Shown here: positions 1 through 28,156 of the stretch, piece by piece
Layout of the letters: every line of letters begins with the position of its first letter
How positions within the stretch are numbered: position 1 is the stretch's first letter
IMG/VR virus record: IMGVR_UViG_3300042478_001897
Coordinates: 1 to 28,156 of that record
DNA from: a virus
Direction: 5' to 3' (one strand)
Length of the DNA: 28,156 bases
Translations under genes and position numbers: made by a program
The notes under the pieces: model-generated
What the model saw: only the letters and a program-made list of their open reading frames with translations
Databases searched by the model: none
Told to the model about the DNA's origin: nothing

Positions 1-17
1 GAAGTCCCGTCGTCCCG

Positions 18-46
18 CCCGCACTGCGGAACGTCCGCAGTGCGGG
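18..46 (-). terminator. Perfect hairpin after the 102-residue gene
   Basis: A 13-bp perfect inverted repeat (18-30 with 34-46) has a 3-base loop and lies 11 bases beyond the stop codon of the gene at 58-366. On the minus strand it is followed by GC-rich sequence and no T-run, so it is a poor classical Rho-independent terminator. It may instead stabilise the 3' end of the transcript. Its outer bases join the conserved gene-end repeat at 44-66. Confidence 0.6.
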
Positions 47-66
47 TATCCGAACAATCAGCCGCC
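44..66 (-). repeat. Gene-end repeat, copy A
   Basis: This 23-base segment matches copy B at 424-446 at 22 of 23 positions. On the minus strand it holds the last codon (GGC), the TGA stop and about 15 bases downstream, and it runs directly into a perfect hairpin. The two genes that carry it encode unrelated proteins, so the similarity is confined to the gene ends. Confidence 0.75.
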
Positions 67-366
67 CATCCTTCCTCCGCTAGCCAGAGCATCGCCGCCG
101 TCGATCCACTGGCTGCTCGCCAAGTCGATCTTGAGAGGCTTGCCGTCCTCGGCACGGCTAACCGCTTCAAGCGTTGCGGCCAGCGTCTCGATGATGTCGG
201 CCAGCCTCGGCAGAACGTCCGTCTCGGCGTTGACCATGTTCGACCGCGAGCCGTCGCCGTAGGGGGCGGCCATCTTCCGAAGGATCGACGACCGCAGGTA
301 CTTGAGGTCGGTGCTGGCACCGAGGATTCCGTCGATCAGCCGCTCGCGTTGCTGGTGAAGTTTCAT
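58..366 (-). CDS. Small phage protein of unknown function (102 aa)
   Basis: I do not recognise this protein. It starts MKLHQQRERL and looks mainly helical, with a leucine- and alanine-rich segment around residues 50-70 (DVLPRLADIIETLAATLEAV). No transmembrane segment, metal motif or catalytic motif is visible. The ATG at 366 was chosen because GGAG lies a few bases upstream (AACGGAGACGAGACG), and the frame upstream of it overlaps the hairpin of the preceding gene. It is the last gene of a two-gene unit read from the promoter at 655-682. It ends in the conserved gene-end repeat and a perfect hairpin, as its neighbour does. Function cannot be assigned. Confidence 0.7.
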   Translation of the reverse strand: MKLHQQRERLIDGILGASTDLKYLRSSILRKMAAPYGDGSRSNMVNAETDVLPRLADIIETLAATLEAVSRAEDGKPLKIDLASSQWIDGGDALASGGRMGG

Positions 367-395
367 CGTCTCGTCTCCGTTGCTTGAGTCCGTGG

Positions 396-422
396 AACCC
401 CGCCGCACTGTGCGGCGGGGTT
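396..422 (-). terminator. Perfect hairpin between two small genes
   Basis: A 12-bp perfect inverted repeat (396-407 with 411-422) with a 3-base loop lies between the stop of the 54-residue gene and the start of the 102-residue gene. On the minus strand the stem ends in GGGGTT and lacks a following T-run, so any termination would be partial. Its stem sequence is unrelated to the hairpin at 18-46 although both follow the same gene-end repeat. Confidence 0.6.
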
Positions 423-423
423 T

Positions 424-446
424 GGGTAGCCGAACAATCAGCCGCC
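424..446 (-). repeat. Gene-end repeat, copy B
   Basis: This is the second copy of the 23-base gene-end repeat, with one mismatch to copy A at 44-66. It contains the GGC TGA end of the 54-residue gene and is separated by a single base from the hairpin at 396-422. Confidence 0.75.
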
Positions 447-602
447 AGCGTTGCGGGGGCAGCACCAGTCGATGTTGTTGCTGATCCACCGCTGCATCGC
501 ACCGATTGACCAAAAGGTCGGAGCCTCGGGGCAGTTGTCGATGCGAATCTCGCCGTTGACCTCGGTGTAGCGGATGCCGTTGTAGTTTCCGGTGCTGGTC
601 AT
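438..602 (-). CDS. Small phage protein of unknown function (54 aa)
   Basis: I do not recognise this short protein. It starts MTSTGNYNGIRYTEVNGEIR and ends NIDWCCPRNAGG. It has a beta-like N-terminal half, then a likely helix (FWSIGAMQRWISNN) and a CC pair near the end. The ATG at 602 is preceded by GGAG (AACGGAGAACG), whereas upstream in-frame codons overlap the promoter's initially transcribed region. It is the first gene behind the near-consensus promoter at 655-682, with a leader of roughly 45 bases. It shares its stop-codon context with the next gene. Such a strongly promoted short gene could be a regulator or an early host-interaction protein, but nothing in the sequence shows this. Confidence 0.65.
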   Translation of the reverse strand: MTSTGNYNGIRYTEVNGEIRIDNCPEAPTFWSIGAMQRWISNNIDWCCPRNAGG

Positions 603-654
603 CGTTCGTTCTCCGTTGTTGGCGTCTCGCGGTGTCCGCCGCGTTGACCCCTGC

Positions 655-682
655 ATTATAACCTATCGGCTTTTGGCGTCAA
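655..682 (-). promoter_or_regulatory. Near-consensus sigma-70 promoter
   Basis: On the minus strand a TTGACG -35 box (677-682) and a perfect TATAAT -10 box (655-660) are separated by 16 bases. Transcription would start near 648 and read the 54- and 102-residue genes. This is the only promoter in the window with both boxes this close to consensus, and its AT-rich surroundings stand out from the GC-rich neighbours. Confidence 0.8.
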
Positions 683-712
683 TAGGCTTTCGGAAAAATC
701 TTTTTTGGCCTG

Positions 713-726
713 TTTCCCCGGGGAAA
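713..726. repeat. 14-bp perfect palindrome with GGGGAAAAC motif
   Basis: TTTCCCCGGGGAAA is a perfect palindrome just past the stop of the 735-980 gene and 31 bases upstream of the -35 box. It shares the GGGAAAAC element with several sites in the 981-1228 region, which suggests a common DNA-binding protein. It may be an operator, or a weak hairpin ending the upstream transcript. Confidence 0.4.
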
Positions 727-734
727 ACGCGGGT

Positions 735-980
735 CTAGGGGGCAGGGGGCGGGGCCACCCCGGCCAGCCGCACCTCGGCGTCGGTCTCGATCCAGACCCG
801 CGCCCCGCAGGAGAGCGGGTTGCAGGGGGCGTAGACCACGCGGCTCGGCCCCAGCACTTCGACCGACCGGCAGTAGGTGTTCGTGCGGCCCTGCTTGACC
901 GTCAGCGGCGGATCGTCGGTGCCGGCCCGCTTGTTGCGGCGGATCACGTGCTGATTGACGTGGATGCGGGTGCGGGGCAT
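735..980 (-). CDS. Conserved hypothetical protein, IHVNQHVIRRN type (81 aa)
   Basis: This is a small basic protein starting MPRTRIHVNQHVIRRNKRAG and containing LTVKQGRTNTYCRSVEVLGP and PLSCGARVWIETDAEV. I recall this family as short uncharacterised proteins scattered in bacterial and phage genomes, always with the HVNQH, NTYC and LSCGARVW motifs. The role is unknown. The motifs suggest a compact beta-rich fold. The ATG at 980 fits the usual family start; an in-frame ATG at 992 is an alternative. It lies downstream of the motif-dense 981-1228 region, which probably holds its promoter. Confidence 0.75.
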   Translation of the reverse strand: MPRTRIHVNQHVIRRNKRAGTDDPPLTVKQGRTNTYCRSVEVLGPSRVVYAPCNPLSCGARVWIETDAEVRLAGVAPPPAP

Positions 981-1228
981 GCCATCCAGCATCGCCGCCG
1001 CGTCAAATCCCCTACCCTATATGGGCCAATTTCACTCGCGGTATCCCCCAAAAAACCGATACTGACCGGCCCCGGGAAAACCGGCATCGGCAAAACAGGT
1101 TTTCGCGGGTTTTTTCGCGGCACGCTAAACCCTTGCGGCGCAAGGACTTACGCACCGCTGCCGGGAAAACGGGACGTTGAAAACCGTTTTCGGGCACCCT
1201 CGAATTTCCCCATATAGATAAGGGGTTT
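981..1228. promoter_or_regulatory. Motif-dense intergenic region (operator or origin candidate)
   Basis: This 248-base gap lies between two minus-strand genes. It is bracketed by imperfect inverted repeats, 1009-1032 and 1203-1225, that share CCCATATAG and a GGGG block (14 of 17 bases in the core). Inside are GC-flanked GAAAAC motifs in both orientations: 1072-1081, 1098-1109 (reverse), 1161-1170, 1178-1187, 1184-1194 (reverse) and 1222-1233 (reverse). Two share the direct repeat CCGGGAAAAC or CGGGAAAAC. The clustering suggests a binding region for the nearby HTH proteins or a replication/partition site. No clear -35/-10 pair could be picked out. Confidence 0.45.
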
Positions 1229-1474
1229 TCAGGCCCGCCGCTTCTTGAGCCGCTTGCCACGCGCGGCAATCCAGACCGGATTGCCGCTCGTCTCGTGGAT
1301 GTGCGGCTTGAGCAAAGCCAGTTCGTGAACGGCCACCGCCACGATCCGGTTCTGCTCAGTCTTGATGCCGAGCCCCTTCGCCTTCGCCACGCGCCGCACC
1401 GTGGGCGACGAGCAGCCGAGCCGCTTCGCCGCCGCGTTCATCGAGAGATACACCACCGCCCCGTCTCCTTGCAT
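1229..1474 (-). CDS. Helix-turn-helix DNA-binding protein (81 aa)
   Basis: The protein starts MQGDGAVVYLSMNAAAKRLG. Residues 10-35 (LSMNAAAKRLGCSSPTVRRVAKAKG) have the layout of a helix-turn-helix: AAKRLG as the first helix, CS as the turn and SPTVRRVAKAKG as the recognition helix. A basic tail (RGKRLKKRR) could add DNA contacts. The ATG at 1474 is supported by AGGAG seven bases upstream. It lies between the excisionase-like gene and the motif-dense region just past its stop, so it may regulate that region. It could be a small repressor or a recombination directionality factor. The family cannot be named with confidence. Confidence 0.7.
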   Translation of the reverse strand: MQGDGAVVYLSMNAAAKRLGCSSPTVRRVAKAKGLGIKTEQNRIVAVAVHELALLKPHIHETSGNPVWIAARGKRLKKRRA

Positions 1475-1525
1475 GCCCGTTCTCCTGCACCCTAGCACCG
1501 GGTCAACCGAAAAGCAACCGCCACG

Positions 1526-1750
1526 TCAACCAAGTTTCGACCGCTTGCGACCGGACAACGTCGGGTCACGCTTGAAGTAGTCATCGCGGTTCTTTTGAAC
1601 TGACCGCAGGCTAACCGCCCACGCCCGACCGGAAAGCCGGAACCCTTCTAAGTCGCCACGCTGGATGAGCCGAATCACCCACACGTCGCTGCACCCGAGC
1701 ATCTCGGCGGCCACGGGCACGCTCACCCATTCAGGGGACTTCTTGACCAT
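1526..1750 (-). CDS. Excisionase-like (helix_17/MerR-type) DNA-binding protein (74 aa)
   Basis: The protein starts MVKKSPEWVSVPVAAEMLGC. The order VPVAAEMLGCSDVWVIRLIQRGDLEGFRLSGRAWAVSLRSV is the winged-helix layout of excisionase/MerR-type domains: two helices, a turn, a short G-L-E-G-F wing and a closing helix. Proteins of this type bend DNA beside attachment sites (Xis) or act as small regulators. It is divergent from the integrase, 193 bases away, which fits an excision role. The ATG at 1750 follows AGGAACGGGAACA. Assignment as the true directionality factor is inferred from position. Confidence 0.7.
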   Translation of the reverse strand: MVKKSPEWVSVPVAAEMLGCSDVWVIRLIQRGDLEGFRLSGRAWAVSLRSVQKNRDDYFKRDPTLSGRKRSKLG

Positions 1751-1783
1751 TGTTCCCGTTCCTGTAGTTTCGGGTTCGACAGC

Positions 1784-1828
1784 GACGCCCCGCCATCCCT
1801 ACGGATGACGGGGCGTCGAATGGCGGGG
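1784..1828. repeat. Strong hairpin with an alternative pairing partner
   Basis: Bases 1784-1798 pair with 1803-1817 with one mismatch and a 4-base loop. The segment CCCCGCCAT (1788-1796) can instead pair with ATGGCGGGG (1820-1828), giving two mutually exclusive structures. It lies in the divergent 1751-1943 gap between the excisionase-like gene and the integrase. It could be a bidirectional terminator, a regulatory leader or a recombination-related structure. A further short inverted repeat (GTGAC at 1845-1849 and GTCAC at 1857-1861) lies next to it. No attachment core can be identified. Confidence 0.5.
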
Positions 1829-1943
1829 ACAGGATTTGTTTTCAGTGACCAACCGTGTCACGGCTAATCGTTGCAACCGCTACAGGCAGGAGCCCGCGTC
1901 AGCACGGAGGTGTGTTCTAGGATTTTTCCTCGGAGCCACACCG

Positions 1944-2801
1944 ATGAAACTGCAACAGTTATTCAACGACTACTACCGGCCGCTTCGACTTCGCGGCCGG
2001 TCGCTCAACACGACTCGACTCTACGGCTGCACGATCCGCTCCTTCTGGAAATGGCTGGGCACCGAGCCGACGATCAACGATCTGACCGACCTGACGATCA
2101 GCCGGTTCCTTGAACACCGGGCCAGCATCCGCAGCCCGTACACGGCAGAAAAAGAGCGGACGCAGTTGTTGTCGCTCTGGCGGTTCGCCGCCGACCGCGG
2201 CCTCGTCCGCGACCGGCCCTGCGTGCCGCCGGCCCCCCTGCCCGACCGCATCCCGACGGCGTGGACAGTCGAGCAACTTCAGGGGTTGATGCGGGCCGCG
2301 ACTGCGACCCGCGGGTACGTCGGCACGATTCCGGCCGGCGTCTGGTACGCCGCGCTCATCTCGGTCTTGTGGGAGTCGGCGGAACGCATCGGTGCCATCC
2401 TCGCCTGCCACCCCGGCGACTTCCTCACGCCGGTGCTGACCGTTCGTGCGGAGTACCGCAAGGGCGGCAAGCGCGACCGCGTGTACCGGTTGTCGGTCGA
2501 GACGTGCAGCCTCGTCGCTCGGGCCTGCGGCACGCGGCGGCTGTTTGAATGGCCGCAGAATCCCGGCTACCTGTGGACGAAGTACAAAGACGTGGTCGCC
2601 CGCGCCGGGCTCGGCCACGACCGCAAGTGCGGATTCCACCAACTGCGTCGCTCGTCAGCGAGCCACTTTGCTGCCCTCGGCGGCGATCCGGTGAAACTGC
2701 TTGATCATTCCAGCCCGCGGACAACGCACCGCTGGTATCTCGATCGCAGGCTGACCGACCGCGATCCGCCTCCAAGCGAGGTGCTGCCGCGGCTGACCTG
2801 A
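1944..2801 (+). CDS. int: Tyrosine recombinase (phage integrase)
   Basis: This 285-residue protein has an N-terminal SAM-like core-binding domain (about 1-95) and a C-terminal catalytic domain (about 105-270). The catalytic residues are visible: Arg148 in ESAERIGAIL, a lysine in YRKGGKRDR (173-176), His232 and Arg235 in HQLRRSS, His255 in LLDHSSPRTT and the nucleophile Tyr265 in HRWYLD. It would join phage and host DNA at attachment sites. It is the only plus-strand gene, divergent from the excisionase-like gene and convergent with the gene ending at 2818. The ATG at 1944 was chosen because the domain begins there and CGGAG lies upstream. The frame is open further upstream but without family-like sequence. 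Confidence 0.93.
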   Translation: MKLQQLFNDYYRPLRLRGRSLNTTRLYGCTIRSFWKWLGTEPTINDLTDLTISRFLEHRASIRSPYTAEKERTQLLSLWRFAADRGLVRDRPCVPPAPLPDRIPTAWTVEQLQGLMRAATATRGYVGTIPAGVWYAALISVLWESAERIGAILACHPGDFLTPVLTVRAEYRKGGKRDRVYRLSVETCSLVARACGTRRLFEWPQNPGYLWTKYKDVVARAGLGHDRKCGFHQLRRSSASHFAALGGDPVKLLDHSSPRTTHRWYLDRRLTDRDPPPSEVLPRLT

Positions 2802-2817
2802 CGATCCGCCGCCCGGC

Positions 2818-3060
2818 TCACAGGCCGCTGATGAATTCGTCCGAGAAGTAAGGCCCACTCGGGTCGTCGCCCCAGCGGCAGGTGTGCTGCTCACGCCTCG
2901 CTCGCTCGACGGCGAGCGTCCCCTTGACCCGGCTCAACTCCGCGAGCAGCCGCATGACATGAGCCGCGAGCGTGCCCGAGGTGCCCGTGTACGCACCCGA
3001 GAACCGGCGGGCGTCCTGCTCACACTGGGCCAGGTAGGCGTCGGCGAGGGGCTCAGGCAC
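2818..3060 (-). CDS. Small phage protein of unknown function (80 aa)
   Basis: Starting at GTG 3060, the protein reads VPEPLADAYLAQCEQDARRF and is mostly helical, with a probable amphipathic helix or short coiled coil at about 30-57 (AAHVMRLLAELSRVKGTLAVERARREQ). It overlaps the end of the upstream gene by 8 bases, which favours translational coupling. It ends 17 bases from the integrase stop, with no room for a large terminator between the convergent genes. No function is recognised. Confidence 0.6.
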   Translation of the reverse strand: MPEPLADAYLAQCEQDARRFSGAYTGTSGTLAAHVMRLLAELSRVKGTLAVERARREQHTCRWGDDPSGPYFSDEFISGL

Positions 3061-3517
3061 GTCGGCACTCCTGGTGGCAGGCCGCGTACCCAGCGATGTC
3101 GATGGCAGCGTCGTCGGTGGCTTGGCCGGTGCCCAGCTGGCGGGCGATCTTGTCGAGCACCATGACGAGAGCCCAGTCGGCCGGCGTGAACGTCGTGTTG
3201 AACGCCGCGTTCACCAGCGACGCCGTCCTGGCGAAATGCTCCGTAGGTGGCCCGTACTTGCCGTGCCGGTCTCGGATCGTGGCGATTGCGTCACGCAGCG
3301 TCTGCTCAGCCGGCGAGACCGGGCGAAACCCCGGCTCCCACTCGGCGTAGGTCTCGCTCAGGACCGAGTCGTGTTGCGTTTCCTCGGAACTTGCGACAAT
3401 GTGCCTAGGTTCTGTCGCCCGCGGCGCCACCTTGTGGTCATCGGCTGGCGTGGCGTCGATCCGCTCGCGGACGGCTGCCCGTAGTGCGGCGTTGGATTCG
3501 TCGAGTGTCGTTGTCAT
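3053..3517 (-). CDS. DUF6378-like phage protein (154 aa)
   Basis: The C-terminal 85 residues match the pattern I know as DUF6378: ATIRDRHGKYGPPTEHFART, then FTPADWALVMVLDKIARQLG, then DDAAIDIAGYAACHQE. The helical layout with D/E and K clusters resembles all-alpha nucleotide pyrophosphohydrolases (MazG-like), so a nucleotide-pool role is possible but unproven. Residues 1-70 look disordered and are not part of the domain. The ATG at 3517 has GAGGAG five bases upstream. The gene overlaps the end of the metallophosphoesterase gene by 80 bases, so their products are probably made together. Confidence 0.75.
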   Translation of the reverse strand: MTTTLDESNAALRAAVRERIDATPADDHKVAPRATEPRHIVASSEETQHDSVLSETYAEWEPGFRPVSPAEQTLRDAIATIRDRHGKYGPPTEHFARTASLVNAAFNTTFTPADWALVMVLDKIARQLGTGQATDDAAIDIAGYAACHQECRRA

Positions 3518-4589
3518 GCTTGCTCCTCAGGTCGCCGTCGCAAAACAGCGGGTAGGCCTTGGTCACTTCGTTCCGGCCGTGGTCGATCACGACGAGTCCT
3601 TGGCATGGGCGGTCGTGAGCGCCGGCCTTGATGAACACAGAGTACGCGGAGTGTCCAATCACCGAGCCGTTGCTGACGTACCGCCCGCCACGCAGCCAGC
3701 CCCACGTGTGGTAGTGGCCGAAGATCGTCAGGTCCGCCCGCCGGCTGGCGTCCCATGCCGCGATGGCCTTGGTGGCCGGCAGGGCCAGACCGTAGACCCC
3801 CTGCGAGTAGCGGATGCTGTGACCGTGGGTGGTCCGCAGCACGAACCCGTCGAGGTCCACGTAGCCGAGGTGACCGGATGCAATCTGCCACTCCACGTTC
3901 GGGTTCCGCTCCTCACGCTGGAGTGTGTGGTAGAGCATCTGCTCCCAAGAATGATCCAGTTCGGTGGCGATGCGGAGTTTCTCGGTGGACCGTCCGTGAT
4001 TGCCGGCGTTTGTGCAGACGACGACTGAATCCACGTTCGCAGCGATAGCGTCGATCATGCCCCGCAGCCGCGTGCCGATCCACCGCGTCGCGTTCGGCGG
4101 CGAGAGTTGTGCCACCTCGACGCAGTCGGGGTGAATGTGGCCCGTGATAAAATCGCCGCCCAGCCAGACCACGATGCGTCGGATGTCGGCCAAGTGCCGT
4201 TCGTGGTCGAGCATGGCGAACAGCCGCATCTCCAGTTCGGCGAGGCGTCGCTCGCACACCTCCAGTGAGTAGTCGTTTGCTCCGTTGACGGTGGCCGGGT
4301 CCACGCGCTCCTCGCAGTGAACGTCCGACAGCATGAACACCATCGTCGCGGCGTGCCGCTTCGACGGCTTGCGGCGCCCGGCGGGCCGGCGTGCCGGCGG
4401 CGTCAGGCCGCGCAGCGTGGTCAGCGAGTCGGCCCGCTCCCGCTCGCGGTCGATCTGCGCGAGCGCCGCCCTGTAGCGGCCTTTCAGGCTTGCCACCTCG
4501 GACCGCAGCCGGGCGAGTTCGGCGTCGGACGCCAGCCGCTGCTCGTCAGCGGCTCGGTCGGTGACGGCATCGGCAAGTGGTTTTTTCAT
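3438..4589 (-). CDS. Calcineurin-like metallophosphoesterase (383 aa)
   Basis: All motifs of the calcineurin-like phosphoesterase fold are visible: DVH (Asp89, His91), GGDF (Asp146), AGNH (196-198), THGHS (His255, His257) and GHYH (291-294). These bind two metals and hydrolyse phosphoesters. The usual GNHD/E is GNHG here, so substrate preference may differ. Residues 16-58 form a predicted coiled coil (ELARLRSEVASLKGRYRAAL), an addition not needed for catalysis. The start at 4589 overlaps the preceding stop as ATGA. The last 26 or so residues lie in an 80-base overlap with the next gene and are basic and low-complexity. It may process DNA or nucleotides in infection. The substrate is unknown. 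Confidence 0.88.
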   Translation of the reverse strand: MKKPLADAVTDRAADEQRLASDAELARLRSEVASLKGRYRAALAQIDRERERADSLTTLRGLTPPARRPAGRRKPSKRHAATMVFMLSDVHCEERVDPATVNGANDYSLEVCERRLAELEMRLFAMLDHERHLADIRRIVVWLGGDFITGHIHPDCVEVAQLSPPNATRWIGTRLRGMIDAIAANVDSVVVCTNAGNHGRSTEKLRIATELDHSWEQMLYHTLQREERNPNVEWQIASGHLGYVDLDGFVLRTTHGHSIRYSQGVYGLALPATKAIAAWDASRRADLTIFGHYHTWGWLRGGRYVSNGSVIGHSAYSVFIKAGAHDRPCQGLVVIDHGRNEVTKAYPLFCDGDLRSKHDNDTRRIQRRTTGSRPRADRRHASR

Positions 4590-4843
4590 GACTGCCCCAG
4601 CCACATACAGAGGACGGATTCGCCTGCCGTGGTCCAGCCACGTGCCTTGGCCTCGGCGATCAAGGCACGGGCGTAGGCGGTTTTCTGGTGGCGTGTGTGG
4701 TCGAACCGCCGCCGCGCCTCAAGGAACTCGGCCTGTGCCTCGGCGGGCAGTTTGTGGAACCAACTGGTGTAGCCGGGCCGCTGGTTCTGCACTGCCGTTT
4801 CAACGGCGTCCGCTAGGCTTCCGATTGCCTTGGTCTTTGCCAC
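4586..4843 (-). CDS. Small phage protein of unknown function (85 aa)
   Basis: Starting at GTG 4843 behind a strong GGAGGAG, the protein reads VAKTKAIGSLADAVETAVQN and contains GYTSWFHKLPAEAQAEFLEARRRF followed by RALIAEAKARGWTTAGESVLCMWLG. The last part looks like a helix-turn-helix or short helical hairpin. Similar small helical proteins occur in phage late regions, but I cannot name the family. It overlaps the upstream gene by 44 bases and is coupled by ATGA to the metallophosphoesterase gene. It could be a DNA-binding adaptor; this is inference. Confidence 0.65.
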   Translation of the reverse strand: MAKTKAIGSLADAVETAVQNQRPGYTSWFHKLPAEAQAEFLEARRRFDHTRHQKTAYARALIAEAKARGWTTAGESVLCMWLGQS

Positions 4844-4997
4844 GCTTGTCTCCTCCCTGAGTCGCCGATCGCCTCAACACCACGTTGCCATCTTCGTCTG
4901 GGACCGGGTTCGGCCCCTCGTCGTCGTCGTACTCGGCGTCGTCCATGCTGCTGTGCACGGCCGGCTGTCTGTTCTTTGGTGGCCTACGCTTTGCCAT
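4800..4997 (-). CDS. Small charged protein of unknown function (65 aa)
   Basis: The protein starts MAKRRPPKNRQPAVHSSMDD, has an acidic middle (DDAEYDDDEGPNPVPDEDG) and a basic tail (GGDKRGKDQGNRKPSGRR). It looks disordered and has no domain. The ATG at 4997 follows the upstream stop by one base with only a weak ribosome binding site, so it may rely on re-initiation. Its last 14 codons overlap the start of the next gene. It is real mainly by position in a tight operon, and its confidence is lower than that of its neighbours. Confidence 0.5.
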   Translation of the reverse strand: MAKRRPPKNRQPAVHSSMDDAEYDDDEGPNPVPDEDGNVVLRRSATQGGDKRGKDQGNRKPSGRR

Positions 4998-4998
4998 A

Positions 4999-5295
4999 TC
5001 ACTTCATGCCGTAAAACCGTGCCGCAGATTCCACCACCTTCGCCCCAAACTCCTGAACTGCCACGCCAGCATCGTTCAACCACTTCTTGCGGCCGCTGCA
5101 CCCGCATGGCTTGCCCAGCCACCACTCGATCCGCTGCGCGGTCAGGCCGACCGCCGCGAGCAGCCGCTCGACGGCGTCGCCAACCATGACCGGCGGGCGG
5201 CGCGGCGGCGGCGAGCAGTTGCGGAACGTGTTCGCGTGCTGCGCGCGGTAGCCGCAGCGTGGACAGATCAGGGATTCGGAGAAGTCGCAGATCAT
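4999..5295 (-). CDS. Zinc-binding small phage protein (98 aa)
   Basis: The protein begins MICDFSESLICPRCGYRAQH. The CPRC pair at 11-14 and the CGCSGRKKWLN segment near residue 65 provide cysteines for one zinc site. Short phage proteins with a CGC..RKKWLN element are common beside tail or lysis genes, but their role is not established. The ATG at 5295 overlaps the upstream stop (ATGA), which fixes the start. The in-frame ATG further upstream would run 30 bases into the previous gene. It follows the large tail protein and may belong to virion assembly or host takeover. Confidence 0.65.
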   Translation of the reverse strand: MICDFSESLICPRCGYRAQHANTFRNCSPPPRRPPVMVGDAVERLLAAVGLTAQRIEWWLGKPCGCSGRKKWLNDAGVAVQEFGAKVVESAARFYGMK

Positions 5296-7967
5296 GTGAT
5301 GGTGAGTGTGGCGATCACGCGCCACGCTGGGTTGGTCTGGCCGCCGTAGTTTTTCACGATCGAGAACGTCTTCCCGGCCAGGCTACAGACGCTCGACTGG
5401 CAGCGATCGCAGACTTCTTTCGTGAGAAACGTCGTATTGAAGGCGAACGCCTTTGTGTCGCCGTTCGAGTTGTGGGCCGAGGTCGTGTAGTAGTCGCTTG
5501 TGACCTCGTAGCCCGCGTCGGCCGTCGTGCCGTTGGAGGAGATCGGCGTGGTCGTGGTCGGGTAGTCGCTCGCGAAAAACCCGCGCTCGCTGTTGGAAAT
5601 GACACCGAGCAGCAGGCATTTCCGGTCGCAGTCGGAGCCGCAGGTGCCAACGTGGTCATCCCATTGGACAAGCCCGGTATATCGCGTGGAGGCGTTCCGG
5701 TAGACATCCTTCAGTAGCTCCTCGTCCACGGCGCCAGGGAACCGCGTGGACTGATTGAACCACTGATCGCATTCGCCATACGCCACCCCGACGGTGATCG
5801 TGGTTGTCGGGTCATAAAACCGCCAGCCGCGGCCCTGCGTGACCCCGCCGATCGCGGCGAGTCCGTCCCACTGGAGCGCGTAGGTGCCGGGCGGCGACGG
5901 GTAGCCCTCCTCCTGCCAGTAGTCGTATTCCGATTTCCAGATCGTGTCGGCCGTCGTCGTCGGCGACCCCGGCGGTGCCATGTAGGCGAGCGTTCCTGAG
6001 ATTTCGAGCGGCGCCCCGGCCGTGCAGCAGCTCAGGCAAACCTTGGTCGGGTCGCCGGCCTGGTAGGTGCCGCCGCCGACGACCGTCGCGGTGGCCGTGG
6101 AGCCGGCCTCCAGCGTCAGGCTCAGCGTTTCGCAGTCCGTGAGCCGCGTCGCCGACTCGAAATACATCCGGCAGGGGGCGGGTGGGCCGAACGTGTTCAC
6201 GGTCATGTAAGGGAGCCGCGGGGCGACGCGCGGAACGGAGACGTAGCCGCCAGCGCCAGCGCGCACCAGCGCCGAGCGGGTCGGCGGGGTCTGGTAGTTC
6301 GGGATTGCGAGCCTGATGTAAGTCTCCCCGAGGCCCGCCCAGCCGTTGCACGATTGCCCCTCGTAGACGCACCAGTCGGGCTCCTCGAAGGCCCCCGGCG
6401 TGGCCCGCTGGAGGACAAACGCTTTGCCGTCATACAGCGGCCGGCAACATCGCTTCCCCAGCCACGCCGTCCGCGATGTATAGCCGGCCCCGGCCGCGTC
6501 GATCGTCAGGGCGGTGATCTGCCCGAACGTGGCCGACGCCGTGTTCGTGTCGATCGTCGGCCGGATCAGCGCGTGCGACGCAAGCGGCGGCTGGAACGGA
6601 CCCATCCGATCCGGGTAGACGCGAGTGGAGACCGTCGCGACGCGCGGCGGCAGGCTCGGGTCTTCGTTGTAATACTGGCCGCCGTTGGTCACGGTCACGG
6701 CGACGGCCGGCCCGCCCGGCCGGTAGTAGGTCGTCGCCCCGTTGAACGTGACCCCGTTCACGATGCCGGCCAGCCGCCAGCCATAGAGACCGTTGAGCGG
6801 GACGCCCCAGCCGGAGACCCCCGTGATCGCGCCGCCGGAGACCGTGTAGTCGAGGGCGATCGTCCCGGACCACTCCGCATCGTTCCCCGTCGCCTCGGTG
6901 TCGGCGGTCTTCGTCAGCACCACCGCGCCAGCCGCCGTGTAGCCGGTGCCGCCGTTGGTGACCGTGATCGCGGTCAGCTCCCAGTCGTTGAACGTCGGAT
7001 CGTAGACGTAGGTGAAGGCGAACTTCGCCCCGGTGCCGCCGGCGTCGGTGGCATCGACCGCGAACCCGGGCGTCGTCCGCTCGTCGCTGATCGTGACGGT
7101 CGCCGCCTTGCTGCCGGAGACGACGACGTCGCCCTCGTGCGCGAGCGTCACCGGGTCGCCGGCCTTGTAGCCGGTGCCGCCGCTGGTCACGGAGATCGAG
7201 GCGACAACCCAGGTCGTCGGCGTCGCCCCCGACTCGGCCAGCGTGACGGCGAGCGTGGCGCCGCTGCCGGTCGTGCCGCCGGCCGTGGCCGTGATCGTCG
7301 GCGGCCGCCTGGCCGTGAGCGTCGCCGTGGCCTTGCTCGCGACCGTGTCGCCGCCGGCCGCCGTGATCGTCAGCGTCTCGCCGTCGGTGTAGCCGGTGCC
7401 GCCGGACGCGGCTACGCTCGCGAGCGTCCAGACGGCCGGCGAGCCGCTACTCGACAGCGTGGGCGTGAACGTCGCCCCGGTGCCGCTGCCGGTGATCGTC
7501 AGCGTCGGGGCCGCGCGGCCACGTTCCGCGTAGCCGGAGCCGCCCGACAGGAGCTGGACGCCGGTGATGCCCCCCTCGGTGCCGAACACCGCGCCGCCCG
7601 TGGTCGTGACCCGGGCCACGGCCCCGCTGCCCATTTTCACGGGTTCGATTGCGAACATCGGCCAGCCGTGCGGGTAGCCAAATTCATACGGGTAGCCGTA
7701 GGACGGCGCTTTCTCGGCTGGGGAGGGGTTCTCGTACCACGAGAGGAACTCGACCTCGTGGTTGTACGGGCCGGCGATCTCGTCCGCGAGCGTGCCGAAG
7801 GTGACCGTGACGGTGTTCGGCAGCGAGCCGCTGCACTGGGCGCAGGCGGCCCCGCACCCGCAGCACCCGGGCAGCAGGATGCCGACCGGGTACATGCCCA
7901 GCGCCACGAGTAGGATCAGCCAGCCGCCGACGGAGAGCGGATCGGTCTGGGCGAGGAGGTCGAGCAT
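5292..7967 (-). CDS. Large GGTGY-repeat, Cys-rich tail-associated protein (891 aa)
   Basis: Residues 13-33 are hydrophobic (GGWLILLVALGMYPVGILLPG) and are followed by a cysteine cluster (CCGCGAACAQC). A beta-rich region carries GGxGY turns at about 142, 189, 263, 339 and 492 and a degenerate GGQYY at 429. They are spaced about 47-90 residues apart and often followed by a GDxVTL-type strand. Such repeats are typical of elongated, beta-structured phage tail fibres or spikes. The C-terminal 390 residues are rich in Cys and Tyr (CLSCCTAG, GTCGSDCDRKC, VCDRCQSSVC), suggesting disulfide or metal stabilisation. The start at 7967 overlaps the upstream stop by one base. The position after the tail genes supports a distal tail or receptor-binding role, but the hydrophobic N-terminus is odd for a fibre. 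Confidence 0.7.
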   Translation of the reverse strand: MLDLLAQTDPLSVGGWLILLVALGMYPVGILLPGCCGCGAACAQCSGSLPNTVTVTFGTLADEIAGPYNHEVEFLSWYENPSPAEKAPSYGYPYEFGYPHGWPMFAIEPVKMGSGAVARVTTTGGAVFGTEGGITGVQLLSGGSGYAERGRAAPTLTITGSGTGATFTPTLSSSGSPAVWTLASVAASGGTGYTDGETLTITAAGGDTVASKATATLTARRPPTITATAGGTTGSGATLAVTLAESGATPTTWVVASISVTSGGTGYKAGDPVTLAHEGDVVVSGSKAATVTISDERTTPGFAVDATDAGGTGAKFAFTYVYDPTFNDWELTAITVTNGGTGYTAAGAVVLTKTADTEATGNDAEWSGTIALDYTVSGGAITGVSGWGVPLNGLYGWRLAGIVNGVTFNGATTYYRPGGPAVAVTVTNGGQYYNEDPSLPPRVATVSTRVYPDRMGPFQPPLASHALIRPTIDTNTASATFGQITALTIDAAGAGYTSRTAWLGKRCCRPLYDGKAFVLQRATPGAFEEPDWCVYEGQSCNGWAGLGETYIRLAIPNYQTPPTRSALVRAGAGGYVSVPRVAPRLPYMTVNTFGPPAPCRMYFESATRLTDCETLSLTLEAGSTATATVVGGGTYQAGDPTKVCLSCCTAGAPLEISGTLAYMAPPGSPTTTADTIWKSEYDYWQEEGYPSPPGTYALQWDGLAAIGGVTQGRGWRFYDPTTTITVGVAYGECDQWFNQSTRFPGAVDEELLKDVYRNASTRYTGLVQWDDHVGTCGSDCDRKCLLLGVISNSERGFFASDYPTTTTPISSNGTTADAGYEVTSDYYTTSAHNSNGDTKAFAFNTTFLTKEVCDRCQSSVCSLAGKTFSIVKNYGGQTNPAWRVIATLTIT

Positions 7968-8308
7968 CAGCACTCCGCCGCGATCAGGTACCAGCCGTTC
8001 AGCGGGCCGCGGCCAACCATCACCCACTTGCCGCTCGACACGGCAGCAAACTTGTTCACCGCACCGACGAGCGTGCCCGTCTTCGTTTCACTGCCAGTTG
8101 TCCCGCCTTCATAAAGGTCGATCGTAGTCGTCGTGCCTTTCGACCACGCGCTCGTCGTCTTGCCGAGCCTCAGCATCGCGGAGCCTCCTGAGAGCAATGG
8201 ACGCTTGAACGTCAGCGGCGAGCCGTCCCGCTCACCGGCTTCAAAGCCGCGCACCGCCGCGGCGATTCGCTCGGCGGCGCTCGGGACGAATGTTACGCGG
8301 TCAGCCAC
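7967..8308 (-). CDS. Tail-region protein of unknown function (113 aa)
   Basis: Starting at GTG 8308 with GAGGA upstream, the protein reads VADRVTFVPSAAERIAAAVR. A helical N-terminus is followed by beta-like sequence (TTTTIDLYEGGTTGSETKTGTLVGAVNKFAAVSSGKWVMVGRG) ending GWYLIAAEC. I recognise this layout from small phage virion proteins next to distal tail genes but cannot name the family. It overlaps the next gene by one base (TGATG), so the two are probably coupled. It may be a small tail-tip component. Confidence 0.6.
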   Translation of the reverse strand: MADRVTFVPSAAERIAAAVRGFEAGERDGSPLTFKRPLLSGGSAMLRLGKTTSAWSKGTTTTIDLYEGGTTGSETKTGTLVGAVNKFAAVSSGKWVMVGRGPLNGWYLIAAEC

Positions 8309-8311
8309 GCG

Positions 8312-8686
8312 TCAGTCCTCAAAGATCGTGATGAGTACACGGGCGTCATTGACGTTGGCCTTGGCGGCGTAGTTGCCGGGGGCCATGCGGAACAGGTTCA
8401 TCTCTCCCGGTTCCAGCCGCACGCTCTCAAAAAGCGTCGTGCCGCTGAGCCTGCCGAACGACACGATCGTCGTGCCGGTCGTGTCGGTGACAAGCGACCG
8501 GGCCACGCACAGCCCAAGCGTCGTCATCGTCACGGTCGAGATTTGCTCGGTGGCCGTGGCAAGATCGAGCGTCACGCTCATCATGCCGTTGATAGCCATG
8601 CTCGACGTCTGCGCCGTGGCGGCGTATGACTGCTGCAGGCCGTCTTTGTCGAGGGTCACGCGGATGGAATACAGAAGGTCTGGCAC
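8312..8686 (-). CDS. Tail-region protein of unknown function (124 aa)
   Basis: Starting at GTG 8686 with AGGAG six bases upstream, the protein reads VPDLLYSIRVTLDKDGLQQS and is beta-rich throughout (GMMSVTLDLATATEQISTVTM, LFESVRLEPGEMNLFRMAPG). It ends NDARVLITIFED. The alternating strands and lack of catalytic motifs fit a small structural domain such as a tail hub or fibre-associated protein. That reading comes from position between a distal tail protein and the repeat-bearing protein. Confidence 0.6.
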   Translation of the reverse strand: MPDLLYSIRVTLDKDGLQQSYAATAQTSSMAINGMMSVTLDLATATEQISTVTMTTLGLCVARSLVTDTTGTTIVSFGRLSGTTLFESVRLEPGEMNLFRMAPGNYAAKANVNDARVLITIFED

Positions 8687-8702
8687 AGTGTTCTCCTATT
8701 GG

Positions 8703-9605
8703 CTAACTCGGTGGCGTGCCGAAGTACGTGGACATAGTCACCTGCTTGTAGATTCGGCGGGTCAGGATCGCAGGCAAGCCGCTTGAGATGCCGCCCGAGC
8801 CGTTGAGCGCAATTGGATTCGCGCTGGCAATCTTCTGGCCTTCCTCGTCCTTGACGAATGCTCGCTTCTTCTCGCCGGCATCGATGTAGTTGAACCCAAC
8901 GTCCGGCAGGAGCAGATTCCAACCGGTCTGGCGGCAGAGCAGTTCGGCCTTGATTTTCCAGTACTGAACTTCGATCTGCGGCGGGCTGCCGGTCTGGTCG
9001 GCGTTCGGCACCTTGATCGTCTCGACTGCTTGCTCGCCGCTGATGCCTTGTACCTTCACGCAGTTCGTGGCGAAGCCCAAGTACGTTCCGTCGTTCAGGC
9101 AGTTCGTCACCGCGGCTGCGATAGCCGACGGGAAGTATTGCCGGTTCGATTCGATGATGACCTTTTGCTGGGCTTCATCGACCGTCAGTCCTTCAAAGAA
9201 GTCGTTCGCGGAATTGACCAGCGGTTTTTGCGTGCTGCCGTCGTAATACGACAAGGCAGGCACAGCGACGCCTTGCGTCTGAAACGTCCACTTCGCCGGT
9301 CGCTCCCACGGCAGTTTCGTGTTGTCGCTTGCGGAGTCTTTCTTCTGGTACTCCTCGTAGTCCGCGACGACCTCGACGTGGTACCGCGAGTCCTCGTAGC
9401 CTTCATTGACCTCGATGTTGGAGCACGTGATGTCCAGTTTTTCAGGGTGCGGCGACCCGTGGTAAATGCCGAGCGCGTCGCAAATCGCCGACGACGAGGT
9501 GTCCGGCGTGTTGAGCGTGACGACGAACGTCCGCTTCATTTTCGGCAGTTCGCCGATCTTGTGCGTGTTGACCCGGGGAAGTTCCCGCCAGTTGTAGACG
9601 CTCAT
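8703..9605 (-). CDS. Distal tail structural protein, family unrecognised (300 aa)
   Basis: This is the first gene after the tape measure gene, overlapping its stop by 4 bases (ATGA at 9602-9605). In siphoviruses that place is normally taken by the distal tail protein. The sequence is mixed alpha/beta with no clear domain. Recognisable stretches are KRTFVVTLNTPDTSSSAICD, RYHVEVVADYEEYQ, WNLLLPDVGFNYIDAGEKK and KDEEGQKIASANPIALNGSG. I have seen similar unnamed proteins in other tailed phages. The role is inferred from position only. Confidence 0.65.
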   Translation of the reverse strand: MSVYNWRELPRVNTHKIGELPKMKRTFVVTLNTPDTSSSAICDALGIYHGSPHPEKLDITCSNIEVNEGYEDSRYHVEVVADYEEYQKKDSASDNTKLPWERPAKWTFQTQGVAVPALSYYDGSTQKPLVNSANDFFEGLTVDEAQQKVIIESNRQYFPSAIAAAVTNCLNDGTYLGFATNCVKVQGISGEQAVETIKVPNADQTGSPPQIEVQYWKIKAELLCRQTGWNLLLPDVGFNYIDAGEKKRAFVKDEEGQKIASANPIALNGSGGISSGLPAILTRRIYKQVTMSTYFGTPPS

Positions 9606-12400
9606 CCGACCCCCGCGAGAATGTCAACCTTGGTGGCTTCCAGTTTCTTGATGTCCTCGCGGAGCTTCTGAAGTTCCTTCGTCTGCTTCTTGGCTTCCGA
9701 AAGCGCCGGGTCTTCTTGCAGCGTGGCGAAGAACTGACCGATACCGCCGTCCCGAAGGTCGTTGATCTTGATGGCACCGGTGCGTGCGTCAGCGAGTTCC
9801 TTGAGCCGCTCCATATCAATCTCAAACTGCCGCTCGGCGAGCGCCGTGTTCTTCTCCGCGACCTGCTCGTTGACCTTGCGGATCGCTTCCTGCTGCTTTG
9901 CAATTTTTTCCAGCGTTTCGTCGCGGAGTTTTTCCTCGGCCTTTCGCTGTGCCTCCCGCTCCGCGGCCGCACCGCTGGCAACGTCCCGCTCCTTGGCGGC
10001 GACTTGATCCAGCGTTGCCAGCCGCTGCGTGGCGGCATCGAGTGCTTTCTGGTCGCCGGCCTCGCGGGCACGCTGCTGCTCCGCTTCGATGCGGGCGATC
10101 TCGTTTTCAATCGACAAAAGATTCTCGGCCGCCTTGGCCCGTTCCGCGGACCCGCCGAAGTTCTGGTCGATGTTCTGCTGCTGCGAGTAGGCGTCGATGA
10201 TCCCCTGGACGTTGTCCGCTTCTGCCTTGGCCCGCCGTTCCGACTCCTCGGCCGCGCCCTTGATCACTTCGATCTGCTGCTGGTACGCCGCGTTCGCCTT
10301 CTGCACTTCCTTTTCGTAGGCCGCTTCGTTGAGGATGCCGTCTTCGGCCTGCTGCTGCAGCGCAGCGATCGCTTCTTGGAACTGCAAAGCCGCGTCGAAC
10401 CCGGCCTGCCCGAACTTCGCAGACTCGTCGATGGCCTTGCTGACCAGTTCCCGTGTCTTTCCGACCGCTTTCTCGTAGTCGTTGAACCACTCGGGTGGTC
10501 CGACTTCCACGGCCTGCGACACAGACTCGCCGGCCGCGTCGGCCGCCGACTTGATGCCGAGGAACCGCTCGGCCATCGCCAGCAACCGCCCCACCGTGCC
10601 GCCGATGGCACTGGATATAGAGCCGAACACACTGGAGATGGACCCGAAAACCGACGAAATCGTGCTGCCAATGGCGTCGAGCAGCGGACTCTGTGCGATG
10701 AACTCTCCGATCCGCCCGACGAACGCGGTCACGTACTCGCCGGCACGTTGAAACGCGGTGACGATGATGGTCACGATGCGACCAATCGTTTCGCCGACCG
10801 CCCCGATGTTGGCCGCGATCTGGCCGAGCGGGGTGAACGAGACGACCCACTTGACCGTCTCGACGCTGGCGTTCGTCAGCGACGTGACAACGCCCTTGAA
10901 CAAGTCGAACAGCGGCTCAACGGCCGTGAACACACCATCGACAACCGTGGCAAACGGTTCGAACACCGCCCCGATGATCTCTCCGAGGCCGCCGATCACG
11001 GTGCCGAGATTCTCGAACGCGGTGCCGATGATGGTGAGCAGCGGCTGGAGGATTTTTCCGATGGGGTCCACGATTCGCGTGATGGCGCCGGTGACCTGCG
11101 CGAGTGCCCTCGCGATTCCTTCCCCTAGCCCCGCGAACGGCAGGAGCAAGGATTGCCCCAGCCCCTGCGTCGCCACGCCGAGCCGGTCAATGCCCGCCCC
11201 AAAGTCATCGATACGCTGACGGTCGATGGCCGTGAGAGCCCGGCCGACTTCGTCGATGTCTTGTGCGGAGCCGTTGAGGTTGCGGAAGAACGGCAGCATG
11301 TCGGCACCGGCCTTGCCGAACAACGCCATCGCGGTCGCGGTGCGGCGTGCCGGGTCTTCGATCTGCGACATTTTCTCGGCGATGAGCCGGTACTGCTCCT
11401 CCGGCTCCAGCGATTGAATGTCGGCAGCAGCGACTCCGAGTTCGTCCAGCGCCTTCCTTGCCGCCTTGCTCTCCTCGTCCACGCCGAGGACGTTCTTTTG
11501 CAGTCGCCCAAACGCGGCACTGACCGCGTCGATGCTGGTGCCGCTGCGGCGGGCGGATTCCTCCAGCGTCTGAATGAACTGAAATGAAACGCCGAGTTTG
11601 TCTGCCGTGTTGCCCAGTTTTTCGACGCGGTCCTCCAACTGGAGCAAGCCGTTGGTCACGGCCGAAGCCGCCGCCCCGAAACCAAGGATCGCCGCTGCAC
11701 CGACGGTGAACGGGTTGATGAGCCCCGTGATCGACGCCCCGAGCGACGTGACCCCCTGCTGAATCCCACCGGAGAACACCCTGCCCAGCCCCTCGCCGGC
11801 ACTGGTGATGCCGCTGATCCGCCCGGCGATGCTGCCAATCGGGCCGGGCAAAGCCGAGAATACGCCCGAGAGTTCGTTGAACTTGAGCGTCGCCTTCTCC
11901 CCCGAGTCGGCGATCTTGTCGAGCCGCGGCGGAAGCCCGGCCGCGGCTCGCTCCGCGTCGGTCAGTTTCTTCGCTGCCGCCTCGACGGCTCGGTTGTAGG
12001 TCTCCTGCGTGATGCGGCCGGCGTCGAGTTGCGCCCGCAGGTCGGTCTGCGACCGGGCAAACCGCTCGGCCTCGCTGCGGTTCTGCTCCGTGATCTGCGC
12101 CGCTCGCTCAAACGCTGCCGCTTCCTCTTCGGCCGCCGCCGACAGCCGCTCCATCTCGATAGCAAACTGCGTGGCTCCGATCTTCCCATCTCGCAGCGCG
12201 TTGATGAGGTCTTGCGACCTGTCCGCGAATCGCTTCTGTGCCTCCCCCGCTGCTGACGACTCGCCGGCGAACTTGGCAAACTGCCCCGACAAAGCGTCGG
12301 ACTGGTCGCCGAGTCGCTGAAGCGCACGCTGCACCGGGTCGAGCTTCAAGCCCGACGCGTCGGCCGTGACCTTGAGTGCGAGTGAAAGGACGTTTGCCAT
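9602..12400 (-). CDS. Tail tape measure protein (932 aa)
   Basis: This is the longest gene in the window. It directly follows the frameshifted tail chaperone, as tape measure genes do. The N-terminus (1-175) is helical with long Ala/Glu/Arg segments. The centre (about 190-270 and 395-610) is Gly/Ala/Ile-rich with hydrophobic stretches (INPFTVGAAAILGFGAAASA; GEIIGAVFEPFATVVDGVF) and a small internal repeat (SSVFGSI twice). The C-terminal third is strongly coiled-coil (KAAENLLSIENEIARIEAEQ). Such proteins set tail length and reach the host membrane at DNA entry. At 0.15 nm per residue, a figure known for this family, 932 residues imply a tail of about 140 nm. The start is fixed by the gap of three bases from the upstream stop. 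Confidence 0.92.
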   Translation of the reverse strand: MANVLSLALKVTADASGLKLDPVQRALQRLGDQSDALSGQFAKFAGESSAAGEAQKRFADRSQDLINALRDGKIGATQFAIEMERLSAAAEEEAAAFERAAQITEQNRSEAERFARSQTDLRAQLDAGRITQETYNRAVEAAAKKLTDAERAAAGLPPRLDKIADSGEKATLKFNELSGVFSALPGPIGSIAGRISGITSAGEGLGRVFSGGIQQGVTSLGASITGLINPFTVGAAAILGFGAAASAVTNGLLQLEDRVEKLGNTADKLGVSFQFIQTLEESARRSGTSIDAVSAAFGRLQKNVLGVDEESKAARKALDELGVAAADIQSLEPEEQYRLIAEKMSQIEDPARRTATAMALFGKAGADMLPFFRNLNGSAQDIDEVGRALTAIDRQRIDDFGAGIDRLGVATQGLGQSLLLPFAGLGEGIARALAQVTGAITRIVDPIGKILQPLLTIIGTAFENLGTVIGGLGEIIGAVFEPFATVVDGVFTAVEPLFDLFKGVVTSLTNASVETVKWVVSFTPLGQIAANIGAVGETIGRIVTIIVTAFQRAGEYVTAFVGRIGEFIAQSPLLDAIGSTISSVFGSISSVFGSISSAIGGTVGRLLAMAERFLGIKSAADAAGESVSQAVEVGPPEWFNDYEKAVGKTRELVSKAIDESAKFGQAGFDAALQFQEAIAALQQQAEDGILNEAAYEKEVQKANAAYQQQIEVIKGAAEESERRAKAEADNVQGIIDAYSQQQNIDQNFGGSAERAKAAENLLSIENEIARIEAEQQRAREAGDQKALDAATQRLATLDQVAAKERDVASGAAAEREAQRKAEEKLRDETLEKIAKQQEAIRKVNEQVAEKNTALAERQFEIDMERLKELADARTGAIKINDLRDGGIGQFFATLQEDPALSEAKKQTKELQKLREDIKKLEATKVDILAGVG

Positions 12401-12403
12401 GAC

Positions 12404-13056
12404 TTACTCAACCATGCCCAGTTGTCGCCGCAGTTCCAGAAGTGCCGCCAAGTCCTGCGATGCGTGCTGTGGCGGGTTTTCCACGGGCACAAACGCGTCG
12501 GGCTTGATCTTCTCTTTGCAGTGTGGGGCGAGGATCGACGTGGCAACGAGCGACGTCTCCCGCCACGGGTCGGGCAGCGGGGAGTAGTAGCGGTCGAAGG
12601 CAATCCATTCCGAAAACTCCTGGCTGTCCATTCGCTCTCCGAGTTCGCGGGCGGTCATGTGCAGGTGGGCGGCCAGCCGCAACATGAACCGCCGCGTCGG
12701 AGAGACGTTCAGGATTTTCCCAGTTCCACCACGTCCTTCTCGCTCATCGCGTTGTGGGCCGACGCCTTGTCGAACAGCCGGCCGAGGACCGCGCCGCTCT
12801 TGGCCGCAAGTGCCTCGACTTGCTCGCTGGTGAACAGCAGCGCCCCGTTCTCGTCGCACAGCACCCGCTGGAGGTACTTCGTGCGGAAGTTGGCGATGCC
12901 TGTTTCCTTCTTGCCGATCCACAGCCGCTCGTAGTCGTCCCGCTCTCCGACGCTCATCACGCGGATGTACACGTCACCGCCCCATTCGGGCACGGCAACC
13001 TTGAGCAACCCGAGGTCATCGGCGGAAAGAATCTGTGCAGCGGTCAACGCGGACAT
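12404..13056 (-). CDS. Tail assembly chaperone G-T fusion by -1 frameshift (217 aa)
   Basis: A second product is predicted when ribosomes slip by -1 at GGGAAAA (12715-12721). The first 114 residues come from the upstream frame (ending VVELGK) and the last 103 from the overlapping frame (ILNVSPTRRF onward). The added part contains MTARELGERMDSQEFSEWIAF and LVATSIL, the usual T-domain pattern with a small helical repeat and an EW pair. In lambda-like phages such fusions help load the tape measure protein into the growing tail tube. The second frame has no well-placed start of its own (no ribosome binding site near its first ATG), and its stop lies 3 bases before the tape measure start. Confidence 0.85.
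12709..13056 (-). CDS. Tail assembly chaperone, short G-type product (115 aa)
   Basis: The unshifted reading frame gives 115 residues starting MSALTAAQILSADDLGLLKV and ending VVELGKS. It is a helical protein with VPEWGGDVYIRVMSVGERDDYERL near the middle, typical of tail-chaperone G proteins. The ATG at 13056 follows AAGGAACACACC. A longer in-frame start at 13086 would overlap the upstream gene and lacks a binding site. The abundant short form and rare fused form are normally needed in a fixed ratio for tail assembly. Confidence 0.85.
   Translation of the reverse strand: MSALTAAQILSADDLGLLKVAVPEWGGDVYIRVMSVGERDDYERLWIGKKETGIANFRTKYLQRVLCDENGALLFTSEQVEALAAKSGAVLGRLFDKASAHNAMSEKDVVELGKS
12715..12721 (-). 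promoter_or_regulatory. Slippery heptamer for -1 frameshift
   Basis: On the minus strand the sequence CTG GGA AAA TCC TGA contains G GGA AAA in the phase required by the X-XXY-YYZ rule. It sits two codons before the stop of the short product. Slippage gives GGG AAA ATC CTG, entering the T-domain frame. Lambda uses the closely related GGGAAAG. No obvious stimulatory stem was identified by eye. Confidence 0.85.
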
Positions 13057-13066
13057 GGTGTGTTCC

Positions 13067-13426
13067 TTACGGGTTTGATGGGGCACCGACGGTATCCATC
13101 ACCCTAAACGAGAGGGCAAGCGTGACGACGCCGTTTGGCTCCAACTGCGTGCCGCGATCTTGATAGATGCAGTCGGAGTCATGGAGCGTGATCGGCGTCG
13201 CCGCGCCGACCGGGCACTTCACCGTGAGCCGCTTCCGCTTGCCGTAGTCGGAGTCGGGCACTGCCCCGACGCCGAAGGTCTGGACGCGAATCTGCCCCAG
13301 GTCGAGCGTCCACAGGACCGTGCGGCCCCGCGGCGGACCGCGCTGCAGGTCGATTTCAACCGCTCGCACTTCCGTGAGCGTGGCAGTTCCCCACGTCACG
13401 GTGCAGCCCTGAATCGGAATTGCCAC
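13067..13426 (-). CDS. Tail protein of unknown family (119 aa)
   Basis: Starting at GTG 13426 with GAGGAG five bases upstream, the protein reads VAIPIQGCTVTWGTATLTEV and is beta-rich with few helices. It includes LWTLDLGQIRVQTFGVGAVP and ends FRVMDTVGAPSNP. It lies between the tail-tube candidate and the tail chaperone genes, where some phages carry a second tube-like or small virion protein. The compact all-beta pattern suits this, but I do not recognise the family. Confidence 0.65.
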   Translation of the reverse strand: MAIPIQGCTVTWGTATLTEVRAVEIDLQRGPPRGRTVLWTLDLGQIRVQTFGVGAVPDSDYGKRKRLTVKCPVGAATPITLHDSDCIYQDRGTQLEPNGVVTLALSFRVMDTVGAPSNP

Positions 13427-13444
13427 GACGACTCCTCGTCATGG

Positions 13445-13879
13445 TCAGGTCAGCGAACCGGTCCGAACGAGGCTCAGCACGGCCTGACCGCGGATCACGT
13501 CGTTCGTCGCCAGCGTGAGCTGAGCACTCGCCACCGTGGCGAAGAACGCCGTCGCCGGGGTCGCAGCGGTCGCCCCGATCAGAGCCGTGCCGCCAACCGT
13601 GATGAGGACCGTACCCGTTGCTCCGTCCAGCAGGATCGTGCGGCCGTAGTAGTCGAACGTGATCTGCCGACCGGACGAGCCGTCCTCGGCCGGAATGACG
13701 AGCGGCCGGTCCATCCGCAGCGCCTGCTCCCCGGTCGTCTGGCCGAGGTGCGCGATGTCGATCTTCGCGTCGGCCGCCGCGGCAGGGTTCGTGTTGGAAA
13801 TGACGATGTTCGTCACCGTGTAGAGGCTCGCGCCGAAGCGAAGCACCGTTCCCGTTCCGTCGTGCGGGGTCTGACTCAC
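13445..13879 (-). CDS. Probable major tail tube protein (144 aa)
   Basis: Starting at GTG 13879 with AAGGAG eight bases upstream, the protein reads VSQTPHDGTGTVLRFGASLY, then TNIVISNTNPAAAADAKIDI, and later ALRMDRPLVIPAEDGSSGRQ. An N-terminal beta segment followed by a loop with IDIAHLGQTTGEQ resembles small tube proteins of the lambda gpV/HK97 type, and the gene order (tail completion, tube, chaperone, tape measure) fits. The rest is alanine/threonine-rich beta. The function is from position plus this weak resemblance. Confidence 0.7.
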   Translation of the reverse strand: MSQTPHDGTGTVLRFGASLYTVTNIVISNTNPAAAADAKIDIAHLGQTTGEQALRMDRPLVIPAEDGSSGRQITFDYYGRTILLDGATGTVLITVGGTALIGATAATPATAFFATVASAQLTLATNDVIRGQAVLSLVRTGSLT

Positions 13880-13881
13880 GA

Positions 13882-14307
13882 TTATGTCTCCTTCCAGAAA
13901 ACGGAATACGTCTGCGTGACCGCGTACACGGGCGGGGCTTCGCCCCCCGCAAGCGTCACGATGCCGTCTGTTTCGCCGATCAGCGTGACGTTGCGGATGT
14001 CTACTGAAGTATTCCGATGGACGTACCACCCATCCAGACTGCCCCGGCAGGCGTCGGCCAGTTCGCGGACCGCCTCGTAGGTCGCGGCGTAGAGTTCCAG
14101 GGCCATCTGCACCGTAGCCATGCTGGACGGCCCTGAGAGCGTGGCGTCGGGCCGCTGCACCGACACCCGCCTCCACGTCGCAAACGGCAGCGGGGCCGCC
14201 TCAGGGGCCAGCAGCGGGTACACGCGGAAGCCTAGCAGCCGGGCGGTGGCGGGGCTGGCCGCGAGCGTGTCGGCCAGCACGGCCTCGGGGGTGCGGGGGA
14301 CGGGCAT
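13882..14307 (-). CDS. Tail terminator/completion protein, DUF3168-like (141 aa)
   Basis: The sequence MPVPRTPEAVLADTLAASPATARLLGFRVYPLLAPEAAPLPFATWRRVS is the usual start of DUF3168 proteins: a helix, then RVYP, then a P-L-P-F strand. It ends with VTLIGETDGIVTLAGGEAPPVYAVTQTYSVFWKET, matching their final strands. Family members act at the head-proximal end of the siphovirus tail. The ATG at 14307 lies 5 bases after the upstream stop, and the gene ends 2 bases before the tail-tube start. Gene order supports the call. Confidence 0.78.
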   Translation of the reverse strand: MPVPRTPEAVLADTLAASPATARLLGFRVYPLLAPEAAPLPFATWRRVSVQRPDATLSGPSSMATVQMALELYAATYEAVRELADACRGSLDGWYVHRNTSVDIRNVTLIGETDGIVTLAGGEAPPVYAVTQTYSVFWKET

Positions 14308-14312
14308 GGCTG

Positions 14313-15098
14313 TCAGTCTCCGAGGGCGCCGACGAACGTCCGCAGGGCGGCGATAGCCTGCTCCATCGAAATGCGGAGTTCGCGGACAAGTATTTCAGCC
14401 ACGGCGGGGCGGGTCTGGTCCCACGCGGTCTTGAGCGGCGGCACGCCGGCGCGGCCGCCGGGCGGCGACGCGTTGATCTTGATCGCCGTCTCGCCCTTTT
14501 TCCCCTTCTTGAAAAACGCTCGCGGGTACGCGGGGTCGGTCTGGACGCGGCCGCCACCACTGCCGCCGTCGCCAGCCCTGACCACCTTGAACGGGCCGAG
14601 CCGGTTGAATGACGACGCGATGACTGCCCCCTGCCCCTTGACTTGATGCTGCTGCACTTCGACCGTCGTGCCGTTTCGGTAGCGGCGGGTGTGGGCCTTG
14701 CGGGTGAACGGCTTGTCGGCCAGTTTCCCCACGAACCGGTCCCGCGTTCCCTGCTCGACGAACCACTGGTGGAATGCCCGGTCCTTGCTGGCGCGAACCG
14801 AGCCGCCAGCCGCGCTCGTCGATTCCGCCGCACCGGCACGCCGGTAGCCGACAAGGCCGACCGCGACGCCATCGCGGTTGTACCGCACGACCTTGAGTGC
14901 GGCCGCTCGCTTCAGGTTGCCCGTGGGGCCGACCGGCGTGATCTCCTCAAGCCGCTGCAAGACGGGCCGCACGGCTTTGCGAATCGCAGCCGCCGTGGTC
15001 TCGGCGTTTTTTTGCGGAGTGAAAAGCGTCGTGAGCCCGTCCTGCAACTGCCGCAGTTCCGCGATGTTCGCCCGCAGGCTGACGCCAACGATGCTCAT
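14313..15098 (-). CDS. HK97 gp10-like head-tail joining protein (261 aa)
   Basis: This gene overlaps the upstream stop as ATGA, which sets the ATG at 15098. The sequence begins MSIVGVSLRANIAELRQLQD, continues with a helix around RKAVRPVLQRLEEITPVGPTGNLKRA and then VGYRRAGAAESTS. TPVGPTGNLK is the hallmark of gp10-like/minor tail proteins that bridge head and tail. At 261 residues it is longer than the roughly 120-150 usual for the family. The extra length is a basic Gly/Ser/Lys-rich middle (GKGQGA, GGSGGG, FFKKGKKGE) and a C-terminal helix (EILVRELRISMEQAIAAL). Confidence 0.75.
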   Translation of the reverse strand: MSIVGVSLRANIAELRQLQDGLTTLFTPQKNAETTAAAIRKAVRPVLQRLEEITPVGPTGNLKRAAALKVVRYNRDGVAVGLVGYRRAGAAESTSAAGGSVRASKDRAFHQWFVEQGTRDRFVGKLADKPFTRKAHTRRYRNGTTVEVQQHQVKGQGAVIASSFNRLGPFKVVRAGDGGSGGGRVQTDPAYPRAFFKKGKKGETAIKINASPPGGRAGVPPLKTAWDQTRPAVAEILVRELRISMEQAIAALRTFVGALGD

Positions 15099-15415
15099 AC
15101 CACGGCCTCCGCGCAGAGCAGTTCGTGTTCGCTCCGGTTGTTGTGTTCCAAGAGCGACGTGATTTCCAGCGTGCGGCCGCGCCACAGAATCCGCATCGTG
15201 GCCTTGAGCCCGCCCACGTACCGCAGCCGCACGCGGTGCGTGACCTCGGTCTGCTGCTGCCCGGCCTGAAGCACCTCGCGCCCCGACAGGCCTTCGACGC
15301 TCGCCCACCGCTCCGCGAACGTAGACCACGACGACACGCTTTCGCCGAGCCGGTTCCGCGTCTCGGTGGCTTGCTGGATCGTCACCCGCTCGCGGAGCCG
15401 CCCGGGGTCAATCAC
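15095..15415 (-). CDS. Phage head-tail adaptor (head closure) protein (106 aa)
   Basis: The sequence starts MIDPGRLRERVTIQQATETR (GTG start) and contains SSWSTFAERWASVEGLSGREVLQAGQ and HRVRLRYVGGLKATMRILWRGR, matching the phage head-tail joining family (SPP1 gp16/HK97 gp9 type): a small beta barrel closing the connector. Length about 105 residues is normal. The GTG at 15415 overlaps the upstream stop as GTGA and the gene overlaps the next as ATGA. It docks on the adaptor encoded at 15795-16391. Confidence 0.88.
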   Translation of the reverse strand: MIDPGRLRERVTIQQATETRNRLGESVSSWSTFAERWASVEGLSGREVLQAGQQQTEVTHRVRLRYVGGLKATMRILWRGRTLEITSLLEHNNRSEHELLCAEAVV

Positions 15416-15798
15416 GTCTCACCCCACATGAGCAGCCGGTAGGTCGCCGTGCCGGCGGTCGTGAACACGTAGAACAGCGTGCCGGCGGGCATCTTCGTCA
15501 CCGCCACCTGCCCGCCGCTGGTGAACAGCGCCGGCCGGTTGCCGGCCGCCTGACAGTGGGCCTCGTTGTCGGACACGAACGCCAGCCGGGTCGCGGACAA
15601 AGTCACCGTCTGCCCGGCCGCGTTGCGGTACGACGCCGTCGAGACGGCCGCGGTCGCGGTGCCGGCGGTGCCGCTGACCACGGCAACGACTCCCGCGTCG
15701 AACGCCATCGACGACTCCAGCGACAGCACCTTGAGGGATGCCGTGCCGTCGGCGTCGTGGAACAAGGCATCGACCGTGATCCGTCCTTCGACGCTCAT
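15412..15798 (-). CDS. Head-region protein of unknown family (128 aa)
   Basis: This starts MSVEGRITVDALFHDADGTA at an ATGA overlap with the upstream gene, which fixes the start. It is beta-rich (LKVLSLESSMAFDAGVVAVV; TLFYVFTTAGTATYRLLMW) with Thr/Ala-rich strands and no catalytic motif. It sits between the adaptor and head-closure genes, where some phages carry a head decoration or fibre protein. The repeating short strands would suit a decoration or small fibre protein. This is inference. Confidence 0.6.
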   Translation of the reverse strand: MSVEGRITVDALFHDADGTASLKVLSLESSMAFDAGVVAVVSGTAGTATAAVSTASYRNAAGQTVTLSATRLAFVSDNEAHCQAAGNRPALFTSGGQVAVTKMPAGTLFYVFTTAGTATYRLLMWGET

Positions 15799-16391
15799 CC
15801 GTAGGCTCCCCACTTTGCGGAATCGAGCAACGCCTTGACGCCGAAAGGAATCTCGTTGGCCTGCAAGTTGTCGGCCGCCATGCGCCGTTCGTACCACAGG
15901 CCGACGATCCACAGGATCGCGTTCTTGACCCGCTGCGAAGTTGCCGCGCCGTCGGCCCCGCGGCCGGCCCACCAGTCCACGGTGACGGCGTTGTAGTCGC
16001 TGAGGTGTTCCGGCCACGAACCGCCGTAGTTGAACCGCAGCACGCCCGGCGTCGAGTCGCGGTCCACCCGGTAGCGGCTCTCGGCAAGCGTCGTGGTCGA
16101 GCCGTTGGCGAGGGTGTAGGTGATCGTCACCACCGTAGTCGTGCCGGCCGTCGCCATCGGCGGGCGGGGCAGTTCGATTTCCGTAGGGAAAAAGTCCATC
16201 CGCATCCGCAGTTTGCGATGCACGAAACACTCGTTGGTGTACGTCTCCGCGTACTCGGTCGCGGCGTTGACCAACGCGGAGATGTAGGTGTCGTCGGTCG
16301 AAACGTCCACTCGCAGGTGGGCCTTGGCCTCCGCGAGCGTCACCGGTGCGGTGGCAGGCTCAACCGTCGTGTTCAGGCTGCGATATTGCAC
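15795..16391 (-). CDS. Head-tail connector adaptor, gp6-like (198 aa)
   Basis: The N-terminal sequence PVTLAEAKAHLRVDVSTDDTYISALVNAATEYAETYTNECFV is the classic helical start of gp6/gp15-like connector proteins. It is followed by a beta region (RMRMDFFPTEIELPRPPM) and a C-terminal helix (SQRVKNAILWIVGLWYERRM). These proteins form a ring beneath the portal. At 198 residues it is of usual length. The start is GTG at 16391, overlapping the previous gene by 32 bases. It ends in an ATGA overlap with the next gene. Confidence 0.88.
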   Translation of the reverse strand: MQYRSLNTTVEPATAPVTLAEAKAHLRVDVSTDDTYISALVNAATEYAETYTNECFVHRKLRMRMDFFPTEIELPRPPMATAGTTTVVTITYTLANGSTTTLAESRYRVDRDSTPGVLRFNYGGSWPEHLSDYNAVTVDWWAGRGADGAATSQRVKNAILWIVGLWYERRMAADNLQANEIPFGVKALLDSAKWGAYG

Positions 16392-16611
16392 GGGGCGGGC
16401 GTCCTCGTCTCGGGGTCAAAGCCGCCTGTTCGCTGGCTGGCTCGGCAGTCGCCCGCTCCACAAACAGGTCGCGTTGGTTTTCAACGACGGCCACGCCATC
16501 GGCAACGAGCCGTTCGGCCAGCGCCGCCGGCTCGATGTCAATCACGGTTCCGACGCTGTAGGTCGAGTAGTTTCTCGTCAGACGTATTTTCACGTTTGGG
16601 GTACGCTCCAT
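16360..16611 (-). CDS. Small phage head protein of unknown function (83 aa)
   Basis: The protein starts MERTPNVKIRLTRNYSTYSV, continues GTVIDIEPAALAERLVADGVAVV and ends with a basic, disordered tail (TPRRGRPPRAISQPEHDG). The V-K-I-R-L ... G-T-V-I-D-I ... L-A-E-R-L-V-A-D-G-V pattern is that of a small conserved phage protein found near connector genes, here called by pattern only. The ATG at 16611 lies 22 bases inside the previous gene. Coupling is likely. The tail might contact DNA. Confidence 0.65.
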   Translation of the reverse strand: MERTPNVKIRLTRNYSTYSVGTVIDIEPAALAERLVADGVAVVENQRDLFVERATAEPASEQAALTPRRGRPPRAISQPEHDG

Positions 16612-17324
16612 GCAGTTTTCGGCTTGCCGTTGGCCTGGTAGTCCGAGAGGTACTGGTACACCGGCTTCTGGAGTTGCTGCCCCGGCCAGACCGCCACGTA
16701 CTCCCCGTGCCCGATGCACGTTCGCGGCGAGATGTAGAGCTTGTTCCCCGACCGCTTGAATTGCTTCCAGAACCAGATGTCTGCGTCGGTGCGACCGTCG
16801 GCGAAGTCGCCAGCCTCGTTCGGCTGATCCTGAAACCACGGCTTGAGCGTTCGCCGCAGCGCCTTGGTCGAAATGACCGTGCAGCCGAAGTGGGCACTGT
16901 CCACCTCCTGCACCGGCTGGGCGAACCACGACATGTCCAGTTCGGTCTGCCCGTTCGGCGGCGGATTGTCGAGCGTGTCCAGGAGCGTGAACATCGGGCG
17001 GCCGTCCTCCCGTTTGACCTGCAACGGGGCGATGGCATCGCACTGAAACACCATCGCGGTGGCGATGAGTTCCTCGACCACTCGCTGGTCCCAAAACGAG
17101 TCGTAGTCGGTGCAGAGGATGTACTCGGTCGTGTCCTTGAACTGGTCAAGCAGGCGAGCCAGCACCTGCCCCCATAGCGCCCCCTGCCCCAGCGTCGGGC
17201 GAATGTGGAGCGGCATCAACGCCTGAATCCAGCCGAAGACGTTCGCCAGCGGGCCGAACCGCGGAGCCGACAGCACGCACTCGACCCGCACCTCAACGTC
17301 CGTTCCGCCGACTTTGACCAGCAT
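16590..17324 (-). CDS. Putative GT-A glycosyltransferase in the head module (244 aa)
   Basis: The central segment EYILCTDYDSFWDQRVVEEL (68-87) has the strand-D-x-D layout of metal- and nucleotide-sugar-binding GT-A enzymes, with DYD at 73-75. Further conserved features are IAPLQVKRE (98-106), SAHFGCTVIS (143-152), RTDADIWFWKQ (178-188) and IGHGEY (204-209), the last two giving acidic and histidine residues like those in acceptor and metal sites. Start at 17324 is backed by GGAGG six bases upstream; the frame further upstream runs through a terminator hairpin. It would transfer a sugar to an unknown acceptor, possibly capsid or DNA. A strict family name cannot be given. Confidence 0.6.
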   Translation of the reverse strand: MLVKVGGTDVEVRVECVLSAPRFGPLANVFGWIQALMPLHIRPTLGQGALWGQVLARLLDQFKDTTEYILCTDYDSFWDQRVVEELIATAMVFQCDAIAPLQVKREDGRPMFTLLDTLDNPPPNGQTELDMSWFAQPVQEVDSAHFGCTVISTKALRRTLKPWFQDQPNEAGDFADGRTDADIWFWKQFKRSGNKLYISPRTCIGHGEYVAVWPGQQLQKPVYQYLSDYQANGKPKTAWSVPQT

Positions 17325-17334
17325 GAATGCCTCC

Positions 17335-17378
17335 AAAAAAACACAATGGCGGGGCAGGTCTGATGCCTGCCCCGCCAT
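17335..17378 (-). terminator. Intrinsic terminator behind the capsid genes
   Basis: A perfect 13-bp stem (17346-17358 with 17366-17378) with a 7-base loop is followed on the minus strand by TTGTGTTTTTTT. This is the best Rho-independent terminator in the window. It lies 25 bases past the stop of the 150-residue gene, and the T-run ends next to the ribosome binding site of the glycosyltransferase gene. It would lower expression of downstream genes relative to the capsid. Confidence 0.88.
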
Positions 17379-17403
17379 CAGTGTCGGGAGGGTGTCAAGT
17401 TTT

Positions 17404-17856
17404 TCAGTTGGAAAACTTGAGGCGGGTGTTCTTCTCGTCGGCCGAGTCGGGGCCGTCCGCGGCCTTCGACAGCCGGCCTACGATGATCGCCCGGGCGTTG
17501 GTGTCGTTGGGAGCGGTGGCGAACCGGAAGTACCGCGGCTTGCCTCGCAGGTCGATGTCGAACCGCATGATCGTCGGGGTCGAGGTCTGAGCCGCCGCGG
17601 TGTTCGCCACGCTGGTCACCCCCGCCACGGACCCGTAGGTCGCCGTGTAAGAAGCGAGCGCGGCGGTCGTGTCGGCCGCCTCCAGCGTGAAGATGGAGGC
17701 GACGGCCGAGCCGACGACGCAGGTGGAATACACCGCGTCCACCGACAGGTAGCCGTAGCCCAGCGTGTCCACCGTCAGGGCCACGGTGCCGGCGGCAACC
17801 GAAGACCCGGTCGCGATGCCAGACGCAACGCTGCGGGAGTTCTCAAAGTGATTCAC
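17404..17856 (-). CDS. Capsid-associated protein of unknown family (150 aa)
   Basis: Starting at GTG 17856 with AAGGAG ten bases upstream, the protein reads VNHFENSRSVASGIATGSSV and is beta-rich, Ala/Thr/Val-rich, with RFDIDLRGKPRYFRFATAPN and ARAIIVGRLSKAADGPDSAD near the end. It follows the major capsid gene and shares its transcript up to the strong terminator. High expression with the capsid suits a decoration, cement or head-completion protein, but I do not recognise the family. Confidence 0.65.
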   Translation of the reverse strand: MNHFENSRSVASGIATGSSVAAGTVALTVDTLGYGYLSVDAVYSTCVVGSAVASIFTLEAADTTAALASYTATYGSVAGVTSVANTAAAQTSTPTIMRFDIDLRGKPRYFRFATAPNDTNARAIIVGRLSKAADGPDSADEKNTRLKFSN

Positions 17857-17881
17857 TGGTCAGGGTCTCCTTGAGTCAGGG

Positions 17882-19240
17882 TCAGGCGGCGAACTTGAGG
17901 GCGACGAGCGGACCGGCCTTGGAGTTGTCTCCGAGGTCGTTGATGACGATCGCGTTGCGGGTCGTGGCGAACGTCAGCGTCTGGTCGAGTTCGATGAACC
18001 GCTCGGTCGAAGTCTTGATGCTGATCGCCCGCCGCTCGCCGAACGTCGCGGCTTGCGACAGGTCGCCGAACATGCAGGCGACCGTGCTGGCCGTTCCGGT
18101 CAGGTTGCTCTGGAGCGGCTGCGCCAGCACCACCGGGAAGCCGAGGAACTGGAGCCCCGCCCCGCCGGCCACGTCGGCCACGTTGTTGCCCGAGGCAGCG
18201 ACCATGAGCCGCAGCATCGAAGAACCGTAGCCGGCCGGGCTGATGTACCACTTGGCGTTCCGCCTCGCGTACACCGGCAGGCGGGCCACCGTGTTCGTGA
18301 AGTCGGCGAGGTTGAGGGTGTCGAACGTGTTGCGTGTGGAACCGGCCCCCACCACGCTGCGGGTGTGGGTGCCGTCGTCGATCCCCACCGACGCACCGAC
18401 CACGCCGTGGTACAGGGCCAGCGCCCCGGTGCCGATCCAACCGGCGTTGTCGAAGGCTTCGGCAAACGCCTGCGCCACCTCGACGGCCATCGCGTCCGCG
18501 AGGTCGATGACGGAGTCTTCCATCAGCGAGTTCGGAATGCGGTTGTCGATGCCCCACAACTTTGCGACGAGCGAGATGTTGTCGAACGTCACGTCGCTGG
18601 TTTCGGGGGCGGCGTTCTCGCCAATCGGCCGGGCCGACAGCCCGCCCTTGCGGCGGGCGACGAGCATGGTGTCAGTGTTCATCGACACCCGCTTGGCGTT
18701 CGCGGGGAACGACCCGAACTCCTCGACGAGTCGCACGATTTCCGTGCTCATCTCGTCGCTGGTCAGCACACCACCGAGGGCGTTGATGCCGCCGGCCTGC
18801 GCCCGGCTCTCGACGTTGTGATCGGCACACCACCGCCGGGCCTCGGCGTCACCGAGGACGTAGCCGCGGATGTGCTGGCCGGCGCGGTAGGCGGCTTCCG
18901 CCGAGCGGAACGCCTTGAGTTTGCCGTGGCTCGGGACGGCGAACACCTTGGTGCGAGTCTCGGTCACGGCGGCGGTCTCCTGCTTGGTGGCGGTCTCGAC
19001 CTTCGCGGCGGGAGCGGCACGCTCCAGAATCGCCCGCATCTCCTTCTCCTTGGCGGCGAGCCGCTCGCAGAACGCGATCTGCTCCTTGAGCTTGTCGGCA
19101 CGGGCTTCAAGGCTGCGGAGCGACGCTTCCTGCTCCTCGCTCATCGCGGGGGCATCGCCCTCGGAGGGAGCCTCGGTCATCGTCTCCATCTCGGCGACGA
19201 CGGCGGCGAGTTCGTCCAGCAGCTTCTTGATCTTGTCCAC
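17882..19240 (-). CDS. Major capsid protein, HK97 fold (452 aa)
   Basis: The start is GTG at 19240 with AGGAG eight bases upstream; the reading frame further upstream overlaps the zinc-ribbon gene and is not family-like. Residues 1-75 are coiled-coil (IKKLLDELAAVVAEME; ARADKLKEQIAFCERLAAKE), acting as the scaffolding delta domain that the prohead protease removes. The rest follows the phage capsid family, with INALGGVLTSDEMSTEIVRL, LWGIDNRIPNSLMEDSVIDL, FAEAFDNAGWIGTG, KWYISPAGYGSSML, GFPVVLAQPL, and the end TFATTRNAIVINDL. The protease lies just upstream. Confidence 0.92.
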   Translation of the reverse strand: MDKIKKLLDELAAVVAEMETMTEAPSEGDAPAMSEEQEASLRSLEARADKLKEQIAFCERLAAKEKEMRAILERAAPAAKVETATKQETAAVTETRTKVFAVPSHGKLKAFRSAEAAYRAGQHIRGYVLGDAEARRWCADHNVESRAQAGGINALGGVLTSDEMSTEIVRLVEEFGSFPANAKRVSMNTDTMLVARRKGGLSARPIGENAAPETSDVTFDNISLVAKLWGIDNRIPNSLMEDSVIDLADAMAVEVAQAFAEAFDNAGWIGTGALALYHGVVGASVGIDDGTHTRSVVGAGSTRNTFDTLNLADFTNTVARLPVYARRNAKWYISPAGYGSSMLRLMVAASGNNVADVAGGAGLQFLGFPVVLAQPLQSNLTGTASTVACMFGDLSQAATFGERRAISIKTSTERFIELDQTLTFATTRNAIVINDLGDNSKAGPLVALKFAA

Positions 19241-19341
19241 GTGCGCGGCTCCTGTTGTTCGGACAGCGGCACCACTGGCCGCCTGCTGCCAAACTACGGA
19301 TGCCCCACGCCACCCATCCAGATGCCGCGCGGTGGTCTTTA

Positions 19342-19518
19342 CTAGGTAGTAAGACCACGGCGGCGGATCGCATCGGCAGGCACGACGCTCTTGGCCGTCG
19401 CACCGCACGCGGCGCACCGCAAGTAGCGGGTCTGGTATTCGCCGCGAGACTGACTCGACACGACGCCGAGCCGGGCCTTGCGACACCGCTCGCACACGTC
19501 GCCGGATTTAGCGGCCAT
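19342..19518 (-). CDS. Zinc-ribbon protein between protease and capsid (58 aa)
   Basis: This small reading frame encodes MAAKSGDVCERCRKARLGVV, then a linker, then YLRCAACGATAKSVVPADAI. The two CxxC pairs (Cys9/Cys12 and Cys35/Cys38) are separated by 22 residues, as in zinc-ribbon or zinc-knuckle folds. The ATG at 19518 overlaps the end of the protease gene by 11 bases, so coupling is likely. It could bind DNA or RNA or stabilise a head assembly partner. Its position between protease and capsid is unusual, and no role is known to me. Confidence 0.7.
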   Translation of the reverse strand: MAAKSGDVCERCRKARLGVVSSQSRGEYQTRYLRCAACGATAKSVVPADAIRRRGLTT

Positions 19519-20494
19519 GCTGCCTCAGGTAGTCGCGGAACGAAGCGGCCCGGCTGACGACGGCGAGCCGCCTGGAGCGGAACGCGTCGAACGACCGCTT
19601 GGCAACGGCCGCGTCGGAGTCGGGGTAAGCAGGAAACGTGACCGGGCCGACGTCGATCAGCGAGTCGATCTTCGTCACCGTGCGGATCGACCGGCCTTCC
19701 TCCACGCTCCACGCCTCACCGCCGGGGGCGATCTGAAACGAGAACGAACTGCCGCGCACGATGCCCGCTTCGATGTTGGCGGCGAGGTCGCGGCCGTACG
19801 TCGTGTTCGGCACCGGAAACTCGTACCGCAGGCCGACTTCGTCCACGTTCATCCGCAGCGTGCCGGGGTAGCGGGCGAGGGGGAAATTGGCATCATGGTT
19901 CCAGAGCGCCCGCGTCTCCAGCGGCTTTTTGCGGCCGCGCCGCTCGGACACGATGCCGAACGCGTCGGGGTGAATTCGCTCTTGGAAATCACCGAGGTCG
20001 AGGCTGTTGACCCCGAACTTGGCCGCATAGCCGACGATCCACTGCGACTCGGCGGCACCGTCCGCGGCCCGCGATTCGATGCGGAGCAGCGGCAGCGTGC
20101 CGTTCTCCTCCTCGTACAGGCTGCGACGTTCAACGGCCATGCTGCGGTTCTCCTCGTCTGCGGCGTTCATCTGTTCCACCAGTTTGCGACTCCAAGCCCA
20201 GCCGGGATCGCTGCCCCACAAGGCCCACGCGATCCGGCCGTTGCTCGGAAACCCATCCTCGCCGGGCGACCATCCCTCGCCCTGCTTATCGACTTCGTGC
20301 CGGTCGAAGTACGCCTTCATGCGGCGTGCCGTCTCCGGGCTGATGTTCACTCCGTTCGACAGGTCGCGACCGCGGGCGACGCCGACTTCCGTGCCGCCGC
20401 GGCCGTACTCGCTTCGCCAGTCGAGTCCCTTCTGTGCTTCGGCTCGCACGCCGGCCGGCGGCGTGAAGTCGATGTGGTCATACCGTGCCGCCAT
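19508..20494 (-). CDS. Prohead protease (HK97 family, U35) with N-terminal domain (328 aa)
   Basis: Residues 125-300 form the prohead protease: VGYAAKFGVNSLDLGDFQERIHPDAF, then LWNHDANFPLAR with His200, then GIVRGSSFSFQI with Ser249/250, then SLIDVGPVTFPAYPDS with Asp281 where many relatives have Glu. These fit the His-Ser-acid protease that cleaves the capsid delta domain. Residues 1-115 form a separate domain (DFTPPAGVRAEAQKGLDWRS; YFDRHEVDKQGEGWSPGEDG; GRIAWALWGSDPG) known from some phage head proteins but of unclear role. An internal Met119 could start a short protease-only form. The ATG at 20494 overlaps the portal end by 17 bases. Confidence 0.88.
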   Translation of the reverse strand: MAARYDHIDFTPPAGVRAEAQKGLDWRSEYGRGGTEVGVARGRDLSNGVNISPETARRMKAYFDRHEVDKQGEGWSPGEDGFPSNGRIAWALWGSDPGWAWSRKLVEQMNAADEENRSMAVERRSLYEEENGTLPLLRIESRAADGAAESQWIVGYAAKFGVNSLDLGDFQERIHPDAFGIVSERRGRKKPLETRALWNHDANFPLARYPGTLRMNVDEVGLRYEFPVPNTTYGRDLAANIEAGIVRGSSFSFQIAPGGEAWSVEEGRSIRTVTKIDSLIDVGPVTFPAYPDSDAAVAKRSFDAFRSRRLAVVSRAASFRDYLRQHGR

Positions 20495-22328
20495 CGCTGC
20501 CCTTTCGCTTGCGTCTCGGCTTGGCGTACTTGCGGACGAACTGCGGCGAGTCGTCCACCCACACGTCCACGGTGACACCGGCCGCCTTGGCGGCGTCGTC
20601 CTTGAGCGTGTCGCCGACGAGCAGCACCCGACTGAACGCGTCGGCGTACTCGCCCAGTGTGTCGGCCACGGTCTGCCGGTCGTCGGCCGTATCTGGCCGA
20701 CGGCTGACCATGACCACCGTGTTCCCGTCCGATACCGCCTTGCGGGCAAACTCGCCCCACAGGGCCGGGTCGGCCGCGAACGTCCGGTCGAAGTCGATTG
20801 AGATCGTCATGGCCCGCGACTCGGGCTGCGAGCGTGCTGGCGGCGGCGGCACTGGTACCGGCGACGCCGGCTCGGGCACGCCCGCAAGGATCGCATCGAC
20901 CTGCGGCCGCGGAATGAACGGGAAGGCTGCCGCGACCGCTGCAGCGGCACCGCTCTTGGTAAAGACGCCTGTGCTGACAGCCTGCAGGATCGCGAGCAGC
21001 CCCGTGATTTGTGATCCGTTGAGCGACACGTCTGCCGCCTGCGGCTCGCCGGGGGCCGCGTCGGTCGGCACCGCCGCGGCGGTCGGCTCGGTAGCCGGCG
21101 TCTCCAGCGTCGCAGTCGGCTCAGGTAGCGAGGCCGCCCGGTCGAGCGTCGTCATGTTGAGTTGCACGAACCGCGTGTCGCCGGCCTCCACCGGGTCGAG
21201 GTTTTCCCACGACCGGATTTCGTTGATGCTCGCCACGCCGAGATTCCAGAGCGTCTGGTAGTACGACGCGCGGGCCGTGGCGTCGCCACGCAGCAGGCCG
21301 CGTACGTCGAACTCGGCGAACAGAGAATCGTCCGTGATGAGGTCGCGGGCAAACGCCGACTCGAACCGACGCAGCCAGCCGAGCAGCGTGTTCTGGAGGT
21401 AGTCGAGGCTCTGCTGCTCGATGTTGGAAAACGACGAGCGGGTCAGGTCGCCGACAAGGTGCGGCGGGCACCCGTAGATGCGGCAGATTTCCTCGACGGA
21501 AAACCGCCGCGTCTCCAGAAACTGCGACTCTTGATTCGTGCCGCCGAACTCCACAGGCTTGAGGCCGTTGGTCAGTACCGCCGTCCGGTTGCTCCGGTCC
21601 GGTCCGCGATGCACCCGCTCCCAGTTTTCGCGGAGCGAGCGGGCCGTCTCCGGGTCGATCATGTTGTCGGTGGCGAGGACCACGCCGGGCCGTGCCCCGT
21701 TGGCGAAGAACGACGCCCCGTGAATCTCGCACGCCCGAGCAAGCCCGATGGCGTCGCGGGCCAGTTCCACCGGCACCATGCCGTTGACGCCGTCGTCGGA
21801 CAGCCACCGCAGGTGCATGATCTGGTCTTGCGTGTAGACCGTCTCGGCCCCGGTTTCTTCGCGGTACTTATACCGCAGCCGCCCGTTCTCGATCCGCTCG
21901 GGCTTCATGCGGCTCGGGTGCAGAGCGATCAACTCCGACGCGAAGCCGGCAGCCCCGGCCCGCATCTCGACGTAGGCGTTGCCGTGCAGGCAGAGGTGCA
22001 TCATCAACTGCTCGCGCCACTCAAAACTCGTCTGCCAGCCGTTCGGCGTGGCGTGCAGCAGGCGGTAGAGCGGATGCTCGCGGGCGATCGTCTTGCCGCC
22101 GTCAGCCTGCCGCCGGTAGAGGTGCAGCGGCAGTCCCGCCACCGAGGTCGCCAGCACGCGGACGCACGCCAGCACGACGGTCGAACGCATCGCCGTCTCG
22201 GAGTCGACCCGCACGCCGGCAGGGTTGCGGGCGCTGCCGCCGAACGATCCGCCTTCGTAGTCCCAGTGCCGCGACTCCGCGTCACCGGACGGAAGCCAGA
22301 GGATTCGCGGGTTGGCGTCTGCGATCAT
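20478..22328 (-). CDS. Portal protein with C-terminal HAD-like phosphatase domain (616 aa)
   Basis: Residues 1-400 match the HK97-type portal: AMRSTVVLACVRVLATSVAG, NAYVEMRAGA, RFSVEEICRIYGCPPHLVGD and SNIEQQSLDYLQNTLLGWLR. A linker and helical segment (LNGSQITGLLAILQAVSTGV) lead to residues 507-616, which have HAD phosphatase features: TISIDFDRTF (Asp512, Asp514), a Ser in VMVSRRPD (542) and VDVWVDDSPQ (Asp592/593). Such enzymes act on phosphate esters. The Met507 codon at 20810 could start a separate protein, but upstream there is no good ribosome binding site, so a true fusion is more likely. The gene starts 3 bases after the terminase stop. Confidence 0.85.
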   Translation of the reverse strand: MIADANPRILWLPSGDAESRHWDYEGGSFGGSARNPAGVRVDSETAMRSTVVLACVRVLATSVAGLPLHLYRRQADGGKTIAREHPLYRLLHATPNGWQTSFEWREQLMMHLCLHGNAYVEMRAGAAGFASELIALHPSRMKPERIENGRLRYKYREETGAETVYTQDQIMHLRWLSDDGVNGMVPVELARDAIGLARACEIHGASFFANGARPGVVLATDNMIDPETARSLRENWERVHRGPDRSNRTAVLTNGLKPVEFGGTNQESQFLETRRFSVEEICRIYGCPPHLVGDLTRSSFSNIEQQSLDYLQNTLLGWLRRFESAFARDLITDDSLFAEFDVRGLLRGDATARASYYQTLWNLGVASINEIRSWENLDPVEAGDTRFVQLNMTTLDRAASLPEPTATLETPATEPTAAAVPTDAAPGEPQAADVSLNGSQITGLLAILQAVSTGVFTKSGAAAAVAAAFPFIPRPQVDAILAGVPEPASPVPVPPPPARSQPESRAMTISIDFDRTFAADPALWGEFARKAVSDGNTVVMVSRRPDTADDRQTVADTLGEYADAFSRVLLVGDTLKDDAAKAAGVTVDVWVDDSPQFVRKYAKPRRKRKGSDGGTV

Positions 22329-22331
22329 GGG

Positions 22332-23945
22332 TCAGATGATGAAGATTTCGGGGGCTTGTTCTTGAGGCTTTTTCGCAGCGTGGATGCCGACCGCCATCGT
22401 CAGGGCCACGATGCCGTCGATCCGCTCACTTTTTCCGTATTCCGGCTTGATCGGTTTGATGTTCCCTGCGGCGTCCATCTTCACGCTGACGTTGCCGGCC
22501 ATCCATCCGAGGATTTTGTTACCGCCGTGCCGGAGCTTCCCCGATGCGATGAGGTTTTCCAGTTGCTTCGCGGCTGGGCTCATGCTGGCGTAGCCCTGTC
22601 CAAAACCTACAACGTCGAGCCCGTCCCCTTGCAGTTGCAGGGAAAGTTGCGTGGCGTTCCACCGGTCGATGGCAATCTGCCGCACGTTGTATTGCTTGGA
22701 AAACTGAACAATGTCCCGGCGGATCACGTCGAAGTCCGTCACGTTCCCGCCCGTCATAGTCAGGCCGGTGGACGCGTCTTTCGCCCACGACACGTACGGC
22801 ACGCGGTCCTTCCGCTCCCGCTCCTGTGCGTTGTCCCCCGGAATCCAGAACCGACACAGAACGTCGTAGGTGCCGTCGGGGGCGGGGAACACCGCGACGA
22901 ACGCCGAGGTGTCGTAGGTGGTCGCAAGGTCGAGGCCGCACCAGCACTCCCGCCGGTCGAGCGGGCCGGGCGGCTCTGAGTCGCAAGCGTCCCACGCCTC
23001 CATGCGAATCCAGCGCGTGTCCTGCTGCGTCCACTGGTTGAGTCGGTAGCGGCGGAACGAGTTTTCTTTCGTGTTGGAAAGTTGGGCCTCGCGGCAGTCG
23101 GCGGCGAAGTCCTCCGGTTTGATTGTCACGCCCCACGACGGATTCGCCTTGGGCCACGTGGCCTCGGCTGTCCATTCGTCCGATTCCTCGGCCTCGTAGA
23201 TGCACGGAAAGAACGTCGGGTCATGCGTCCAATCCCGCAGCACGGCGCGAGCGTAGTTGTACTGCTCCCAGCAGATTGAGTTGCGGTCGTAACCAGCCGT
23301 CGTCACCGACACAAGGAGCGGCTGCTCTCGGGCCGCGCCGCCGTAGCGAAGCGAGTCCCATAAACGGCGGTCGCGTTGAGCGTGCAACTCGTCGAATAAG
23401 AGGGCATGAATATTGAGCCCTTCCGCCCTGAAGGCATCCGCGCTGAGTACCCTGTAAAACGCCGCCTCCTTGCGGTAGGCGATCGTGCGGCGGGAGTCGA
23501 TGACTTCCAGCACGCGGGAGAGTTGCGGCGACGCCCGCACCATCGACGCCATTTCCCTGTAGACCAACGAGGCTTGCTCACGGTCCGCAGCCGCCCCGTA
23601 GACTTCCGCCCCGTTTTCCCCGTCCATGACGAGCAGATAGAGACCGATGCCCGCGAGGAGCGTTGACTTCCCCTGCTTCTTCCCCGTGGAGATGTAGGCC
23701 ACGCGATAGCGGCGGGTATCGTCGGCGAGTCGCTTCCAACCAAACAACTCGCCGATCATCACCGTCTGCCACTCAAGCAGGGCAAACGGCTGGCCCGCGT
23801 GCTTCCCCTTGCTGTGCCGCAGCCAGCCCTCGAAAAAGTTCACGGCGTGCTGCGCGGCTTCAGGGTCAAAGTAGTAGTCAAGCCCCAGGCGTGCGGCGTC
23901 GCTTCGCAGCGTAGGCGGCAACCGGGTCTGCTTCTTCACTGCCAT
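22332..23945 (-). CDS. terL: Terminase large subunit (537 aa)
   Basis: This is the packaging motor and nuclease. The ATPase has Walker A STGKKQGKST (86-95), Walker B ALLFDELHA (181-189) and a coupling segment SVTTAG (213-218). The RNase H-like nuclease has GLDLATTYD (337-345), IAIDRWNAT (424-432) and a final acidic ERIDGIVALTMA. Length is usual for the Terminase_1 (HK97/P27-associated) type. The ATG at 23945 follows AGGTGAG and lies 68 bases inside the small subunit gene, a longer overlap than normal but supported by the full N-terminal domain. It works with the small subunit and portal to fill the prohead. Confidence 0.95.
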   Translation of the reverse strand: MAVKKQTRLPPTLRSDAARLGLDYYFDPEAAQHAVNFFEGWLRHSKGKHAGQPFALLEWQTVMIGELFGWKRLADDTRRYRVAYISTGKKQGKSTLLAGIGLYLLVMDGENGAEVYGAAADREQASLVYREMASMVRASPQLSRVLEVIDSRRTIAYRKEAAFYRVLSADAFRAEGLNIHALLFDELHAQRDRRLWDSLRYGGAAREQPLLVSVTTAGYDRNSICWEQYNYARAVLRDWTHDPTFFPCIYEAEESDEWTAEATWPKANPSWGVTIKPEDFAADCREAQLSNTKENSFRRYRLNQWTQQDTRWIRMEAWDACDSEPPGPLDRRECWCGLDLATTYDTSAFVAVFPAPDGTYDVLCRFWIPGDNAQERERKDRVPYVSWAKDASTGLTMTGGNVTDFDVIRRDIVQFSKQYNVRQIAIDRWNATQLSLQLQGDGLDVVGFGQGYASMSPAAKQLENLIASGKLRHGGNKILGWMAGNVSVKMDAAGNIKPIKPEYGKSERIDGIVALTMAVGIHAAKKPQEQAPEIFII

Positions 23946-24405
23946 GCGTGCTCACCTGTGACCGGCTGCTTGGCGTCATGCCGAAGTCTTGCTGCATCCT
24001 TCGCAGGTCGCCACGCAGCGACCGTTCGTCGACCGACCATGAGTGCGGCTGCGTCCACTTGATCCGCAGCCGTCCGTCCGTGCGGTTCGGATCGGGTTCC
24101 ATCATCACGTTGTCGCGGCCGAACTGCTTGCACTTGTCTCGGGCCTCCAGCCATTTAGACCATGTGTGGCAATAGAGAGCCCACGCGTCGATGTCGGCCT
24201 CGGTGAACACCCGCATCCGCCGCAGCATCGGCACGGTGTCGTTCCACTTCTTCACCGCGACCGGGTCTTCGGCAATCGACTCGGGCGGGTCTAGTTTGTC
24301 GAGCAGGTCGGGCGTCGGCTCGTTCGTCGGCAGCGCCGCCTTCGACGGATTGCCGCGAATGTATTTCAGGATCGACGGTTCGGGTGCGGGGCCGCGTTTG
24401 CCCAT
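23878..24405 (-). CDS. terS: Terminase small subunit, P27 type (175 aa)
   Basis: The start MGKRGPAPEPSILKYIRGNP is a hallmark of P27-family small terminases (MGRRGPKPTP..LRGNP). Later motifs are AEDPVAVKKWNDTVPMLRRMRVFTEADIDAWALYCHTWSKW and SLRGDLRRMQQDFGMTPSSR. It recognises phage DNA and guides the large subunit. The ATG at 24405 was preferred over 24432 because the family begins there and it lies just after the UDP-galactopyranose mutase stop. The end overlaps the large subunit start by 68 bases. Confidence 0.92.
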   Translation of the reverse strand: MGKRGPAPEPSILKYIRGNPSKAALPTNEPTPDLLDKLDPPESIAEDPVAVKKWNDTVPMLRRMRVFTEADIDAWALYCHTWSKWLEARDKCKQFGRDNVMMEPDPNRTDGRLRIKWTQPHSWSVDERSLRGDLRRMQQDFGMTPSSRSQVSTHGSEEADPVAAYAAKRRRTPGA

Positions 24406-24406
24406 G

Positions 24407-25495
24407 TCAGTTCTCCAGTAGCCGTTCGGCAAGTGTCATCGCTCTGCCGATTGCTTGATCCATGTCGTAGTAGCGGTATTCCCCGAGTCTGCCAGCAATC
24501 AGCACCCTTGGCGTCGCGTTAGCGCGGTTCCGGTACTTCTTGTATAGCGAATCGTTGGCCTCATCTGGAAACGGGTACTCGTAATCGGACGGGCTGTCCG
24601 GCGTGAACGGGGTCTCTGTTGTAATCACGGAGCCCTGAATCCGATTGGCGATGTCAGGCTGCATCATGTGCTTCCATTCCAGCGTTCGGATATGCGGCCC
24701 GCCTGCGTGCGTCGGGTTGTTGATCTGCCCGCGACACTGAATGTAGTTCGCGTTGGGGTCGTAGCGATGCTCGCGTCGCTGCCCTCGATACTGGAGGCGG
24801 CCGATGTCAAAACCAAAGAACTCGTCAATCGCCCCCGTGAACACAAGGCATCTTTTCGCTTCAATCTCGCGACTTCGCTCAAGGTAGTCGTAGTTCAGAA
24901 TGACGGGGATGCCGTCGAGCATCCTCCGCGTCCACTCGGCATAGCCGTTGACAGGGATGCCCTGATGCTTTGACTGAGGCTTGAGCCGAGGGTCGTCGTC
25001 TGACCGAACGTCGAAGCGGCTGCACAGCCTTGCGTCAAGAGTTTTGCACAGCACGCCCCATTGCTTCTCGTTGTATTCTCTCACGAACTTGTCGTATACG
25101 ACTCTCGGCATCATCGACAGGGCCGCTTCCTCAAAGTTCACTGGCGTGCCTGCGAACTCAGGTGCCCACGAATCACCGACGTTTCGAGTGATGTAAGACT
25201 GCCCAAGCGGCCACGAAACAAGGTTGCCGTCAACGTCCGATAGCAGCGCGGCCTCGTACCGGAAGAACTCCCCAAATCGCGTGGCCCACTCCCAGATGCG
25301 GTCGCACGACGTGCGAAAGTAGTGCGGCCCGTAGGTGTGGATTCGGATACCCGAACAATGAGCGTGATCGTGGACGTTGCCCCCCATGTGGTTGCGACGA
25401 TCCACGACCAAGACATCGCGGCCAGCGTCGGCCAAAGTGCGGGCTATCACCGCTCCAGTGAGGCCAGAGCCGACTACAAGGTAGTCGACTTTCAT
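24407..25495 (-). CDS. glf: UDP-galactopyranose mutase (362 aa)
   Basis: The protein converts UDP-galactopyranose to UDP-galactofuranose using reduced FAD. The N-terminus is a Rossmann FAD-binding motif (DYLVVGSGLTGAVIARTL), followed by DRRNHMGGNV, IHTYGPHYFRT with the flavin-adjacent His, YNEKQWG and VFTGAIDEFFGF. The substrate-binding arginines lie in HIRTLEWKHM and GRLGEYRYYDMDQAI. Length matches bacterial Glf (about 365). It is coupled by ATGA to the sulfotransferase and lies one base before the small terminase. Phages rarely carry this enzyme; it implies a galactofuranose product made during infection or lysogeny. Confidence 0.93.
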   Translation of the reverse strand: MKVDYLVVGSGLTGAVIARTLADAGRDVLVVDRRNHMGGNVHDHAHCSGIRIHTYGPHYFRTSCDRIWEWATRFGEFFRYEAALLSDVDGNLVSWPLGQSYITRNVGDSWAPEFAGTPVNFEEAALSMMPRVVYDKFVREYNEKQWGVLCKTLDARLCSRFDVRSDDDPRLKPQSKHQGIPVNGYAEWTRRMLDGIPVILNYDYLERSREIEAKRCLVFTGAIDEFFGFDIGRLQYRGQRREHRYDPNANYIQCRGQINNPTHAGGPHIRTLEWKHMMQPDIANRIQGSVITTETPFTPDSPSDYEYPFPDEANDSLYKKYRNRANATPRVLIAGRLGEYRYYDMDQAIGRAMTLAERLLEN

Positions 25496-26343
25496 CGGGG
25501 CTGCCGCCGAGAAATCAAGGCGGTCTTTCGCGACCAGATAGTTTTGCTTCGCTGCAGTATCTCATCTGACGAGATACTGCACGGCGAATCTACGGAGTCA
25601 TAGCCGCCGAGAAAACAGTCGTCAGAGTAGACCGACGCGATGATGTCGGCGGACTCCTTGGAATACTGCTGCTTTGCCGGGAGGGCCATCTTCGCTGTCT
25701 TGTTGTAGAGTTTTGAGTGGCGATTCAGAGGCACGCTGATTCCGATGGCAGCATTCACCGCCGCCCAGTCCTTTTGGACGTGCTCGTACCTACCGACATA
25801 CGAGAACTCTGGAGACACCCACGCCCACTGGTGGGAGGTGAGGAAGAACTTCAACGAGTACGGCTGGGTCATCACGTACCGCGAGTTGCGGAGCATGTGA
25901 ACAAACTCATCAAGCGTCCGGCACCCGTGAGCGAGCGTCTTTTTCCCGTTGGCTTCCCACGCGCTCAGGAGGTTCCAGACCGACAGCACTCTCGTCCACG
26001 GGTTTCGAATGAACGTGAAACTAAACCGCCGACTCATTTCCGCTGGGGGCAGGCACTTGTTCCGCATGAGGGCAGCGACCGGCGTGTGGTTGTGGCAAAC
26101 GGAGACGGTGGAGCCGGGATACTGGAGGTAAAAACTTCTGGCGTGATCTGGCTGGTTGATTCGCACGTAGTCAAGAACGCTCTCAGAAAGAACCCCGTGC
26201 ATACTTTCCGACGCCGTTCTCGGAATCTTCGTGAACAAGAAAGGCTTCGGCCGCTGCCCGCGGCTGCGCGAGAGCATCCTTGCGTTGCGTTGGCCCATCT
26301 GAGCCAGCAGGGTGACGATGCTTTTCTTGGGCCTCCCAGCCAT
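25492..26343 (-). CDS. Sulfotransferase family protein (283 aa)
   Basis: The protein carries the two 3'-phosphoadenosine-5'-phosphosulfate (PAPS) sites of carbohydrate sulfotransferases: KIPRTASESM (39-48) for the 5' phosphosulfate loop and FIRNPWTRVLS (111-121) for the 3' phosphate. His84/His86 in CHNHTP may be part of the acceptor site. The usual C-terminal FLGGYD is followed by about 35 extra residues, encoded partly by a perfect hairpin at 25553-25581. The ATG at 26343 has AAAGGAG eight bases upstream; GTG at 26346 is an alternative. It would place sulfate on a sugar or other hydroxyl. The acceptor is unknown. Confidence 0.85.
   Translation of the reverse strand: MAGRPKKSIVTLLAQMGQRNARMLSRSRGQRPKPFLFTKIPRTASESMHGVLSESVLDYVRINQPDHARSFYLQYPGSTVSVCHNHTPVAALMRNKCLPPAEMSRRFSFTFIRNPWTRVLSVWNLLSAWEANGKKTLAHGCRTLDEFVHMLRNSRYVMTQPYSLKFFLTSHQWAWVSPEFSYVGRYEHVQKDWAAVNAAIGISVPLNRHSKLYNKTAKMALPAKQQYSKESADIIASVYSDDCFLGGYDSVDSPCSISSDEILQRSKTIWSRKTALISRRQPR
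25553..25581. repeat. Perfect 11-bp stem-loop inside the sulfotransferase gene
   Basis: Bases 25553-25563 and 25571-25581 are perfectly complementary, with a 7-base loop. The stem is AT-rich (TGCAGTATCTC). It lies in the C-terminal extension. It has no T-run on the minus strand. Because of its symmetry both strands encode CSISSDEIL in one frame. Confidence 0.6.
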
Positions 26344-27236
26344 CACGCCAGCTCCTTTCGATACTTCTCGTCAACGATCTCGGGGCAGGCGTACTTCCAC
26401 TGAACCATGTGGTGAATGCGACGATGCTTGCCTCCCATCGTGGCAATCTTCACGCACGACGGAGCAACTAGGACTGAGTAGAACGATTTGATGTACGTCC
26501 CCATCTCAAGGTAGATGTCTGTGCATCCACCAGCTTCAGCCTGCGTCTGCGGCTGCCATAGGCGAAGCCTCGGGAGAGTGACGAACAACTCTCCTCGCCT
26601 CCCGCACTCGACGTACAGATTCACATCGTCGTTCACGCGACCGCGGAACGTGACCTTTGCGTCTGACCGGAAGAAGAAGCTGTTCATCGCTTTGCGCGAG
26701 AACCGGCCTTCCTTAGCGAACCTTGCAAAACGCCCCTCTCCGCCGCCGATGAAATCGCCGCCTTGAGCGAAGGCAACTGACGTCGCAGATGAATCGTCCA
26801 GAAAGTTCAAGCAGGCTTCGATAATCGGGTCAAGATTGTGCGTCACAACGTTTGATGTGATGTAGTCACCATCGTTGTTCATCGCCCAACCGAACTGCGA
26901 GTAGTCGTCATCAAGTTGCCAGAAATGAGTCAGGCCAAGCTCACGCGCGATCGCGAAGTTGTAGTTGCGGGCGAACACCACCGAGTTTCGCTTGCCGTAG
27001 TTGTCGCACGCGTCGACCGACTCTGCGACCTTCTTTTTGTCAAAGACGATCACCTCATCGCCGTAGTTGTCGATGTACTTCTGGAGCTGCTCGTCCTCAT
27101 CATCAACGAGCAGATAAATCCTGCCTGTATACCCGCCTTTCTTGAGGGCATGGTACGACATGACACTGTCAGCACGTCCGTGAGTGAGGATGAACGTGGC
27201 AAACTTCCGCGGCTTCGGCTTCTTCTTACTCGGCAT
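26343..27236 (-). CDS. TET-associated glycosyltransferase (TAGT/GREB1-like) (297 aa)
   Basis: The sequence matches the TAGT pattern: FILTHGRADSVMSYHALKKG (15-34), IYLLVDDEDEQ (40-50), THFWQLDDDYSQFG (103-116) with the DDD metal/sugar site, FRGRVNDDVNLYVECGRRGE (197-216), QTQAEAGG, GTYIKSFYSVLVAPSC (246-261) and HRRIHHMVQW (271-280). This family is named for linkage to TET/JBP dioxygenases in phages, where it is predicted to glycosylate oxidised bases, and it is related to the base J glucosyltransferase and human GREB1. ATG 27236 has AAGGAG upstream and overlaps the ParB-like gene by 11 bases. Sampled sequence here is much AT-richer than the structural genes. No dioxygenase is visible in the window, so its acceptor is open. 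Confidence 0.85.
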   Translation of the reverse strand: MPSKKKPKPRKFATFILTHGRADSVMSYHALKKGGYTGRIYLLVDDEDEQLQKYIDNYGDEVIVFDKKKVAESVDACDNYGKRNSVVFARNYNFAIARELGLTHFWQLDDDYSQFGWAMNNDGDYITSNVVTHNLDPIIEACLNFLDDSSATSVAFAQGGDFIGGGEGRFARFAKEGRFSRKAMNSFFFRSDAKVTFRGRVNDDVNLYVECGRRGELFVTLPRLRLWQPQTQAEAGGCTDIYLEMGTYIKSFYSVLVAPSCVKIATMGGKHRRIHHMVQWKYACPEIVDEKYRKELA

Positions 27237-28050
27237 CGACAGTCTCCTTTTCGGCGGAGTACGCTGCGTCGAGTGACTGACTGAGCCGCGTCCAGCCGTT
27301 CTTGATCGCTGCGTCGAGGTCAACGATCACGAGCGCACTGTCCTCCATCAGACGCTGAACGTGTGCACCGGAATGTGCGTAGTAGTTGGCAATCTCTTGG
27401 AAGTTGAACACGACGTGGCGGTATGCGGCAGCGCGGAGGAAGTGCTTGTCGCTTTCTGGCAAGTCGCTCGCGTCGATTGCCTTGAGGAGGTTGCCGCAAT
27501 ACTCGTCGTCGTAGCACTGAGACAACTGAGGCTTGTCTCCGATCGTCGCATACGGAGGCACCTCCACCTTGTCGGTGTAGGGGTTGTTGGGTGAGCCGTC
27601 GCCGTCGTCTTCGGCTTCGGCTGCTTCGGAAAGCGTCTCGTACAGCCCGGCCTGCGCCGCCGTAACGGCCATCATCTGCTGCAACGCCTCGCTCCCCGTG
27701 TCGACGTTGCGGAGCAGTTCGTCCAACTTCGCCGCGTCGCTGTTCGCCATCGCCGCGAGCGGATCAAGCGTGGCAAGAATCTTGTCGGCCTCGGCCTCAT
27801 TCACGTCGAGGATCAGCACCGGCACGTCGCCGTCGCCAAGCGTCTCGGCTCGGAGGTGGCCGTCGATCAGCATCAGCGAGCCGTCGGGGAGTTCGCGGGC
27901 GAGGCAGGCGTCGGCCAGCCCGACTTCGGCCAGCACGCCGCGGAGGGCGTCGGCCTGCGCCTTCGGGTGCGTTCGCCAGTTCTTCGGGTTGGGCCGAAGG
28001 TCGCTGGCAGGGACCATGCGGAGCGATTTGACGCGGTTTCGGATGTTCAT
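27226..28050 (-). CDS. ParB-like protein with a TAGT-associated C-terminal domain (274 aa)
   Basis: Residues 10-95 are a ParB/sulfiredoxin-type domain: VPASDLRPNPKNWRTHPKAQ, then GSLMLIDGHLRAETLGDGDV with GHLRAE in place of the nucleotide-binding GERR box, then EADKILATLDPLAAMA. The C-terminal 90 residues (ESDKHFLRAAAYRHVVFNFQ; ANYYAHSGAHVQRLMEDSAL; VIVDLDAAIKNGW) form a second conserved domain that I recall from ParB-like proteins beside TAGT genes. Some such proteins are nucleases or CTPases; which applies is unknown. The ATG at 28050 has only a weak ribosome binding site (GAAACCCCG). It is the first gene of the cargo operon in the window. Confidence 0.8.
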   Translation of the reverse strand: MNIRNRVKSLRMVPASDLRPNPKNWRTHPKAQADALRGVLAEVGLADACLARELPDGSLMLIDGHLRAETLGDGDVPVLILDVNEAEADKILATLDPLAAMANSDAAKLDELLRNVDTGSEALQQMMAVTAAQAGLYETLSEAAEAEDDGDGSPNNPYTDKVEVPPYATIGDKPQLSQCYDDEYCGNLLKAIDASDLPESDKHFLRAAAYRHVVFNFQEIANYYAHSGAHVQRLMEDSALVIVDLDAAIKNGWTRLSQSLDAAYSAEKETVDAE

Positions 28051-28091
28051 CGGGGTTTCATGGGGGGTGGCGGCATCGGGCCTAGGATCGC

Positions 28092-28141
28092 GTTATAGGG
28101 GGCGTGGCAAGCGACGGACCGGGGGGGCCGAAAACCCCCGG
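28092..28141 (-). promoter_or_regulatory. Upstream region of the ParB-like gene: possible -10 box and hairpin
   Basis: On the minus strand TATAAC (28092-28097) is a possible -10 box about 42 bases before the ParB-like start, but no good -35 box precedes it. A 7-bp stem (28119-28125 with 28135-28141) with a 9-base loop lies further upstream. It might end a transcript from outside the window. The 28051-28156 stretch holds no supported gene. Confidence 0.3.
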
Positions 28142-28156
28142 CCGCGCTAGGGGGAG

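What the first reader, a model, noticed from the sequence alone, without database searches (positions are those of the whole stretch)
24407..28050. Candidate phage decoration operon: ParB-like, TAGT glycosyltransferase, sulfotransferase and UDP-galactopyranose mutase
Four consecutive minus-strand genes with 1-11 base overlaps encode a ParB-like protein, a glycosyltransferase of a family tied to DNA base modification, a PAPS sulfotransferase and the enzyme that makes UDP-galactofuranose. They lie directly upstream of the terminase genes. Families are seen from motifs; the joint function is inferred. A coherent reading is a two-step decoration: a furanose or hexose is attached to phage DNA or a virion protein and then sulfated. 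A sulfated sugar on a nucleobase has not, to my knowledge, been described. Modified DNA would explain the placement next to packaging and could protect against restriction. Virion or host-surface decoration is the main alternative.
Basis: partly seen in the sequence, partly recalled or inferred. Interest (0 to 1): 0.82.

Follow-up and report, generated by a model that had tools for sequence, protein, structure and literature searches.

The report
Phage sugar-sulfate DNA decoration cassette
A bacterial virus carries four adjacent genes that together look able to make an unusual five-membered-ring sugar, attach it, probably to the virus's own DNA, and then add sulfate to it; related viruses show that these genes travel together, but the final product has not been measured.

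Summary
Four overlapping minus-strand genes encode a ParB-like protein, a TAGT glycosyltransferase, a PAPS-type sulfotransferase (SULT) and a UDP-galactopyranose mutase (UGM), directly upstream of TerS-TerL-portal-protease-capsid. The association is not chance. The ParB protein's C-terminal domain (in no Pfam family) and TAGT form a near-obligate pair: 143 of 147 TAGT loci, and 78 of 79 further loci found by searching with the domain, the exceptions being cut by contig ends. The four-gene order PARB-TAGT-SULT-UGM recurs in three further divergent phage lineages; other relatives have PARB-TAGT-UGM without SULT. TAGT-UGM pairs recur independently at 30-35% identity, and one other phage cluster combines UGM with ParB, TAGT, a TET dioxygenase and a C5-methyltransferase. 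When the C-terminal domain lacks its ParB part it sits among DNA polymerase, sliding clamp and helicase genes (13 of 16) instead of beside the terminase. This favours DNA as acceptor. The chemistry on DNA is not shown. No TET, C5-methyltransferase or thymidylate-synthase-type enzyme was found in longer relatives or five isolate records with the pair, so the acceptor hydroxyl is unexplained. Best reading: a modular, TET-independent phage DNA glycosylation cassette with a furanose donor and optional sulfation.

The parts
27226..28050 (-). ParB-like protein, 274 aa: N-terminal ParB/Srx-fold domain (about residues 1-105) and C-terminal helical domain (about 156-268) that is the conserved TAGT partner
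   Evidence: phrog_620 full length; Foldseek best hits ParB-CDP/CTP complexes, E 1e-6; C-domain next to TAGT in 143/147 and 78/79 loci; no Pfam hit
26343..27236 (-). TAGT-family glycosyltransferase (GT-A type); acidic triad D109-D110-D111 invariant
   Evidence: PF20691 111 bits, phrog_842; alignment A3; start codon with Shine-Dalgarno
25492..26343 (-). PAPS-dependent sulfotransferase (Sulfotransfer_2 type); invariant KIPRTASES (5'-phosphosulfate loop-like) and FIRNPW.R (3'-phosphate loop-like) motifs
   Evidence: PF03567 29.8 bits, phrog_3347; alignment A1; Foldseek top hits are sulfotransferases but E>0.1 on a weak model
24407..25495 (-). UDP-galactopyranose mutase-like flavoenzyme; W146, R160, R237, R270, Y307, Y342 match catalytic residues of the E. 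coli enzyme; its Y181 is L171 here
   Evidence: PF03275 144 bits; PDB 1i8t E=9e-59 with alignment; below the TIGR00031 equivalog cut-off
23878..24405 (-). terminase small subunit, first gene after the cassette (context)
   Evidence: PF05119 54.7 bits, phrog_83
22332..23945 (-). terminase large subunit (context)
   Evidence: PF20441 and PF03354

Best explanation
This is a late-expressed phage DNA-decoration cassette. The ParB-like protein binds or slides on phage DNA and, through its C-terminal domain, brings TAGT to it. UGM converts UDP-galactopyranose (or a close UDP-hexose) to the furanose form. TAGT transfers that furanose to phage DNA after replication and before packaging. The sulfotransferase then uses host PAPS to sulfate the sugar. 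The product would be a bulky, negatively charged base that hinders restriction or CRISPR nucleases and glucosyl-DNA-specific defences. Shown here: gene families, catalytic motifs, gene order, conserved co-occurrence, and the replication/terminase context switch. Inferred: DNA as acceptor (about 0.6), furanose as the transferred sugar given that (about 0.65), sulfation of that same sugar, and protection as the purpose.
For: (1) ParB C-domain and TAGT are inseparable in viral contigs and in bacterial genomes of many phyla: 143/147, 78/79 in the reverse search. (2) Across window, jlb1, c5, HHTV-2, NTR1 and an Escherichia phage, ParB-C and TAGT are the only genes shared by all; no other is shared by more than two, so the pair is self-contained and its target must be something common to all, such as DNA. 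(3) C-domain fused to ParB: TerL within 4 kb in at least 93/129 and replication genes in 0/134. C-domain alone: replication genes (Pol A, sliding clamp, DnaB/Toprim helicase) in 13/16 (Pfam). (4) Window-type UGM sits directly after TAGT (or SULT) wherever both sides are visible except in jumbo contig L101, against TAGT in only 3 of 49 records with other viral UGMs. TAGT-UGM pairs recur at 30-35% identity in L112 and in Clostridia genome locus L161. (5) The 58-kb phage contig of L109 has C5-methyltransferase, TET, TAGT, ParB and UGM. (6) Confident SULT relatives are found only next to TAGT. (7) Other genes in the same slot fit sugar tailoring: radical SAM, methyltransferase, phosphatase-cytidylyltransferase, second GT, dehydratase. 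(8) T6 TAGT is credited with adding a sugar to glucosylated hmC in DNA (PMC13216743). (9) Phage Atu_ph04, which has a UGM, has DNA resistant to nine restriction enzymes (PMC6630229; UGM).
Against: No enzyme that makes an acceptor hydroxyl on a base was found: no TET (25 contigs), no TS family and no C5-methyltransferase in the longer relatives (up to 53-60 kb) or five isolate records; for TS and C5-methyltransferase the window too. Several records are fragments. TAGT-type domains may act on proteins: RefSeq calls some Escherichia TAGTs 'GREB1-related', and animal GREB1 is reported to glycosylate a protein (own knowledge). SULT is weakly assigned (29.8 bits; no significant PDB match). UGM lacks one conserved Tyr and falls below the equivalog cut-off, so its substrate may differ from UDP-Galp. 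Viral UGMs in general are seldom near TAGT. The replication-gene queries came from C-alone loci and the loci are not independent.
Confidence: 0.4

Rival explanations
1. Protein decoration: ParB-TAGT glycosylates a protein bound to phage DNA (ParB itself, terminase, capsid or a host nucleoid protein), and the sugar is a sulfated furanose on a virion or DNA-binding protein.
For: Late-operon position beside terminase and capsid; no base-hydroxylating enzyme found; RefSeq labels some Escherichia relatives 'GREB1-related', and animal GREB1 is reported as a protein glycosyltransferase (own knowledge).
Against: No other protein is shared by more than two of six viruses that share the pair; C-domain-only versions sit among replication genes; the characterised phage TAGT of T6 is credited with DNA as substrate.
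Confidence: 0.22
2. DNA is glycosylated by ParB-TAGT with the furanose, but the sulfotransferase acts elsewhere (host glycan, small molecule), being an unrelated passenger in the slot.
For: SULT is optional and patchy, at least three gains or losses; most TAGT-UGM loci lack it.
Against: When present it is always exactly between TAGT and UGM in four lineages at 59-66% identity with intact motifs, and no confident relative was found elsewhere in the viral collection.
Confidence: 0.15
3. Host-surface decoration (lysogenic conversion or superinfection exclusion): the four enzymes alter host glycans to block competing phages.
For: UGM and sulfotransferase families also serve surface polysaccharides (own knowledge); viral UGMs are common outside TAGT loci.
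Against: No flippase or lipid-carrier GT among the four genes; location in the head/packaging operon; near-obligate ParB partner; L109-type cluster with TET and C5-methyltransferase.
Confidence: 0.1
4. The genes form no pathway: independent morons accumulated at a cargo slot upstream of terminase.
For: The slot holds varied genes in relatives, and cassette parts have different nearest relatives (TAGT nearest L003, UGM nearest L091).
Against: The slot cargo is biased to sugar and tailoring enzymes; conserved order, tight overlaps, independent TAGT-UGM pairings.
Confidence: 0.08

Closest known systems
TET/JBP-TAGT DNA hypermodification gene clusters of phages (C5-MTase, TET, TAGT, ParB)
   Same: TAGT family glycosyltransferase with a ParB-fold partner; one UGM-bearing cluster (L109 contig) has all of these families.
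   Different: No TET or C5-methyltransferase found here; the ParB carries an extra C-terminal domain that is absent in 5 of 5 TET loci examined.
T6 beta-glucosyl-HMC-alpha-glucosyltransferase (a described TAGT)
   Same: Same Pfam family; reported to act on DNA.
   Different: T6 TAGT adds a second glucose to glucosylated hmC (PMC13216743), whose hydroxymethyl group is made at the nucleotide level; no such enzyme and no first GT found here; the donor is probably a furanose.
RB69-type arabinosyl-cytosine modification
   Same: Phage sugar-nucleotide genes feeding DNA glycosyltransferases; a pentose on cytosine C5 (PMC13390438).
   Different: Acceptor is 5-hydroxycytosine made by a TS-family enzyme; no TS homologue found here, and no sulfotransferase is mentioned there.
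UDP-galactopyranose mutase (Glf)
   Same: Fold and most catalytic residues.
   Different: Below the equivalog cut-off; Y181 to L171; gene neighbours are ParB-TAGT, not polysaccharide genes.

Membership tests
TAGT (PF20691) | score above curated cut-off | tested here: met
   111 bits against 27.5
TAGT (PF20691) | conserved acidic metal-binding triad | tested here: met
   D109-D110-D111 invariant in 13 sequences down to 30% identity
TAGT (PF20691) | transfers a sugar to DNA | not testable with these tools
   needs an assay
TET-TAGT hypermodification cluster | TET/JBP dioxygenase | tested here: not met
   no PF12851 in 25 relatives' contigs; no TET match in any C-domain locus, window relatives included; many records are fragments
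TET-TAGT hypermodification cluster | C5-cytosine methyltransferase | tested here: not met
   no PF00145 in the window, 17 relatives' contigs or five isolate records; controls rang
T-even type hydroxymethyl-base pathway | thymidylate-synthase-family hydroxymethylase | tested here: not met
   no PF00303 in the same 23 records; controls rang
UDP-galactopyranose mutase | GLF domain plus catalytic residues | tested here: met
   PF03275 144 bits; W146, R160, R237, R270, Y307, Y342 (alignment; residue roles from own knowledge)
UDP-galactopyranose mutase | NCBIfam equivalog TIGR00031 cut-off | tested here: not met
   226.5 bits against 303.75
Sulfotransferase family 2 (PF03567) | score above cut-off and PAPS-binding motifs | tested here: met
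   29.8 bits against 22; KIPRTASES and FIRNPW.R invariant in four
Sulfotransferase family 2 (PF03567) | sulfotransferase fold | tested here: inconclusive
   model pLDDT 62; top hits are sulfotransferases but E>0.1
ParB | ParB/Srx N-terminal nucleotide-binding fold | tested here: met
   Foldseek to ParB-CDP 6sdk, E 1e-6
ParB | partition function with ParA and parS | not tested
   no search for ParA or parS was made; none of the window genes given a family is a ParA
Serotype-conversion (Gtr) cassettes | GtrA flippase and GtrB lipid-carrier GT | tested here: not met
   none among the four genes

The most novel reading that the evidence does not exclude
Phages carry a self-sufficient, TET-independent two-protein system (ParB C-domain plus TAGT) that glycosylates DNA without any known base hydroxylase, and in this lineage it installs a sulfated galactofuranose (or related furanose) on a nucleobase, a type of DNA modification not described before to my knowledge.
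Probability: 0.3. Interest if true: 0.92.

Novelty: new variant of a known kind. Interest (0 to 1): 0.72.

Why it matters
If true, it adds furanose and sulfate to the sugars that phages put on DNA and defines a widespread partner domain for TAGT, which bears on what the 'solitary' TAGTs (288 of 753 phage genomes in PMC13216743) do. It would raise a sharp question about how DNA is glycosylated without a known hydroxylase. The pair is common in Escherichia coli prophages (885 of 5,426 complete genomes hold at least 80% of it), so it can be tested in laboratory strains.

Tried and rejected
Nucleotide-level search of phage genomes with the cassette: no match. Sulfotransferase tblastn in isolate phages: none. 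PDB sequence search with the sulfotransferase profile: none significant. PADLOC: nothing relevant, so not a known defence system. UGM as a general marker of DNA modification: rejected, most viral UGMs are not near TAGT. The idea that the C-domain is a metal-dependent hydroxylase: its R-H pair is lost in L112, so it is left open and not claimed. Literature: the key computational paper on TAGT (Iyer 2013) and the phage-TET paper (Burke 2021) are not held, so whether they mention UGM or sulfotransferase could not be checked.

Full report
Observation. The window is a 28,156-base linear virus record. Its right end carries, on the minus strand, ParB-like 27226-28050, TAGT 26343-27236, sulfotransferase 25492-26343 and UGM 24407-25495, overlapping by 11, 1 (or 4) and 4 bases, and then TerS, TerL, portal, S78 protease and capsid. 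The TAGT start at 27236 and the SULT start have clear Shine-Dalgarno sequences. TAGT, SULT and UGM have lower G+C (0.55-0.58) than ParB and the head genes (0.63-0.68), as expected for a mobile cassette.

Core pair. Searching with TAGT gave 80 viral loci and 39 bacterial genome loci over many phyla. In 143 of 147 TAGT loci held by then (overlapping loci included) the C-terminal domain of the ParB protein lies next to TAGT; the other four are cut by contig ends. The reverse search, with the C-domain, gave 79 further loci, 78 with TAGT within 2.5 kb; the exception is cut by its contig end. The domain is helical (model), matches no Pfam family, and keeps Y, E, D and an LVI.D...AI..G-like motif. 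The N-terminal part has the ParB/Srx fold (Foldseek to ParB-CDP). Across the window, Lactobacillus jlb1 and c5, Haloarcula HHTV-2, Nocardia NTR1 and an Escherichia phage, these two genes are the only ones shared by all six; nothing else is shared by more than two (using the stretches held).

UGM and sulfotransferase. Window-type UGM (51-100% identity) lies directly after TAGT, or after SULT, wherever both sides are visible, except in a 186-kb contig where it follows a GT61 (L101). SULT stands between TAGT and UGM in the window and its identical copies, L005, L020/L021 and L093, at 59-66% identity with invariant PAPS-binding-like motifs; no confident relative was found elsewhere in the viral collection. 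Relatives such as L003, L004, L006, L007, L013, L091, L092 and L104-L106 have TAGT-UGM without SULT. On both gene trees SULT needs at least three gains or losses. As a base rate, only 3 of 49 records with other viral UGMs hold any TAGT, two of them related to each other. Independent TAGT-UGM neighbours occur in L112 (30%/32%), in Clostridia genome locus L161 (35%/34%), in a 394-kb phage (G053, TAGT about 2.2 kb from UGM) and in L109. UGM residues equivalent to E. coli W156, R170, R247, R278, Y311 and Y346 are kept; Y181 is Leu (residue roles from own knowledge), so an altered substrate is possible.

Why DNA. First, 190 loci (some overlapping) have the C-domain fused to ParB: TerL lies within 4 kb downstream in at least 93 of 129, and replication genes are near in 0 of 134. 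Eighteen loci have the C-domain alone: 13 of 16 have DNA polymerase A, sliding clamp or DnaB/Toprim-type helicase beside them (Pfam assignments). The replication queries came from such loci, so the contrast is indicative, not a test of independent events. Second, the 58-kb contig of L109 holds C5-methyltransferase, TET, TAGT, ParB and UGM, and the contig of L110 holds C5-methyltransferases, a weak TAGT match, ParB and UGM. Third, T6 TAGT is described as acting on hydroxymethylcytosine DNA, and solitary TAGTs were flagged in 2026 as likely novel transferases (PMC13216743). Fourth, phage Atu_ph04, which carries a UGM, has DNA resistant to nine restriction enzymes (PMC6630229), a correlation only.

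What is missing. TET was absent from 25 relatives' contigs (the family's controls do not ring, but the same search found the L109 TET). Thymidylate-synthase and C5-methyltransferase families were absent from the window, 17 relatives' contigs and five isolate records, two of them small complete Lactobacillus genomes. In the five TET loci examined the ParB lacks the C-domain, and no C-domain locus has TET nearby. So the C-domain system looks like an alternative to the TET route. How the acceptor hydroxyl or amine arises is unknown; protein glycosylation therefore remains a real rival.

Mechanism proposed. ParB C-domain recruits TAGT to DNA; UGM supplies UDP-furanose; TAGT transfers it; SULT sulfates it with host PAPS; decorated DNA is packaged. 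Only the gene-level statements are shown; each chemical step is inferred.

Novelty. Known kind: phage DNA glycosylation by TAGT. New to my knowledge: the near-obligate C-domain partner with its two genomic settings, a furanose-donor enzyme built into the cassette, and an optional sulfotransferase. Two key papers could not be read, so prior mention of these accessory genes is possible.

Noticed in passing
L188, L189, L190, L193, L194, L197, L203, L210, L211, L213, L220, L231 (between C-domain and TAGT); L072, L081; L155, L206, L209, L212 (after TAGT): A histidine-phosphatase fused to a glycerol-3-phosphate-cytidylyltransferase-like domain (or that domain alone) sits in the cassette, suggesting a CDP-activated donor in other lineages.
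   Followed up: partly
L025, L034, L046, L052, L059, L065, L069, L127, L147: Radical SAM enzymes (SPASM-containing in those scanned) adjacent to ParB-TAGT; methyltransferases in L012, L025 and L145; second GT in L074; tandem TAGTs in L127, L132 and L139.
   Followed up: partly
L080, L135, L142, L150, L155, L232, L233, L242, L252: ParB C-domain without its ParB part, beside DNA polymerase A, sliding clamp or helicase genes.
   Followed up: yes
L109 (contig G028) 3242-7683: Phage cluster with TET, TAGT, ParB and UGM, and a C5-methyltransferase elsewhere on the contig; a complete-looking galactofuranosyl-hmC pathway.
   Followed up: partly
L162 9208-10921; L257 8001-9714: E. coli Rac-like prophages (next to trkG) carry ynaK (ParB) plus TAGT; 885 of 5,426 genomes hold at least 80% of it; in ATCC 8739 ynaK is annotated as a pseudogene.
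   Followed up: partly
window 24983-24985 (UGM residue L171): Window-type UGMs have Leu where E. coli UGM has Y181, a possible substrate change.
   Followed up: partly
window 20478-22328: Portal protein has an extra C-terminal HAD-like segment (about residues 505-600) matching phrog_4919/4256 of unknown function; the HAD resemblance is by eye.
   Followed up: no
window 3438-4604: Exonuclease-like protein (phrog_284; weak metallophosphoesterase match) near the tail end of the structural module.
   Followed up: no
L261, L264, L293: Other viral UGMs share a different neighbourhood: ORFs of about 618 and 250 aa on either side of UGM, families not examined.
   Followed up: no
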